Assembly (NCBI RefSeq): GCF_005885675.1
Contig: NZ_VANR01000006.1
Location: forward strand, 124,001-188,000
Direction of reading: 5' to 3'
DNA from: Polaribacter aestuariivivens
GTDB taxonomy: Bacteria > Bacteroidota > Bacteroidia > Flavobacteriales > Flavobacteriaceae
Length of the DNA: 64,000 nt
Both the position numbers and the translations under genes were made by a program. Positions 1-64,000 of the stretch are shown in pieces. The notes below the pieces were generated by a model. It searched no databases. It was not told the DNA's origin and saw only the letters and a list, made by a program, of their open reading frames with translations. Position 1 is the first letter of the stretch; the number at the start of each line of letters is the position of its first letter.

Positions 1-2
1 TG

Positions 3-1367
3 TTACATATGGATGATTTACGCCCAGAATTAGGAAGCTTTGGAGTACAACAAATACAATCTCCAAATATTGATGCATTAGCAAAAAAAGGGGTAAACTT
101 TACAAATGCGTATTGTAATGTGCCAGTTTGTGGAGCTTCTAGGGCAAGTATGTTAACGGGAATGTTACCTACAAAAAAAAGGTTTTTAAACTACGACACA
201 TTTGTGGAAAAGGAAACTCCTAGCGCAATTACACTACCTCAATTATTTAAAAATAATGGTTACACAACCATTTCTAACGGAAAAATATATCATCACTTAG
301 ATGACAGAGAAAACGATTGGAATGAAGTTTGGAGACCTTATGCATTTGATGCTAATGATAAAGGTTTAGCACCAACAGATTATTGGCAATCGCTTTGGAA
401 AGATTATCAAAATGAAGCAAACATTAAAGAATACAAAGCAACAAATACTGGGCCTGCTTATGAAAAAGCAAATGTTAACGACTCCGTTTATATTGATGGT
501 TTGTTAACCGAAAAAGTAATTCGAGATCTTAAAAAACTGAAAAAAGCCAATAAACCTTTCTTTTTAACAGCAGGATTTATCAGTCCGCATTTACCATTTA
601 ATGCGCCAAAAAAATATTGGGATGTATACGATAGAAATACCTTAAAACAACCAGCAAATTACAATTACATTCCTAAAAATGCTCCAAAAATGAGTATTAG
701 TAACTGGCCAGAAATGCGTGCTTATTCAAATATTCCAAAAGAAGGTCAGGTTTCAGATAGTTTAGCTATTAATTTAATTCATGGATATTATGCTACGGTA
801 AGCTACACAGATGCGCTTATAGGTAAGATTTTGATGGAATTAAAAAATCAAAGTTTGGACAAAAATACGATTGTAATTTTGGTTTCAGACCATGGTTATA
901 ACTTACAAGAACATACTCAATGGGCAAAATTTACTAATTATAATACATCAACCCAAGTTCCGCTTATTATATACAATCCGTTTTCTAACAATACTGGAGA
1001 AAGAAATGCTTTGGTAGAATTGGTTGATGTTTATCCAACTTTAGCAGAATTGTGCAATCTTCAATTACCAGAAAATCAGTTAGATGGTAAAAGTTTGGTT
1101 TCCGTTTTAAAAGATGATAAAATAAAAGGTAAAGACCATATTTTCATTAAAAAAGGAAATGGTTTTACTTTAAAAACACCACATTTTAGTTATACCGAAT
1201 TTATTAAACCAGAAGACAATTCAACAATAACATCAATGCTTTACGATCATAAGATAGATAAAGCAGAAAATATAAATGTTGTAAATTTTCCAGAATACAA
1301 AGAGGTTGTGGCTGATTTAAAACAGATTCTGCATACTTCCTATAAGAAAAATATTGATGGCGAATAA
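3..1367 (+). CDS. S1-family sulfatase, iduronate-2-sulfatase-like (5' end outside window)
   Basis: This formylglycine-dependent sulfatase hydrolyses sulfate esters, probably on a polysaccharide. The reading frame is open to the window edge, and the first in-frame ATG at 9 lies inside the conserved metal-binding motif MDDLRPE, so the true start and signal peptide are upstream. The modification motif is CGASR (Cys41 counted from that ATG), a C-x-A-S-R variant of the usual C-x-P-S-R; Cys41 would become formylglycine. The SDHG motif near residues 293-296 supplies further metal ligands. The gene heads a co-directional run of sulfatases with a fucosidase. Family assignment is firm; the substrate is inferred from context only. 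Confidence 0.9.
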   Translation, partial: LHMDDLRPELGSFGVQQIQSPNIDALAKKGVNFTNAYCNVPVCGASRASMLTGMLPTKKRFLNYDTFVEKETPSAITLPQLFKNNGYTTISNGKIYHHLDDRENDWNEVWRPYAFDANDKGLAPTDYWQSLWKDYQNEANIKEYKATNTGPAYEKANVNDSVYIDGLLTEKVIRDLKKLKKANKPFFLTAGFISPHLPFNAPKKYWDVYDRNTLKQPANYNYIPKNAPKMSISNWPEMRAYSNIPKEGQVSDSLAINLIHGYYATVSYTDALIGKILMELKNQSLDKNTIVILVSDHGYNLQEHTQWAKFTNYNTSTQVPLIIYNPFSNNTGERNALVELVDVYPTLAELCNLQLPENQLDGKSLVSVLKDDKIKGKDHIFIKKGNGFTLKTPHFSYTEFIKPEDNSTITSMLYDHKIDKAENINVVNFPEYKEVVADLKQILHTSYKKNIDGE

Positions 1368-1425
1368 TAATACTTTAAACTTTGGCACGATTTTGAAGTC
1401 ATAGTTACTAAACTCAATTAAAAAT

Positions 1426-3012
1426 ATGAAATATTATATACTTATACTCACAGTAGTTTTAGGATTTAAAAACAGTATTGCACAAAACAAAGACAAAAGT
1501 AAACCTAACGTTTTATTAATTTTTGTTGATGATTTAAGAACCAATTTAGGCGCTTATGGCGATAATCAAGCAATTACGCCAAACATAGATGCTTTAGCAA
1601 AACAAGGAGTTACTTTTAGAAATCATCAAGTGCAATATGCTGTTTGTGGACCTTCAAGAGCAGCAATTACAACAGGTTTAATGCCAGAAGAAACAGGTGT
1701 CATTGGTTTTAAGCCAATTCGCGGAAAACTTCCAAACGTTACTTTTCTGCCACAACATTTCAAAAATAATGGCTATACAACTGCTGCTGCTGGTAAAATT
1801 CACGATCCAAGAACTGTAGGCGATGGTAAAAGTAAAGATGGAGATGATCTTGCTTCTTGGACAATTCCTTATTTAGCACCAAAAGGAGGTCACCATCCAA
1901 AAAATATTGCTTTAGATTTTCAAGATTTACCAGATGAAGCTTATGTAGATGGAATTATTAGAACTGAAGGAATTAAATTACTCGAAAAAGTAGCAAAAAA
2001 GGATGCCCCATTTTTTATGGCAATTGGTTTTAAGAAACCACATGAACCTTTTATTGCTCCAAAAAAATATTGGAATTTATATGACAACACAAACTTTAAA
2101 GTAGCTGAAAATCAAAAAGCTCCTATTGGACGTGATGATTTAAAAACCTATGCCATTAAAGGAAAAGATGTAAAACAAAACATGAATCCAGAAACTGGAT
2201 TAATTAACGAAGATTTTCAACTAAAGTTAAAACAAGGTTATTACGCATGTACCTCTTTCGTTGATGCACAAATAGGAATGATAATGAAAAAAGTGAAGGA
2301 ATTAGGTGTTGCAGATAATACAATTATTGTACTTTGGGGAGATCATGGTTTGTTTTTAGGAGAACATGGTCGTTGGAATAAACACTCTAATTTAGAAGTT
2401 GCATCATCATCACCATTAATTATTATAGACCCAAGAAATCCAAAAGCCAAAGGAGAAACATTTTCTGCTGTATCAACAGTTGATATTTATCCAACCTTAT
2501 GTGAATTAGCTGGTTTAAAAATTCCAGAACAGCCTAAAAATAAAAACAGTACAGATGGAAGATCAATTAAAGGGAGAAGTTTAGTACCAATTTTAAATGA
2601 TACGGAAGCACAAGTAAAAATTGGAGCCATTACATTGTATAGAGGTCAACGTGGTTTGGGTTATGGTTACAGAATTAAAGGAAAATATAGATATATAGAA
2701 TGGGTTAATAAAAAAGGTGGAGAAAATCTATATGAATTGTATGATTATGAAAAAGACCCAAATGAAACTCAAAATTTAGCAGTTACTCAAAAAGAAAAAT
2801 ACGCTCCGTTATTACATAAATTTTCAAGAAATATTAGAAGTTTTGGAGAGGCAGATGGTTGTTTAGCCTTATTAAAAACAAAACCTTTTGAATTAAAAGA
2901 CAAAAGTAAAATTTTAGTAAGAGATGCTGATGGTGATGGAATTCCTGATGATAAAGAAGGAAAAGGAGATTTAGATGGAGATGGAATACCTAATTATTTG
3001 GATAAAGATTAA
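1426..3012 (+). CDS. S1-family sulfatase with C-terminal TSP3-like calcium repeats
   Basis: This is an exported sulfatase of 528 residues. Residues 1-20 form a Sec signal peptide ending in SIAQ. The N-terminal metal-binding FVDDLR and the modification motif CGPSR (Cys74) are intact, and WGDHG lies in the second half. The last ~29 residues hold two Asp-rich DxDGDGIPD-type repeats typical of thrombospondin type 3 calcium-binding segments, an uncommon addition to a sulfatase that may stabilise it or anchor it to the envelope. It resembles its upstream neighbour throughout the catalytic domain, suggesting an old duplication. The gene ends 3 bases before the fucosidase gene, so the two are probably co-transcribed. 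Confidence 0.92.
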   Translation: MKYYILILTVVLGFKNSIAQNKDKSKPNVLLIFVDDLRTNLGAYGDNQAITPNIDALAKQGVTFRNHQVQYAVCGPSRAAITTGLMPEETGVIGFKPIRGKLPNVTFLPQHFKNNGYTTAAAGKIHDPRTVGDGKSKDGDDLASWTIPYLAPKGGHHPKNIALDFQDLPDEAYVDGIIRTEGIKLLEKVAKKDAPFFMAIGFKKPHEPFIAPKKYWNLYDNTNFKVAENQKAPIGRDDLKTYAIKGKDVKQNMNPETGLINEDFQLKLKQGYYACTSFVDAQIGMIMKKVKELGVADNTIIVLWGDHGLFLGEHGRWNKHSNLEVASSSPLIIIDPRNPKAKGETFSAVSTVDIYPTLCELAGLKIPEQPKNKNSTDGRSIKGRSLVPILNDTEAQVKIGAITLYRGQRGLGYGYRIKGKYRYIEWVNKKGGENLYELYDYEKDPNETQNLAVTQKEKYAPLLHKFSRNIRSFGEADGCLALLKTKPFELKDKSKILVRDADGDGIPDDKEGKGDLDGDGIPNYLDKD

Positions 3013-3015
3013 ATT

Positions 3016-4809
3016 GTGAAAAACTTCTTACTTCTAGCTTTACTAACTATTTCATTAATAAGTTTCGCTCAAAAAAATAATAAAAACTACAAAGAGCAAT
3101 GGCAATTTGAGGCCAAAGACTCTTCGATGTATGTTACTGCAGCTCAACAAAGAGAATTGTTCGCAACAGATAAAGAGATGCAATGGTTTAAAGATGCAAA
3201 ATTGGGCATTTTTGTACATTGGGGACCAGCCTTGTTAAAAACCAACGTACTAAGTTGGGGACGATTTGGAGAAAGACCAGGAGCTGGAAAACCTGCAACA
3301 AATGGTGTAGTACCAGAAGTTTATGACAATTTATACAAGAAGTTTAATCCTAAAAATTTTGATGCAGACAAATGGATGCAACAAGTAAAAGATTGGGGAG
3401 CAGAATACATTGTATTTACTGCAAAACATCATGATGGTTTTACTTTTTTTGATGCAAAAAACACAGACTATTCTATAATGAATACGCCTTATGGAAAAGA
3501 TATCTGCAAACAGTTAGCTGATGCTGCGCACAAAGCTGGTGTAAAATTATTTTGGTATTATTCGCAGCCAGATTGGACGCATCCAGACAATTTACGTGAA
3601 AAACATTACGAGAATTATTTACCATACATGAAAGAGCATGTTAAGCAATTATTCACAGAATATGGAAAAATTGATGGTGTGTTTTGGGATCATTTAGCAA
3701 CCAAATATTGGCAATGGGATTCTTATCACGTATTAAAAGACCTAAAAAAATGGCAACCAGGAATTATAAGCAATGCTAGAACTGGTTTTGGTTGGCCATT
3801 AAATGATAGAGGAGATTATGATACGCCAGAACAAAGTTTAGGTCCCGTAAATCATCATCGCTATTGGGAAGCTTGTTTAACCATGACAGATAAATGGTTA
3901 TACAGCCCAAAAGGTCCTATTAAACCTTATGAAACTGTTTTAGGAATGTTAATTCAAGTTGCTGGAAATGGTGGGAATCTATTATTAAATTTAGGACCTA
4001 ATGGAAAAGGAGAATTTGTAGAAAAAGAAGCAATTGAAGCCAAAAAAGTTGGAGATTGGATTAAAAAATACGGCAAAACTATAAAAAACACACGAAGAGG
4101 AATATACATTGGTGGCGATTATGGAGCTTCTACTCAAGTTGGAAACAAACTGTACATTCACGTTTTGCAAAAAAGAGCAAATAATGCATTTGCAAGTATA
4201 GAATTACCAAAATTACCAACAGAAATTATAGCTGCAAAAGGCATTACAGATGGTTTTGAGAACTATGAAATTAAAAATGGAAAATTAATCCTTCATTTTG
4301 ATAAATCTGAATTTGATAAAAATTTAGATAATATTGTTGAACTAACTTTAGCCAAAAACCCATCAAATTTTGAAAGAATTGAAACATGGAAAGCAATAAC
4401 AATTGCTAAAAAAGAGTTTGATGTAAATTCATCATCATTTATAAAAATTAAGAACAAACCAGAGGTAATTTACAGTACCAAAGGAAATGTGTTTAGTGAA
4501 GGTATTCACTTAAAATCTTGGTGGGAACCTTCAAAAGATGATAAAAACCCAAGTTTAAGTTTAGATTTTAAATCGGCTAAAAAAGTAAAAACGGTTTTAT
4601 TAAGTGAAAATATGCGTTCACACTGTGTACGAAATTTTACTATTGAAACAAAAGACAATATCGGAAATTGGAAAACTTGTTATCAAGGAAAAACAATTGG
4701 AGAAGGTTTACGAATTAAATTGAATGGAAATGCGATTTATGGAATTCGTTTAAACGTTTTAGAAAACACGAAAAATATTCAAATTACAGCTTTTAACGTT
4801 TATGAATAA
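3016..4809 (+). CDS. GH29 alpha-L-fucosidase
   Basis: This glycoside hydrolase is predicted to remove alpha-L-fucose from glycan side chains. It starts with GTG three bases after the previous stop and has a signal peptide (residues 1-19, ending SFAQ). The family motif AKHHDGF (residues 136-142) is present, and the candidate catalytic nucleophile is Asp225 in YGKIDGVFWD. The barrel is followed by a beta-rich C-terminal region (about 480-597) like the carbohydrate-binding modules often appended to GH29 enzymes. Its place between sulfatases argues for a sulfated, fucose-containing substrate. The acid/base residue was not identified by eye. Confidence 0.92.
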   Translation: MKNFLLLALLTISLISFAQKNNKNYKEQWQFEAKDSSMYVTAAQQRELFATDKEMQWFKDAKLGIFVHWGPALLKTNVLSWGRFGERPGAGKPATNGVVPEVYDNLYKKFNPKNFDADKWMQQVKDWGAEYIVFTAKHHDGFTFFDAKNTDYSIMNTPYGKDICKQLADAAHKAGVKLFWYYSQPDWTHPDNLREKHYENYLPYMKEHVKQLFTEYGKIDGVFWDHLATKYWQWDSYHVLKDLKKWQPGIISNARTGFGWPLNDRGDYDTPEQSLGPVNHHRYWEACLTMTDKWLYSPKGPIKPYETVLGMLIQVAGNGGNLLLNLGPNGKGEFVEKEAIEAKKVGDWIKKYGKTIKNTRRGIYIGGDYGASTQVGNKLYIHVLQKRANNAFASIELPKLPTEIIAAKGITDGFENYEIKNGKLILHFDKSEFDKNLDNIVELTLAKNPSNFERIETWKAITIAKKEFDVNSSSFIKIKNKPEVIYSTKGNVFSEGIHLKSWWEPSKDDKNPSLSLDFKSAKKVKTVLLSENMRSHCVRNFTIETKDNIGNWKTCYQGKTIGEGLRIKLNGNAIYGIRLNVLENTKNIQITAFNVYE

Positions 4810-4819
4810 ATTAAATATT

Positions 4820-6088
4820 ATGATTAGGCAATTAACTTTAATTGGCATTTTAACGATAACATTTCTTTCTTGTACCTCAGTAAGCAAGGTAAAAAACAAC
4901 TCAACTACAATCACTGAAGTGATTGGCGTAAAGCCGGAATTGGTTCGTGAGCCGTATTTGCAAAAAGTTCGCGAAGAATCTGCTATTATTACATGGAAAA
5001 CAAACGGAATAGTTACAAATTGCTACGTATCTTATTCAGAAAATGGAACTGAAGATAAAACAATCGTTAAAGGGTATTTAACGGCTCATGAAGGTTTTAT
5101 GTTTAACGAGGTTTCAATTTTAGGGTTAAAACCAAACACAACTTACAACTATTCCATTTATTCTAATGGGCATGTTTTAGCTACAGGAAAAGATTATTAC
5201 TTTAAAACTGCGCCATCAAATAAAAATCAAGCTTTTAGCTTTTATGCATTAGGTGATATTGGAGCAAAAGAAAAAAGTAGTTTTGCGAAAGAACCAGCAA
5301 ACCGAATTACAGAATTAGCAATTAAACCTGACTTTGGTTTAGGTTTAGGAGATATTGTGTATCCAAAAGGTGAAAGTAAAAATTACGATAATCATTTATT
5401 TAAGCCATTTAAAGAAGTCTTTAAAAATATTCCTTTTTATCCTGTTGCAGGAAACCATGATTGGTTAAGTATAAATCATGATGAGAACTTTAAAAAAGAG
5501 TGGAATTTACCTAACAAAGAATATTATTATTCATTCACTTACGCGAATACGTTATTTATAGGATTAGATTCTAGAGATGGTAATTTTTACGACTACGAAC
5601 ATCAAACCATTTGGTTAGAAAAAACCTTAAAAGAAAATAAAGATACATACGATTGGATTGTTGTTTATTTACACCACAATGGAAAAAGTTGTACGTACAA
5701 AAATGATTATGAGCATGTAAAAGGTCTTTACGATGTGTTTGCAAAAAATAGTGTAGATTTAGTATTAAATGGTCATGCACATACTTACGAGCGACTAAAA
5801 CCTTATGATGCTTTTGGAAATGTAGATGCATCAGAGACAAATCAAACAAACTATAAAAATTTAGAAAACAGATTTATTTCTGTAACTATTGGTGCTGGAG
5901 GAAAAATCAATAAAAAATGGAAACCAGACGCTAACAATTCTGAAAATTGTGATGATGGAACCATTGTAGCACATTCTGAACACGTACCAAGTTTTGGATT
6001 GATTACTATTGAAAAGAAAACATTAACTTTTAAAGGAATCAACTCTTACACAGGGGAAACTTTTGATGAATTTGTGATTAATAAATAA
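4820..6088 (+). CDS. Purple-acid-phosphatase-like metallophosphoesterase lipoprotein
   Basis: This is a calcineurin-like phosphoesterase with an N-terminal fibronectin/PAP-type domain. A start at 4820 is preferred over an upstream ATG at 4802 (overlapping the fucosidase) because it gives a clean lipoprotein signal with lipobox LSC (Cys17). The metal-binding series is visible in order: GDIG, GLGDIVY, GNHDW, LHHNG and NGHAHTYER. The REPYLQ...ITWKT segment near the N-terminus is typical of bacterial PAP-like proteins. Its role in a polysaccharide locus is unclear; it may remove phosphate from glycan or oligosaccharide. Substrate is unknown. Confidence 0.88.
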   Translation: MIRQLTLIGILTITFLSCTSVSKVKNNSTTITEVIGVKPELVREPYLQKVREESAIITWKTNGIVTNCYVSYSENGTEDKTIVKGYLTAHEGFMFNEVSILGLKPNTTYNYSIYSNGHVLATGKDYYFKTAPSNKNQAFSFYALGDIGAKEKSSFAKEPANRITELAIKPDFGLGLGDIVYPKGESKNYDNHLFKPFKEVFKNIPFYPVAGNHDWLSINHDENFKKEWNLPNKEYYYSFTYANTLFIGLDSRDGNFYDYEHQTIWLEKTLKENKDTYDWIVVYLHHNGKSCTYKNDYEHVKGLYDVFAKNSVDLVLNGHAHTYERLKPYDAFGNVDASETNQTNYKNLENRFISVTIGAGGKINKKWKPDANNSENCDDGTIVAHSEHVPSFGLITIEKKTLTFKGINSYTGETFDEFVINK

Positions 6089-7681
6089 ATGAAGAAAATT
6101 ACACATATAATTTTTGGATTATCATTCTTTTTGTGTTCGGCACAGAAAGAAAACGTATCATCAAAAAAAGGATATAAAAAACCAAACATTGTTTACATTT
6201 TGGCCGATGATTTAGGAATTGGTGATATTTCTGGCTTAAATGCTAATGCAAAAGTAAACACTCCAAATATTGATGCATTAATCAAAAACGGAATGTCTTT
6301 TACAGACGCACATACAACTTCGTCTGTTTGTACACCATCAAGATATAGTATTATTACTGGTGAATATTCTTGGAGAACAAAATTAAAAGCAAGAGTTTTA
6401 GATGGCTATTCAAAAGCATTAATTGAAGATTCAAAAGATACTGCACCTAAATTATTGCAAAGAAATGGTTACCAAACTGCAATGATTGGCAAATGGCATT
6501 TGGGTTGGAATTGGCAGTTTAAAAATGAAGAAGTATTGGAAATGACTGCTAAAAATCCTTATCAATTTAAAGAAGATATCAGTAAAAAAGTAGATTACAG
6601 TAAATCTTTTTCTGGTGGACCAACAGATAATGGTTTCGATTATTTCTTCGGATTAAATGCCTCTTTAGACTTCCCTCCTTACGTTTATTCAGAAAACAAC
6701 AAGCTAATTACCATTCCTACTAAAACTATGAAACCTGATGGAAAAAGTAATAATTTTCCTGGTGGAAGAAAAAATGATTTGGTTGGCGGACAAAAATTAA
6801 AACGAAAAGGAGATAAAGCTGCAGATTTTAAAGCAGAACAAGTTATGCTAGATATAACCAATAAATCTGTAGATTATATTACTAATTATTCATCTAAAAA
6901 TCCGTTCTTTTTATACATTCCTTTAACTGCACCTCATACGCCAGTGTATCCAAGAGAAGAATTCTTAGGAAAAAGTGATGCTGGAATTTATGGTGATTTT
7001 ATCCAAGAATTAGATTGGACAGTTGGACAAATTGTTAATGCTTTAAAAGAAAAAGGATTAGAAGAAAATACCATTATCATTTTTACTGCAGATAATGGTG
7101 CTTCAAAATCATCTTTTCCTATTGAGTTTGAGGAAAAGTACCATCACAAACCAAGTGCACATTTAAGAGGTAGAAAAGCAACACTGCATCAAGGTGGTCA
7201 TACAGTTCCTTTTATTGTTCAGTGGAAAAACATAATCAAACCAAACACAAAAAACAACACAACCATTTCTTTGGGAGATTTATATGCGACTTGTGCAGAA
7301 TTGGTAAATGCTAAAACAGATAAAAATCAAGGAGTAGATAGTTACAGTATTTTATCACTATTAAAAGGGAAAGATAATTACGAGAGAAAAGCTTCTGTGT
7401 ATACCAACTTTGCAGGTAGATTTTCAATTAGAAAAGACGATTGGAAAATGGATTTAAACCCAAAAAAAGGAAAGAGTTATTTGTTTAATATTGCTGAAGA
7501 CCCATCAGAAACCAATAATTTATTTTATGATGATTCCTTTTCTAAAAAGAAAAAAGAGTTGACTTTAGCTCTAAATCAAATCATTTTAAATGGAAGAAGT
7601 ACAACAGGTGAAGTTTTAGAAAACGATGGTCCAAAAATTTGGAAAGAATTGTTCTGGATGAAAAAGAAAAAGCAAAAATAA
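6089..7681 (+). CDS. S1-family sulfatase, arylsulfatase A-like
   Basis: This exported sulfatase of 530 residues starts directly at the base after the preceding stop codon, a strong sign of co-transcription. The signal peptide covers residues 1-19. The metal site ILADDLG and modification motif CTPSR (Cys81) match the canonical C-x-P-S-R pattern, followed by the GKWHLGW and PHTPVYP motifs common to arylsulfatase A-type enzymes. TADNGA supplies the later metal ligands. It belongs to a clearly different subfamily from the two upstream sulfatases, so the operon probably attacks several sulfate positions. The exact regiospecificity cannot be read from the sequence. Confidence 0.92.
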   Translation: MKKITHIIFGLSFFLCSAQKENVSSKKGYKKPNIVYILADDLGIGDISGLNANAKVNTPNIDALIKNGMSFTDAHTTSSVCTPSRYSIITGEYSWRTKLKARVLDGYSKALIEDSKDTAPKLLQRNGYQTAMIGKWHLGWNWQFKNEEVLEMTAKNPYQFKEDISKKVDYSKSFSGGPTDNGFDYFFGLNASLDFPPYVYSENNKLITIPTKTMKPDGKSNNFPGGRKNDLVGGQKLKRKGDKAADFKAEQVMLDITNKSVDYITNYSSKNPFFLYIPLTAPHTPVYPREEFLGKSDAGIYGDFIQELDWTVGQIVNALKEKGLEENTIIIFTADNGASKSSFPIEFEEKYHHKPSAHLRGRKATLHQGGHTVPFIVQWKNIIKPNTKNNTTISLGDLYATCAELVNAKTDKNQGVDSYSILSLLKGKDNYERKASVYTNFAGRFSIRKDDWKMDLNPKKGKSYLFNIAEDPSETNNLFYDDSFSKKKKELTLALNQIILNGRSTTGEVLENDGPKIWKELFWMKKKKQK

Positions 7682-7682
7682 C

Positions 7683-9116
7683 ATGAGAAAACTTTCTACA
7701 TTATTACTAGTATTAATTGCTTTTCAAAGTTGTAAAGCACAAACATCTAGCCTTAAAAACAAACAAAAACAGCCTAATGTACTTTTTATTCTAGCAGACG
7801 ATTTAGGTATAAATGCACTTAATTGTTATGGAAATAATTTGGTAGAATCTCCAAATATCGATAACCTTTTTGCTGAAGGAATGCATTTTACAAATGGATA
7901 TTCAAACGATCCTACTTGTGCGCCTTCAAGAGCATCAATATTATCTGGACAATACGTTCCAAGGCATAAAGTGTATAGAGTTGCAGATCGTTATAAAAGC
8001 GATAAAAAAACATTAGAAGCTATGCAGTTTTTACCTCCAGAAATAAATAAAGTAAAAGGTTCTGGAGCTGGTTTATCTTTAGATAAAATTACCATTGCAG
8101 AAGCATTGAAAACCAATAACTATAAAACTGCTGCTTACGGAAAATGGCATTTAGGTAAAAATGAATTGCAAATACAAAATCAAGGTTTTGATGAGGGTTT
8201 TGAAATTACAAATCATTATAACTTTAAAACCTCACCACTTCAAGAGGATGTTGATAACACACAATATTCAGCAGATTTTATTACAAAAAAAACTATTGAT
8301 TTTATCAAAAAATCAAAAGCATCAAATCAACCATTTTTTGCTTATGTCCCTTATTACTTAGTCCACAAACCTTTAGAACCAAAAGCTGAATATCTGAAAC
8401 ATTTTAAACAAAAATTAAAAGGAAATAAGGATGTTGGTAATGACGAAATTAAGGTTTTGGCAATGATTAAAAGTTTAGATGAAAGCGTTGGACAATTATT
8501 GCAAACTTTAAAAAATTTAGATTTAGAAGATGATACAATTATTGTTTTTACAAGCGATAATGGACATTACAAAACCGAAAGCAATATTTTTAATCAACCT
8601 TACAAAGGTGTAAAGGGACAAACTTTAGAAGGCGGAATTAGAGTTCCTTATATTTTTACATGGAAAAATAAAATTAAGGCAGGTTCTAAATCTACAGAAC
8701 CTATTATTCACGTTGATATTTATCCAACTTTGTTGGGATTAACAAATACAACTAAACCAGAAAATTATATGTTAGATGGTGAAGATATTTCATCAATTTT
8801 ATTAGGAAAAACAACAAAAACAAAAAGAGATGCTTTAGTTTGGCAATATACCAATTATGCAAGGTGGAATGAAAAGCGAAAAGCGTTTGCGAGTGAATGG
8901 GTAAACGTCATACAAATGGATGGTTTTAAAATGACAGAAGTTGTGGAAAGTGATACCTATTATTTATATGATTTGAACAAAGATCCTTATGAAACGAAAG
9001 AAGTTTCGAAGAAAAATCCACAGATAGTTTCTAAATTAAAAGCCACATTGAAACAATGGAAACAAGAAACAGGATATGAAAACCCAAAAATAAACCCGAA
9101 TTATAAAAAATCTTAA
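7683..9116 (+). CDS. S1-family sulfatase, probable lipoprotein
   Basis: This is the fourth sulfatase of the operon, starting one base after the previous stop. The N-terminus has a hydrophobic segment followed by QSC (Cys17), which fits a lipoprotein signal, though cleavage after CKAQ by signal peptidase I is also possible. It carries ILADDLG, the modification motif CAPSR (Cys79), GKWHLG and TSDNGHY. Length (477 residues) is normal for the family. With the TIM-barrel protein that follows it completes the dense part of the operon. Co-location with a formylglycine-generating enzyme at 15604-16704 explains how the Cys would be activated. Confidence 0.92.
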   Translation: MRKLSTLLLVLIAFQSCKAQTSSLKNKQKQPNVLFILADDLGINALNCYGNNLVESPNIDNLFAEGMHFTNGYSNDPTCAPSRASILSGQYVPRHKVYRVADRYKSDKKTLEAMQFLPPEINKVKGSGAGLSLDKITIAEALKTNNYKTAAYGKWHLGKNELQIQNQGFDEGFEITNHYNFKTSPLQEDVDNTQYSADFITKKTIDFIKKSKASNQPFFAYVPYYLVHKPLEPKAEYLKHFKQKLKGNKDVGNDEIKVLAMIKSLDESVGQLLQTLKNLDLEDDTIIVFTSDNGHYKTESNIFNQPYKGVKGQTLEGGIRVPYIFTWKNKIKAGSKSTEPIIHVDIYPTLLGLTNTTKPENYMLDGEDISSILLGKTTKTKRDALVWQYTNYARWNEKRKAFASEWVNVIQMDGFKMTEVVESDTYYLYDLNKDPYETKEVSKKNPQIVSKLKATLKQWKQETGYENPKINPNYKKS

Positions 9117-9125
9117 ATAATAAAA

Positions 9126-10004
9126 ATGAAGCAATTAATACTTTTTTTCTTTATTCTTTCTAGCGTTGTTGGATGTAAAAATTCTGATAAAAAAAATAAT
9201 TTAAATACATCTCTTTTTGCAAAATCCAATTTAATTCCTTGGTCTATTGTTGGTTTTGATGTTAAAGAACGTACACCAAAAGAGCGTTTAGAAATGTTAG
9301 AACGTTTGGGGTATAATCAATATGCGTATGGAAATCGCCCAAAGCACATTCCTACAATGAAAACAGAATGGCAGTTGGCAAAAGAAAAAGGGATTGACAT
9401 AAAAGCAGTTTGGTTGTATATTAATTTGAATAAAGACAGTGTTGGGAAATTAAAACCAGAAAGCGAAATTATTTTTAAAAATTTAAAGGAAGTTGGTTTA
9501 AAAACTCAAATTTGGGTAGGATTTCAGCCTACTTATTTTGATAAGTTATCAGATTCAGCATCCTTTAATCAATCTAAAGATATGATTGAATATCTATCTA
9601 AAAAGGCTAGCAAAATAGGTTGTAAAATTGCGTTATACAATCATGGAGGTTGGTTTGGAAATCCAGAAAATCAACTTAAAATAATTAAATCTTTACCTAA
9701 CGAAGATTTGGGAATCATTTTCAATTTTCATCATGCACATGAAGAATTAGAAAATTACAGTCAAAATATCAAGAACATCTTTCCGTATTTATGGTGTGTA
9801 AATTTAAATGGAATGGAAAAAAATGGCGAAAAAATAATTACAATTGGCAAGGGTAATTTAGAAAAAGACATGATTCAGCAATTATTAGGCTTAAATTATT
9901 CTGGTCCTTTTGGAATTTTAGGACATGTAAAAGGTGGTGATCCAGAAATTATTTTACAACAAAATTTTGATGGATTGCAACAACTTTTTACAGCAAAAAA
10001 ATAG
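9126..10004 (+). CDS. Sugar phosphate isomerase/epimerase-like TIM-barrel lipoprotein
   Basis: This 292-residue protein resembles the xylose-isomerase-like TIM-barrel (AP endonuclease 2) superfamily. The signal peptide ends in VVGC (Cys17), predicting a periplasmic lipoprotein. Visible barrel elements include WSIVGFD, LYNHGGWFG (about 168-176), NFHHAHEEL (about 198-206) and WCVNLNGM, which carry the His, Glu and Asn residues that normally bind a divalent metal. It is the last gene of the tight operon (9 bases after the sulfatase). It may isomerise a sugar released from the glycan, but the reaction is not established. Confidence 0.78.
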   Translation: MKQLILFFFILSSVVGCKNSDKKNNLNTSLFAKSNLIPWSIVGFDVKERTPKERLEMLERLGYNQYAYGNRPKHIPTMKTEWQLAKEKGIDIKAVWLYINLNKDSVGKLKPESEIIFKNLKEVGLKTQIWVGFQPTYFDKLSDSASFNQSKDMIEYLSKKASKIGCKIALYNHGGWFGNPENQLKIIKSLPNEDLGIIFNFHHAHEELENYSQNIKNIFPYLWCVNLNGMEKNGEKIITIGKGNLEKDMIQQLLGLNYSGPFGILGHVKGGDPEIILQQNFDGLQQLFTAKK

Positions 10005-10251
10005 TTTTTATAGTTTTCTCCAAACCTCCTTTTTTTATTAATATTGTAATTTTTAGGTTTAATTTTCATCAATTTCTTATCTTTAGTTAATTAAAATTAT
10101 TTAGTTAATATTCTTATTTTTTTCTTGATAAATGCTTTTTTCTTCATATTTTAGTGAGAGTTTTACGTATATCAAACGTTATCCGACTATAATTAAACCT
10201 TTTAAAAACATTATTTAGGGATTTTTGTTACGACACAAAAACTATCAACTT
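10005..10251. promoter_or_regulatory. Intergenic gap, probable end of sulfatase operon and promoter of the Calx-beta gene
   Basis: This 247-base very AT-rich gap separates the sulfatase operon from the Calx-beta lipoprotein gene. It contains several T-runs and a TATCTTTA sequence near 10079 that resembles a Bacteroidota -7 box, but no well-spaced -33 TTG and no strong hairpin were found. No gene is visible here. It most likely holds a promoter for the downstream genes. Confidence 0.3.
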
Positions 10252-11997
10252 ATGAAATTTAAATTTTTACTTCTGACTATTGTAACTTTTCTTTTTTTAT
10301 CTTCTTGTGAAGACACAGAAAATGAAAATACAGGAACGGCTATTGCCAATTTTTCTGTTACCGAATTAATAGAAATTGAAAACGCAACAAGTGCACTTAA
10401 CATCAATATTGGTTTAGATAATTTTAATCACGCTGGTGGAAAAGTAAATATTGAAATTTCTGGAGGAACTTACGGAACAGATTTTACAACAAGTACAGAA
10501 AGTGCTTCTTTTGAATTGGATATTGAAGCAGGAAGTTTAGTTTCTGTATTCACAATCTCTCCAGTTGACAATGAGCTAATTGAAGAAGACAAAACGTTAA
10601 CCATTACCATGACTAGTGCTTCTGGAGCTATTGAAGTTGGTGACAAAACAACAATTTCTTTTACAATTCTAGAAAACGACAATCCTTTGATTGCTATTGC
10701 TGGTTTTGAAAACGCTGTTGCTTCAATTGATGAAAATGCATCAAATGCTACAACTATAAATATTCCTTTCAATCAAGAATCTACAAACGGAGGAACTATT
10801 TCTATTGCAGCTTCTGGTGATGCAGTATATGGAACAGACTATACAGTTGCTGGTCAGACTTCTGGAACATTTATAGTAACAGTTCCAGCAGGTGCAACAG
10901 CAGCAAGTTTTGATATCTCTGCGATTGATAATACTGTTTTTGAAGCAGATAAAATGGTGACTTTTACCATTGAAGAAGTTACAGGAGGTTTATCCATAGG
11001 CCCAAACAAAGAAAGTGTTATAACCATTGTAAATGATGATGCAGCACCAAACCCTGTTGTAGATTTTAATGCTTCTAATACAACAACAATTGCAGAAAAT
11101 GCTGGCACATTAACTATTAATTTCGACTTATCTGAAGCAACAACTACAGATGCAACAATAGAGCTAACTGCTTCTGGAACAACAACTGTAGGTACAGACT
11201 TTACATTTGATGGTTCTTCAACAAATCCATATTCACTTACGATATCAGCAGGTGCTACAACAGCTAGTTTAAATATACCAATTACAGATGATACAGATTT
11301 TGAAGGAGATGAAACTATAATTTTAGATATAACGTCTGTTTCTGGAGGATTAGATGCAGGTGTAGACCAACAACAAATTACAATTACAATAACAGATGAT
11401 GACCCAGATCCATCACAATTGAATTATGTAGAAACGTTTGAATCTTTTGATGGTTCTGATACTTATTTAAATGATGTATTAAAGTATCAAAATGTATTGG
11501 TAACGCAAACTGTAGATGCTACAAAATTAATTGGTCTTATTAATAACAGTGGTAATTTTAGTGATGAGAATGACGTAAGTCAAGCTTCAGACAATGGTTT
11601 AAATTTATTTTACAATACAGGAAGCGATTCTTCTCTAAATGGAATTTTAGACAACGTAGTGATTACCCCACTTTTAACAGGTTTTGGAGACATTGATGTT
11701 TCTATAGATGCAGCTTATGCTTTTAGAAATCAAAATTCTGCAACAGTTACTTTCTATTGGTCACAAACTTATGATGGCTCAGGCACATTTACTGAAAGCG
11801 ATTGGACAGTTATGGGTACAGAAACAGCTTCAGACATGAATGGAGAAGGTTTTGGAAACAATTCTTACAAAAGAGAAAACTTCAGTATTTCTACTACAGC
11901 AAATTTTTACATAGCAATTAGAGTAAATCAAACAATAGACGATTCTAACTACAGAACTCGCTGGAGATTTGACAATATAAAAGCAGTTTCAAAATAA
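10252..11997 (+). CDS. Calx-beta repeat surface lipoprotein
   Basis: This 581-residue lipoprotein starts at the ATG at 10252; an upstream in-frame TTG at 10225 would spoil the signal peptide. The lipobox is LSSC (Cys19). Three tandem Calx-beta-type repeats follow, each ending in an acidic turn such as ILENDN, IVNDDA and ITDDDPD, which are calcium-binding features. The C-terminal ~180 residues form a beta-rich domain resembling choice-of-anchor/jelly-roll modules (NYVETFESFDG onward). Such proteins often sit beside Bacteroidota glycan-degradation genes and may bind polysaccharide at the surface. The binding partner is not known. Confidence 0.85.
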   Translation: MKFKFLLLTIVTFLFLSSCEDTENENTGTAIANFSVTELIEIENATSALNINIGLDNFNHAGGKVNIEISGGTYGTDFTTSTESASFELDIEAGSLVSVFTISPVDNELIEEDKTLTITMTSASGAIEVGDKTTISFTILENDNPLIAIAGFENAVASIDENASNATTINIPFNQESTNGGTISIAASGDAVYGTDYTVAGQTSGTFIVTVPAGATAASFDISAIDNTVFEADKMVTFTIEEVTGGLSIGPNKESVITIVNDDAAPNPVVDFNASNTTTIAENAGTLTINFDLSEATTTDATIELTASGTTTVGTDFTFDGSSTNPYSLTISAGATTASLNIPITDDTDFEGDETIILDITSVSGGLDAGVDQQQITITITDDDPDPSQLNYVETFESFDGSDTYLNDVLKYQNVLVTQTVDATKLIGLINNSGNFSDENDVSQASDNGLNLFYNTGSDSSLNGILDNVVITPLLTGFGDIDVSIDAAYAFRNQNSATVTFYWSQTYDGSGTFTESDWTVMGTETASDMNGEGFGNNSYKRENFSISTTANFYIAIRVNQTIDDSNYRTRWRFDNIKAVSK

Positions 11998-12016
11998 CTA
12001 ATAAAAAAATAATATC

Positions 12017-12364
12017 ATGAAAAAAGTAATATTTACACTTATTCTTTTAGTAGGTTTTTCAACAGCAAATTTTTCTCAATCAAAAAAAATGAAAGAGAAA
12101 GTTGAAGAAAAAGCAACAGAATTAGTTCAAAAACTAGACAATCAAATAAAAGCTGGTGATAAAAAATTAGGTTTGTCTGATGACCAAAAAGCAAAAATTA
12201 AAGCTATTCAAATAGAGCGCTTAATGGAAATTAAAAAACTTGGAAAAAATGCGAGTAAAGAAGATAAAAAAGAAGTGAATAAAAAACACAACCAAAAAAT
12301 TTATAAAGACATTTTAACCAAAGCACAAAAAAAAGCACGTAAAGAAGGTAAAGAAGACGAATAA
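12017..12364 (+). CDS. Small exported charged helical protein
   Basis: This 115-residue protein has a Sec signal peptide (residues 1-20, ending NFSQ). The mature part is almost all helix-forming and very rich in Lys and Glu, with LGLSDDQKAKIKAIQ reminiscent of the LTxxQ helices of Spy/CpxP-like periplasmic proteins. It lies 19 bases after the Calx-beta gene and 51 bases before the first T9SS cargo gene. Function is unknown; a periplasmic chaperone-like role is only an inference from composition. Confidence 0.72.
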   Translation: MKKVIFTLILLVGFSTANFSQSKKMKEKVEEKATELVQKLDNQIKAGDKKLGLSDDQKAKIKAIQIERLMEIKKLGKNASKEDKKEVNKKHNQKIYKDILTKAQKKARKEGKEDE

Positions 12365-12415
12365 ACAGAAAAAAGCCCCTATTTTTATTTATACTAACAA
12401 CAAAATAAGTACAAT

Positions 12416-13612
12416 ATGAAAAAAACTACTTTTCTATTTTTATTATTAATTCCTGTTTTAGGTTTTTCCCAATCTTGGGATTTTACTAATGATGCAGAAG
12501 GCTGGTCTGCTTCCTCATCAGATTTAACAGTAAATGCTACTTCAGTTACATTAACTACCAATGGAAACTCAAATCCAATTTTGGTTCAAGATGCAGCAGC
12601 TGTAAATGCTGAAACTAATAAAATTGTAGCAATAACCGTAAAAGTTAGTGCAAACGGACCTACATTTATGCGTGCTTCATATCCTAAAGATGGTGGAGGT
12701 AGAATATATAAATCAACCGTAATTACAAAAGATGATGTTGATTTTAAAACCTACTATATAGATGTTACAAATGCAAATTGGACAGGAACCGTTAACGACG
12801 TTAAAATTCATTTTAAAGAGGATAATGGATCTAACGGAGGATCTGACCATACCTCTACTGGAGAAACAGTTGAGATTGATAAAATTTCATTTATTAGCGA
12901 GATTCCAAGAGAAGAAAAAGAAAGTTATAATTTTGATACAGATGCAGAAGGTTGGGAACCAACAGGTGCTACAATAGCAGTTTCTTCTGGTGTTTTAACT
13001 ATAACTCCAACTGTTGGAGAAGCTGCTAAAATTGTACAGTCTACAAATAATATAGATGCCACTACAAATAAATATGTACATGTAACTTACAAAAATAATT
13101 CTACAACAAATGATGGCTTAAGATTTCAGTTTAGACATTCTGGAGATAATTATACAGCCTATATAGGAACAAATGAATCAATAAATACAAGTTCAACAGA
13201 TTTTGAAGTTTTAACCATAGACTTAACTGGTAAAACAGAGTGGACAGGATTAACGCAAGATTTTCAACTAGTTATTAGAGATTCTAATAATGGCAACAAG
13301 GCTTCTGCTGGAGATTTAGAAATAGATAGTATTATATTTAGCAACAACGCTACACTTTCTACAAATGAAGAAGTTTTATTTACTAAAAATTTATCTATTC
13401 ACCCAAATCCTGCAACAGATATCATCAACATTAAAACTAAGAATACCATATCAAAAGTGCTAATTTTTGATGTTACAGGAAAAAATATTTTGAATGCAAG
13501 TAATATTAAAGATAATACTTTAAATATTTCAAGTTTAAATTCTGGAATTTATTTTATGAAAATTTTAGATTCAAACAACTATAAAACAACAAGGAAATTA
13601 ATTAAAAACTAA
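12416..13612 (+). CDS. T9SS-secreted protein with two carbohydrate-binding-like domains
   Basis: This 398-residue secreted protein has a signal peptide (residues 1-18, ending GFSQ). It contains two similar beta-sandwich segments, each opening with a W-rich motif (WDFTNDAEGW near 21 and YNFDTDAEGW near 171), so the domain is duplicated inside the protein. The last ~75 residues are a type A Por secretion sorting domain: HPNPATDIINI, then a GKNIL-like strand, LNSGIYFMKI and a terminal KTTRKLIKN. It should be exported through the type IX system whose porU and porV genes lie later in the window. Glycan binding is inferred. Confidence 0.85.
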   Translation: MKKTTFLFLLLIPVLGFSQSWDFTNDAEGWSASSSDLTVNATSVTLTTNGNSNPILVQDAAAVNAETNKIVAITVKVSANGPTFMRASYPKDGGGRIYKSTVITKDDVDFKTYYIDVTNANWTGTVNDVKIHFKEDNGSNGGSDHTSTGETVEIDKISFISEIPREEKESYNFDTDAEGWEPTGATIAVSSGVLTITPTVGEAAKIVQSTNNIDATTNKYVHVTYKNNSTTNDGLRFQFRHSGDNYTAYIGTNESINTSSTDFEVLTIDLTGKTEWTGLTQDFQLVIRDSNNGNKASAGDLEIDSIIFSNNATLSTNEEVLFTKNLSIHPNPATDIINIKTKNTISKVLIFDVTGKNILNASNIKDNTLNISSLNSGIYFMKILDSNNYKTTRKLIKN

Positions 13613-13623
13613 ATGTAAAAATT

Positions 13624-15315
13624 ATGAGAAAAGCACTACTTATACTATGTTTTTTAGCCTCAATTGGTATAAAAGCGCAAATCACATCTGCGCAAAATGG
13701 AAATTGGAATCAAACTACAACTTGGGTTGGTGGTATCGTACCAACAGCTGCTGATAATGTAATAATAGAACATCAAGTAAAGGTGACTTCTACAAATGAA
13801 GCCGCTAATGACATTACGGTAAATGCTCCAAATGGACAATTATTGATAAATACAAGAAAGTCATTAACTATTAACGGAAATTTAGTTAATAACGACGTAA
13901 TTAGATTTAACACAGCTAATAATCAAGAAATGGGTTCACTTATATTAAAAGGAACATACACAGGAGGAGATGTTACTGCGAATTATAGACCTCAACTACC
14001 AAACGCTGATAATTGGTATTTAATTTCATCACCTCTCACGGACGCATCAATTTCTGATTTTATTACAGGTAGTAGTGTCATAAGACAAAATGCTAGTTTA
14101 GAAAATTCTATAGGTTTTTATAATGATGTAAATGCATCTGGATCCAAATATACATATTATACAGACGCTGCTGCTACAACAGCTGGAAATTTTACAGACG
14201 GGCAAGGTTACGCAGCTTTAGTTGACGCTCCAGTATCAGGTAACCAGCAATTCAAATTTCAAGGTCAAATAAATACAGGAAATGTTTCAATTCCAATAAC
14301 AGATAATTCTGGTGGTGGAAATGGTTTCAATTTGGTTGGAAACCCATATACTACCTCATTATTTGCAAATACAGATGGAGACGCAACTAACAATATTTTA
14401 ACTGTAAATACTGCAGTTTTAGAAGAAAATACACTTTGGTTTTATGATAATGCCTCAGGTACTTTTGTTACTAGAAATTTAGGTGATACAGGTTTTAGTA
14501 TTGCACCAGTTCAAGGTTTCTTTGTAAAAGCAAAAAATGGCGGTGCAGCAACTGAAAATTTTAGCATTACTGAAGATATGCAAACACATGTAGCTAGTGG
14601 TATTTTCTTTAAACCATCAGTGAATAGATTTCAAGTAGAATTAAATATTTCAAACGGAGTTAATGTCTCTAAAACCTCTGTAAGATATATTGATGGTACA
14701 AGTAAGAGTTTTGATAATGGCTACGATAGTTCAACTTTTAGCGGTTATTCTGTTAATAATTTAGAAATTTCTACCCAATTGGTTGAAAATAATACAGGTA
14801 AAAATTTAGCAATACAATCTTTACCAAACTCAAATTATGAAGATATGATTGTTCCAGTTGGAGTTGTTGCAGAAGCAGGAAAAGAAATAACGTTCACTGC
14901 TAATGCTCAAAACTTACCAAAAGGAATTAATGTGTATTTAGAAGATAGACTATTAAATACGTTTACACGTTTAGACGAAGCAAATGCAAACTACAAAGTT
15001 ACTTTAGATGATGCATCAAATGGAACTGGACGTTTTTACATGCATACAGCTTCTAAAGCATTAAGTACAGATACTGAGATTTTAAACAGTGTAAGCATTT
15101 ACAATACCAACAATAATAACTTAAGAATAGCTGGTTTACAAAATGGAGAAGCATCTGTAAATATCTTTAATATTTTAGGTAAGCAAGTATTAAGTACATC
15201 TTTTACTGCTAATGGAGCAAAAGATATTGCATTACCATCTTTAGCAAAAGGAGTTTACATTGTTCAGTTACAAAGCAATAGTGGAAAGTTGAGCAAAAAA
15301 ATTATTTTAGAATAG
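13624..15315 (+). CDS. Large T9SS-secreted surface protein
   Basis: This 563-residue protein has a signal peptide (residues 1-18, ending IKAQ). It opens with the pattern NGNWNQTTTWVGG seen in many Bacteroidota secreted beta-helix-like proteins (G8-like start). The central region includes NGFNLVGNPYTT, another motif common in T9SS cargo. The C-terminal type A sorting domain is clear: SVNIFNILGKQVL, LPSLAKGVYIVQL and a terminal KLSKKIILE. No catalytic motif was seen, so an adhesin or structural surface role is as likely as an enzyme. It lies 11 bases after the previous cargo gene and is probably in the same transcript. Confidence 0.84.
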   Translation: MRKALLILCFLASIGIKAQITSAQNGNWNQTTTWVGGIVPTAADNVIIEHQVKVTSTNEAANDITVNAPNGQLLINTRKSLTINGNLVNNDVIRFNTANNQEMGSLILKGTYTGGDVTANYRPQLPNADNWYLISSPLTDASISDFITGSSVIRQNASLENSIGFYNDVNASGSKYTYYTDAAATTAGNFTDGQGYAALVDAPVSGNQQFKFQGQINTGNVSIPITDNSGGGNGFNLVGNPYTTSLFANTDGDATNNILTVNTAVLEENTLWFYDNASGTFVTRNLGDTGFSIAPVQGFFVKAKNGGAATENFSITEDMQTHVASGIFFKPSVNRFQVELNISNGVNVSKTSVRYIDGTSKSFDNGYDSSTFSGYSVNNLEISTQLVENNTGKNLAIQSLPNSNYEDMIVPVGVVAEAGKEITFTANAQNLPKGINVYLEDRLLNTFTRLDEANANYKVTLDDASNGTGRFYMHTASKALSTDTEILNSVSIYNTNNNNLRIAGLQNGEASVNIFNILGKQVLSTSFTANGAKDIALPSLAKGVYIVQLQSNSGKLSKKIILE

Positions 15316-15343
15316 ATTAAAAATTTTTAAAACGATACAAATC

Positions 15344-15517
15344 ATGAAAAAAAATATAAAAAACACTCAACAAGAACAAATTTCTCGTAAAGACGCTATT
15401 AAAAAAATTGGTAATTACGGTAAATACGCAGCCTTAACTGCACTAGGAACATATATGATTTTAAATCCTCAAAAAGCACAGGCACAAAGTCCTGAAGCTC
15501 CTGGAACAGGGTTTTAA
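15344..15517 (+). CDS. 57-residue exported peptide precursor candidate
   Basis: This short gene encodes 57 residues and sits 28 bases after the T9SS cargo gene, directly before a strong terminator. The N-terminus is Lys-rich and contains SRKDAIKK, which resembles the twin-arginine consensus S-R-R-x-F-L-K with Lys in the second position. A modest hydrophobic stretch (YAALTALGTYMIL) and KAQAQ follow, so cleavage after AQA would release a tail of only about ten residues ending PGTGF. Good codon use and a clean ATG support a real gene. Similar small proteins occur downstream of T9SS genes in relatives, from memory; function is unknown. Confidence 0.7.
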   Translation: MKKNIKNTQQEQISRKDAIKKIGNYGKYAALTALGTYMILNPQKAQAQSPEAPGTGF

Positions 15518-15535
15518 ATAATCTTATAAATTCAT

Positions 15536-15570
15536 AAAAAAAACCAACTCAAAATGAGTTGGTTTTTTTA
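15536..15570. terminator. Bidirectional rho-independent terminator
   Basis: A perfect stem of AAAACCAACTC and its complement around an AAAA loop is followed by a T-run on both strands. It separates the polysaccharide operon from the convergent formylglycine-generating-enzyme gene. Confidence 0.9.
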
Positions 15571-15603
15571 TGTACAGATATTAAAAATAAAGAAATTTAA
15601 TCT

Positions 15604-16704
15604 TTATTTTTTTTGATTCAATACCATTTCTTTTGTTGCTACGGTTCTAAAACCAATGTGATCAGAACTAGAACTTGGTTCCATTCCCATTCTTGCAGAA
15701 ATTCGATAACTCGCACAATATGATTCGTGACATAAAAAAGAACCACCTTTCATTACACGTTCCAATTGATATGGATTTGAAGGTGTATATGATTTTTCAG
15801 CTCCTTTTGGATTTTTTAAAACTTCATTAGGGTTTATACTTTGATAGTAGTTTACATTAAACAAATCTGTTGTCATTTCCCATACATTTCCTGCCATATC
15901 ATAAATTCCTAAATTGTTTGGTGGATATGATTTTATTGGTGAAATATATTCAAAACCGTCTTCAGAAATATTATTAGTTGGAAACTGACCTTGCCAAGTA
16001 TTTGCATTTGAATTTAAAGCACTTTCGTCATTACCCCAAACAAATGTATTATTTTTATTGTTTCCTTGAGCTGCAGACTCCCATTCAGCCTCCGTAGGCA
16101 ATCTTCTATTCGCCCATTTGCAATATGCTAAAGCATCGTCATAACTAACATGTACAACAGGAAAATTATCTTTACCTTCAATAGTACTTCCAGGACCTTC
16201 TGGTTGCTTCCAATTAGCACCAATTTTCCAAGTCCACCATTGCTGGTAATTATTCATAGAAACTACTTTACCAGCATTTTTATTAAAAATTAAACTTCCT
16301 GGTTGTAAAATTGAATCTGCAGGCTTAAGTGTATTTGGTGGTAAATCTTTTTTTATTTCATCCCAATCAATAGGTTTTTCTGCAGTAGTTATATAATTTG
16401 TAGCTTCTACAAACTTTCTAAATTGTGTATTGGTTACTTCATGTGCATCAATATAAAAACCATCAACATACACATTATGTGCAGGTTTTTCACGCATCAT
16501 AGCAAATTTATCTCCTTCTTTTGCACCCATTAAAAAAGTTTTACTTTCTACCCAAACCATTCCTTCTGGATCAGTAATATTTGCATTTACTTCTGTATTA
16601 TTTTTATTTTCAACATCGGTTTTAGTTTCTTTCTTTTTATCACATGAAATAAAAAAAACGAACACGAAAACAAACTTCAAACAGTTTTTATATGTATTAA
16701 ACAT
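15604..16704 (-). CDS. Formylglycine-generating enzyme (sulfatase-modifying factor), lipoprotein
   Basis: This enzyme oxidises the Cys of the C-x-P/A-S-R motif in sulfatases to formylglycine. The 366-residue protein has a lipoprotein signal with FISC (Cys21), then a full FGE-sulfatase fold: GMVWVESKTFLMG, HEVTNTQF, RLPTEAEWE and DMAGNVWE. Near the C-terminus GGSFLCHESYC places Cys325 and Cys330 five residues apart, as in the two catalytic cysteines of characterised FGEs, so this is a likely active enzyme and not only a fold relative. It converges on the operon holding four sulfatases. The exported location is unusual for a bacterial FGE and is discussed in the findings. Confidence 0.92.
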   Translation of the reverse strand: MFNTYKNCLKFVFVFVFFISCDKKKETKTDVENKNNTEVNANITDPEGMVWVESKTFLMGAKEGDKFAMMREKPAHNVYVDGFYIDAHEVTNTQFRKFVEATNYITTAEKPIDWDEIKKDLPPNTLKPADSILQPGSLIFNKNAGKVVSMNNYQQWWTWKIGANWKQPEGPGSTIEGKDNFPVVHVSYDDALAYCKWANRRLPTEAEWESAAQGNNKNNTFVWGNDESALNSNANTWQGQFPTNNISEDGFEYISPIKSYPPNNLGIYDMAGNVWEMTTDLFNVNYYQSINPNEVLKNPKGAEKSYTPSNPYQLERVMKGGSFLCHESYCASYRISARMGMEPSSSSDHIGFRTVATKEMVLNQKK

Positions 16705-16813
16705 TTACATTTTTTTAGTAGTTATTAATATTACAAATGTACAGATTGAATTGCTAGATAGAAATGAATTTTATGAAAAATTCACCCATTATTAAAGCCT
16801 ATAGTCACTTACA

Positions 16814-16856
16814 CTAAACAAAACTTATTTAACAAAACATTATTGTTTAACAAAAC
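16814..16856. promoter_or_regulatory. Three direct repeats upstream of the TetR-type gene
   Basis: The 200-base divergent gap between the FGE gene and the TetR-type gene contains CTAAACAAAAC (16814-16824) and two identical TTTAACAAAAC copies (16828-16838 and 16846-16856). A TATCTTTA -7-like box follows at 16879-16886. The repeats are a plausible operator for autoregulation, but no binding data can be inferred from the sequence. Confidence 0.45.
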
Positions 16857-16904
16857 TTAAATTTTATTAAACATTCGTATCTTTACATAAAATTCATAAA
16901 AGTC

Positions 16905-17561
16905 ATGGCCCGAAAAAAAAATATAAGTAAAGATCAGTTAATTAATTGGTACATGGAGTTTGTACTTGAAAACAACCATCAACCAAAATCCGTTTTTAGT
17001 TTTGCAAAAGACAATAATTTTGAAGAAAGTGATTTCTACAAATTTTATGGTTCTTTTGAAGCTATTGAAGAAGCTATTTTTTCAGAATTCTTTAATCATA
17101 CCATAACGGTTTTACAAAAAAGCGAAGAGTTTGAAAATTATGATGCCAGAAATAAACTACTAATTTTCTATTTTACCTTTTTTGAAATATTAACAGCAAA
17201 CAGAAGTTACGTGGTTTATGCACTAGAAAATAATAAAAAAGATATTAAAAAATTAAAGTCTTTAAAGAACTTACGTAAGCAATACATACAATTTGTTGAA
17301 GATTTAAATATTGAAAGAATTGAATTAAAACAAGAAACATTAGAGAAAATTCAAAATACTTCTATCAAAGAATCTTCGTGGATGCATTTATTAATAACCT
17401 TAAAATTTTGGTTAGATGATACATCTCCTTCTTTTGAAAAAACAGATATTTTTATCGAAAAGTCAATAAATGCACGTTTTGATTTGATGGACATAAAACC
17501 TCTGAAAAGTATTATTGATTTTGGAAAATTCATTTTAAAAGAAAAAGTGAATTTTAACTAA
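16905..17561 (+). CDS. TetR-family-like transcriptional regulator
   Basis: This 218-residue protein has an N-terminal helix-turn-helix region (residues 1-50) with the TetR-like pattern of helix, SVFSFAKDNNFEESDFYKFYGS and a Phe/Glu-rich helix, followed by an all-helical ligand-binding-type domain. It lies 10 bases before the ABC1 kinase-like gene and starts a long co-directional cluster of photolyases and oxidative-stress genes, so it is the best candidate for a local regulator. Direct repeats upstream could be its operator. The inducer is unknown; a flavin, porphyrin or light-derived signal is only speculation. Confidence 0.8.
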   Translation: MARKKNISKDQLINWYMEFVLENNHQPKSVFSFAKDNNFEESDFYKFYGSFEAIEEAIFSEFFNHTITVLQKSEEFENYDARNKLLIFYFTFFEILTANRSYVVYALENNKKDIKKLKSLKNLRKQYIQFVEDLNIERIELKQETLEKIQNTSIKESSWMHLLITLKFWLDDTSPSFEKTDIFIEKSINARFDLMDIKPLKSIIDFGKFILKEKVNFN

Positions 17562-17571
17562 ATAAAAAACC

Positions 17572-18876
17572 ATGAAAACGATAGATTCCATACCAACATC
17601 AAAAATGCAACGCGCCAGTAAACTAGTAACTACTGGAGCAAAAATTGGTGTAAATTATTTAAAATATTATGGAGATAAAATTACCAAAACAGAAGTTGAA
17701 GCCAAAGCAAGATTGAATGAAAATAATGCAGAAGATATTTACGATGGTTTAAAAAAGCTAAAAGGAAGTGCTTTAAAAGTAGCACAAATGTTAAGCATGG
17801 AAAAAAGTATTTTACCCGCAGCATACGTGGAAAAGTTTTCACTTTCTCAATTTTCTGTTCCTCCTTTATCACCTGCATTAGTTACCAAAACTTTTAAAAA
17901 ATATTTTGGAAAAAATCCAAACGAAATCTACGATAAATTTAATGACGTTTCTGTAAATGCAGCAAGCATTGGGCAAGTACATAAAGCAGAAAAAGATGGT
18001 AAAAAATTAGCTGTTAAAATTCAATACCCAGGAGTTGCAGAAAGTATCGCTTCAGATTTATCATTAGTAAAACCAATAGCTATTAAAATGTTTAATATTA
18101 GAGGAAAAGACTCTGATAAATATTTTAAAGAGGTTGAAAACAAATTGGTTGAAGAAACGAATTATGTTTTAGAAGTTGAGCAAAGTAAAGCAATTGTAGA
18201 TGCTTGTAAACATATACCAAATTTAAATTTCCCTAATTATTATCCAGAATTATCTTCAGATAGAATAATTACTATGGATTGGATGAATGGAGTTCATTTG
18301 TCGGAATTTAAATTCAAAAACCAAGAAGTCGCCAATAAATTAGGTCAAGCTCTGTGGGATTTTTACATGTTTCAAATTCATAACTTAAAAAAAGTTCATG
18401 CAGATCCTCACCCAGGAAACTTCTTGATTTCTCCAGAAAATGAGTTGATTGTAATTGATTTTGGCTGTATGAAAACCATTCCTAATGATTTTTATGTTCC
18501 TTATTTTGAATTAGCTAAAAAAGAAAACTTAGCAAATGCAGCATATTTTGAACAAAAATTATTTGAATTAGAAATTTTAAGAAAAGATGATTCAGAAGAA
18601 GAACTCATCTTTTTTAGAGCTATGTTTCACGAAATGTTAAGCCTTTTCACACAACCTTTCCACCAAGAAACTTTTGATTTTTCTGACGAAGTATTTTTTG
18701 GGAAACTTTCTGAATTAGGGGCAAAATATTCAAAAAGTACAGAGCTAAAAAATATGAATGGCAATAGAGGCTCTAAACACTTTATATATATAAATAGAAC
18801 CTTTTTTGGTTTGTACAACTTAATGCATGACTTAAAAGCGAAAGATGTAAAAATAAATAACTACAAATCTTTATAA
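17572..18876 (+). CDS. ABC1/AarF/UbiB-family atypical kinase-like protein
   Basis: This 434-residue protein belongs to the UbiB/COQ8 protein-kinase-like family. An N-terminal KLKGSALKVAQMLS motif replaces the usual KxGQ signature region. VNAASIGQVH is the Ala-rich nucleotide-binding loop, AVKIQYPGV holds the kinase Lys, HADPHPGNFL is the catalytic loop and VIDFGCMK is the DFG motif. Family members support quinone biosynthesis or lipid homeostasis and have ATPase activity. It is flanked by a TetR-type gene and a flavin reductase whose ATG overlaps its stop by one base, so all are likely co-transcribed. Confidence 0.9.
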   Translation: MKTIDSIPTSKMQRASKLVTTGAKIGVNYLKYYGDKITKTEVEAKARLNENNAEDIYDGLKKLKGSALKVAQMLSMEKSILPAAYVEKFSLSQFSVPPLSPALVTKTFKKYFGKNPNEIYDKFNDVSVNAASIGQVHKAEKDGKKLAVKIQYPGVAESIASDLSLVKPIAIKMFNIRGKDSDKYFKEVENKLVEETNYVLEVEQSKAIVDACKHIPNLNFPNYYPELSSDRIITMDWMNGVHLSEFKFKNQEVANKLGQALWDFYMFQIHNLKKVHADPHPGNFLISPENELIVIDFGCMKTIPNDFYVPYFELAKKENLANAAYFEQKLFELEILRKDDSEEELIFFRAMFHEMLSLFTQPFHQETFDFSDEVFFGKLSELGAKYSKSTELKNMNGNRGSKHFIYINRTFFGLYNLMHDLKAKDVKINNYKSL

Positions 18877-19493
18877 TGGCATTTTTTAATAGAAAAGATA
18901 TTGATAGTTTAGAAAAAATTTATAAAATAAATTTGATAAACAGCTGTTCTGGTTTTAAGTCTGCTAATTTATTAGGCTCTATTTCTAAAAAAAACATTAC
19001 TAATGTTGCTGTATTTAGTTCTGTTATTCATTTGGGCTCAAACCCACCAACTTTGGGCTTTATTTTAAGACCAACAACAGTTCCAAGAAATACCCATAAA
19101 AATATTAAAGAAACAGGTTTTTTTACCATCAATCATATTTTTGAAGATGTTATTGATGATGCACACCATACTTCAGCAAAATATCCAGAAGAAATATCTG
19201 AGTTTGATATGACAAATCTCGAAGCTGAATTTAAAGGTGATTTTAAAGCACCTTTTGTAAAAAACAGCCCTGTTCAAATGAGTATGAAATTTATTGAAGA
19301 AATTTATGTGCCTTCAAATGATGTGATGCTTATTGTTTCTCAAATTGAAGAGTTGTATATAAAAGATGAACTTTTACAAGATGATGGTTTGATAAATTTA
19401 TCTTTAGGAAATATTGCAACCATAAATGGATTAGACACATATGCAATTCCAAAATTCAAGAAACAATTATCTTATCAAAGACCAAAAAAATAG
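18876..19493 (+). CDS. Flavin reductase family FMN-binding protein
   Basis: This 205-residue protein resembles the flavin reductase-like split-barrel family, with NSCSGFKSANLLGS near the N-terminus, the PPTLGFILRP segment (about 62-71) and THKNIKETGFFTIN, where FMN usually binds. Its start codon overlaps the stop of the ABC1 gene by one base. In a photolyase cluster it could supply reduced flavin or repair oxidised flavin, but this is an inference. No signal peptide is present, so it is cytoplasmic. Confidence 0.82.
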   Translation: MAFFNRKDIDSLEKIYKINLINSCSGFKSANLLGSISKKNITNVAVFSSVIHLGSNPPTLGFILRPTTVPRNTHKNIKETGFFTINHIFEDVIDDAHHTSAKYPEEISEFDMTNLEAEFKGDFKAPFVKNSPVQMSMKFIEEIYVPSNDVMLIVSQIEELYIKDELLQDDGLINLSLGNIATINGLDTYAIPKFKKQLSYQRPKK

Positions 19494-19505
19494 AACTACA
19501 ATCTT

Positions 19506-20927
19506 ATGAGAATTCTCGTTACAGGAGCAACTGGATATATTGGTAAAAGACTAATTCCTTTATTATTAAATGACGGTCATACCATAATTTGCCCTGTTAG
19601 AGATAAAAAAAGAGCTCTAAATTATTACAAAAATCAAAAAAATATAGAATTAATTGAAGCCGATTTTTTGAATGGTCATACCTTAAATGCCATTTCAAAA
19701 GATATAGATGTTGCTTACTATTTAATTCATTCTATGTCTAATTCTGCTAAAGAATTTCACGTTTTAGAAGAAAAATGTGCTTTCAACTTTAAAAGATATG
19801 CAGAAAACTCGCAAGTAAAACAAGTCATTTATTTAAGCGGAATTACAAACGATACTAAATTATCTAAACATTTATTATCAAGAAAAAATGTCGAAAACAC
19901 ACTAAGTTCAAATAAGTATGCTTTAACCACTTTTAAAGCAGGAATTATTGTAGGTTCTGGAAGTTCTTCCTTTGAAATTATTAGAGATTTGGTTGAAAAA
20001 CTACCAGCAATGATTGCTCCAAAATGGTTGAATACCAAAACACAACCTTTAGCCATTAGAGATGTTTTATCATTTTTACATAAGGCTCTTGATAAAAAAG
20101 AATTATACAACACTTCTTACGATATTTTTGGTCCAGAAATATTGACATATAAAGAAATGTTATTACAATTCGCAGGCGTAAGAAAACTAAAGAGAACCAT
20201 CATTACAGTTCCTGTAATGACACCAAAATTATCTTCTTATTGGTTGTATTTTGTAACATCTACTTCTTATAAATTGGCAAGTTCTTTGGTAAACTCTATG
20301 GGTGTAGAAGTTATAGGAAAAAAGAGTGACATTAATAAAATTTTGGACGTAAATCCAATGTCATATAAAGAAGCTGTAAAATTAGCTTTTAAAAAAATCG
20401 AGCAAAATAGTATTATTTCTAGCTGGAAAGATTCTTATGTAAGCAGTGGTAAGTTAAAAAATTATGTTCATGAATTTATAAATGTTCCTGAGTACGGTTG
20501 TTTTAAAGATTTTAAAAAGAGAAAAGTAACTAATAAAGAACGAACTCTAAATAATATTTGGGCAATTGGTGGAGATACTGGTTGGTATTATGGAACCTTT
20601 TTATGGAAAATAAGAGGATTTATTGATCAAATTTTTGGTGGTGCAGGTTTACGAAGAGGAAGAAGACATCCAACACAATTAAATGCGGGAGATGCTTTAG
20701 ATTTTTGGAGAGTGATTTATGCTGATAAAGAAAAAGGCAAACTCCTACTCTATGCAGAAATGGTTTTACCAGGAGAAGCATGGTTAGAATTTAAAATTGA
20801 AGACGGTATTTTATATCAAACAGCAACTTTTAGACCTCATGGATTGGCTGGAAGATTGTATTGGTATGCAGTAATGCCTTTCCATTGGTTTGTATTTAAT
20901 GGAATGATAAATAACATTAACAAGTAG
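19506..20927 (+). CDS. NAD(P)-binding SDR protein fused to DUF2867
   Basis: This 473-residue protein has an N-terminal Rossmann fold ([12 protein letters not shown], residues 5-16) with a UDP-glucose-epimerase-like NmrA/atypical SDR pattern and YLIHSMS in place of the classical YxxxK site. The C-terminal part (from about 320) is a DUF2867 domain with [21 protein letters not shown] and the terminal FHWFVFNGM motif. Homologous fusions often accompany cryptochrome clusters in marine bacteria. It may act on a lipid or carotenoid-derived substrate, but the reaction is unknown. Confidence 0.85.
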
Positions 20928-20929
20928 TT

Positions 20930-21070
20930 TTGAAAAAACAACATCTTCCTGAAAAAATATGCTTGGTTTGTGAAAAACCATTTACTTGGCGAAAAAAATG
21001 GGAAAAGAATTGGGTAGAAGTAAAATATTGTAGCGAAAAATGCAGGAGAAACAAGAAAAAACAGGTTTAG
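20930..21070 (+). CDS. DUF2256 zinc-ribbon mini-protein
   Basis: This 46-residue protein starts with TTG at 20930 and ends at 21070, overlapping the start of the following CRY-DASH gene by 31 bases in another frame. It has the DUF2256 hallmark: [16 protein letters not shown] followed by YCSEKCRR, giving four Cys (11, 14, 34 and 38) as a probable zinc ribbon. DUF2256 genes commonly adjoin photolyase/cryptochrome genes. The TTG start and overlap are unusual but the motif match is very specific. A regulatory or cofactor-handling role is only a guess. Confidence 0.85.
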
Positions 21071-22350
21071 TTTGGTTTCGTAATAATTTACGAGTAAATG
21101 ATAATAGCTCATTAAAAAAAGCAACAGAAAATCATAAAAACATAATTGCAATATATTTTTTTGATCCAAAATATTTTAAAATTGATGAATTTGGATTCCA
21201 AAAAACTGCAAAATTTAGAGCAAAGTTTTTAATTGAAACAATTACCGATTTACAAAAAAACCTTTCTGATATAAACATTACGCTACTTACCTATTTTGAT
21301 GCTCCAGAAGATAAAATTCATACAATTTGTAGCCAGTTTTCCATTGACTCCATATACACTCAAAAAGAATGGACAAAGGAAGAAGTTGATACCAATAATT
21401 TGATAAAGAATACGATACCTGAAAATGTTTCTTTTATTGAAGATTATGACCAGTTTTTATATCATCCAAATACAGTTGTAACAGATTTTTCTAAAATTCC
21501 GAATGTATTTACACAGTTCAGAAAGAAGCTAGAAAAAAAAGTGGAAATTCAAGAACTTAATACTATTCAAAAGCTTTCAGATACTAATTTAATTGAAAAT
21601 AACACAAAAATTCCAACTTTAACAGAGATAGGTTTTCAAAACTTTGAAGAAAACAAAAAAACTGCTTTCCCTTTTTCTGGTGGAGAAAATTCAGCATTAG
21701 AAAGACTAAACAATTACTTTTTTGAAACTAAAAAAGTTGCTTTTTATAAAAAACCCAGAAACGGTTTAGTTGGTACAGATTATAGTACAAAATTTTCTGC
21801 TTGGTTAGCAAACGGAAGTATTTCAGCAAAAACTATTTACTGGAAAATTAAAGAATTTGAAGCTGAATTTGGGGCAAATCAATCTACTTATTGGGTAATA
21901 TTTGAATTGATTTGGAGAGACTATTTTAAATACATATCCTTAAAGTATCATTCAAAAATATTTAAAATTGGTGGAATTTTAGAAAAAGAATATCATTGGA
22001 ATTCCGATTCAGAAACTATTCAAAAATGGATTGATGGAAAAACAGAAGACGATTTTGTAAACGCCAACATGATAGAACTAAAAGAAACTGGCTGGATGAG
22101 CAACAGAGGAAGACAAAATGTTGCCTCATATTTTGCCAAAGAATTATTACAAGATTGGCGAATTGGTGCTGCATATTTCGAATCGTTGTTAATAGATTAT
22201 GATGTGCATAGCAATTATGGAAACTGGATGTATGTTGCTGGTGTTGGAAATGATCCAAGAGATCGAAAATTCAACACAAAATTACAAGCAGAACGTTATG
22301 ATGCAAATTATAAGTTCAGAAAATTGTGGTTGCAAAAAACCTTGTTCTAG
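21040..22350 (+). CDS. DASH-family cryptochrome
   Basis: This 436-residue protein has the photolyase antenna domain (residues 7-130; [14 protein letters not shown]) and the FAD-binding domain. The C-terminus, [18 protein letters not shown], is diagnostic of CRY-DASH proteins, which bind FAD and a folate antenna and repair CPD lesions in single-stranded or looped DNA. Motifs [22 protein letters not shown] and [11 protein letters not shown] are intact. It overlaps the DUF2256 gene and is 33 bases upstream of the iron-sulfur photolyase gene. Confidence 0.94.
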
Positions 22351-22383
22351 TAAAAAGCTGGCATTATTTTAAAATATAAAACT

Positions 22384-23916
22384 ATGAAAACACTTCGCTT
22401 ACTTCTTGGAGATCAATTAAACAGCGAGCACTCTTGGTATGATAAAACAGATAAAAATACAATCTATTGTTTTTTTGAAATGCGACAAGAAACAGATTAT
22501 ACAACACATCATATTCAAAAAATTGTTGGTTTTTTTGCAGCTATGAGAAACTTTGCAGAAGAGTTAAAAAAAGCAAATCATAACGTTATTTACTTTAAAA
22601 TAAACCATAAAAAAAATACCCAAAGTTTAACAGATAACCTATCACTTTTAATTAAGGAAAATAATATTGAAAAATTTGAATATCAATTACCAGATGAATA
22701 TCGTTTAGACAAACAATTAAAAGATTATTGCAAAACTTTATCAATAGAAAATCAAGTATTTTCAACAGAGCATTTTTATACTGAAAGAAACGATTTAAAA
22801 ACTTTTTTTAAGGGGAAAAAACAATTTTTGATGGAAACTTTTTATCGTGAAATGCGAAAAAAACATCAAATTTTAATAGTAAACGATCAACCTGAAGGTG
22901 GAAAATGGAATTATGATGCAAGCAACAGAAAAAAATGGAAAGGAGATGCTTTAATTCCACCAGCAAAAACCTTTGACATAAATGTGGAAGATATTATTGC
23001 TGACATTGAAAAAGCTGATATAAAATCCACAGGAAAAATTAATGCTAAATATTTTGAATATCCCATTAGCAGAAAACAATCTTTAGCACAATTAAATTAT
23101 TTCTGCGAACATTTATTGGTACATTTTGGTGATTATCAAGATGCAATGCATACAGATCATTATTATCTTTTCCATTCTAGAATTTCGTTTGCCATGAACA
23201 CAAAAATGATTTCTCCGAAAGAAATTATTAATAAAGTTCTAGAAACCTACAGGGCTGAAAAAGAAACAATAGATATTTCTCAAGTAGAAGGTTTTATTAG
23301 GCAAATATTAGGTTGGCGTGAATATATGAGAGGTATGTATTGGATGCTAATGCCAGATTACAAAAAAGAAAATCAACTTAAAAACACCAATAAATTACCC
23401 GATTTTTTCTGGACTGGAAACACAAAAATGAATTGTCTTAAAAATGCCATTAACAATTCATTAGATAATGGTTACGCACACCATATTCAACGTTTAATGA
23501 TTACCGGAAACTTTGCTTTATTAACTCAAATTCATCCAGATGAAGTAGATGCTTGGTATTTAGGCATTTACGTAGATGCTATTGAGTGGGTACAATTACC
23601 AAACACAAGAGGTATGAGCCAATTTGCAGATGGAGGTAAAATTGCTACAAAACCATACGTTTCTAGCGGAAGTTACATTCATAAAATGAGTAACTATTGT
23701 GATACATGTTTCTATAAAAAAAATAAAAAATTCGAAAAAAACGCATGTCCATTTAACACTTTGTACTGGAATTTTCTAGACGAAAAACAAGAACAACTTT
23801 CAGGAATTTTTAGAATGAAAATGATGTACAGTTTACTTCATAAAATGTCATCAGACGAAAGAGTAAAAATCAAAGAAAAAGCAAACCATATTTTAACAAA
23901 TTTGAATGAATACTAA
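22384..23916 (+). CDS. Iron-sulfur bacterial cryptochrome/(6-4) photolyase-like protein
   Basis: This 510-residue protein belongs to the FeS-BCP/CryPro family that includes the prokaryotic (6-4) photolyases. It opens with LRLLLGDQLNSEHSWY and has the FAD-binding core VEGFIRQILGWREYMRG. Four Cys at 351, 439, 442 and 455 have the spacing of the [4Fe-4S] ligands of PhrB-type enzymes, so the cluster is probably present. Members repair (6-4) photoproducts and bind an FAD and a ribolumazine antenna. It overlaps the next photolyase-like gene by 11 bases. Confidence 0.93.
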   Translation: MKTLRLLLGDQLNSEHSWYDKTDKNTIYCFFEMRQETDYTTHHIQKIVGFFAAMRNFAEELKKANHNVIYFKINHKKNTQSLTDNLSLLIKENNIEKFEYQLPDEYRLDKQLKDYCKTLSIENQVFSTEHFYTERNDLKTFFKGKKQFLMETFYREMRKKHQILIVNDQPEGGKWNYDASNRKKWKGDALIPPAKTFDINVEDIIADIEKADIKSTGKINAKYFEYPISRKQSLAQLNYFCEHLLVHFGDYQDAMHTDHYYLFHSRISFAMNTKMISPKEIINKVLETYRAEKETIDISQVEGFIRQILGWREYMRGMYWMLMPDYKKENQLKNTNKLPDFFWTGNTKMNCLKNAINNSLDNGYAHHIQRLMITGNFALLTQIHPDEVDAWYLGIYVDAIEWVQLPNTRGMSQFADGGKIATKPYVSSGSYIHKMSNYCDTCFYKKNKKFEKNACPFNTLYWNFLDEKQEQLSGIFRMKMMYSLLHKMSSDERVKIKEKANHILTNLNEY

Positions 23917-25387
23917 CAGAGAAGAAATAAATGTTGTTTGGTTTAAACGCGATTTAAGAATTCAGGATAACGAAGCGATTTACAATGCGCTGACCTCAAA
24001 AAAAAGAGTTCTTTTTATATACGTTTTTGAAAAATCTTTACAAGATGACATTCACTATAGTGAGCGTCATTGGAATTTTATAAAACAATCTTTAGTAGAT
24101 TTAAATGAAGATTTAAAAGCGTTTGATTCGGAAATATTATGCGTTTCCTCCGAAGTTACAACCACTTTTAATCAGCTTTTAAACACCTATAAAATAAATA
24201 CTGTTTTTTCGCACCAAGAAACAGGTTTGTTACTAACATACAATAGAGATAAAGATTTTTCCCGATTTTGTAGAAACAACTCCATTAAATGGAAAGAAAA
24301 TAAAAACAATGCAATTTTAAGAGGTTTATTAAATAGAGAAGATTGGTTTCATCATTGGGAAAAATACATGAATGCCAATCAAATAAAAATAAATTTAAAA
24401 TCAGAAAAACTTGTATCTTCAACAGAAATTGCCAATTTAAAAAAAGGATTTACTGTTGTTGATTTACAAACAACTCCTTCAAAAAATTTTCAAAAAGGAG
24501 GCACAAAAACAGCTTGGAAATACGCAAAAACTTTCTTTGAAACAAGGCATAAACAATACATGTACAATATTTCGAAACCAGCTTTGGCAAGAGAAAGTTG
24601 TAGCAGATTATCGCCCTATATTTCATGGGGAAATGTTTCCATAAGACAAATATTTCAAAAAGCAAACGAAGCTAAAAACAATAACAATAAAAAACATTTA
24701 GATGCTTTTATATCTCGTTTAAGGTGGCAAGCTCATTTTATTCAAAAGTTTGAAATGGAGCATACCATGGAAAAAGTGAGTTTAAATAAAGGTTTTAGAA
24801 AATTAAAAAAAAGTATCTCAGAAAAATACCAAGAAGCTTGGAAAACCGGACAAACAGGTTTCCCTTTGGTAGATGCAAGTATGCGCTGTTTAAATGAAAC
24901 TGGTTATTTAAATTTTAGAATGCGCGCACTAATAGTTTCTTTTTTTACACATATTTTATGGCAACCTTGGCAAGATGCTAGCAAACATTTATCGCAAATG
25001 TTTTTAGATTTTGAACCCGGTATTCATTTTCCTCAATTACAAATGAATTCTGGTGAAACTGGTTTAGACACGCTTCGTATTTACAACCCCATTAAAAACA
25101 GCAAAGAACATGATGAAGATGCTACTTTTATAAAAAAATGGGTTCCAGAATTGGCGAATTTACCCACTGCATTTATTCACGAGCCTTATTTAATGACTTC
25201 TTTAGACGAGCAATTTAACAACTTTCATTTAGGTAAAAACTACCCAAAAACAATTGTAGACATTAATTTGACCCGTAAAAAAGCAACTGAAATTCTTTGG
25301 AAAATGAAAGACAATCCTGATGTTATAGCAGAAAATAGAAGAATTTTAAAAAAACACACCATTACAAGTAGTAATAAAATGGTATAA
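23906..25387 (+). CDS. Cryptochrome/photolyase family FAD-binding protein
   Basis: This 493-residue protein has the N-terminal antenna fold (NVVWFKRDLRIQDNEAI) and the FAD-binding domain (RLSPYISWGNVSIRQI, TGFPLVDASMRCL and FRMRALIVSF). The C-terminal half keeps the FAD-pocket pattern but differs from class I CPD photolyases around QMNSGETGLDTLRIYNP, where the usual NW...GS sequence is replaced. It probably belongs to the cryptochrome-like subfamily found in marine Bacteroidota and gammaproteobacteria, with an uncertain balance of repair and light-sensing roles. It starts inside the end of the upstream gene. Confidence 0.9.
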   Translation: MNTNREEINVVWFKRDLRIQDNEAIYNALTSKKRVLFIYVFEKSLQDDIHYSERHWNFIKQSLVDLNEDLKAFDSEILCVSSEVTTTFNQLLNTYKINTVFSHQETGLLLTYNRDKDFSRFCRNNSIKWKENKNNAILRGLLNREDWFHHWEKYMNANQIKINLKSEKLVSSTEIANLKKGFTVVDLQTTPSKNFQKGGTKTAWKYAKTFFETRHKQYMYNISKPALARESCSRLSPYISWGNVSIRQIFQKANEAKNNNNKKHLDAFISRLRWQAHFIQKFEMEHTMEKVSLNKGFRKLKKSISEKYQEAWKTGQTGFPLVDASMRCLNETGYLNFRMRALIVSFFTHILWQPWQDASKHLSQMFLDFEPGIHFPQLQMNSGETGLDTLRIYNPIKNSKEHDEDATFIKKWVPELANLPTAFIHEPYLMTSLDEQFNNFHLGKNYPKTIVDINLTRKKATEILWKMKDNPDVIAENRRILKKHTITSSNKMV

Positions 25388-25503
25388 AGAATAATTACTT
25401 TATAATCAATCTATTAAACCTAAATAGAAGGTGTTTTTGTTAATACTTTCATAATTTTTGTTTATCTTTATTTATAAATAGTTAAACAAAAATATATTTT
25501 ATG

Positions 25504-25511
25504 TATCTTTG
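25504..25511 (+). promoter_or_regulatory. Candidate -7 box TATCTTTG
   Basis: TATCTTTG matches the Bacteroidota TAnnTTTG -7 consensus perfectly, and TTAAACAAAA lies 22 bases upstream (25482-25491). No TTG at the usual -33 distance was found. It would place transcription at or after the suggested start of the following gene, so it may be a coincidence or point to a leaderless message. Confidence 0.3.
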
Positions 25512-25514
25512 AGT

Positions 25515-25949
25515 GTGATTTTTAATACAACACATACAAATAAAGATGCAGAAACTACAATAAACGATTTGGTTGGAGCACCTTACTCTTTTATAGAAGC
25601 TATAAAAATGAAAGGTGTAGGTTCTAAAAGAATGGTAGTTACAGAAGTAAGTCAAGGCTTTAAAAACATCATGAATACAGTTTCTGATATCAATTATGCA
25701 AATATCGAAATCAGAAAAAAAGGAATTCTTATTCACATTAATAAAGGGTTAAAAAACTTCAGTTGGGCAATTCCTTTTTATCAATTATACATGTATAAAA
25801 CAGATGGTTTTAGTGTTCATGCTCAAGGTAATTTTGTGAGGTTTACAAACAACAAACTACTAAAAGAAAATAAAAAATTTATTGCAAAACTAGTTGATTT
25901 AAAAATCGAAAACGATAAGAATTACGAATTTTATGACACTATAAATTAA
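25515..25949 (+). CDS. Conserved-looking protein of unknown function in photolyase cluster
   Basis: I do not recognise this ~144-residue protein. It is cytoplasmic (no signal peptide or membrane segment) and looks alpha/beta, with KGILIHINKGLKNFSWAIPFYQLYMYKTDGFSVHAQGNFVRF as its most ordered-looking part, read here as several adjoining strands. The start is uncertain: GTG at 25515 or TTG at 25509 are possible, and there is no nearby ATG. It precedes a DUF2805 gene by 11 bases, which points to a role linked to the light-response cluster. Confidence 0.7.
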   Translation: MIFNTTHTNKDAETTINDLVGAPYSFIEAIKMKGVGSKRMVVTEVSQGFKNIMNTVSDINYANIEIRKKGILIHINKGLKNFSWAIPFYQLYMYKTDGFSVHAQGNFVRFTNNKLLKENKKFIAKLVDLKIENDKNYEFYDTIN

Positions 25950-25960
25950 ACTGATTAAGT

Positions 25961-26233
25961 ATGGTTTTAAATGGTATAGCAATTGATAGAATAATAGAAA
26001 TGGCTTGGGAAGACAGAACAACTTTTGAAGCAATTCAGTTTCAGTTTGGTTTAAAAGAACAAGAAGTTATTGATCTAATGCGAAGAGAAATGAAGCCCAA
26101 AAGCTTTAAAATGTGGCGAAAAAGAGTACAAGGAAGAAAAACCAAACATGAAAAATTAAGAACCTTTGAAAAAGGCAGATTCAAATGTTCTAGACAAAAA
26201 CAAATATCAAACAACTCTATAGCAAAAAGATAA
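25961..26233 (+). CDS. DUF2805 (TIGR03643) family protein
   Basis: This 90-residue protein matches the DUF2805/TIGR03643 family: IDRIIEMAWEDRTTFEAIQ, FGLKEQEVIDLMR and KMWRKRVQGRKTKH are all family-typical. The pattern resembles a small helix-turn-helix followed by a basic tail, so nucleic-acid binding is plausible. Family members are found near cryptochrome/photolyase and DUF2256 genes in many marine bacteria. It is followed by folE 60 bases downstream. Function is unknown. Confidence 0.87.
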   Translation: MVLNGIAIDRIIEMAWEDRTTFEAIQFQFGLKEQEVIDLMRREMKPKSFKMWRKRVQGRKTKHEKLRTFEKGRFKCSRQKQISNNSIAKR

Positions 26234-26293
26234 AAATCGTGCTTTGCTTTTAAGGTTAGAGTACTTAAAGACAGCACATAAAAAAGACAAAAA

Positions 26294-26992
26294 ATGATTA
26301 CAGAAGTAATAACAAAAGAAAAAGAATTTTCAGAAAAATTAAACGGCTTTTCATTTGAAGAAGTAGGAGACGACCATTTATTTACAGGTTTAGAAACTCC
26401 AATGAAACCAAATGCATTTGAAATTTCTGATGAAGAAAAAAAAGAAAAAATTGCTCATTTATTTTCAGAAATAATGAATGTAATGGGGTTGGATTTAACA
26501 GACGATTCCTTACAAGGCACTCCAAAAAGAGTTGCCAAAATGTATATTGAAGAAATATTTAGTGGTTTAAATCCTGCAAACAAACCAAAAGTTGCTTTGT
26601 TTGATAATAAATATCAATACAATCAAATGTTGGTTGAAAAAAATATTACTTTTTACTCTAACTGCGAACACCATTTCGTACCAATTATTGGTAAAGCTCA
26701 TGTTGCTTACATTTCTTCAGGAAAAGTAATTGGTCTTTCTAAATTGAACAGAATTGTACAATATTATGCAAAAAGACCTCAAGTTCAAGAAAGACTAACA
26801 AACCAAATTGCAGAAGAATTAAAAGCAATCTTAAATACAGAAGATGTTGCCGTAATTATTGATGCAAAACATTTATGTGTTTCTTCTAGAGGAATAAAAG
26901 ACGATACCTCTTCAACAGTTACTTCTTATTTTGGAGGAAAATTCAACAATCAAGAAAAAATAGCAGAATTACAAAATACATTAAATTACTAA
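26294..26992 (+). CDS. folE: GTP cyclohydrolase I
   Basis: This enzyme converts GTP to 7,8-dihydroneopterin triphosphate, the first step of folate and pterin synthesis. The 232-residue protein has NCEHHFVP (Cys124, His127) and HLCVSSRG (Cys195), the three zinc ligands, plus VIGLSKLNRIVQYYAKRPQVQE, read as two adjoining motifs. Its location in a photolyase cluster may reflect demand for the methenyltetrahydrofolate antenna used by several photolyases. The N-terminal ~45 residues are a short extension. It ends 2 bases before the first of two paralogous mini-proteins. Confidence 0.95.
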   Translation: MITEVITKEKEFSEKLNGFSFEEVGDDHLFTGLETPMKPNAFEISDEEKKEKIAHLFSEIMNVMGLDLTDDSLQGTPKRVAKMYIEEIFSGLNPANKPKVALFDNKYQYNQMLVEKNITFYSNCEHHFVPIIGKAHVAYISSGKVIGLSKLNRIVQYYAKRPQVQERLTNQIAEELKAILNTEDVAVIIDAKHLCVSSRGIKDDTSSTVTSYFGGKFNNQEKIAELQNTLNY

Positions 26993-26994
26993 TT

Positions 26995-27222
26995 ATGAAA
27001 GAATTAATGGAAAAAGCCATGGAATTCGAAACAAGAAAAATGAGATTTCCAACAACCAGCGATCGCATTATGGCTGCAAGAGAAGCTAAAGATTTGGTTT
27101 TAAGTTTAAACGAATTTTACAAACAAAACAAAGACCAAAAGATTATGGATATCATGAAAAGATTAACAGTAATCAAGCAAAGAATCGAAAAGCGTTTAAA
27201 GGGAAAACCCTTAACTGCATAA
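26995..27222 (+). CDS. Small helical protein, tandem paralogue A
   Basis: This 75-residue protein is cytoplasmic and predicted all-helical, with the signature EFETRK...TTSDRI and MKRLTV.KQ.IEKRLKG. About 48 of ~69 aligned residues are identical to the protein encoded at 27300-27515, so the pair is a tandem duplication. It follows folE by 2 bases. I do not know its function; short basic helical proteins of this kind may bind nucleic acid or another protein. Confidence 0.78.
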   Translation: MKELMEKAMEFETRKMRFPTTSDRIMAAREAKDLVLSLNEFYKQNKDQKIMDIMKRLTVIKQRIEKRLKGKPLTA

Positions 27223-27262
27223 TAAATTCACTTTTTACTTGCTTTTCTAACAATTATAATTA

Positions 27263-27290
27263 TATTCGAAAATTAGATAAAAATCGAATA
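27263..27290. promoter_or_regulatory. Inverted repeat upstream of paralogue B
   Basis: TATTCGA and TCGAATA form a perfect 7-base inverted repeat with a 14-base AT-rich spacer just upstream of the ATG at 27300. It could be an operator or a weak hairpin that uncouples the second paralogue from the first. Confidence 0.35.
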
Positions 27291-27299
27291 CATAAGATA

Positions 27300-27515
27300 A
27301 TGACATTAAAAGAAAAGGCAGTAGAGTTTGAAACGAGAAAATTCTCATTTAAAACTACAAGTGATAGAATTTTAGCATCAAGAGAAGTAAAAGCTTTAGT
27401 ATTAGAGCTTAACGAAGAATATAAAAAAGATAAAGATCCAGAATTAATGGATTTAATGAAGCGTTTAACAGTTGTAAAACAAAAAATTGAAAAACGCTTG
27501 AAAGGAAGACCTTAA
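27300..27515 (+). CDS. Small helical protein, tandem paralogue B
   Basis: This 71-residue protein is the second copy of the duplicated mini-protein. It keeps EFETRK, TTSDRI, LVLELNEEYKKDKD and MKRLTVVKQKIEKRLKGRP. It starts 77 bases after its paralogue, with an inverted repeat in the gap that may give it separate regulation. The first copy follows folE directly, while this one precedes the SDR gene by 7 bases. Function is unknown. Confidence 0.78.
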   Translation: MTLKEKAVEFETRKFSFKTTSDRILASREVKALVLELNEEYKKDKDPELMDLMKRLTVVKQKIEKRLKGRP

Positions 27516-27522
27516 AAGCACT

Positions 27523-28206
27523 ATGAGAAAAATATTAGTTATTGGAGGAAGCAAAGGAATTGGAAACGCAATTGTAAATGCTTTAGTTGAGCAAAACGAA
27601 GTTATTAACATCAGTAGATCTGCTCCTTTGCAGCCTCACACTAATCTCACTCATCATAATTGCAATATTTTAGAAGACGCTTTACCAGATATTGATACCA
27701 TAGATGCTTTAATTTATTGTCCTGGAAGCATTAACTTAAAACCAATTTCAAGATTAAAATTAGAAGATTTCAGAAACGATTTTGAAATTAATGTAATTGG
27801 TGCTGTAAAAGCTATACAACATTACTTACCTTCATTAAAAAAAGGGAACAACCCAAATATTTTACTATTTAGCACAGTTGCAGCCAAATTAGGGATGCCT
27901 TTTCACGCGAGTGTAGCTGCTGCGAAATCTGCTGTAGAAGGCTTAACAAAATCTTTAGGTGCTGAGTTTGCACCAACAATTCGTGTAAATGCAATTGCAC
28001 CAACTGTTACCAATACAGAATTAGCATCCAAACTTTTAAGAAATGAACGTATGATAGAAAACATCACAGAACGTCATCCTCTTAAAAAATACTTACAACC
28101 TACAGAAGTTGCAGATTTGGCAACCTTCTTAATTTCTGATAAAGCAGCGTCTATTTCCGGACAAATTTTCGAACTAGATTGCGGAATTGTCAGTTTCAAA
28201 ATCTAA
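27523..28206 (+). CDS. Short-chain dehydrogenase-like protein lacking the catalytic Tyr
   Basis: This 227-residue protein has the SDR cofactor motif VIGGSKGIG (residues 6-14), an IYCPGS strand in place of NNAG, and Ser117. At the position of the catalytic YxxxK motif the sequence is VAAAK (Val131, Lys135), so the Tyr is missing. The C-terminal IRVNAIAPTVTNTELA and SGQIFELDCG motifs are normal. It may have altered chemistry or only bind cofactor. It lies between a small paralogue and the glutathione peroxidase gene, with 3 bases to the latter. Confidence 0.87.
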   Translation: MRKILVIGGSKGIGNAIVNALVEQNEVINISRSAPLQPHTNLTHHNCNILEDALPDIDTIDALIYCPGSINLKPISRLKLEDFRNDFEINVIGAVKAIQHYLPSLKKGNNPNILLFSTVAAKLGMPFHASVAAAKSAVEGLTKSLGAEFAPTIRVNAIAPTVTNTELASKLLRNERMIENITERHPLKKYLQPTEVADLATFLISDKAASISGQIFELDCGIVSFKI

Positions 28207-28209
28207 ATC

Positions 28210-28683
28210 ATGACAAATATATACGACATCAAAATCAATAGCTTACAAAATAAAGCTATTGATTTAACTGAATACAAGAACAAATTCATTTTGTTTGTAA
28301 ATGTCGCTTCAAAATGTGGCTTTACATCACAATATAAAGAGTTGGAACAACTAAATAATCAATACAAAGATAATTTAGTAGTAATTGGAGTTCCATGCAA
28401 CCAATTTGGACAACAAGAACCTGGAAACGCTTCAGAAATTCAAGAATTTTGCGAAGTAAATTACGGAGTTTCTTTTCTAATAACAGAAAAAGTAGATGTA
28501 AAAGGTATAAATCAACATCCTTTATATACTTGGTTAACAAGTAGAGAATTCAATAACAAAAAGAGTTCAACTGTAAAATGGAATTTTCAAAAATACTTAG
28601 TTTCTCCTGAAGGAAAATTAATCGATTATTATTTTTCAATTACAAAACCATTGAGTTCTAAAATAACTAAACACCTAAAATAA
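28210..28683 (+). CDS. Glutathione peroxidase-family peroxidase
   Basis: This 157-residue enzyme reduces hydrogen and lipid peroxides. The active-site motif NVASKCGFTSQY has Cys36 rather than selenocysteine, followed by VIGVPCNQFGQQEPG (Gln69) and VKWNFQKYLV, which carries the active-site Trp and Asn. Such bacterial enzymes usually use thioredoxin. No signal peptide is present. Its place beside photolyases and TspO fits defence against photo-oxidative damage. Confidence 0.92.
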   Translation: MTNIYDIKINSLQNKAIDLTEYKNKFILFVNVASKCGFTSQYKELEQLNNQYKDNLVVIGVPCNQFGQQEPGNASEIQEFCEVNYGVSFLITEKVDVKGINQHPLYTWLTSREFNNKKSSTVKWNFQKYLVSPEGKLIDYYFSITKPLSSKITKHLK

Positions 28684-28698
28684 AAATAACCTGTCTCC

Positions 28699-28748
28699 TC
28701 GAGCGCAGTCGAGAGGTTCATGAAATTATAATTCTCGACTGCGCTCGA
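28699..28748. repeat. Nested palindromic repeat (REP/BIME-like)
   Basis: TCGAGCGCAGTCGAGA (28699-28714) and its exact reverse complement (28733-28748) flank an 18-base AT-rich spacer. Each arm also contains its own CTCGA...TCGAG palindrome. The GC content is far above the local background. The arrangement resembles dispersed repetitive extragenic palindromes of Flavobacteriaceae. Confidence 0.85.
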
Positions 28749-28777
28749 ACAAACAAATTCTAATTAAAACAAATGCT

Positions 28778-28951
28778 ATGTTCGGACTTTTCAAAAAGAA
28801 ATCAGCAGTAGAAAAATTACAAGAAAAATATAAAAAATTGATGGAAGAAGGTTTTAAACTACAATCTATTAACAGAAGTGATAGTGATCAAAAGTATTTG
28901 GAAGCAGACAATCTATTAAAAGAAATAGAAAAACTGAAAGCAAAGTCTTAA
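28778..28951 (+). CDS. Lacal_2735-type small protein
   Basis: This 57-residue protein starts MFGLFKKKSAVEKL, continues with a charged coiled-coil-like helix and a SDSDQKYLEAD segment, and ends KLKAKS. It matches the short family known in Flavobacteriaceae as Lacal_2735. It lies 29 bases after the palindromic repeat and a single base before tspO, so it is probably co-transcribed with it. Function is unknown. Confidence 0.75.
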   Translation: MFGLFKKKSAVEKLQEKYKKLMEEGFKLQSINRSDSDQKYLEADNLLKEIEKLKAKS

Positions 28952-28952
28952 A

Positions 28953-29414
28953 ATGAAACAATTAAAGGTTACCATTTTATTTTTAATTATCAATTTTGGT
29001 GGATTAGCCATTGGAAATTGGCTCATGGAAAATGGATCAATGACAGATTGGTACATTAATTTAAATAAGGCGCCTTGGACTCCTCCAAGTTGGGTTTTTG
29101 TTGTTGCTTGGACGTTGATTATGATTTGTTTTTCAATTTATTTAGGCAAATTATTTACTGAAGAAAATACACAGAAAATGAAACTCATTTTTCTACTTCA
29201 ATTTATACTAAATGTAAGTTGGAATTTTATTTTCTTCAATCAGCACTTAGTTCTATTTGCTTTGATAAACATAACATTACTTACTTCCCTCCTATTTTAT
29301 TACTTTTTTAAATTGAGTAATAAAGTAAAAAAATACAAATATTTATTACTCCCATACATGATTTGGTTGTGCATTGCAACTTCCTTAAATCTTTATGTTT
29401 TAATACACAATTAA
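28953..29414 (+). CDS. TspO/MBR-family membrane protein
   Basis: This 153-residue protein has five predicted transmembrane helices and the TspO hallmark WYINLNKAPWTPPSWVF near residue 32, with WNFIFF further on. TspO binds porphyrins and helps handle tetrapyrroles and light-related oxidative stress in other bacteria. It starts one base after the small Lacal_2735-type gene and is followed after one base by the SRPBCC gene. A role in photosensitiser control fits the neighbours. Confidence 0.9.
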   Translation: MKQLKVTILFLIINFGGLAIGNWLMENGSMTDWYINLNKAPWTPPSWVFVVAWTLIMICFSIYLGKLFTEENTQKMKLIFLLQFILNVSWNFIFFNQHLVLFALINITLLTSLLFYYFFKLSNKVKKYKYLLLPYMIWLCIATSLNLYVLIHN

Positions 29415-29415
29415 A

Positions 29416-29880
29416 ATGAAAATATACACATTTCACAGAAAACAAAACCTACCAATTTCTTTAGAAAAAGGTTGGGAATTCTTATCAAATCCAAAGAATT
29501 TAAAAACCATAACTCCAGACTATATGAGTTTTGATATTCTTTCAGGAGCAGACAGACCTATGTTTCCTGGACAAATAATTCAGTATATTGTAACTCCAAT
29601 TTTAGGGATAAAAACAAAATGGGTCACAGAAATTACTCATGTAAAAGACAAAGAATATTTTGTAGACGAACAACGTTTTGGCCCTTATGCTTTATGGCAT
29701 CATAAACATTTTATCAAAGAAATTGATGGTGGTGTAGAAATGGAAGATATTATAGATTACAAAGTTCCTATGGGAATTTTAGGACAAATGGTACATCCTT
29801 TTTTAGTAAAACCAAAATTGGAAGAAATATTTGAATACAGGCAAAAAAAATTGGTAGAACTTTTTGGAGAATACAAGTAA
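29416..29880 (+). CDS. SRPBCC/polyketide-cyclase-like ligand-binding protein
   Basis: This 154-residue protein has the START/Bet v1-like fold pattern: an N-terminal strand, WEFLSNPKNLKTITP, a central sheet with PILGIKTKWVTEITHV and a long C-terminal helix ending RQKKLVELFGEYK. Such proteins bind hydrophobic ligands. It is typical of photolyase clusters in Bacteroidota. The next photolyase ATG follows one base after its stop codon. Ligand unknown. Confidence 0.82.
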   Translation: MKIYTFHRKQNLPISLEKGWEFLSNPKNLKTITPDYMSFDILSGADRPMFPGQIIQYIVTPILGIKTKWVTEITHVKDKEYFVDEQRFGPYALWHHKHFIKEIDGGVEMEDIIDYKVPMGILGQMVHPFLVKPKLEEIFEYRQKKLVELFGEYK

Positions 29881-29881
29881 T

Positions 29882-31186
29882 ATGAAAGACACAATAAACA
29901 TTTTTTGGTTTAGACGCGATTTAAGATTAGATGACAATGTAGGTTTTTACAATGCGTTAAAAAGTGAACACCCAGTACTTCCTATTTTTATTTTTGATGA
30001 AAACATTTTAGACAAACTACCAAAAGACGATGCAAGAGTCACTTTTATTTTTGATGAATTGCAAAAAATGAGAAAAACTTTGCAAGATGAAAACGAAAGT
30101 AGTCTGGCTATTTTTCACGGAGCTCCAAAAGAAATTTATCAAAACCTTATAAAAGATTATAAAATAGATACTATTTTTACAAACAGAGATTATGAACCGT
30201 ATGCAAAAGAAAGAGACGAAGAAATTGAAAAACTATTAGAAGAAAATGACATCAATTTTAAGACTTTTAAAGACCAAGTAATTTTTGAAAAAGATGAAGT
30301 TGTAAAAAAAGATGGAGACCCTTACGTGGTATACACACCATATATGAAAGTTTGGAAAGAACAATTTAAAACTTATAATTTAGATATTTACTATACCAGT
30401 TCATTTTTAAAAAACTTAATAAAAAACACGCGTTTACCTAATCTTTCATTATCAGATTTGGGTTTTACAAAATCTAAACAAAAAATTGAAGAATATGATG
30501 TCACACCCACTTTAATTCAAGAATATGAAGACACACGTAATTTTCCTGCAAAAGATGCTACTTCCAAATTAGGGCCACATTTACGTTTTGGTACGGTTAG
30601 TATCAGAAAAATTATTAAAAAAGCCACTTCAGAAAAAAACGAAATCTTTTGGCAAGAATTAATTTGGCGAGAGTTTTTTATGCAAATTTTATGGCACTTC
30701 CCAGATACACATAAAGAAGCTTTTAAAGCTAAATACGATAGAATTGAATGGAGAAATAACGAAAAAGAATTTAAAAAATGGTGTAAAGGGCAAACTGGTT
30801 ATCCTTTAGTAGATGCAGGAATGCGCCAATTAAATGAAACTGGGTTTATGCACAATAGAGTAAGAATGTTGGTTGGGAGTTTTTTATGCAAACATTTATT
30901 AATCGATTGGAGATGGGGAGAAGCTTATTTCGCAGAAAAATTACATGATTATGAAATGGCAAGTAATGTTGGTAATTGGCAATGGGTGGCAGGTTCTGGT
31001 GTAGATGCTTCACCATATTTTAGAATTTTTAATCCAACAACACAAATTAAAAAGTTTGATAAAGACTTAGAATACATAAAAAAATGGGTACCAGAATACA
31101 ATACTGATGATTACTCAGAAGAAATGGTTGATCATAAAGAAGCTAGAGAACGTTGTTTAAAAACCTACAAAGAAGCTTTGAATTGA
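29882..31186 (+). CDS. phr: Class I CPD photolyase
   Basis: This 434-residue protein repairs cyclobutane pyrimidine dimers using light. The ATG at 29882 is preferred to a TTG at 29864 inside the upstream gene. The antenna domain begins INIFWFRRDLRLDDN; the FAD-binding domain has GPHLRFGTVSIR, WQELIWREFFMQI, TGYPLVDAGMRQL, MHNRVRM and the diagnostic DYEMASNVGNWQWVAGSG. Near the C-terminus PYFRIFNP matches the class I pattern. It is the fourth photolyase-family gene of the cluster and is probably its last gene, given the terminator after it. Confidence 0.95.
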   Translation: MKDTINIFWFRRDLRLDDNVGFYNALKSEHPVLPIFIFDENILDKLPKDDARVTFIFDELQKMRKTLQDENESSLAIFHGAPKEIYQNLIKDYKIDTIFTNRDYEPYAKERDEEIEKLLEENDINFKTFKDQVIFEKDEVVKKDGDPYVVYTPYMKVWKEQFKTYNLDIYYTSSFLKNLIKNTRLPNLSLSDLGFTKSKQKIEEYDVTPTLIQEYEDTRNFPAKDATSKLGPHLRFGTVSIRKIIKKATSEKNEIFWQELIWREFFMQILWHFPDTHKEAFKAKYDRIEWRNNEKEFKKWCKGQTGYPLVDAGMRQLNETGFMHNRVRMLVGSFLCKHLLIDWRWGEAYFAEKLHDYEMASNVGNWQWVAGSGVDASPYFRIFNPTTQIKKFDKDLEYIKKWVPEYNTDDYSEEMVDHKEARERCLKTYKEALN

Positions 31187-31234
31187 TAACAAAAAAACAT
31201 ATTTTGAAATAGAAAATATAAAATTACAAGAATT

Positions 31235-31264
31235 AAAAAACTTCAATTAACATTGAAGTTTTTT
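31235..31264 (+). terminator. Rho-independent terminator of photolyase cluster
   Basis: AAAAAACTTCAA and TTGAAGTTTTTT form a perfect 12-base inverted repeat with a 6-base loop and a T-tail, just after the CPD photolyase gene. Confidence 0.88.
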
Positions 31265-31337
31265 CATGTAAAAAAAATCATTTTTTTTTAGGTCAATTTC
31301 AAATTTTATATTTTATTTGCCAACTCTTAATTTAAAA

Positions 31338-31411
31338 GCCGATGTAGCTCAGCTGGCTAGAGCAGCTGATTTGTAATCAGCAGGTCGTGGGTTCGAGTCC
31401 CTCCATCGGCT
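31338..31411 (+). tRNA. tRNA-Thr (anticodon TGT)
   Basis: The acceptor stem GCCGATG pairs perfectly with CATCGGC and is followed by discriminator T. The D arm (AGCTCAGCTGGCTAGAGCA as consecutive parts), anticodon stem GCTGA/TCAGC with loop TTTGTAA (anticodon TGT at 31372-31374) and T arm GGGTTCGAGTCCC are all intact. The 3' CCA is not encoded. Confidence 0.97.
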
Positions 31412-31417
31412 CTTCAC

Positions 31418-31450
31418 AAAAAGTCTCAAATTAATTTTTGAGACTTTTTT
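31418..31450 (+). terminator. Terminator after tRNA-Thr
   Basis: AAAAAGTCTCAAA is matched by TTTGAGACTTTTT across a short AT loop and ends in a T-run, 7 bases after the tRNA. Confidence 0.88.
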
Positions 31451-31556
31451 ATTTTCCTTAAAGAGTTTTCATTAAGATTTCAAAACATAGTTTTTAAAAT
31501 ATTAAAAAACTGTATCTTGCATTTAACACTCTTTTTTTAATAAAAAACAATTTAAT

Positions 31557-32558
31557 ATGAAGTTAAAAGTTGGTTTGTTAGGTGGTGGTTCTTGGGGAAC
31601 TACTGTTGCGTCGTTAACATCTAAAAATAGTGAAACATTGCTTTGGGCTAGAAACCCAGAAACGGTAAAAGAAATTAACGAATTAAACTCAAATGAAAAG
31701 TATTTGCCTAATGCAAAACTACATAAAGGTTTAAAAGCAACTACTTCAATTAAAGAAACTATTGAACATGCAGATGTAATTGTTATGGGAATTCCTTCTC
31801 AACATTTTAGAGCTGTTTTATTGGAAGCAAAACCGTATATAAGACCATGGGTTCCTATTATAAGTTTAGCAAAAGGTTTGGAAATTTCTACAAAAATGAG
31901 AATGACTCAAATCATAGAAGAAATTATGCCTGGGCATCCTGCTGGAGTTTTAACAGGACCAAATTTAGCAAAGGAAATTCATTTTGGGAAAGCTGCAGCA
32001 GCAGTAATTTCTATGGTAGATAAAACAATTGCACAAAAACTACAAACTGTTTTTAGTTCTGGTTTATTTAGAGTTTATACCAATACAGATGTTATTGGAA
32101 GTGAATTAGGAGGTGCTTTAAAAAATGTTATGGCTATTGCTGCTGGTATGGGAGATGGTGCAAATGCAGGAGACAATACACGTTCTGCTTTAATTACAAG
32201 AGGCTTATCAGAATTAACAAGACTTGGAATAGCTATGGGAGGAAAACAAAGAACTTTTGCTGGTTTAACAGGTTTAGGCGATTTAATTGCAACTTGCTCA
32301 AGCTCAAAAAGTAGAAATCATCATGTTGGTTTTCAATTAGGTAAAGGAAAAAAACTAGAAGATATAATTAACGACATGAATGAAGTTGCTGAAGGCGTAA
32401 AAACTACAAAGGTTGTAATGGAATTGGCAAAAGATTACAATGTAGATATGCCAATTACCAAAGAAGTTTACAAGGTTTTATATGAAGGAAACACCGTTTT
32501 TGACGCTTTTAAAGGATTAATTACACACGAAGTTGGTTCTGAAAAAGAACCAGGATAA
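31557..32558 (+). CDS. gpsA: Glycerol-3-phosphate dehydrogenase [NAD(P)+]
   Basis: This enzyme reduces dihydroxyacetone phosphate to sn-glycerol-3-phosphate for phospholipid synthesis. The 333-residue protein opens with the Rossmann motif GLLGGGSWGTTVA, then LWARNPE, SLAKGLE, TGPNLAKEI, ELGGALKNVMAIAAG (catalytic Lys) and GLGDLIATCSS. Its ATG follows an AT-rich leader after the tRNA terminator, so it probably has its own promoter. Confidence 0.96.
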   Translation: MKLKVGLLGGGSWGTTVASLTSKNSETLLWARNPETVKEINELNSNEKYLPNAKLHKGLKATTSIKETIEHADVIVMGIPSQHFRAVLLEAKPYIRPWVPIISLAKGLEISTKMRMTQIIEEIMPGHPAGVLTGPNLAKEIHFGKAAAAVISMVDKTIAQKLQTVFSSGLFRVYTNTDVIGSELGGALKNVMAIAAGMGDGANAGDNTRSALITRGLSELTRLGIAMGGKQRTFAGLTGLGDLIATCSSSKSRNHHVGFQLGKGKKLEDIINDMNEVAEGVKTTKVVMELAKDYNVDMPITKEVYKVLYEGNTVFDAFKGLITHEVGSEKEPG

Positions 32559-32628
32559 ACTTAAATTTTATTTATTTATAATATCTTTACTTTTTTAAAC
32601 GAAGCCATTATTAAAATTATAATTTTTT

Positions 32629-33234
32629 ATGCTAATTATTGGAATTGCAGGCGGAACAGGAAGTGGAAAAACAACTGTTGTAAATCAAATTATTAAACAA
32701 TTACCAACAGATGAAGTTTGTGTAATTTCACAAGACTCTTACTATAATGCAACCGACAATTTGCCTTACGAAGAAAGAGCAAAAATAAATTTTGACCATC
32801 CTAGAGCTATTGATTTTGAACTCATTATAAAACATTTAAAAGCTTTAAAACAAGGCAAAATTATAAATCAACCTGTCTATTCTTTCGTTACTCATAACAG
32901 AACAAAAAATGTTATAAAAACGCATCCAAGAAAAGTAGTTATAGTAGAGGGAATTCTTATATTAAATAATAAAGAATTAAGAGATTTGTTTGATATTAAA
33001 ATATTTGTTCATGCAGATACAGATGAACGTTTAATTAGAAGATTAAAAAGAGATATTTCTGAAAGAGGTAGAGATTTAGATGAAGTGCTGAACCGTTATC
33101 AAACAACGTTAAAACCCATGCATCAACAATTTATAGAACCCACTAAAAATTTCGCAGATTTAATAATACCAAACGACAAATACAATACTGTAGCCATAGA
33201 TATTGTTAGAACCGTAATTAACGAACGCCTATAA
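32629..33234 (+). CDS. udk: Uridine kinase
   Basis: This enzyme phosphorylates uridine and cytidine in pyrimidine salvage. The 201-residue protein has the Walker A loop GIAGGTGSGKTT (residues 4-15), ISQDSYYNA, FDHPRAIDF, VVIVEGILIL and RRLKRDISERGRDLDEVLNRY. All the hallmarks of the family are intact. The following DivIC-like gene starts 3 bases later, suggesting an operon. Confidence 0.96.
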   Translation: MLIIGIAGGTGSGKTTVVNQIIKQLPTDEVCVISQDSYYNATDNLPYEERAKINFDHPRAIDFELIIKHLKALKQGKIINQPVYSFVTHNRTKNVIKTHPRKVVIVEGILILNNKELRDLFDIKIFVHADTDERLIRRLKRDISERGRDLDEVLNRYQTTLKPMHQQFIEPTKNFADLIIPNDKYNTVAIDIVRTVINERL

Positions 33235-33237
33235 TTC

Positions 33238-33555
33238 ATGTCATTAAAAAATTTAAAACAAAAAAAAACCTTTAAAATTCTAACAAATGTTTTTGTTTTA
33301 ATTTTAGTTCCATTTATTATTTGGATGCTTTTTTTTGATGACAACTCTTATTTGGTTCATCAAAAATTTAATAGAGAAATAAAAGATTTGGAAAATACGA
33401 TTTCATTTTACAAATCTAAAATTGAAGAAGACAAAGCCACCATAAAAAAATTAGAAGATTCTTTACAACTCGAACGTTTTGCAAGAGAAAAATATTTAAT
33501 GAAAAAAGAAAATGAAGACATTTATATAATTGAATTTGATACCATAAAAAACTAA
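33238..33555 (+). CDS. FtsB/DivIC-family septum formation initiator
   Basis: This 105-residue protein has one transmembrane helix (about residues 15-33) with a short cytoplasmic N-terminus and a coiled coil after it (HQKFNREIKDLENTI to KKLEDSLQLERFAREKYLMKKENED, read in parts). The RFAREKYLMKKENED segment is typical of FtsB/DivIC. Such proteins work with FtsL and FtsQ in the divisome. It ends exactly at the A of the next ATG. Confidence 0.88.
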   Translation: MSLKNLKQKKTFKILTNVFVLILVPFIIWMLFFDDNSYLVHQKFNREIKDLENTISFYKSKIEEDKATIKKLEDSLQLERFAREKYLMKKENEDIYIIEFDTIKN

Positions 33556-34901
33556 TGAGTACATTTTTATTTGACGATTTTGATCCTGTTTCAGCAGCTG
33601 CTTGGAAACAAAAAATTCAAGTAGATTTAAAAGGAGCTGATTATAATGAAACTTTACTTTGGCATACAGATGAAGGCATTACAGTAAAACCTTTTTACAC
33701 AAAAGAAGACAAGGCTAATACACAAATAAATTTACCTAAAAAGGGTTTTAACATTTGTCAAACCATTTTTATAGATGATGAAAAAATAGCAAATAGTATA
33801 GCAGTAGATGCTCTAAAAAGGGGTGCTAATGCCATTCAATTTAAAGCAAATAAACCTTTTGATCCTAAAACTTTATTGAGAAGTTTTCCAGGTCAAACTC
33901 CTTTGTATTTTAAACTTAGTTTTCTAGATCTTGACTTTCAAACCAAGCTTGCAAATTTTTGTGATGCAGATAATACTTTTATTCAAACAGATATTATTGG
34001 AAACTTGGCTGAAACTGGTAATTGGTTTTTTAATTTAAAAAAAGACCATGAAATTTTTAAAAAAATAGTCTCATCAACAAATAATAATATTTCAGTTTCT
34101 GGAGATTTATATCAAAATGCTGGTGCTAATATTACGCAACAATTAGCCTATACATTGGCTCATGCTAACGAATATTTAAATCATTTTGGAGGTGAAGTTG
34201 CAAGTAACATCACATTTAATTTTGCTGTTGGAGGAAATTACTTCTTTGAAATTGCAAAACTAAGAGCATTTAGAGTTTTGTGGGAATCATTATTAAATCA
34301 ATATAATATTAGTAATGTAAAGGCTCATATTTTTACAAAACCTAGTTTACGAAACAAAACCATTTACGATTACAACACAAATATGTTACGTACAACTTCC
34401 GAATGCATGAGTGCTGTTTTAGGAGGCTCTAACACTGTTTGTAATGTATCTTATGATAGTATTTATCATAAATCCAATGAATTTGGCGAACGTATTTCAA
34501 GAAATCAATTACTAATTTTAAAAGAAGAAAGTTATTTATCTGAAGCACAAAATTTTGCTAATGGTGCTTATTATATAGAATCTTTAACCCATCAATTAGC
34601 AGAAAAAGCATTAGAAATTTTTAAACAAATAGAAAAAGGTGGTGGTTTTTTAAAACAACTTAAAGAAGGTACTATTCAAAAGAAAATTACCGAAAGCGCA
34701 ACCAAAGAAGAAGAAAAGTTTAACGCTCAAGAAATTGTTTTATTAGGTACAAATTTACAATCTAATGCTACAGATAAAATGAAACAAGATTTAGAACTGT
34801 ATCCTTTTGTAAAACAAAGAAATATAAAAACATTAATCACTCCAATTATTAGAAAACGACTTTCTGAAAATATTGAAAAAAACCGTTTAGAAAATGAGTA
34901 G
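33555..34901 (+). CDS. mutA: Methylmalonyl-CoA mutase, small (non-catalytic) subunit
   Basis: This 448-residue protein matches the beta-type subunit of heterodimeric methylmalonyl-CoA mutase. It has the N-terminal [15 protein letters not shown] helix, then the TIM-barrel-like segments [21 protein letters not shown] and [14 protein letters not shown]. The B12-binding domain is absent, consistent with the short length. It overlaps the large-subunit gene by 8 bases, which suggests translational coupling. The pair interconverts (R)-methylmalonyl-CoA and succinyl-CoA. Confidence 0.93.
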
Positions 34902-36954
34902 AAAAGATGTTTCCAATATAAAATTAGCTAAAAAAGAACCAAAAGCTAAAGGTTTTCCACACGAAGATTTTGTTGCAGGTATTGCTCCAAATTTAAGAGG
35001 TCCTTACTCTACAATGTATGTTCGTAGACCCTGGACAATAAGGCAATATGCAGGTTTTTCTACTGCAGAAGAAAGCAATGCTTTTTACAGACGAAATCTA
35101 GAAGCAGGTCAAAAAGGACTCTCAGTTGCATTTGATTTGGCAACTCACAGAGGATATGATTCTGATCATGAAAGAGTTCAAGGTGATGTTGGTAAAGCTG
35201 GTGTTGCTATAGATTCTGTTGAAGACATGAAAATTTTATTCAATCAAATTCCATTGGATAAAATGTCTGTTTCTATGACCATGAATGGTGCAGTTTTACC
35301 TATTTTGGCTTTCTACATTGTAGCTGCAGAAGAACAAGGTGTAGCTCCAGAATTGTTATCAGGCACAATTCAAAACGATATTTTAAAAGAGTTTATGGTA
35401 CGTAATACGTATATATATCCTCCTGCTCCATCAATGAAAATTATTGCAGATATTTTTGAATATACAAGTAAAAACATGCCAAAATTCAATTCTATTTCTA
35501 TTTCTGGATATCACATGCAAGAAGCAGGTGCTACAGCAGAAATTGAGTTGGCTTATACACTTGCAGATGGTTTAGAATATATAAAAAAAGGAATTGAAGC
35601 AGGAATGGATATTGATTCTTTTGCACCAAGATTGTCATTTTTTTGGGCTATTGGAATGGATCATTTCACAGAAATAGCAAAGTTAAGAGCAGCAAGAATG
35701 TTGTGGGCAAAAATTGTAAAAGAGTTCAACCCTAAAAACCCAAAATCTTTAGCCCTAAGAACACATTGCCAAACAAGTGGTTGGAGTTTAACAGAGCAAG
35801 ATCCTTTTAATAATGTTGCAAGAACTACCATTGAAGCAATGGCAGCTGCTTTTGGTGGCACACAAAGTTTACATACAAATGCCTTAGATGAAGCCATAGC
35901 GTTACCAACAGATTTTTCTGCAAGAATTGCAAGAAACACACAAATTTACTTACAAGAAGAAACGAACATTACAAAAACGGTAGATCCTTGGGGAGGAAGT
36001 TATTATGTAGAAGAACTTACAGATAAAATTGCAAACAAAGCTTGGAAATTAATTCAAGAAGTTGCAGAATTAGGAGGAATGACCAAAGCTATTGAAAAAG
36101 GGATTCCAAAAATGCGCATTGAGGAAGCTGCTGCTAAAAAACAGGCAAAAATTGATAGCGGACAAGATGTAATTGTTGGTGTAAATAAATACCAACTGAA
36201 ACAAGAAGACCCTTTACATATTTTAGAAGTTGATAATGAAGCTGTAAAAAACTCTCAAATAGAAAGATTACAAAAATTAAAAAAGGAGAGAAATACTGAT
36301 GAAGTTGAAAAATCTTTAGTAAGTTTAACCAAAGCTGCAAAATCTGGAACAGACAATTTATTAGCTTTAGCTGTAAAAGCAGCTAGAAACAGAGCAACTT
36401 TAGGCGAAATTTCGGATGCTTTAGAAGATGTTTTTGGCAGGCATAAAGCAGTTCATAAAACCATATCTGGCGTGTATAGTAAAGAAATAAAAGAAGACAA
36501 ACTTTTTCAAAAAGCAAAAGATTTAGCCGATAAGTTTGCTGAATTAGAAGGAAGACGTCCAAGAATTATGATTGCTAAATTAGGACAAGATGGCCATGAT
36601 AGAGGTGCAAAAGTAGTAGCAACTGGTTATGCTGATTTAGGTTTTGATGTAGATATTGGCCCACTTTTTCAAACACCAAAAGAAGCAACAAAACAAGCTG
36701 TAGAAAACGATGTTCATATTTTAGGAATATCCTCTTTAGCTGCTGGTCATAAAACTTTAGTTCCGCAAGTAATTGCAGAATTAAAAAAATACGAACGTGA
36801 AGATATTATGGTAATTGTTGGTGGTGTAATTCCAGCACAAGATTATCAATTTTTATTTGATGCTGGTGCTGTTGGTGTTTTTGGTCCAGGAACTAAAATT
36901 GCAAAAGCTGCTATAGATATGCTTACCATTTTAATTGATAGCGTTGTTGAATAA
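34894..36954 (+). CDS. mutB: Methylmalonyl-CoA mutase, large (catalytic) subunit
   Basis: This 686-residue catalytic subunit has the TIM-barrel domain ([28 protein letters not shown] read in parts; [32 protein letters not shown]) and a C-terminal adenosylcobalamin domain. The cobalamin motif DGHDRG at residues 566-571 includes the axial His568, and [12 protein letters not shown] and VVGGVIP follow. It needs adenosylcobalamin. It overlaps mutA and is the last gene before the restriction-modification island. Confidence 0.97.
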
Positions 36955-36987
36955 TTTGGTTTGTTTCTAAACTTAATTTCTAATAAC

Positions 36988-36997
36988 TTCGCTAACG
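36988..36997. repeat. Left copy of island-flanking inverted repeat
   Basis: TTCGCTAACG lies 34 bases after mutB. Its exact reverse complement occurs at 39651-39660, so the pair brackets the restriction-modification genes. Ten bases is short, so chance remains possible. Confidence 0.5.
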
Positions 36998-37075
36998 TAG
37001 ATTATAAGTCATTAAAACGACGTCATAATCGTCTAAAGTTGTGTTTCATACTGACCCAGCCGCATATTTTATGCA

Positions 37076-37123
37076 CTTTTGGTTTTTGCCAAGTCTAAAT
37101 TCCACCGCTTAAAAAACCAAAAG
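37076..37123. repeat. Perfect 12-base inverted repeat with 24-base loop
   Basis: CTTTTGGTTTTT (37076-37087) and AAAAACCAAAAG (37112-37123) are exact complements around a comparatively GC-rich loop. The element lies in the 243-base gene-free stretch between mutB and the XRE gene. It could act as terminator, mobile-element end or recombination site. Confidence 0.6.
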
Positions 37124-37175
37124 AGCTAAAATTTCCCAATGCTCGAATTGAATATTCCAATTAAAATATTTAGAT

Positions 37176-37192
37176 TTGTCAAAAAATGACAA
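37176..37192. promoter_or_regulatory. Palindrome TTGTCA-N5-TGACAA at the controller gene
   Basis: A perfect 6-base inverted repeat with 5-base spacer lies just upstream of the preferred ATG at 37198. Its position fits the binding box (C-box) of a restriction-modification controller protein. Confidence 0.55.
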
Positions 37193-37197
37193 GTCTT

Positions 37198-37518
37198 ATG
37201 AAAACCACATTTGGAGAATACATCCGACTTTTACGAAACGAAAACGAATTGACTTTAACTCAACTTGCAGCTAAACTAAATTTAGACTCTGCAAATTTGA
37301 GTAAAATCGAAAATGGAAAGCGAGATTTTGACGAAAAACGCTTACCAAAACTTGCGAAAATCTTCAAACTGAATCTTACAGAATTGCGGAATGAATATGT
37401 GACTGACCAAATTGGAAAGCATATTTACGAGACAAATTGCACAAAACAGCTTTTACAGGTTGCAGAGGAAAAAGCAGAATATCGCAGAACACTTAATAAA
37501 TCACTTCAAACACAATAA
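37198..37518 (+). CDS. XRE-family regulator, probable restriction-modification controller
   Basis: This 106-residue protein has a lambda-repressor-type helix-turn-helix (FGEYIRLLRNENELTLTQLAAKLNLDSANLSKIENGKR read in parts). ATG at 37198 is preferred to 37186 because the domain begins just after and the upstream ATG lies inside a palindrome. It sits 3 bases before the methyltransferase gene. Small HTH controllers like this delay nuclease expression in type II systems. Confidence 0.83.
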   Translation: MKTTFGEYIRLLRNENELTLTQLAAKLNLDSANLSKIENGKRDFDEKRLPKLAKIFKLNLTELRNEYVTDQIGKHIYETNCTKQLLQVAEEKAEYRRTLNKSLQTQ

Positions 37519-37521
37519 AAT

Positions 37522-38571
37522 ATGAAAATAGTATCTTTCTTCGCAGGAGCTGGCGGACTTGATTTAGGCTTTCAGCAAGCTGGTTTTAATGTTATTTGGG
37601 CAAACGAATATGACAAAGAAATTTGGGAAACTTATGAGAAAAATCATCCAAACACGATACTTGACAAAAGAAGTATTGTAAATATCCCAGCTGATGAAGT
37701 TCCAGAATGCGATGGAATAATTGGAGGTCCACCTTGCCAAAGTTGGAGTGAAGCTGGAGCAGCAAGAGGTATTAAAGATAAAAGAGGTCAATTATTTTAT
37801 GACTTCATAAGAATATTAGAAGCTAAACAACCAAAATTCTTTTTAGCAGAAAATGTTAGTGGAATGCTGATTTCTAAACACACAGAAGCTTTAGAAGGAA
37901 TTAAAGAACTTTTTAGAAACGCAGGAATTGGTTATGAACTTTCTTTTCAAATGCTTAACGCATCTGATTATAATGTTCCACAAGACCGAAAAAGAGTTTT
38001 CTTTATTGGAATTAGAAAAGACTTGAATTTTAAATATCAATTCCCAACTGAAACTTTTCCAAAAATACCGCTTGAAGATGTTATATCTGATTTGCAAGAA
38101 GGTGTTTTACCAGCTTTAGAATATAACAATACCAATGGAGACAATTGTGTAGTTCCAAATCACGAATATATGATTGGAAGTTTTTCTACAATTTTTATGT
38201 CAAGAAACAGAGTAAGAAGTTGGGATGAACAATCTTATACAATTCAAGCAGGTGGAAGACACGCACCTATTCATCCGCAAGCACCAAAAATGAAATTCAT
38301 AGAAAAGAATAAGAGAATTTTTGTTCCAGGAAAAGAACATTTGTACAGAAGATTAAGTGTAAGAGAATGTGCAAGAATTCAAACTTTTCCGAATGACTTT
38401 ATTTTCCATTATAAGAAAGTCGCAGCAGGTTACAAAATGATTGGAAATGCTGTTCCTGTTAATTTAGCAAAGTTTTTAGCAAATAGTATTATGGAACAAC
38501 TTAAAGTTAACGAAAAAACGAATAAAGCAGTTAAAAAGACTCAAAAATTAAAAGAAGCAATTGCAATATGA
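37522..38571 (+). CDS. DNA (cytosine-5) methyltransferase
   Basis: This 349-residue enzyme methylates cytosine at C5 in a type II system. Motif I is [12 protein letters not shown], motif IV is [12 protein letters not shown] with nucleophile Cys72, motif VI is ENV (110-112), motif VIII is [11 protein letters not shown], and the C-terminal motif X is [13 protein letters not shown]. The order is normal. The recognition sequence is unknown; the partner nuclease points to GGCC if it is a true NgoPII relative. Its stop overlaps the nuclease ATG by 4 bases. Confidence 0.95.
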
Positions 38572-39410
38572 CAAATATTTTAGAGGCAATTTACAATATT
38601 GTCAATCATAAGAATTTTGCTATCAGAGAATTTTATTCAGGTAGAAATAGAGCAAATAGTATGGGAGAAGCTCTTGAAAACTACATTAAAGATGCTTTTG
38701 CTGACACCTTTGATTCTGATGACGAACAAAGCCGATTAAAAACTTATAATGAAGAGTTTTCTTGGTTAGGTTCTCAAAACAATCCACCAGATATTATGAT
38801 AAAAGGTGGAGATGCTATTGAGGTTAAGAAAACTCAAAGTGCAAACAGTAGTTTGGCTTTAAATAGTAGTTATCCTAAAACTGATTTAAGGCATACAAGT
38901 CCGATGATAACAAGTGAATGTAGAGATTGTGAAGAATGGACAGTAAAAGATTTAATTTATTGCGTTGGACACACATCTGACACAAACATTAAGTCTTTAT
39001 GGATGGTTTATGGAAGTTCTTATGCAGCAAAACACGAAACTTATCAAAGAATAAAAACAACCATTTCAGATGGAATAAAAACTATTCCTGACGTTGTTTT
39101 TGCAGATACAAAAGAATTAGGCAGAGTTAATCAAGTTGACCCATTAGGAATAACCAACTTGAGAATTAGAGGAATGTGGCAAATTGAAAACCCAAGAAAA
39201 GTATTCAATTATTTACACGAACCAACTGACAAAGACTTTGAATTAGTTTGCATAATTCCAGTAGAGAAATATAATAGCTTTCCGAATGAAAGTAAGAATA
39301 AACTTGAAGGAATAACTGAAAAAAGATTTAGTATTGAAGATAAGCAAATAAAAAATCCAAATAATCCTGCAAAATTAATTGACTGTAAACTGATAAAATT
39401 ATGTGTATAA
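38568..39410 (+). CDS. NgoPII-family type II restriction endonuclease
   Basis: This 280-residue protein resembles NgoPII-type nucleases, whose characterised member cuts GGCC. An N-terminal region with [20 protein letters not shown] is family-like, and [16 protein letters not shown] gives the PD-(D/E)xK active site (Asp75, Glu85, Lys87). CRDCEEW forms a possible zinc or structural motif. The ATG overlaps the methyltransferase stop, so both are translated from one message. The target is not proven from sequence. Confidence 0.85.
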
Positions 39411-39535
39411 GCCAACGCTAAAAGCCATACACATTTGCAATTCGCTTCAGCCAACACACAAGCCAAAAATTGCAAAAGAGTATGTCCTTGCCAACGCTAC
39501 AAACTGAACGAAAAAAAGTACGAAAACACAACAAC

Positions 39536-39645
39536 GTGTATAATTAATTGCTTGTTTATTAAATATTTACGAAAGTTATCGCAGACTTCAAATATAGTTT
39601 TTATTTACTAAATTCCGTGCTTAAAACACGCAACTAATCATACAC
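39536..39645. repeat. Long imperfect inverted repeat (MITE-like or hairpin element)
   Basis: GTGTATAATTAATTGC (39536-39551) and GCAACTAATCATACAC (39630-39645) are complementary at 14 of 16 positions and enclose about 78 bases without coding capacity. A smaller CGTG...CACG hairpin lies inside the right arm. The element directly adjoins the restriction-modification genes. Confidence 0.6.
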
Positions 39646-39650
39646 AAAAC

Positions 39651-39660
39651 CGTTAGCGAA
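39651..39660. repeat. Right copy of island-flanking inverted repeat
   Basis: CGTTAGCGAA is the exact reverse complement of the left copy at 36988-36997. Together they bracket 2.65 kb carrying the controller, methyltransferase and nuclease genes. Confidence 0.5.
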
Positions 39661-39677
39661 ACAATTCAAAAAAAATA

Positions 39678-40004
39678 TTACATAAATATATTTTTATCTT
39701 CAGAAATATTTTCCTTTGGAATTTCTTTAAAAAATGTTGCAATTTCTAAATTTGCTTTGGCTCCATAAGAAGCAACTAATGTTCCTTTTGTATCTTTAGT
39801 TTCAATAACATATAAAATAGACATGTCAGATGGGTTGCTCATTCCCTCAAACCTATGCTCTGCAACTATTTTTACATCTTTTGGTGTATATTTAGTCTTC
39901 TCCCTATTTGCTATCAAATTAGTATTTTCTACTCTATAGCTCTCAGTATATCCTTTTTCTTCGTATTTCTTAATTAATTCCAATTCATTTTTTGCACTTT
40001 TCAT
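39678..40004 (-). CDS. Small conserved protein with HRFEGMSNP motif
   Basis: This 108-residue protein has an N-terminal helical segment and then HRFEGMSNPSDMSILYVIET and KGTLVASYGA. The HRFEGM.NP.D...LY.I pattern belongs to a small Bacteroidota family that databases often label, probably wrongly, as phosphoribosylpyrophosphate synthetase. It has no PRPP-synthase motifs. It is cytoplasmic and monocistronic on the minus strand, next to the restriction island. Function is unknown. Confidence 0.8.
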   Translation of the reverse strand: MKSAKNELELIKKYEEKGYTESYRVENTNLIANREKTKYTPKDVKIVAEHRFEGMSNPSDMSILYVIETKDTKGTLVASYGAKANLEIATFFKEIPKENISEDKNIFM

Positions 40005-40187
40005 AATACTATATTCTTTCTATTTCTTCAAAATAACAAAAAATAAAAAAACTTTTTTATTGCAAACCATCTTAAAATTAACTCATAAGATTATGATATT
40101 ATAAATATGTAAAAGAAGTAAATATTAAATCTAATGAGTTCATTTTTATCTTCGTAAAACAGCATCTTTGTATAAAATTTACAACCA

Positions 40188-41708
40188 ATGGCTATTTTAG
40201 GAAATATTATTAAAGGAATTATCAATTTAACAGGTACACTTTCTACTGATGTAAATCATCAAGAAGCACAAGAAAAAGTACTAAAAAACTTATTAGAATC
40301 TGCAAAAGAAACGCAGTTTGGAAAAAAATATGAATTTGAAAAAATTTTAAATTCTAAAAATATAAAAAAGGAGTTTGCTACAAAAATACCTTACTATGAT
40401 TACAACTCACTCAACAAAAAATGGTGGTATAAAATTCATGAAGGAGAAGAAAACGTTACTTGGAAAGGAAATCCATCTTATTTTGCATTAAGCTCTGGAA
40501 CAACAGGAAAAACAAGCAAAAGAATACCTGTTACAGACGATATGATTAGCGCAATAAGAAGTTCAGGAATTAAACAAGTTACAGCGTTAAATAATTTTGA
40601 TTTACCTGCAGATTTTTTTGAAAAAGATATTATGATGTTGGGTAGCTCAACAGATTTACAAGAAAAAGACGACCATTTAGAAGGAGAAATTAGCGGAATA
40701 AGTGCCAGCAATATTCCTTTTTGGTTTAAAGGATATTACAAACCAGGTGAAGAAATTGCAAAAATTGAAGATTGGGATGAACGCGTACAACACATTGCAG
40801 AAAATGCTACAAATTGGGATATTGGCGCCTTAAGTGGTATTCCTGCTTGGATAGAGCTTATGTTGCAAAAAGTAATTGAATATCATCAATTAGAAAACAT
40901 TCACGAAATTTGGCCAAACTTAAAAGTATATACTTCTGGTGGTGTTGCTTTTGGTCCTTATGAAAAAAGTTTTAATGCGCTTTTAGGTAAACCAGTAATT
41001 GTAATTGACACTTATTTAGCCTCAGAAGGTTACATTGCTACTCAAACAAGACCTGAAACTGATGCAATGCAGCTAAATACCGAAAACGGAATTTATTTCG
41101 AGTTTGTTCCAATGAATCCAGATTATATCAATGAAGATGGTTCCATACACCAAGATGCACCTTCGTTAACTTTAGCAGAAGTAGAAAAAAATAAAGACTA
41201 CATTTTAATTATTAGTACAGTAAGTGGCGCTTGGCGATATTTAATTGGAGATACCATTGAATTTACAGATATAGAAAGAGCTGAAATAAAAATTACTGGA
41301 AGAACAAAATTCTTTTTAAACACAGTAGGCTCACAACTCTCAGTAAATAAAATGGATGACGCTATAAAAAGTTTAGAAGAAAAATTTGATACTTTAATTC
41401 CAGAATATACCATTTGTGCAAAACGTTTTGAAGATGGTGAATTTTACCACTCTTGGTATTTAGGTACTGATCTTAAAAAAGATGAAAAAGAAATCGCAGA
41501 TGCTTTAGACAGCTCATTAAAAGAAGCAAATAAAAATTATAAAGTTGCCAGAAGTAAGGCCTTAAAAGGGGTAAAAGTAAAAGTAATTGCTACTGATAAA
41601 TTTTACGATTGGAATGATAAAAACAAGAAAAAAGGCGGACAAGTAAAAATGGAACGTGTAATGAATGAAGAAAAATTTGCAGAATGGGAAAGTTTTGTAA
41701 ATGAGTAA
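40188..41708 (+). CDS. GH3-family acyl-acid-amido-synthetase-like protein
   Basis: This 506-residue protein matches the GH3 auxin-responsive family of acyl-adenylate-forming enzymes. Visible motifs are YFALSSGTTGKTSKRIP, an ATP-binding loop (about residues 98-114), LKVYTSGGVAFGPYEKSF and YIATQTRP. Bacterial members have no plant hormone role and their substrates are unknown; some conjugate acids to amino acids. It lies alone between a small minus-strand gene and a repeat-terminator stretch. Confidence 0.88.
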   Translation: MAILGNIIKGIINLTGTLSTDVNHQEAQEKVLKNLLESAKETQFGKKYEFEKILNSKNIKKEFATKIPYYDYNSLNKKWWYKIHEGEENVTWKGNPSYFALSSGTTGKTSKRIPVTDDMISAIRSSGIKQVTALNNFDLPADFFEKDIMMLGSSTDLQEKDDHLEGEISGISASNIPFWFKGYYKPGEEIAKIEDWDERVQHIAENATNWDIGALSGIPAWIELMLQKVIEYHQLENIHEIWPNLKVYTSGGVAFGPYEKSFNALLGKPVIVIDTYLASEGYIATQTRPETDAMQLNTENGIYFEFVPMNPDYINEDGSIHQDAPSLTLAEVEKNKDYILIISTVSGAWRYLIGDTIEFTDIERAEIKITGRTKFFLNTVGSQLSVNKMDDAIKSLEEKFDTLIPEYTICAKRFEDGEFYHSWYLGTDLKKDEKEIADALDSSLKEANKNYKVARSKALKGVKVKVIATDKFYDWNDKNKKKGGQVKMERVMNEEKFAEWESFVNE

Positions 41709-41731
41709 TTTCATGATAAATAAATTTATTT

Positions 41732-41808
41732 GGGCGTTTTAACGGGCTTTACACTATATCTTTTTTAAAAAAATAAAAAAGGATGCCGTTTCAATCCCTA
41801 ACGCACAC
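41732..41808. repeat. Dispersed Flavobacteriaceae-type intergenic repeat
   Basis: The stretch runs from GGGCGTTTTAACGGGCTTT to TCAATCCCTAACGC around an ATATC-T-run/A-run-GGAT hairpin. From memory, very similar GGGCG...CCCTAACGC elements recur between genes in many Flavobacteriaceae. It does not encode a protein. It follows the GH3 gene and precedes a strong terminator. Confidence 0.65.
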
Positions 41809-41820
41809 ACTCAAAATTTA

Positions 41821-41860
41821 AAACCAATTATTTTAAACCTTAAAATAATTGGTTTTTTTA
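41821..41860 (+). terminator. Strong rho-independent terminator
   Basis: AAACCAATTATTTTAA (41821-41836) and its exact complement (41840-41855) form a 16-base stem with a 3-base loop and a T-tail. Confidence 0.9.
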
Positions 41861-41968
41861 TATGTTAAATATTATTTTTCATTCGATAATTAATTCAATT
41901 ATTTCGTAAATTACATAACTTTTCCAATGGAAAATCCTCAAAAATAAAACTCAATATATCAGCAATTT

Positions 41969-43231
41969 ATGTCATTTGACAGAACATTAGAAAAACTTAA
42001 AATTCTTGCAGATGCAGCCAAATACGATGTTTCTTGTTCTTCTAGCGGTAGTAAAAGAACCAACACAAACAAAGGTTTAGGAAACGCAACTGGCATGGGT
42101 ATTTGTCATTCTTACACAGAAGATGGACGCTGTGTTTCTTTGCTAAAAATTTTACTAACAAATCACTGTATTTTCGATTGTGCGTATTGTGTTACCAGAA
42201 AAAGTAACGATGTTAAAAGAGCTGCTTTTAAAGTGCAAGAAGTGGTAGATTTAACTATTAATTTTTACCGAAGAAATTACATTGAAGGTTTGTTTTTAAG
42301 TTCTGGTATTTTTAAAAGTGCTGATTATACCATGGAACGTTTGGTGGCAGTTGCTAAAAAATTACGATTAGAAGAAAATTTTAATGGCTATATTCATTTA
42401 AAATCCATTCCTGGAGCATCAGATGAATTAATGCGAGAAGCAGGATTGTATGCAGATAGGTTAAGTGTAAATATTGAAATACCTACAAAATCGGGTTTAA
42501 AACTATTAGCACCTGATAAAAATTTTGAAGATTTTATCAAACCTATGGAAAAGGTTAAAAATGAAATTATTCAATATAAAACAGAAAAGAAAATAATTAA
42601 AAGCACACCAAAATATGCTCCAGCAGGTCAAAGTACACAAATGATTGTAGGCGCCAGTGGAGAAAACGATTTTCAAATTTTAAAAACTGCTGAACATTAT
42701 TATAAAAACTTCAACTTAAAAAGAGTGTATTACTCTGGTTACATTCCAATAAGTTTAGATGACAGATTGCCAAAAATTGGTACAGAAGTACCTATGCTAA
42801 GAGAAAACAGGTTGTATCAATCAGATTGGTTAACACGCTTTTACGGATTTCAAACAAATGAAATTGTAAACTTAAATCATCAAAATTTAGATTTAGATAT
42901 CGACCCAAAACTAAGTTGGGCTTTAAGAAATTTACACGAATTTCCTGTAGATGTAAACAAAGCAAGTAAAAGAATGTTGGCTAGAATTCCTGGAGTTGGT
43001 ATGAAATCTGTTGCTAAAATTCTCATGGCTAGAAAATACAGAAAGTTAAATTGGGAGCATCTTAAAAAAATAGGAATCGCTTTTAACAGAGCACAATACT
43101 TTTTAGTTTGCGATAGTAATTTGTTTGAAAGAAGAGATTTATCTGCAAAAAAATTAAAAGCAATTATTTTAAAAAATTCCAATAGTAAATACGATAAATT
43201 ATTAAGTCCTCAATTAAATTTGTTTTCTTAA
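41969..43231 (+). CDS. Radical SAM DNA modification/repair protein (TIGR03916-like)
   Basis: This 420-residue protein has the radical SAM cluster motif CIFDCAYC (C-x3-C-x2-C; residues about 67-74) and resembles the putative DNA repair/modification radical SAM family near spore photoproduct lyase. The C-terminal part carries a helix-hairpin-helix (ARIPGVGMKSVAKILMARKYRKL read in parts), which suggests DNA binding. It is one base from the downstream TIGR03915-like gene, its usual partner. The lesion or modification is unknown. Confidence 0.92.
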   Translation: MSFDRTLEKLKILADAAKYDVSCSSSGSKRTNTNKGLGNATGMGICHSYTEDGRCVSLLKILLTNHCIFDCAYCVTRKSNDVKRAAFKVQEVVDLTINFYRRNYIEGLFLSSGIFKSADYTMERLVAVAKKLRLEENFNGYIHLKSIPGASDELMREAGLYADRLSVNIEIPTKSGLKLLAPDKNFEDFIKPMEKVKNEIIQYKTEKKIIKSTPKYAPAGQSTQMIVGASGENDFQILKTAEHYYKNFNLKRVYYSGYIPISLDDRLPKIGTEVPMLRENRLYQSDWLTRFYGFQTNEIVNLNHQNLDLDIDPKLSWALRNLHEFPVDVNKASKRMLARIPGVGMKSVAKILMARKYRKLNWEHLKKIGIAFNRAQYFLVCDSNLFERRDLSAKKLKAIILKNSNSKYDKLLSPQLNLFS

Positions 43232-43232
43232 A

Positions 43233-44009
43233 ATGACTGGTAAAACACTAATTTACGATGGTTCTTTTGAAGGTTTTTTGAGTTGTGTTTTCTATGTTTT
43301 TGAATATAAATTAGCAAATATTTCTATTCAAAGTGAGTTTGCGATTCAAAATGCTTTATTTTCAGAAAATGTAACCATTATCACAAATACAAGCAAATCA
43401 GATAGAGTTTGGAAAGGTTTAAAACAGAAAGCCTCCAGCATTTCTTCAACAAAAATTTATTATGCTTTTTTAAGTGAGCAATTGGGTGTGGAAAATGTTT
43501 TATTAAATTATATTGAGTATATTTTTAATAGTAATGAAAAAGTAGATACCGATTTTACACAACCAAGCGTTTTAAAAACATCTCAAATAGCAAAAAATGT
43601 AAGCAGAGAAAAACATAGAATGGAGGCGTTTGTGCGATTTAAACTAACAAAAGACAATATTTATTTTGCCAATATAGAGCCCGATTTTAATGTATTACCA
43701 CTAATTTCTAAACATTTTAAAAGTAGATATGCAGACCAAAAATGGGTTATATATGATATTAAAAGAAACTACGGTTTATTTTATGACTTAAAAACATTAG
43801 AAATAGTACAAATGGATTTTCCAAAAAATTTCGACTTTTCTAAAACCGACAAAAACTTTTTTTCGGAGGAAGAATTTGAGTTTCAAAAATTATGGCAAAA
43901 CTATTTTAAAAGTACCAATATTACAGAACGTAAAAACATGAAATTACACGTTCAGCACGTTCCTAAACGTTATTGGAAATATTTAAGTGAAAAACAACCA
44001 AAATTTTAA
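43233..44009 (+). CDS. TIGR03915/DUF4130-family putative DNA repair protein
   Basis: This 258-residue protein matches the DUF4130 family that pairs with the radical SAM repair protein. It opens TLIYDGSFEGFLSCVFYVFE and contains REKHRMEAFVRF, FNVLPLISKHFKSRYADQKWVIYD and the C-terminal HVPKRYWKYL. In other phyla this domain is fused to a UdgX-type uracil-DNA glycosylase; here it stands alone. It likely works with the upstream protein in a DNA-damage pathway. Confidence 0.9.
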   Translation: MTGKTLIYDGSFEGFLSCVFYVFEYKLANISIQSEFAIQNALFSENVTIITNTSKSDRVWKGLKQKASSISSTKIYYAFLSEQLGVENVLLNYIEYIFNSNEKVDTDFTQPSVLKTSQIAKNVSREKHRMEAFVRFKLTKDNIYFANIEPDFNVLPLISKHFKSRYADQKWVIYDIKRNYGLFYDLKTLEIVQMDFPKNFDFSKTDKNFFSEEEFEFQKLWQNYFKSTNITERKNMKLHVQHVPKRYWKYLSEKQPKF

Positions 44010-44014
44010 TCGTA

Positions 44015-44578
44015 TTACATTGTTGAAACTAATTTATCTCTCTCTTCAATTAAAACCATAATTTCTTCTGGTGATAAATAATATCTTTTTATTCTTTTTT
44101 TATACGTCTCAGAAATATCAGCATTATTCAAAATAAAGTCTTTCGTTTTTAAAATATATTTTTCCATTTTATGCTTTACTGCAAAACTATCTGCAGCTCT
44201 TTCTGCTTCCACAATGTGCGTATCTGAAAACAAATATTTTAATCCAAACCAAATTAAGTTCCACTTTCCACGATGCTGATAATCCATAATATGCCCTAAT
44301 TCATGACCAATCCAACCAATAAAAATATCTTTGGGTATATCTACCGTTGAAAATTCTCTACCTGAAATTTTAAATTTCTCACTAATTAAAATCAAATATT
44401 TTCTATCGTTTTTAGATTTAAAAAAACTATCAAAAGTTGGTCTTGCTTGCATTGTAGACTTTTTGATGTTTTTCTTAAATTTAAATTCAATTTTTGTGTC
44501 TTTTAACTGAGGATAATATTTTAAGGCAAATTCAACTTCTTCTTTTATATTTAATGGTATTATATGTTTTTTAGGCAT
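44015..44578 (-). CDS. Putative zinc metalloprotease with HELGH motif
   Basis: This 187-residue protein has HELGH (92-96) followed by ERAAD (126-130), the zinc-binding pattern HExxH...E seen in M48-type and related metallopeptidases. No signal peptide is present, so it is probably cytoplasmic or membrane-associated. It converges with the DNA repair pair, leaving 5 bases between stops. Family is uncertain and substrate is unknown. Confidence 0.7.
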   Translation of the reverse strand: MPKKHIIPLNIKEEVEFALKYYPQLKDTKIEFKFKKNIKKSTMQARPTFDSFFKSKNDRKYLILISEKFKISGREFSTVDIPKDIFIGWIGHELGHIMDYQHRGKWNLIWFGLKYLFSDTHIVEAERAADSFAVKHKMEKYILKTKDFILNNADISETYKKRIKRYYLSPEEIMVLIEERDKLVSTM

Positions 44579-44655
44579 TAATTCGTTTTTATTTTTTTAT
44601 AATTTATATTCAATAAATATAGCGTTAACTCTCCTTTTTTTTGTGCTTTTATGCT

Positions 44656-44663
44656 TAAATTTG
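44656..44663 (+). promoter_or_regulatory. Candidate -7 box TAAATTTG for ccsBA
   Basis: TAAATTTG matches TAnnTTTG and lies 29 bases before the ccsBA start codon. A TTG at 44641 is closer than usual for a -33 box, so only the -7 element is convincing. Confidence 0.4.
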
Positions 44664-44691
44664 TAACTCTTTTAAAAAGCACTTCAAAAGG

Positions 44692-47600
44692 ATGAAAAAT
44701 TTACTAAATTTCCTATACTCTACCCGTTTAATGGCTGTTTTATTTATCTTATTTGCGACAGCAATGGGAGTTGCCACGTTTATTGAAAATGATTTTGGAA
44801 CACAAACTTCTAAAGCATTAATTTACAACGCTTGGTGGTTTGAGTTAATTATGGTTTTCTTCGTGATTAATTTCTTTGGAAACATTTTTAGATATCGTTT
44901 GTATAAAAAAGAAAAGTGGGCTGTTTTAATGTTTCATGCATCGTTTTTATTAATTTTAATTGGAGCAGGAATTACGCGTTATGTGGGTTATGAAGGAATT
45001 ATGTTAATTGAAGAAGGAGAAACTACTAACAAATTTTTATCGGAAACCACTTATTTAAATGCCATTGTAGATGATGGTAATTTGCAAAAACCAGAAATTA
45101 ATGAACCTATAATGCTTTCTGCTTGGGGAAGTAATTCATGGTCTTATTCAGATTCTTTTAAAACAAAAGATAATGATATCGATTTTTCTTTTGAGTTAGT
45201 TGACTACATACCTTGGGCTGAAAAAAAATTGGTAGAAGATGATAATGGAGAAGAACACCTATTTTTTGTTGAATCTTCTGACGGTACACGTCATGAACAT
45301 TACATTAAAAAAGGAACTTTACAAAATATTCATGGAATTTTAGTAGGTTTTGAAGCTGAAGGTAATAATGCCTCAATAAACTTTACTAAAAAAGATGGAG
45401 TTTTAAAAATGGTTTCGAAAGCTGATGGAGATTGGTTTAGAATGGCAGATCAAAAAAGAGGAAAAATTAAAAAAGATTCTGTTCAAAATTTTCAGTATTT
45501 AACATTACACAATATTGAAGATTTACAATTTGTAATTCCAAGACCAGCAGAAAAAGGAATTTTAAAAACAGTTAGTGGACCAAAGGACGACAAGAAATTA
45601 GATGTGATAACTGTTGATGTTACTGCAAATAACGAAACAAAAAGAGTAGAATTAAAAGGTGGTAAATTCAACTCTGAAGGCTCTAAAGAGCTTTCTGTAG
45701 GTGGTTTAAACTTTAGAATGTTATATGGAGCCAAAATTTTAGAAACTCCATTTTCCATTAAATTAAACGACTTTCAACTAGAAAAATACCCAGGTTCTGA
45801 GAGTGCTGCTGCGTATGCAAGTGAAGTAACTGTAATAGACCCTGAAGAAACTTTTGATTATAGAATTTTTATGAATCATATTTTAGATCATAAAGGATAC
45901 AAGTTTTTTCAAGCTAGTTATGATTTATCTGGAGAAAAAGAAGAAACACATTTATCTGTAAACCACGACTTTTTAGGAACTTTTGTTACTTATTTAGGTT
46001 ATTCTCTTTTGTATACTGGTTTAATATGTATTCTTTTTGCTAAAAATACTCGTTTTGACGATTTGAAAAAAGGACTGAAAAAAATCAGAAAGAAAAAACT
46101 AACCTTATCCATTTTTGCAGCAGTTTTATTAAGCACCTCTGGTTTTTCACAACATGATGATCATAAATCAAGTAAATTATCTACCCAACAAATAGATTCT
46201 ATTTTAAAAGCCAACATGGTAGATGCTAAACATGCAGAAAGCTTTAATAAATTGGTAATACAAGATGTTGGTGGTAGAATGAAACCTGCGCACACGTTTG
46301 CATCGGAATTGGTTCGAAAAGTAAGTAAAACAGATAAATTTAAAGATATGGAACCTAGTCAGGTTTTATTATCTATAATTGAAAATCCTTATTTATGGTA
46401 TGAAGTTCCTGTTATTTATTTGGAAAAAGGAAATAAAGAAATAAGAGAATTTATTGGTATTGATACAGATGCAGAATTTGCAAGTTTGTCTGATTTTATT
46501 GTTCCAAACACTGGTGAATATAAAATTAGAGAAAAAGTTGAGGAAGCTCAAAAGAAAAAGGTTCGTAACAAGTTCGAAAAAGACCTTATAAATATAGATA
46601 AAAGAATTGGTTTGTTATACAGTGCCATTGGAGGTGGAATTTTAAAAATATATCCAATACCAAATAACGAAAATAACAAATGGGTTTCTAGACCAGAAAG
46701 TTCTCGTGCAAATTTTAAAGGAACAGACTCTGTTTTTGTAAGACAATCTTTACCAGTTTATATTCAATTTTTACAAAACGCAAAAAAAACGAACGATTAT
46801 ACAGAAGCAAATAAAATTTTAGACGGAATTAAAAAGTTTCAGAAAAAATTTGGAGCAGCAGTATATCCTTCAGAAAGAAAAATAGAATTAGAAATTAGCT
46901 ATAATAAAATTCAGCCTTTTCAAAAACTAGCTACCTATTATGGTTTTGTAAGTTTGTTTTTAATCATTTTTGTGATATGGCAAATATTCAATTCTAAAAA
47001 ATGGATTAATACAATTGTAAAGGTTTTAATTGCAATTACATCTGGTTTATTCATTTTTCACACATTAGGTTTAATTTCACGTTGGTATATTAGTGGAAAT
47101 GCACCTTGGAGTAATGCTTATGAGTCAATTATTTTTGTTGCTTGGGCAACCATGTTGTTTGGTCTTTTTATAGGAAGAAAATCTGCCTTAACAATTACAG
47201 CAACAGCATTTTTAGTTGCAATTACATTAGGTTTTGCACATCAAAACTGGTTAGATCCAGAAATCGCAAACCTACAACCTGTTTTAAATTCTTGGTGGCT
47301 TTTGGTTCATACTTCTATAATTGTAGCAAGTTATGGTCCACTTTCTTTAGGTATGATTTTAGGAATTTGCGCACTTCTTTTAATGGTTTTTACCAACGAA
47401 AAGAACAAAAAGAAAATGGATTTAAACATCAAAGAAATTACCATTATTAACGAAATGGCAATTACTGTTGGTTTAATAATGCTTACCATTGGAAACTTTT
47501 TAGGTGGAATGTGGGCGAACGAAAGTTGGGGTCGTTATTGGGGCTGGGATCCTAAAGAAACTTGGGCATTGGTTTCTATTATGATATATGCTTTTGTTTT

Positions 47601-47838
47601 ACACATGCGTTTAATTCCTGGTTTACGTGGAAAATATACTTTTAATTTATGGAGTATCATTGCATATGCTTCTATAATGATGACATATTTTGGCGTTAAC
47701 TTTTATTTATCTGGGTTGCATTCTTATGCAAGTGGAGATAGAGTAATTACACCAACATCAGTTTATTATTCTGTTGGTTTTGTGGCAATTTTAGGAAGCT
47801 TTGCATTTATTAAATACAAAAAATATTATAAAAAATAA
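44692..47838 (+). CDS. ccsBA: Fused cytochrome c maturation protein CcsBA (ResB-ResC fusion)
   Basis: This 1048-residue membrane protein fuses CcsB/ResB and CcsA/ResC, the system II apparatus that exports heme and attaches it to apocytochromes. The N-terminal part has several helices and a large extracytoplasmic ResB-like domain, with a central YLGYSLLYTGLICILF helix. The C-terminal CcsA part carries the heme-binding WWD motif in WGRYWGWDPKETWALV and later MMTYFGVNFYLSGLHSY. The length is typical of Bacteroidota fusions. A -7 box precedes it. Confidence 0.93.
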   Translation: MKNLLNFLYSTRLMAVLFILFATAMGVATFIENDFGTQTSKALIYNAWWFELIMVFFVINFFGNIFRYRLYKKEKWAVLMFHASFLLILIGAGITRYVGYEGIMLIEEGETTNKFLSETTYLNAIVDDGNLQKPEINEPIMLSAWGSNSWSYSDSFKTKDNDIDFSFELVDYIPWAEKKLVEDDNGEEHLFFVESSDGTRHEHYIKKGTLQNIHGILVGFEAEGNNASINFTKKDGVLKMVSKADGDWFRMADQKRGKIKKDSVQNFQYLTLHNIEDLQFVIPRPAEKGILKTVSGPKDDKKLDVITVDVTANNETKRVELKGGKFNSEGSKELSVGGLNFRMLYGAKILETPFSIKLNDFQLEKYPGSESAAAYASEVTVIDPEETFDYRIFMNHILDHKGYKFFQASYDLSGEKEETHLSVNHDFLGTFVTYLGYSLLYTGLICILFAKNTRFDDLKKGLKKIRKKKLTLSIFAAVLLSTSGFSQHDDHKSSKLSTQQIDSILKANMVDAKHAESFNKLVIQDVGGRMKPAHTFASELVRKVSKTDKFKDMEPSQVLLSIIENPYLWYEVPVIYLEKGNKEIREFIGIDTDAEFASLSDFIVPNTGEYKIREKVEEAQKKKVRNKFEKDLINIDKRIGLLYSAIGGGILKIYPIPNNENNKWVSRPESSRANFKGTDSVFVRQSLPVYIQFLQNAKKTNDYTEANKILDGIKKFQKKFGAAVYPSERKIELEISYNKIQPFQKLATYYGFVSLFLIIFVIWQIFNSKKWINTIVKVLIAITSGLFIFHTLGLISRWYISGNAPWSNAYESIIFVAWATMLFGLFIGRKSALTITATAFLVAITLGFAHQNWLDPEIANLQPVLNSWWLLVHTSIIVASYGPLSLGMILGICALLLMVFTNEKNKKKMDLNIKEITIINEMAITVGLIMLTIGNFLGGMWANESWGRYWGWDPKETWALVSIMIYAFVLHMRLIPGLRGKYTFNLWSIIAYASIMMTYFGVNFYLSGLHSYASGDRVITPTSVYYSVGFVAILGSFAFIKYKKYYKK

Positions 47839-47878
47839 TTTTACAGAGAAGTAACTTTCTATTTTCATTAGAAAATGT

Positions 47879-47886
47879 ATTTTTGC
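47879..47886 (+). promoter_or_regulatory. Candidate -7 box TATTTTTG
   Basis: TATTTTTG matches TAnnTTTG and lies 30 bases before the next start codon, a normal distance, but no -33 TTG was found. Confidence 0.35.
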
Positions 47887-47915
47887 TCCTCAAAAAATAA
47901 TCATAAAAAAACATC

Positions 47916-48431
47916 ATGTTTCATAAAAATATAAAATTAATTATAGCAGGTTTAATTACAGTTTGGGCGGTATATCAATTTAGTCAAGGAAATATTATGA
48001 ATGGAATTTCCATTTTACTTTTGGCTGGAATTTTTGTTTTACTTTACTTTAAAAACGAATTTATTTTATTAGCTTTTTTACAATTAAGAAAACAAAACTT
48101 TGAAGGAACTAAAAAGTGGTTGGGTTATATTAAAAATCCTGAAGCTGCTTTAACAGTTAAACAACAAGGTTATTATAACTATTTGCATGGTATTATGTTA
48201 AGTCAAACAAATATAACGCAAGCTGAAAAGTTTTTAAGAAAAGCTGTAAAATTAGGTTTGGCAATGGACCATGATTTGGCTATGGCTAAATTACAATTAG
48301 CTGGTATTGCTATGACTAAAAGACGTAAACGTGAAGCTACTAATTTAATGGCAGAAGCTAAAAAATTAGATAAACATGGCATGTTAAAAGAGCAAATGCA
48401 AATGATGAAACAACAAATGAAGAAAATTTAA
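47916..48431 (+). CDS. Membrane protein with TPR-like domain
   Basis: This 171-residue protein has two N-terminal membrane helices (about 7-25 and 28-57), then a soluble helical region with a TPR-like repeat (YYNYLHGIMLSQTNITQAEKFLRKAVKLG, read in parts) and a Met/Gln/Lys-rich tail. I do not recognise a named family; some annotations use DUF2892 for similar N-termini. It sits alone between ccsBA and a strong terminator. A scaffold role at the inner membrane is possible. Confidence 0.75.
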   Translation: MFHKNIKLIIAGLITVWAVYQFSQGNIMNGISILLLAGIFVLLYFKNEFILLAFLQLRKQNFEGTKKWLGYIKNPEAALTVKQQGYYNYLHGIMLSQTNITQAEKFLRKAVKLGLAMDHDLAMAKLQLAGIAMTKRRKREATNLMAEAKKLDKHGMLKEQMQMMKQQMKKI

Positions 48432-48444
48432 ACATTTCCTTTTA

Positions 48445-48490
48445 ATCATAAAAAAACCGTTAGAATTAATTCTAACGGTTTTTTTATGAT
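48445..48490. terminator. 46-base perfect palindrome, bidirectional terminator
   Basis: The palindrome is centred between 48467 and 48468. Its arms contain ACCGTTAGAATT and the exact complement, flanked by A- and T-runs on each side, so it can terminate transcription from both convergent genes. Confidence 0.92.
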
Positions 48491-48510
48491 ATTTAGTGGT
48501 ATAAGAAGAA

Positions 48511-50145
48511 TTAATCTACTCTTGTTAATGTTAAATCTGGATTGAATTTCACAATAAATAAACCTTTATTTTCTGTTATTTTAAATAATTTATTTGTGTA
48601 ATCGAACTTACTTTCAACTCTATAGGAATACCCTTCATCAAAAGTAGATTTTAGGCTTTTTCCTGAAGCTAATCTCATTAAAACATCATAAGTTACATCA
48701 AAACCTCTAGTTGCATAAAATGATGGTAATACTCCATTTTTTTGTAAATATTTGTTGTTAAAATCTTTTGCTTTGTAAGAATCTTCTTGAACAAACTCAT
48801 CACTTACGTAAGTAAACTCAATTTTAGCCAATTTAAAATTATCAATTCTGTTAAATGCACTTCCTTTATCAAAAGTAAAAACTCTAACAGTAACATCTTC
48901 TGGTAAACTTATTAAACTATTAATAGCACTTGCTACAATAACATTGTCATCTGTTGTCATAACAACAATGTTTTTCATGTTTGCTTTTAAAACGTCTGTA
49001 AATTTCTCCTTTTTAATATACCCGTCTTTTGGAGTAATTAAAGTTATCGAATTAATAGAATCATGAGATTGTAATTCTCTTTCTATTTCACTAGAGTTAA
49101 AGTTTGATGCTGATTGTCCATCACCAACAACTATAATGTTTCCATCATGAAAGTTTTCTTTAATATAACTTAACAACTTTTCTCTAAATAAGTTTTTATC
49201 TGGTGAGGTTTTTACAATTCTCTTTGAATTAAAACTTGCTTGGTTTTTAGAGTAGATTGGAAAAACTATTGGTGTTTTTATTTTTTCTGATAAATATTGT
49301 ACTTCTTCAGAATATAGTGGGCCAATAATTACATCATTATCATCCAAATCATTTTCAGCTAAAATATTTTTAATATTTGTACTGTTAGATTCTGTATCAA
49401 AAACATTTAATCGAATTTTTACCCCTTGTTTTCTTAGAGAATCTATAGCAATTTCTGCTCCCATGTAAAAATCGGTTACAATATTTGCTAATTTACTATT
49501 TCCAAAAATTTCTTTGGCTTTTAAAGTGTCTAATTCCTTTGCTCTAAAAGGAAGCATTAAGGTTGCTTTTAGAGAAATACCTTCTTCTATTTCATCTACA
49601 TACAAAAATTCATCTTCATCTAAAACTTCTTCTAAAGGTTTTATTTTTATAATTTGCTCTAATTTTAAACCTTCAGATAATATAGGATTTAAAGCAATTA
49701 ATTCTTCTTTTGAAACATTGTAAAAACGAGTTAAACTAAAAAAAGTATCTCCTTTTTTTACTTCATGAATTTTGTATTCTTTTTCTAATGCAGCAATTAG
49801 TTCGTTTCTTAAACGCTCTTTATCATCAACACCAATATTGTCTTCCTTTTTATCGTTTTCATCACCTTTAGTATCTTCTTTTTTATCATCATTTTTGGTA
49901 ACAATATCATTACTAAGATTCTTCATTTTTTTATTCGGAATGATGATAACCGTATTTTCTTTTGGTTTTTTAGCCACGTCTGGATTAAGACGCATTAAAT
50001 CTCTTGCAGACATATCTAGTTTACTAGCAATTTCTGTAATCGTTTCGCCTTTTTTAACCTTGTATTGAATATATTTTTTCTGTTGACCGCAAGAAACAGT
50101 AAACGTTAAAATACATAAAAAAATAAAAAATTTTAAATGTTTCAT
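48511..50145 (-). CDS. LysM-repeat lipoprotein with periplasmic binding-protein domain
   Basis: This 544-residue lipoprotein starts at 50145; an earlier start at 50160 overlaps guaA and spoils the signal. The lipobox is TVSC. Two LysM repeats follow (VKKGETITEIASKLDMS and VKKGDTFFSLTRFYNVS regions), which bind peptidoglycan. The C-terminal ~330 residues resemble a type I periplasmic amino-acid-binding fold (DNDVIIGPLYSEEVQYLSEKIKTP read in parts), like LpoA. It may tether or regulate cell-wall synthases. It lies 5 bases after guaA. Confidence 0.87.
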   Translation of the reverse strand: MKHLKFFIFLCILTFTVSCGQQKKYIQYKVKKGETITEIASKLDMSARDLMRLNPDVAKKPKENTVIIIPNKKMKNLSNDIVTKNDDKKEDTKGDENDKKEDNIGVDDKERLRNELIAALEKEYKIHEVKKGDTFFSLTRFYNVSKEELIALNPILSEGLKLEQIIKIKPLEEVLDEDEFLYVDEIEEGISLKATLMLPFRAKELDTLKAKEIFGNSKLANIVTDFYMGAEIAIDSLRKQGVKIRLNVFDTESNSTNIKNILAENDLDDNDVIIGPLYSEEVQYLSEKIKTPIVFPIYSKNQASFNSKRIVKTSPDKNLFREKLLSYIKENFHDGNIIVVGDGQSASNFNSSEIERELQSHDSINSITLITPKDGYIKKEKFTDVLKANMKNIVVMTTDDNVIVASAINSLISLPEDVTVRVFTFDKGSAFNRIDNFKLAKIEFTYVSDEFVQEDSYKAKDFNNKYLQKNGVLPSFYATRGFDVTYDVLMRLASGKSLKSTFDEGYSYRVESKFDYTNKLFKITENKGLFIVKFNPDLTLTRVD

Positions 50146-50150
50146 ATGTT

Positions 50151-51686
50151 CTATTCCCATTCTATAGTTGCAGGTGGTTTTGAGCTGATGTCATATACTA
50201 CTCTATTAACGCCTTTTACTTGATTTATTATTTTATTTGATGTTTTTTGTAGAAATTCGTATGGTAAATTTACCCAATCTGCAGTCATACCATCTGTACT
50301 TTCTACAGCTCTTAAAGCAACTACTTTTTCGTAAGTTCGCTCATCTCCCATAACACCTACAGAATTTACTGGTAACAACATAGCACCTGCTTGCCATACA
50401 CTGTTATATAAACCATCTTCTTTTAATCCGTTTATAAAAATAGCGTCTACTTCTTGTAAAATACGAACTTTTTCTGCTGTAATATCGCTTAAAATTCGGA
50501 TTGCTAAACCTGGTCCTGGAAATGGATGACGACCTAACAACTCTGGATCTAATCCCATAGAAGCTCCTACTCTTCTTACTTCATCTTTAAAAATCATTTT
50601 TAAAGGTTCTACGATTTTTAGTTTCATAAAATCTGGCAAACCTCCAACGTTATGGTGACTTTTAATAGTTGCTGAAGGACCTCCATTTACAGAAACAGAT
50701 TCAATAACATCAGGATAAATTGTACCTTGTGCCAACCATTTTACGTCTTTTATTTGATGTGCTTCATCATCAAAAACTTCAATAAACGCATTCCCAATAG
50801 CTTTTCGTTTTTTTTCTGGATCTACTAAGCCTGCTAAAGCAGTTAAAAAACGTTCTGACGCATCTACACCTTTCACGTTTAACCCCATACCTTCATATTG
50901 TGCTAAAACGCTATCAAATTCATTTTTACGCAATAAACCGTTGTTTACGAAAATACAATATAAATTTTTACCAATTGCTTTGTGTAATAAAACAGCAGCT
51001 ACTGTTGAGTCTACACCTCCAGAAAGTCCTAAAACAACTTTATCATTTCCTACCTGTTTTTGAATTGCTTCCACAGTACTTTCCACAAAAGAATCTGCTG
51101 TCCACGTTTGTGCAACTCCTGCAATTTTTACCAAGAAGTTTTCTAATAATTGTTTTCCATCTGTAGAGTGATAAACTTCTGGATGAAATTGAATTCCGTA
51201 AGTTTCTTCACCTTCAATTTTATACGCAGCATTTTCAACATCATTTGTACTTGCTAATAAAACACCATTTTCTGGTAATTCTTTAATCGTGTCTGAATGA
51301 CTCATCCAAACTTGACTTCCTTTTGAAATGTTTTCAAAAAAAGTTTCATTGTTTTTTATGAATGATAAATTTGCTCTACCATATTCTCTCGTGTTTGAAG
51401 GCGCTACTTTTCCTCCAGAAAAATGAGCTAAATATTGGGCTCCATAACAAACCGCTAAAAGTGGTTTTTTACCTCTAAATTCTGATAAATCTGGATGTAA
51501 AACATTTTCACCTCTTACTGAGTTTGGACTTCCAGATAAGATAATGGCTTTAAATTCTGAAGCATTTTTTGGTGGATTGTTATAAGGATGGATTTCACAA
51601 TAAATGTTTAATTCTCTAACTCTTCTCGCAATTAATTGAGTGTATTGCGAACCGAAATCTAATATAAGTACGTTGTGTTGTTGCAT
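50151..51686 (-). CDS. guaA: GMP synthase (glutamine-hydrolysing)
   Basis: This 511-residue enzyme aminates XMP to GMP. The N-terminal glutaminase has [12 protein letters not shown] (nucleophile Cys) and [11 protein letters not shown], and the synthetase domain has [14 protein letters not shown] and the terminal [10 protein letters not shown]. The ATG at 51686 is preferred to an upstream TTG. It is followed by the LysM lipoprotein gene at 5 bases, so both may be co-transcribed. Confidence 0.97.
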
Positions 51687-51812
51687 GCGCAAAAATAATA
51701 TTTTGAATTGAAACTAAACACAAAGTTGGTAAAGAAAATTTAAAAATTAAGCACAGATGCTTAAACTCTTAATTACAGATTTATAAAGACTTTAAAACTG
51801 TATTGCTTTTTT

Positions 51813-52877
51813 TTAAAAACGATATACAATGGCATTGATATTCATTCCTGCCCCAACTGAAGCCAGAATTACAACATCACCTTTATTTACTTCTTGGTTT
51901 TTTATATTTCCTTTTAAAACTAAATCTAATAATGTTGGTACTGTAGCTACAGAACTGTTTCCTAATTTATGAATGCTCATTGGCATTACACCTTCTGGAG
52001 CTGGCATTTTATATAGCCTGTAAAATCTTTTTATGATGGCTTCATCCATTTTTTCATTTGCCTGATGTATAAATATTTTTTTTACTTCGTTTATGGATAT
52101 TTCACTTTTGTCTAAAGCTACTTTCATAGCTGCAGGGACATTTGTTATGGCAAATTCATAAATTTTACGTCCATACATTTTTATGTAACGCACGTTTTTA
52201 TCTTCATTAAGATTAAAAGATTTACCGAAATGTAAAAAATAAGCTTCCTCTTTTGCAAAAGTTTGTGATGCGTGACTGATAATACCTGCATCTTTTTGTT
52301 CTGTTTTTTCAACAATACAAGCTCCTGCTCCATCACTGTAAATCATAGAGTCTCTATCATGTTTATCTACAACTCTAGACAAAGTTTCTGCTCCAATAAC
52401 CAAACATTTTTTTGCCATACCAGCTTTTATAAATGCTTGTGCTTGTATAACACCTTCTACCCAACCTGGGCAACCAAAAAGAATATCGTAAGCTACACAA
52501 TTGGGGTTTGCAATACCTAACCTATATTTTACTCTCGTTGCTAAACTTGGTAGCATATCACCTTGAATTGCATCTTGTTTAACATCACCAAAATTATGTG
52601 CAAAAATAATATAGTCTAATTCTTCCGGGTTTACGTTTGCATCATTAATTGCTTTTTCTGCAGCAAAAAATGCAATGTCAGAAGTTTTGAATTCTGCTTT
52701 CGCGTATCTTCTTTCATCAATACCCGTAATTGTTTTAAACTTATCTATAATTATCTCGTTTTCGGATGGAAATTTAGAACCATCTTCATTTAAAAAGTTT
52801 GCATTAATAAATGCTTTGTTTTCTTTTTTTATTGATGGAATAAAACTTCCTGTACCTGTAATTTTTGATGAAATCAT
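51813..52877 (-). CDS. 3-oxoacyl-ACP synthase III-like (KAS III/FabH-like)
   Basis: This 354-residue thiolase-fold protein has DILFGCPGWVEG with catalytic Cys136, FIHQANEKM carrying the His, and KLGNSSVATVP carrying the Asn. The middle part SDGAGACIVEKT is family-typical. It is longer than housekeeping FabH and belongs to the FabH-like group seen in Bacteroidota, possibly acting in lipid or secondary metabolite priming. Its substrates are unknown. It is monocistronic. Confidence 0.88.
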   Translation of the reverse strand: MISSKITGTGSFIPSIKKENKAFINANFLNEDGSKFPSENEIIIDKFKTITGIDERRYAKAEFKTSDIAFFAAEKAINDANVNPEELDYIIFAHNFGDVKQDAIQGDMLPSLATRVKYRLGIANPNCVAYDILFGCPGWVEGVIQAQAFIKAGMAKKCLVIGAETLSRVVDKHDRDSMIYSDGAGACIVEKTEQKDAGIISHASQTFAKEEAYFLHFGKSFNLNEDKNVRYIKMYGRKIYEFAITNVPAAMKVALDKSEISINEVKKIFIHQANEKMDEAIIKRFYRLYKMPAPEGVMPMSIHKLGNSSVATVPTLLDLVLKGNIKNQEVNKGDVVILASVGAGMNINAIVYRF

Positions 52878-52998
52878 AAACTTATATTGATTATTAAACT
52901 AAAGTTTGCAGAAAGTTACTAATTTACATTTTTTAAAAACTTCTATTTATTTTAAAATAACGATATTCAAACATACATTTTGTGGAAATTATTTTTTT

Positions 52999-53379
52999 TT
53001 AAGAATACAAATTCATTTTAAGTTGCATTACAGTTGCTATTGAGGTTGCTCTGTTTTTCATTCTTTCTGAAATTTCACCTTGAAAAAAAGTGTCAATTGT
53101 GTCAAATAAATACGATGTCCAAATTGTAAAATGTTCTTTTTTGAATTTTATAAATGCATGTTTATCTAGGTGTTTTTGCATTGTATTATTCTTATATGTA
53201 GTGGTATCGAAAAGTATATCATTCCAAAAATCTGAAATGACGTTTATATGATTTTCTAAATGATTTTGAGCAACAATATCTTCAAAAAAGGGAATCATTG
53301 TTTTATCTACCAATAGTTTGTCGTAAAATTTTGTAATGATTAATTTGATGTCTTTTCTTGTTGAAATATCTTGTTTCAT
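52999..53379 (-). CDS. Group III truncated hemoglobin
   Basis: This 126-residue protein is a short globin of the group III type, with FYDKLLVDKTMIPFFEDIV in the N-terminal helices, FWNDILFDTTTYKNNTMQKH in the middle and a likely proximal His in FKKEHFTIWTSYLF. It may bind oxygen or nitric oxide. It has no signal peptide and stands alone on the minus strand. Confidence 0.85.
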   Translation of the reverse strand: MKQDISTRKDIKLIITKFYDKLLVDKTMIPFFEDIVAQNHLENHINVISDFWNDILFDTTTYKNNTMQKHLDKHAFIKFKKEHFTIWTSYLFDTIDTFFQGEISERMKNRATSIATVMQLKMNLYS

Positions 53380-53442
53380 ATAAACGGAATAAACTATTAA
53401 AATAAAAACTAATAACTTGTATTTAAGTAAAGATTATTTTTT

Positions 53443-53925
53443 TTACAAATAAGCACTATCAAAAGAAAAAGGCAATAATGATAAAAGTGATTCTGTTTTT
53501 ATGACTTCACCAACTTCTCCCATAAACAAAACCTCAAAAGGTTGTTTTTGATTGATTTCAAATTCAGATAAAGTTTGTCTGCATGCACCACAAGGTCCTA
53601 CAGGTTTATCTACTTTTGAAATTGTAGAGCTTGCTGTAATTGCTAGTTTTTTAATTTTTACTCCTGGATAATGTGAACCTGCATTCCAAATAGCCACTCT
53701 TTCTGCACACATACCTGAAGGATATGCTGCATTTTCTTGATTGTTTCCTAATATAATTTTATTGTTTTCTAGCAATAAAGCTGCACCTACATTAAATTTA
53801 GAGTATGGAGCATAAGCGTTTTTTCTTGCTTCAATTGCTTTTTCCATTAACATTTTGTCATCACTTGGAAGTTCTAAAATATCATTGTAAACAATTGCAG
53901 TATTTTTAATTTCTATTTTTTTCAT
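53443..53925 (-). CDS. cdd: Cytidine deaminase
   Basis: This 160-residue enzyme deaminates cytidine and deoxycytidine in salvage. The zinc-binding pattern is MCAERVAIWN and PVGPCGACRQTLSEF, with the CAE Glu acting as proton shuttle. The YAPYSKFNVGAALL segment binds substrate. The N-terminal ~25 residues are an extension typical of Bacteroidota. It lies downstream of the porV terminator. Confidence 0.95.
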   Translation of the reverse strand: MKKIEIKNTAIVYNDILELPSDDKMLMEKAIEARKNAYAPYSKFNVGAALLLENNKIILGNNQENAAYPSGMCAERVAIWNAGSHYPGVKIKKLAITASSTISKVDKPVGPCGACRQTLSEFEINQKQPFEVLFMGEVGEVIKTESLLSLLPFSFDSAYL

Positions 53926-53941
53926 ACATAAAAAGGGTCAA

Positions 53942-53969
53942 AAAAAGCAGCCCTGAAAGACTGCTTTTT
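53942..53969 (-). terminator. Terminator after the porU-porV unit
   Basis: AAAAAGCAG and CTGCTTTTT form an inverted repeat around CCCTGAAAGA, with T-runs when read on the minus strand after porV. Confidence 0.82.
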
Positions 53970-54002
53970 ATATTTTATAAAACTACTAATTTTTTGCGAC
54001 TT

Positions 54003-55109
54003 CTAAAAGTCTTCAAAAATTTCTCCTAAATCAAATGATAAAGAAAAACGTAATGAGTTTTCTAATGGGTTGTTTACATCAGATGCATTTATTAAATAAG
54101 ATAAATCGATATTTAAAGCATTTGTTTTAAAACCACCACCCATTGTAAAATATTGTCTGTTTCCTTTGTCTTCACTTTCGTGAAAATAACCTGCTCTTAA
54201 AGCAAAAGCATTGTTGTATAAATATTCTGCTGCCAATGCGTAAGTAATTTCTTTTAACTCTTCACTAAAACCTCCTGGAGCGTCACCGAAAGAACTAAAA
54301 ATACCTTCAACCCAACCTTTTTCATTATTTGGATCTTGAACTGTTGGCACTAATAATTTTGTAAATTCTACTGTTGTAGAAATTGTGTTATAATCGTCTA
54401 AAATAAAATCGAAACCACCTCCTAATTTTAAATTTGTTGGAATAAAATCTTCTTCACCAGGCGTGTAAGAAACCTTTGGACCAATGTTGGCTATGTTAAA
54501 ACCAATTCTATAACGTCCATTAAAATTACCGTAATTTTCTTCTAAAGATTGGTAATATCCAGAAACATCTACTGCAAATGAGTTTATAGGTTGTAAGTTA
54601 TTTCCAGCAGTTCCGTTAAAAGCTAAATTAGAACGAATGTATTTTAAAGAAACACCCATTGCAAAAGTTTCACTAAGTTTTAACGAATAAGAACCAGTTG
54701 CTACTAATTCATTTGGATTAATGGAGCCATTTGCGTTTCCTTGATTGTCTGTTAAATCTATTTGTCCAAGTGAAAAATATTTAAAATCTGCACCCCAAGC
54801 TGCGTTTTCACTAAACCTATTAATATATGAACCACTTCCTACAAAAATATCATCCGTTAAGTTACGTAGCCATGGTGAGTACGTAATTCCTGTTTTTATT
54901 TGTCGGTTACTAAATGCTATTTTAGCTGGATTATGAAATAACGAGAAAGCATCTGCTGATGTTGCCACACCAACATCTCCCATACCACCTGATCTTGCAT
55001 CTGGTACAATTAATAAAAATGGGGTTGCTGTTGTTATTCCTCCATTTTGTGCAGCAATTTTAAATGTTGCTAAAGCACAAATTATAAAACATGTTACTAT
55101 TTTTTTCAT
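54003..55109 (-). CDS. porV: Type IX secretion outer-membrane shuttle protein PorV
   Basis: This 368-residue beta-barrel protein (FadL-like) collects cargo from the T9SS translocon and passes it to the sortase PorU. A signal peptide (residues 1-20) is followed by TTATPFLLIVPDARSGGMGDVGVATSADAFSLFHNPAK read in parts, which is the diagnostic PorV start. The C-terminus ends in an aromatic-rich strand (LRFSLSFDLGEIFEDF). It lies 39 bases downstream of porU on the same strand. Confidence 0.95.
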   Translation of the reverse strand: MKKIVTCFIICALATFKIAAQNGGITTATPFLLIVPDARSGGMGDVGVATSADAFSLFHNPAKIAFSNRQIKTGITYSPWLRNLTDDIFVGSGSYINRFSENAAWGADFKYFSLGQIDLTDNQGNANGSINPNELVATGSYSLKLSETFAMGVSLKYIRSNLAFNGTAGNNLQPINSFAVDVSGYYQSLEENYGNFNGRYRIGFNIANIGPKVSYTPGEEDFIPTNLKLGGGFDFILDDYNTISTTVEFTKLLVPTVQDPNNEKGWVEGIFSSFGDAPGGFSEELKEITYALAAEYLYNNAFALRAGYFHESEDKGNRQYFTMGGGFKTNALNIDLSYLINASDVNNPLENSLRFSLSFDLGEIFEDF

Positions 55110-55148
55110 TTATTCAATTATCATATTAATTATTACAAATATACTATA

Positions 55149-58100
55149 TTATTGAAGTATTACTAATTTCTCATATTTTTCTGATACCAGATTACTTACT
55201 GTAGACTTAACTTTTAATTTATAGATGTAAACTCCTTTACCTATTTTATTGCCAAAATCATCTAAACCATTCCAAGTAATGTTTCTTGACAAATTACCTG
55301 CTGTTTGTACATTTTGGTTAATTGTTTTTATTAATTTACCAGAAACAGTAAAAATTTGAACTTGTACTTCTAGTGATTCATTTGGTTTGTTATGATTAAA
55401 CCAAAACTCTGTGTAATTTACAAAAGGATTAGGATAATTTAAAACGTTTTCTAAATTTAAAATGGCATCACTTACAACCACGAAATTTAACGTTTTTTCT
55501 GATGAGTTATTGTAAGTGTCCCACGCTTTTATTTTTAAAGTATGAGGTCCAACAGCTAAATCTCTTAGTCTATAGTTTACTTTCCCTTTTGTAAAGTCGT
55601 TTAATTCTGTTTGATAAAAGTCGTTTAAAATAATTGGGTTTGAGGTATCTCCATCTAAAATACCTACTATATCATGATCTACTGCAGTAATAGAAGTATT
55701 GATACCACTTGCATCTGATAAAACTGCTATCAAGTTAGGTGATGTGTTTGTATTTCCTCCAGCTATAAATGATTCGTCATTCATAAACAGTTGAATTTCT
55801 GGACCAACATTATCTTCTGGGGCATTTTCATCTATTCCGCCAACAACTACATCAAAATTAAAACCAGCTTTGTCAGTTTCACCATTTTCTGCATAAAAAC
55901 TTAATTTTCCTTTTCCGTATGCAACTTTGATATCTTTTGGAACAATAAAATCAAAAGAAAAAGTTCCATTGGTTATGGTTGATTTTCCTCTAAACAATTT
56001 ACTATCTTGAGTATCAAAAATCATATTTATACCAAAATTATCATTATCTAAAGTAGTTTTATCAATAGGTTTATCAAAAACAGTTGTTGATAATGAACCG
56101 TTAAAGTTATTTAATACAACGTTTGAATTATTTACAACAACACCTTCAAAACTAACCTTTGACAATGCTTTTAAGGTATCTAAGGGTTGCGAAATATCTT
56201 TACCATTCATTTTTGTAATTCTAACATTTGGTTCTGGAACAGCTAATTTCATTGCTGGATCTCCAAAAGAATAAATGAAAAATTTTTGAGAATTAAAAAA
56301 CTGATTTTTTGCTTTTAGTAGTGATTCTGATATCGATAAATCTTCATTATTAAATTCTAATAAAATTCGAATTAAATTTTCATTAAAGCTTTGTCCAACA
56401 GAAATAAAAACTTCTCTTGTTGTAGTTACCATGCTTGCAGCACCACCATTTTTATTCCATAAAGTTAGTTCACCTGCAGTAATTCTATTCGGATTGTCAA
56501 ATCTAGAAAAATCGCATGTAACTGTAATTAATAGTGGTAAAACATTAGGATTGTTAAACTCTTGAATTTGAGGTTTTTCTAAAATTCTTTCAGAAGCAAA
56601 ACCATCTTCACCTCCATGACCAAAATAATCAAAAATTAAAGTTCCTTTTTCTATTGCATTGGTTATTGCTTTTTTTACTTCTGGATAGCGTTCACCTCCT
56701 GAAGAATTTTCTTGCACGTAAGAATCTGCATAGATTTTGTTGATATTAAAAATAGGTTTATTATTTTTTATTTCATCTGCAATAGACTCTACTCCACCTT
56801 GAATTACTTCTTCTCCAGGTTCATCAATATCATCTGCTAAAAGTGTAATTGTGTTTCGCCAATCTCCTATTGAAGTTTTGCTGTAATATGATAAAATCTT
56901 ATCTACTACTTCTTTTGCTTGTGTAATTGTAGAAACAGGTATTCTACTAGAAGCAACATCTAATGTATGTGACGTTAGCATTGTACCTTCATTGGCATCT
57001 AACATCACAAAATAATCATCTGTAACATAAGAACTTGCTAAATTAAAACTTTGTTCAGATAATTTTACCGGTACAATATTATTGTTTGATGGAATTCTAT
57101 CTTTATAATCGTATGAAGAATCACCAAAAAAACAGATGTATTTTAGTTTGTTATCTGGAGAAGTATTGGTTTCATAAAGGTGTTTGATAAAATCTCGAAT
57201 TCCAGTAATATCTTTAGAACCTGAAGAAAACTCATTATAAATTTCATCTAAATTCACCACTTTTGTAGTGAGGTTAGAGTTTGTTTGATGATAATTTGCC
57301 AATCTTTGAGCTTGAGAAGTCAAATCATTATTTGTAATTATAAGATAATTAATATCTTGTAGGGCGTGTAAATTTTGATTTTCTACCTTTGCATTTTCAA
57401 TGGTTTCTGGAGTGTAAAAATCAGTTTGACTTAAAACAATATACTCTTTTAAAGCACCTCCATCATCTCTAAAACTAAAGTTATTTCCAGTACTTTCGTT
57501 AATAATACTTTTAGGAGAAATGAAGTCGGAAACATCCCAAATTTGAAAAATATTATCTGTATTCTGAATTTCGAATGTTACTGCTCCTGTTGCTTCAAAC
57601 TGTTCAAAACTTCTAAATGAAAATTGATTTCCTTTTGCATTTAATTGTTTTTTTCCAATAATTTCAACAAAATCTAAATAAGCACTTGCTGAAGGATCAC
57701 CTCCACTATTAAACGTAATATCTACTTTAATAGATTCTAATGAGTTATTTACAGCAGCAGTTCTTTCAGAAGTAAATGCCTTTGTTAATGCTCCTGGATT
57801 TACTGGAGGATATGTAATTGTGTAAACATCTTGTCCGTTTACATTTACTTGCATTGAGGCATTTGAAACCGAGTTACTAACACCTCTGGTTCTCACAGAA
57901 ATAGGTGAATTTGATAATGCATTTTCAAAAGGAATATTAAAACTCTGTGTATTTTCTATATTAAAATTATCATTAAAAAACCATTGTGTTCCAGCTGCTA
58001 AAATGTTTAACTCTTCTTTTTCTAAAAAAGTAAAATCGTCAAAATTAGTAATTGTTAAAGTTGAAGTATTGGTGTTAGAGGCTTTTGTTTGAATTCTTTT

Positions 58101-58544
58101 ACCATCAATATTATTTACTGTTATAAAATAATAAGCTTTATCTGAAAATATATTTTGACGATGTCTTGCCGTTTTTGTTGAAGTATTCACATTCCAATCA
58201 TGTGGACCTTTCGCATAAAAAAGAATAAAATCATTATTATCAAAACTTCCATCACTTTCACCTTCAATATAAATAGCATTTTCTTGCAAATCATCATACC
58301 TGAAGTCATTATTTAATGCAGGCAATAAGGTTCCACCATTTCCGTAGATATGAATTTTTTGTGGATTCAAACCATTTGTTGAAACTCCAATACGTTGCAA
58401 CAAATTTTTATCAATTTTAAAAACACCAGTAGTATCTACAGAAAACTTAAACCAAGTTCCAGATGACAAGACAGAATTACCATTTTGTGCATTAGAAAAA
58501 GGAATAATAATTATAAAAAATAGTAAGGGTAAAAATCTTTTCAT
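55149..58544 (-). CDS. porU: Type IX secretion system sortase PorU
   Basis: This 1131-residue cysteine protease removes the C-terminal sorting domain of T9SS cargo and attaches the product to the surface. A signal peptide (about residues 1-19) is followed by N-terminal beta-rich domains and a gingipain-like (C25) domain with His643 in FDYFGHGGEDG and Cys677 in ITVTCDFSRFDN. The C-terminus (NYPNPFVNYTEFWFNHN onward) resembles FlgD/Por sorting domains and may serve to attach PorU itself. It is followed by porV. Confidence 0.95.
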   Translation of the reverse strand: MKRFLPLLFFIIIIPFSNAQNGNSVLSSGTWFKFSVDTTGVFKIDKNLLQRIGVSTNGLNPQKIHIYGNGGTLLPALNNDFRYDDLQENAIYIEGESDGSFDNNDFILFYAKGPHDWNVNTSTKTARHRQNIFSDKAYYFITVNNIDGKRIQTKASNTNTSTLTITNFDDFTFLEKEELNILAAGTQWFFNDNFNIENTQSFNIPFENALSNSPISVRTRGVSNSVSNASMQVNVNGQDVYTITYPPVNPGALTKAFTSERTAAVNNSLESIKVDITFNSGGDPSASAYLDFVEIIGKKQLNAKGNQFSFRSFEQFEATGAVTFEIQNTDNIFQIWDVSDFISPKSIINESTGNNFSFRDDGGALKEYIVLSQTDFYTPETIENAKVENQNLHALQDINYLIITNNDLTSQAQRLANYHQTNSNLTTKVVNLDEIYNEFSSGSKDITGIRDFIKHLYETNTSPDNKLKYICFFGDSSYDYKDRIPSNNNIVPVKLSEQSFNLASSYVTDDYFVMLDANEGTMLTSHTLDVASSRIPVSTITQAKEVVDKILSYYSKTSIGDWRNTITLLADDIDEPGEEVIQGGVESIADEIKNNKPIFNINKIYADSYVQENSSGGERYPEVKKAITNAIEKGTLIFDYFGHGGEDGFASERILEKPQIQEFNNPNVLPLLITVTCDFSRFDNPNRITAGELTLWNKNGGAASMVTTTREVFISVGQSFNENLIRILLEFNNEDLSISESLLKAKNQFFNSQKFFIYSFGDPAMKLAVPEPNVRITKMNGKDISQPLDTLKALSKVSFEGVVVNNSNVVLNNFNGSLSTTVFDKPIDKTTLDNDNFGINMIFDTQDSKLFRGKSTITNGTFSFDFIVPKDIKVAYGKGKLSFYAENGETDKAGFNFDVVVGGIDENAPEDNVGPEIQLFMNDESFIAGGNTNTSPNLIAVLSDASGINTSITAVDHDIVGILDGDTSNPIILNDFYQTELNDFTKGKVNYRLRDLAVGPHTLKIKAWDTYNNSSEKTLNFVVVSDAILNLENVLNYPNPFVNYTEFWFNHNKPNESLEVQVQIFTVSGKLIKTINQNVQTAGNLSRNITWNGLDDFGNKIGKGVYIYKLKVKSTVSNLVSEKYEKLVILQ

Positions 58545-58592
58545 AAAATATATTCAAATAACGCAAATAATTTAGAGATATTTTAATAGATA

Positions 58593-58600
58593 CAAAGATA
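58593..58600 (-). promoter_or_regulatory. Candidate -7 box for porU
   Basis: On the minus strand the sequence is TATCTTTG, a perfect TAnnTTTG match, about 49 bases upstream of the porU start. No well-spaced -33 element was seen. Confidence 0.4.
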
Positions 58601-58746
58601 AATTATACTAAATTTAAAATGTACCCGTTTAATAAAAAGTGAACAAAAATTAGATGCGTTAAAATTTACAAATTACTTGCCTAAAAGCATATTTATTGTA
58701 AATTGCATCGCTAATACAAAAACAATAAATAATTTTCAATTTGGAA

Positions 58747-60429
58747 ATGAAAAATATCTTAAAAATATCTCTAGTTGCTTTCACAACAGTTCTTTTAGTG
58801 AATTGTAACAGATCAACTGCTGGTAAATCTCGTTTAACAGGTTTATCTTTTAACGATCCTAAAAACGGTAATTACATCAGGGCTAATTCTTTTGAAGGTC
58901 AAAAACCGCCATTAGGTATGGTTGAAATTGAAGGTGGTAGTTTTACGATGGGGCAAGTTCAAGACGACGTAATGTTTGATTGGAATACCACACCTAAGAA
59001 AATTCACGTACGTTCGTTTTTTATGGATGAAGCAGAGGTTACCAACTCAGAGTACTTTTTATATGTACAGTATATAAAAGATGTTTTTCCTCCTTCTGAA
59101 GAACAATACAAACATATTTACAACTCTGTTTTACCAGACACATTAGTTTGGAGAAAAAGTTTAGGAAACACAGATATTTTAGCAGAAAACTATTTTCGTC
59201 ACCCAGCTTATGCAGATTATCCTGTAGTTGGTGTGAGTTGGATACAAGCGAATGAATACTGCAAATGGAGAACAAACGCTGTAAACTTGAGAACTTTAAT
59301 AGAAAAAGGCCATATTGAAAATATTTTTGAAAAAGATTCTGTTAGAAACTTTTTTGATACTGACGTTTTTTTAGTTGACGACTCAAAACTTTTTGATGGA
59401 GATACAACCATTTATAAAAGAGGTGTTAGAACTAGAAATATTAGAAAAAAAGGAGAACCTAGACCAGGTAAAGATGATTTTCAAGGAAGAAAAATCACAA
59501 AAGCAGACGGAATTTTACAACAAAAATTTAGATTACCTACTGAAGCTGAATGGGAATTTGCTGCGAAGGCAAATATTGAAAATAGAGAGTATAATAACAT
59601 TAGAGGTAGAAAAAAATATGCTTGGGATGGAAAATATACCAGAGCAAAATCAAAACGTTTTAAAGGCGATCAATTAGCAAACTTTAAACAAGGTAGAGGA
59701 GAATATAGTGGATTATCTGGATGGAGTTCTGATGGTTCTGATATTCCAATTCGTATAAAATCATACCCTCCAAACGCTTTTGGATTATATGATATGTCAG
59801 GAAACGTTGCTGAATGGGTTGCTGATGTGTATAGACCAATTATAGACAATGAAGCAAATGATTTTAATTATTTTAGAGGTAATTTGTTTACCAAAAAAAT
59901 GATCAATCAAAATGGTGAAGTTGTAATTGTTGGCGGTCAAGCAGGAAACATTGTTTATGATACTTTACCAAATGGTAATATTATACCAGAACAACTTCCT
60001 GGATCAATTAAATACATCCCAATTACAAAAGACGATGCTACTTTTAGAACCAATTTTTCGAAAGCAGAAAATGCTAATATTGGTGATGGTGATTTAAACT
60101 CTTCTCGTTTTTACGAAGATAATCAAGATGAATTTGCATCTAGACCAAGCATGTATAATTCACCAAAAAAACCTACAAGAGTTAGAGACTCTTTAACTGG
60201 TAGAGATATCATTTCTACAGATGATAAAAGCAGAACAACCCTTATTAGTGATAAAACAAGAGTGTATAAAGGTGGTGCATGGTCTGACAGAGAATATTGG
60301 TTAGATCCAGCTCAAAGAAGATATTTACCAGAATATATGGCTACAAATTACATTGGTTTTAGATGTGTTACAGACAAATTAGGCCCAATGACTTACAAAA
60401 AAAGAAAATCTAGAACACCAAGTAGATAA
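58747..60429 (+). CDS. gldJ: Gliding motility lipoprotein GldJ
   Basis: This 560-residue lipoprotein is essential for gliding and T9SS in Flavobacteriaceae. The ATG at 58747 is preferred to a TTG at 58741. The lipobox is LVNC (Cys20). It has an FGE-sulfatase fold (MVEIEGGSFTMGQ, EAEVTNSEYFLY, RLPTEAEWEFAAKA and DMSGNVAEWVAD), but the FGE catalytic cysteines are missing: GGAWSDREYWLDPAQRRY has none, so the fold is used structurally. The gldJ-murF arrangement divergent from porU-porV is a known T9SS synteny. Confidence 0.95.
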   Translation: MKNILKISLVAFTTVLLVNCNRSTAGKSRLTGLSFNDPKNGNYIRANSFEGQKPPLGMVEIEGGSFTMGQVQDDVMFDWNTTPKKIHVRSFFMDEAEVTNSEYFLYVQYIKDVFPPSEEQYKHIYNSVLPDTLVWRKSLGNTDILAENYFRHPAYADYPVVGVSWIQANEYCKWRTNAVNLRTLIEKGHIENIFEKDSVRNFFDTDVFLVDDSKLFDGDTTIYKRGVRTRNIRKKGEPRPGKDDFQGRKITKADGILQQKFRLPTEAEWEFAAKANIENREYNNIRGRKKYAWDGKYTRAKSKRFKGDQLANFKQGRGEYSGLSGWSSDGSDIPIRIKSYPPNAFGLYDMSGNVAEWVADVYRPIIDNEANDFNYFRGNLFTKKMINQNGEVVIVGGQAGNIVYDTLPNGNIIPEQLPGSIKYIPITKDDATFRTNFSKAENANIGDGDLNSSRFYEDNQDEFASRPSMYNSPKKPTRVRDSLTGRDIISTDDKSRTTLISDKTRVYKGGAWSDREYWLDPAQRRYLPEYMATNYIGFRCVTDKLGPMTYKKRKSRTPSR

Positions 60430-60453
60430 TTGATAGATTTTTAGAATATTTAC

Positions 60454-60486
60454 AACCTCATTGTTATCTTTACAATGAGGTTTTTT
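60454..60486 (+). terminator. Terminator after gldJ
   Basis: AACCTCATTGT and ACAATGAGGTT form an 11-base stem with a 7-base loop and a T-tail, shortly before murF. Confidence 0.87.
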
Positions 60487-60497
60487 ATTTGATAAAA

Positions 60498-61754
60498 ATG
60501 ACTATAGCAGATATTTATAAGATTTATACAGAACACTTTTTAGTAGATACAGATACTAGAAAAATTAGACCCAATACACTTTTTTTTGCTCTAAAAGGTG
60601 ATAATTTTAACGGAAACAAATTTGCTAAAGAAGCTATAAAACTTGGCGCTAAATATGCAATAATAGATGAAGCTGAATATAAAATTTCAGGTAAAACAAT
60701 TTTAGTTGCCAATGTTTTAGAAACACTTCAAAATTTAGCAAAATATCATAGAAGCAAATTAACAATTCCTGTTATTGGCTTAACAGGCAGTAATGGAAAA
60801 ACTACTACAAAAGAACTTATAAACGCTGTACTTTCAAAAAAATATAAAACCACAGCCACAATTGGAAATTTAAATAATCATATTGGAGTTCCTTTAACAA
60901 TTTTATCAATTACCCCAAAAGCTGAAATTGGTATTATTGAAATGGGTGCCAACCATCAAAAAGAAATTGAGTTTTTGTGCTCAATTTCAACACCCGATTT
61001 TGGATACATTACAAATTTTGGAAAGGCACATTTAGAAGGATTTGGAGGTATAAATGGTGTTATTAAAGGTAAAAGTGAATTGTACACTTATCTTATTAAT
61101 AATGATAAAACTGCCATTGTAAATCCATATGATGCTATTCAGGTAGAAAAGACTGAAAACTGCAAAAAAATTCTTTTTTCAAGTGATACTCAGTTTTTAG
61201 AAGCAGATCCATTTGTGAAAATTTCCCATCAAAATATCATTATTAAAAGCAATTTGATAGGAAAATATAATTACACAAACATTGCTGCTGCAATAACCAT
61301 AGGAACATATTTTAATATATCTATTGAAAACATTAAGGACGCTATTGAAAATTATATTCCAACAAATAACCGTTCTCAAGTTATTAAAAAAGATGATAAT
61401 ATCATATTTTTAGATGCATATAATGCGAATCCAACTAGTATGGAAGCAGCTTTGGAAAATTTTTCACTAATAAAGGAAAAATCAAAAACTGTGATTTTAG
61501 GTGATATGTTTGAATTAGGAATAGAAACTGATGAAGAGCATCAAAAAATAGTTAATTTAAGCGATAAATACTCTTTTGATAACACATTTTATGTGGGAGA
61601 ACATTTTTTTAAAGCTTCAACAACAAATAAAAAATTTAAGAATTTTGAGGAGCTTAAAAATTATGTCATAAAAAATCCTCTAAAAAACCAATCAATTTTA
61701 ATAAAAGGCTCAAGAGGAATGCAATTAGAGAGAGTTTTGGAATTTATTACTTAA
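60498..61754 (+). CDS. murF: UDP-N-acetylmuramoyl-tripeptide--D-alanyl-D-alanine ligase
   Basis: This 418-residue Mur ligase adds D-Ala-D-Ala to the peptidoglycan precursor. The ATG at 60498 is preferred to a TTG at 60489. RPNTLFFALKGDNFNGNKFA is the N-terminal uridine-binding part, read in parts; GLTGSNGKTTTKE is the P-loop and TIGNLNNHIGVPLT, IIEMGANHQKEI and FLDAYNANPTSM are conserved family motifs. It overlaps the convergent BadF-type kinase gene by 8 bases. Confidence 0.95.
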   Translation: MTIADIYKIYTEHFLVDTDTRKIRPNTLFFALKGDNFNGNKFAKEAIKLGAKYAIIDEAEYKISGKTILVANVLETLQNLAKYHRSKLTIPVIGLTGSNGKTTTKELINAVLSKKYKTTATIGNLNNHIGVPLTILSITPKAEIGIIEMGANHQKEIEFLCSISTPDFGYITNFGKAHLEGFGGINGVIKGKSELYTYLINNDKTAIVNPYDAIQVEKTENCKKILFSSDTQFLEADPFVKISHQNIIIKSNLIGKYNYTNIAAAITIGTYFNISIENIKDAIENYIPTNNRSQVIKKDDNIIFLDAYNANPTSMEAALENFSLIKEKSKTVILGDMFELGIETDEEHQKIVNLSDKYSFDNTFYVGEHFFKASTTNKKFKNFEELKNYVIKNPLKNQSILIKGSRGMQLERVLEFIT

Positions 61755-62598
61755 TATTATTCCTATGATATTCTAATAAATTATCAATTGGTCTTTGAAT
61801 AACATCTGTAATTTGTAAATCGTTTTTCTTTGCAATTTTCTCTAAAATATCTCTAAAATAATGTGCAATAGAACCTATAAAGTAAATTGGTGTTTTTTCA
61901 CTTATTTTATATGGTAAAATTCTATATTTAAAAAACTCTTGAAATCCTTTCTTGATTAATCTCTTTATATATTTTTCATCTTTAAAATCAAACATAAATT
62001 TGGCAAAAGAAGCTAAATACATATTAGGATTTGCATCTTTATAAATACTTTTTTTAATAAAATCTGCTTCTAAGTTAAATTCCTTTTCAAATTCTGCAGC
62101 AATATTTTTTGGCATTTTGCTGTAGTAATAATCAATGATTAATTTTTTTCCAAAATAATTACCACTTGCTTCATCCATTAAAATATAACCTAAAGATGGC
62201 ACCAACATTTTCATATTTTCTCCATCAAAATAACAACTATTTGAGCCTGTTCCTAAAATACAAACCATTGCTGGTTCTTTTCCAGTAGCTGCATACACAG
62301 CTGCTAACATGTCTTCAGAAATAAAAACTTTTGCATTTACAAAAATATTTTCTAATATTTTTTTTAAAATAGCAGTTGGTTTTGGTGTTCCACAACCTGC
62401 ACCGTAAAAATGAATTTCTGTAACATCATCTTTAATATTGATTAGTTGAAACATATTTATGATTCTGTTGTGCAATTCTTCTTCTGGAACTACTGCAGGA
62501 TTTAAACCTAAAGTTCTTGCTCTAAACTCTTCACTTTTATCTTTATTTAAGGCTATCCAATCTGCTTTGGTAGATCCTCCATCTGCAATTAAAATCAT
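61747..62598 (-). CDS. BadF/BadG-type ATPase, N-acetylglucosamine kinase-like
   Basis: This 283-residue sugar-kinase-fold protein starts at 62598, where MILIADGGSTKADW gives the phosphate-binding loop; an earlier start is unlikely. ICILGTGSNSCYFDG, YILMDEASGNYFGKKLI and IYFIGSIAHYFRD complete the actin-like ATPase pattern. Close relatives phosphorylate N-acetylglucosamine, which fits cell-wall sugar recycling next to murF. The exact substrate is inferred. Confidence 0.88.
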   Translation of the reverse strand: MILIADGGSTKADWIALNKDKSEEFRARTLGLNPAVVPEEELHNRIINMFQLINIKDDVTEIHFYGAGCGTPKPTAILKKILENIFVNAKVFISEDMLAAVYAATGKEPAMVCILGTGSNSCYFDGENMKMLVPSLGYILMDEASGNYFGKKLIIDYYYSKMPKNIAAEFEKEFNLEADFIKKSIYKDANPNMYLASFAKFMFDFKDEKYIKRLIKKGFQEFFKYRILPYKISEKTPIYFIGSIAHYFRDILEKIAKKNDLQITDVIQRPIDNLLEYHRNNIK

Positions 62599-62700
62599 AA
62601 TTAGTATATATTTATTCCAAATATATAACATCAGAAACACTCTAGCAACTACAAAAAAAACTTCAATCGTTTTCGTTCCTATAAATAATTTGAAATATTG

Positions 62701-62708
62701 TAAATTTG
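62701..62708 (+). promoter_or_regulatory. Candidate -7 box TAAATTTG for the phosphatase gene
   Basis: TAAATTTG matches TAnnTTTG and lies 17 bases before the preferred start codon at 62725. No -33 TTG was found at the usual spacing. Confidence 0.4.
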
Positions 62709-62724
62709 CACTAAATTGATAACT

Positions 62725-63465
62725 ATGTTTTTTTTTAAGAAAAAAGGGATTCCCTTAACCGATTTTTTTTCTGATAATTTTATTGACATCCATTCACATT
62801 TACTACCTGGAATAGATGATGGTGCTAAAAATTTGAAAAACTCGTTAGAATTAATTCTAAAAATGCACTCGTATGGAATTAAAAATTTTATTACAACCCC
62901 TCATGTTTTAGGCGATGTATATCCAAACTCGTCAGAAACTATAAGAAATAAATTAAAAGAAGTACAAACTGCATTAAAAGAAAAAGGGTATTTAGATATT
63001 AATATAAATGCTGCTGCAGAGTATATGATGGACGAACAATTTAGCCTTCGTTTAGAGAATGATGATATTCTGCCTTTAAAAGACAAATATGTTTTAGTTG
63101 AAATGTCATATTTTAATGCGCCAATTAATTTGTATGAAATTCTTTTTGAAATTCAACTAAAAGGCTACAAACCCGTTTTGGCGCATCCTGAAAGGTATAA
63201 TTTTTATCATAATGATTTTGATAATTATTTTAAACTTAAAAAAGCAGGCTGTTTGTTTCAGTTAAATTTACTGTCATTAACTGAACAATATGGGAAAAAC
63301 GTTCAAAAAATTAGTAATGAAATTTTAAAAGCTAATTTGTATGATTTTGTAGGTTCTGATACTCATCATCATCATCATTTAGAACTGTTAAAAAAAATAA
63401 GTACAGAAAAAAATTTGAAAAAAATTAAACACCTTTTAAAAAATAATACTAATATATTTAACTAA
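62725..63465 (+). CDS. CpsB/CapC-family tyrosine-protein phosphatase
   Basis: This 246-residue PHP-type metal-dependent phosphatase opens with FIDIHSHLLPGIDDGAK, then ITTPHVLGDVYPNS, AAAEYMMDEQF, LAHPERYNFY and GSDTHHHHH, which supply the metal-binding His and Asp residues. The ATG at 62725 is preferred to a TTG at 62716. It removes phosphate from the Tyr cluster of bacterial tyrosine kinases in capsule or exopolysaccharide export, and such a kinase gene lies convergent just downstream. Confidence 0.93.
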   Translation: MFFFKKKGIPLTDFFSDNFIDIHSHLLPGIDDGAKNLKNSLELILKMHSYGIKNFITTPHVLGDVYPNSSETIRNKLKEVQTALKEKGYLDININAAAEYMMDEQFSLRLENDDILPLKDKYVLVEMSYFNAPINLYEILFEIQLKGYKPVLAHPERYNFYHNDFDNYFKLKKAGCLFQLNLLSLTEQYGKNVQKISNEILKANLYDFVGSDTHHHHHLELLKKISTEKNLKKIKHLLKNNTNIFN

Positions 63466-63496
63466 AAAAAGAGCAATTTTAAATTGCTCTTTTTTT
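63465..63496. terminator. Bidirectional terminator between phosphatase and kinase genes
   Basis: GAGCAATTT and AAATTGCTC, flanked by A- and T-runs, form a near-perfect palindrome that can serve both convergent genes. Confidence 0.88.
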
Positions 63497-63517
63497 ATAC
63501 TAAGTTTGCTAAATAAT

Positions 63518-64000
63518 CTATTTAGAAAAAATTCTTTTGTACCATGGCTTAGCTTGTTCTGTAAGATATCCATAACCATAACCTCCATATCCATAACCGT
63601 AACTTCTTTTTGGATCTGTATCATTTAATACGATAGACATATTAGGCAGTCTTTTGTTTCTATACAGCTCTTCTGGAACTGCTAATAATCTCTTATCTAA
63701 GTAATTTGCTCTAACAACATATAAAAACATATCAGCATATTTAGCGATTAAGAGTGTGTCCGTTACTAAATTTACTGGAGCAGTATCTACAATTACATAA
63801 TCGTAATAGTAGTAATTTTTAACTTCATCAAATAAATTTTCTACACTTTTACTAACTAATAGTTCTGCAGGGTTTGGTGGAATAGCACCAGAAGAAATGA
63901 TATCTAACCCTTCTGCTTCAGGAATATTGAATTTAATATCGTCTAAAGTTAAATTTTTGTTTGTAATATAATTTGTAACACCCTTTCTGCTTTCTATTCC
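63518..64000 (-). CDS. C-terminal part of bacterial tyrosine kinase for exopolysaccharide export (5' end outside window)
   Basis: This minus-strand frame stays open to the window edge, so the start is missing. It contains GLDIISSGAIPPNPAELL, DYVIVDTAP (Walker B type) and VTDTLLIAKYADMFLYVVR, all typical of the BY-kinase domain of Wzc-like proteins. The C-terminus carries a dense Tyr cluster (YGYGYGGYGYGYL), the usual autophosphorylation site. It converges with the CpsB-type phosphatase gene, so a matched kinase-phosphatase pair is likely. The membrane and Wzz parts would lie beyond the window. Confidence 0.92.
   Translation of the reverse strand, partial: GIESRKGVTNYITNKNLTLDDIKFNIPEAEGLDIISSGAIPPNPAELLVSKSVENLFDEVKNYYYYDYVIVDTAPVNLVTDTLLIAKYADMFLYVVRANYLDKRLLAVPEELYRNKRLPNMSIVLNDTDPKRSYGYGYGGYGYGYLTEQAKPWYKRIFSK

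Follow-up and report, generated by a model that had tools for sequence, protein, structure and literature searches.

A micro-peptide that tracks one class of T9SS cargo in Flavobacteriaceae and may be a RiPP-like precursor

Main

A 57-residue peptide encoded behind a T9SS cargo gene in a Polaribacter genome belongs to what is apparently a four-part Flavobacteriaceae system, new to the literature that we searched: a module-bearing T9SS cargo, the micro-peptide, an RRE-HprK kinase and an NTP_transf_5 nucleotidyltransferase. The matching distribution of these parts points to a RiPP-like precursor dedicated to one T9SS cargo class, a reading that we hold to be somewhat better than an even bet. From sequence, the peptide is probably chemically modified and exported, and probably serves module-bearing surface cargos. 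The literature searched, covering the peptide sequence, HPr-rel-A and T9SS combined with RiPP-type chemistry, contains no description of the system, and neither do the protein-family databases searched.

The micro-peptide gene

The window, the whole 64,000-nucleotide stretch of DNA that was analysed, contains an ATG-to-TAA open reading frame at 15344-15517 (plus strand) with the product MKKNIKNTQQEQISRKDAIKKIGNYGKYAALTALGTYMILNPQKAQAQSPEAPGTGF. It starts 28 nt past the stop codon of a T9SS type A cargo gene (13624-15315). The initial annotation had described a 57-residue peptide with an SRKDAIKK motif, a hydrophobic stretch, an AQA site, a tail of about ten residues and a strong terminator just after the gene. 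The sequence agrees with this description: residues 14-21 are SRKDAIKK, residues 28-41 form a mild hydrophobic stretch, residues 45-47 are AQA, and a hairpin followed by a U run stands downstream. The features of the locus are as follows.

13624..15315, plus strand: partner T9SS cargo, 563 aa, almost wholly the module common to seven peptide-linked cargos (TIGR04183, 44.6 bits, cut-off 23)
14623..15312, plus strand: RemA/RemZ-like C-terminal module of about 230 aa, made up of the CTD and a penultimate beta domain (by profile, RemA at E 4e-18 and RemZ at E 5.5e-17)
15094..15312, plus strand: CTD without a PNP motif, folded like the RemZ CTD (AF2 pLDDT 90; Foldseek 8gl8_D, TMt 0.83, rmsd 2.1)
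15344..15517, plus strand: precursor-type micro-peptide gene, 57 aa plus stop codon (coding by pN/pS of 0.039/0.576 among seven genomic copies)
15344..15484, plus strand: leader, residues 1-47, with RK motif, hydrophobic stretch and AQA end, the predicted signal-peptidase site (from the alignment)
15485..15514, plus strand: core, residues 48-57, QSPEAPGTGF (identical across the seven genomic copies)
15488..15490, plus strand: codon of Ser49, the sole invariant hydroxyl residue of the core and proposed modification site (Ser in 103 of 103 distinct peptides)
about 15533..15572, plus strand: intrinsic terminator (hairpin of -18.4 kcal/mol, z -5.7, then a U run)

An open reading frame of 57 codons is weak evidence by itself, as 36 frames of at least 50 aa lie within the same 16 kb. 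The source genome carries seven copies of the peptide gene over five contigs. Across the 43 codons from the RK pair to the end, 16% of bases differ among these copies, nearly all at third positions; pS is 0.576, with synonymous sites near saturation, pN is 0.039, and SPEAPGTGF is identical in all seven. The frame is a real protein gene under strong purifying selection. Because the amino acids are constant while synonymous sites are near saturation, the seven copies are no recent duplicates. Leader-peptide or RNA-level regulation was rejected, since conservation falls on amino acids and not on bases. An apparent fusion of the peptide within a 2260-aa frame in another genome (G581) proved to be masked sequence. 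No model in Pfam, NCBIfam, PADLOC or PHROGs names the peptide, and a comparison with phages and plasmids returned no match.

Homologues occur in 20 of 199 Flavobacteriaceae genomes and at hundreds of loci in public genomes; many marine members of the family have the gene. When 395 genomes of the phylum were surveyed, the peptide proved confined to Flavobacteriaceae. The earlier view of a conserved short peptide of exported type is borne out, and the tail of about ten residues is conserved. Among 103 distinct peptides, 94 have AQA or SQA at the predicted cleavage site, and a cut past AQA would leave ten residues in 82. The equivalent of Ser49 is present in every one, and no other hydroxyl residue of the core is invariant. 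A few relatives carry longer tails rich in Gly, Pro and Asn. At L048 (5680-5964 and 7169-7456) and L050 (5172-5447), a long stretch of low-complexity sequence such as repeated KPG follows the core, which can thus be extended. Another locus, L043 (80-2003), repeats a unit of about 390 bp five times in tandem, and the same 119-aa open reading frame lies in every unit.

The cargo partners

All seven genomic copies lie behind a large T9SS cargo gene. The initial annotation had stated that this gene order is conserved. We examined 80 relatives in public genomes, for the most part of Polaribacter and Tenacibaculum, of which 72 have a measurable CTD-type upstream gene; in 71 of these 72, the peptide starts 5-60 nt past that gene (median 27, quartiles 25-28), so the stated order holds.

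The window cargo scores above the TIGR04183/Por_Secre_tail cut-off that defines type A cargos here (44.6 bits against 23). The seven cargos have a common C-terminal region of about 470-595 residues and differ in their N-terminal parts. Since what they have in common is a secretion module and not the functional part at the N-terminus, the most likely role of the peptide lies in the secretion, maturation or anchoring of this class. A comparison of the 51 CTDs of the genome puts the seven that are linked to a peptide in a single group of ten, with modest group support (86/79). In 0 of 97 peptide-linked cargos does the CTD begin with a PNP motif, as against a PNP or PNP-like motif in 32 of 44 other CTDs of the source genome. 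Not every module cargo is followed by a peptide (3 of 10 in the source genome are not), and high-scoring members of the module occur only in genomes with the system, incomplete MAGs apart. A second group of CTD cargos without PNP, with a penultimate domain of its own and no peptide, was seen in G000 on contigs C11, C12 and C13 (L102, L107, L110, L114 and L118).

The last 230 residues of the window cargo match F. johnsoniae RemA (E 4e-18) and RemZ (E 5.5e-17). Its predicted CTD superposes on the translocon-bound RemZ CTD (8gl8_D), a correspondence to the translocon-bound beta-sandwich that is at fold level only. The conserved Lys1110 of RemZ contacts PorV (PMC10994853); by our judgement of the alignment, it falls within a KK near the C-terminus that is kept in the window cargo. 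Genes for PorV (PF19572, E 7e-88) and the PorU sortase (NF033707) lie in the same window at 54003-58544 on the minus strand, about 39 kb from the peptide.

A linked kinase and nucleotidyltransferase

In many relatives, an operon encodes in succession the cargo, the peptide and two further proteins, the first of about 378 aa and the second of about 345 aa; the genes of these two overlap by 8-14 nt in most loci checked. In the source genome, the enzyme pair adjoins only the copy on contig C9 (L033), and the other six of the seven copies stand apart from the enzymes. The protein of about 345 aa belongs to PF14907 NTP_transf_5 (96-125 bits against a cut-off of 31.2) and keeps KGT..GDID.

The protein of about 378 aa is HprK-related. 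Its best NCBIfam match is TIGR04352 over residues 196-373. With scores of 55-69 bits, and of 39-74 bits over the wider comparison, it falls short of the cut-off of 200 and is no member of the HPr-rel-A kinases. Its invariant motifs, FHAS, GDSGNGKST and ADDF, make up the His-Lys-Asp-Asp set that is needed in lasso-peptide kinases (PMC9266682). A profile search against solved structures by sequence gave weak matches only. In an AlphaFold2 model built from 11 sequences (pLDDT 79), residues 7-75 form a b3a3 domain that matches TbiB1, a lasso RRE with its leader bound (5v1u; TMt 0.69; E 0.009 by Foldseek), and the remainder has a PEPCK/HprK fold (1ii2, Z 14.6; HprK 3tqf and 1kkl, E 2e-3 to 4e-3). 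The RRE (PqqD-like) domain expected of a RiPP system is thus present at fold level and sub-threshold in sequence (Pfam PqqD, E 0.009).

Among the neighbours of the enzyme pair at L033, L042 and L045, we found TrkA/TrkH, a MurC-type ligase, RadC, PALP, an M90 peptidase and a beta-barrel, and neither a lasso B2 protease nor a C cyclase. A small protein of about 185-200 aa resembling an outer-membrane beta-barrel follows the pair at L042, L045, L046, L047, L048 and L049, in several genera but not in Polaribacter; the M90 peptidase is a common neighbour in these loci too.

Co-occurrence of the four parts

We compared 199 Flavobacteriaceae genomes, nearly all from different genera, of which 165 are at least 90% complete. 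The peptide and the kinase are each present in 20, with 19 in common. The nucleotidyltransferase is found in 19 genomes, 17 of them with the peptide, and the module (at least 154 bits; next score 117) in 20, again 17 with the peptide. All mismatches among the four features fall in genomes less than 90% complete, and across the 165 more complete genomes the four occur in an identical set of 15. Fisher tests over all 199 genomes gave 2e-24, 1e-19 and 7e-19; under independence, and with shared ancestry ignored, identity of one pair over the 165 would have a probability of 1/C(165,15) = 1.4e-21. Peptides and enzymes lie at different loci in G000 and G123 and in the less complete G149, G055 and G067, which shows that the link exceeds mere neighbourhood. 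The genes of the system are few, and single-copy in several genomes.

Within Polaribacter, 48 of 50 good genomes have both peptide and module and two have neither. Copy numbers of the two (1-17) correlate with a rho of 0.92, which partly reflects duplication of the peptide-cargo pair as a unit; exactly one kinase is present in 46 of the 50. One genome (G589, 90% complete) has peptide and module with no kinase match. In another (G598), a kinase gene is kept at L239 (C19:22000-33000, kinase 4447-5583) between trkH and a Mur ligase gene, with no peptide, module or nucleotidyltransferase; this locus looks like a decaying copy of the system.

A proposed role for the peptide

These observations have the marks of a RiPP precursor. 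The alignment and the core statistics describe a short precursor with a conserved leader and a short core, and tailoring enzymes are genetically linked to it, both by the operon in many loci and by the identical 15 of 165 genomes. Signal-peptide leaders are rare among RiPPs; Sec-leader RiPPs are known (PMC12452194). We propose that the RRE-like domain of the kinase would bind the leader in the cytoplasm and present the core to the kinase, which would phosphorylate the invariant Ser49. The nucleotidyltransferase may then extend the phosphate with a nucleotide or sugar, much as PsmN acts after PsmK: in pseudomycoidin, these enzymes first phosphorylate a Ser and afterwards glycosylate it (PMC9266682). 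The signal-peptide-like leader would double as recognition handle and export signal and be cut past AQA, and the modified core of about ten residues could then serve module cargos, on the surface or at the outer membrane, as their partner, their anchor or a factor in their maturation. One enzyme pair per genome would serve all peptide copies in trans.

A more specific version is tentative: the peptide might be a phosphorylated or glyco-phosphorylated surface anchor that holds or joins module cargos after CTD removal, in place of A-LPS or a PorP-type carrier. In P. gingivalis, PorU joins cargo to a seryl-sugar on LPS (PMC13086638), which makes a modified Ser peptide attractive as an anchor. It is doubtful that the free N-terminal amine of the core is used as a PorU acceptor, because Gln would stand first in 67 of 103 cores, and N-terminal Gln in Bacteroidetes tends to become pyroglutamate (PMC5837995). 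A dependence on PorU is weakened further by two small genomes that carry the peptide system, G004 (93% complete) and G149, in which PorU was not found and SprA (sprA) is present.

Alternative explanations

The most serious alternative, to which we give about one chance in five, is that the peptide is an unmodified chaperone-like assembly factor of the inner membrane or periplasm for this cargo class, with the kinase and nucleotidyltransferase acting elsewhere. Its tight pairing with the cargo and its hydrophobic stretch would fit such a role, and there is a precedent in type B cargos, which have dedicated PorP/SprF-type partners and use these alternative carriers for anchoring (PMC10994853). 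However, peptide and kinase co-occur (19 of 20 genomes each) even when they are not adjacent, the kinase carries an RRE-like domain, and a short Ser-Pro core without a fold is among the most strongly conserved parts.

It is less probable that the peptide is a secreted signal or pheromone, with the cargos as receptors or as unrelated, co-expressed surface proteins. Multi-copy precursors, a short conserved core and RiPP-type enzymes are all compatible with signalling, but the core hardly varies between copies or across Polaribacter, and so is not species-specific, and the partners share a C-terminal secretion module and not an N-terminal domain.

We consider a canonical Tat-exported micro-peptide released from the cell to be unlikely. 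The initial annotation had called the targeting Tat-like, and RK-x-A-I-K does resemble the Tat motif; hydrophobicity is weak, a basic residue precedes AQA, and all 20 of the peptide genomes that were tested have TatC. Against this, 102 of 103 peptides have RK as the residue pair and one has RN, so that a twin arginine is never seen, and TAT-signal models run against 23 peptides gave no match apart from one weak hit to TIGR02811. Were Tat the route, at least some members of the family should have RR, and we have therefore dropped the Tat label in favour of an export-type leader.

A phosphorylated or glycosylated peptide antibiotic or bacteriocin of the lasso type is very improbable: the kinase and nucleotidyltransferase do form a lasso tailoring set (PMC9266682), but the examined loci have no lasso B2/C enzyme, dedicated exporter or immunity-type gene around the enzyme pair, the Pro/Gly-rich core is identical in seven copies and tied to a T9SS cargo, and PADLOC and PHROG gave no matches.

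Discussion

A RiPP-like precursor in this setting would be a new type of T9SS partner, and would bear on how T9SS type A cargos are sorted outside Porphyromonas into released and surface-bound proteins. With a modified peptide of its own, one cargo class would have a separate path to maturation or anchoring, and RiPP-type chemistry would extend from natural products to protein secretion. The anchor version, if true, would add a third means of holding T9SS cargo on the cell surface.

Each part of the system resembles something known. The HPr-rel-A kinases (TIGR04352) are the nearest family to the kinase, over its residues 196-373. Lasso tailoring systems (paeninodin PadeK/ThcoK; pseudomycoidin PsmK and PsmN) likewise combine an HprK-fold kinase carrying H-K-D-D, a partner annotated as a nucleotidyltransferase and a short precursor with one invariant Ser. 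Unlike in those systems, the RRE-like domain here is fused to the kinase, the leader is signal-peptide-like, the Ser is internal and not C-terminal, there is a tie to a T9SS cargo, and no lasso B2/C genes were seen. Bufferin-type RiPPs also have a precursor leader that doubles as an export signal (PMC12452194), but theirs are modified by MNIO enzymes on Cys motifs, whereas the core described here is free of Cys. On the cargo side, T9SS type A cargos with a RemA/RemZ C-terminus have a homologous module, the same CTD fold and a KK near the C-terminus; the cargos described here differ from them in lacking the PNP motif and in having peptide and enzyme partners. Type B CTD cargos with PorP/SprF-type partners offer the parallel of a cargo class with its own dedicated partner, which in that case is an outer-membrane carrier and in this one a micro-peptide.
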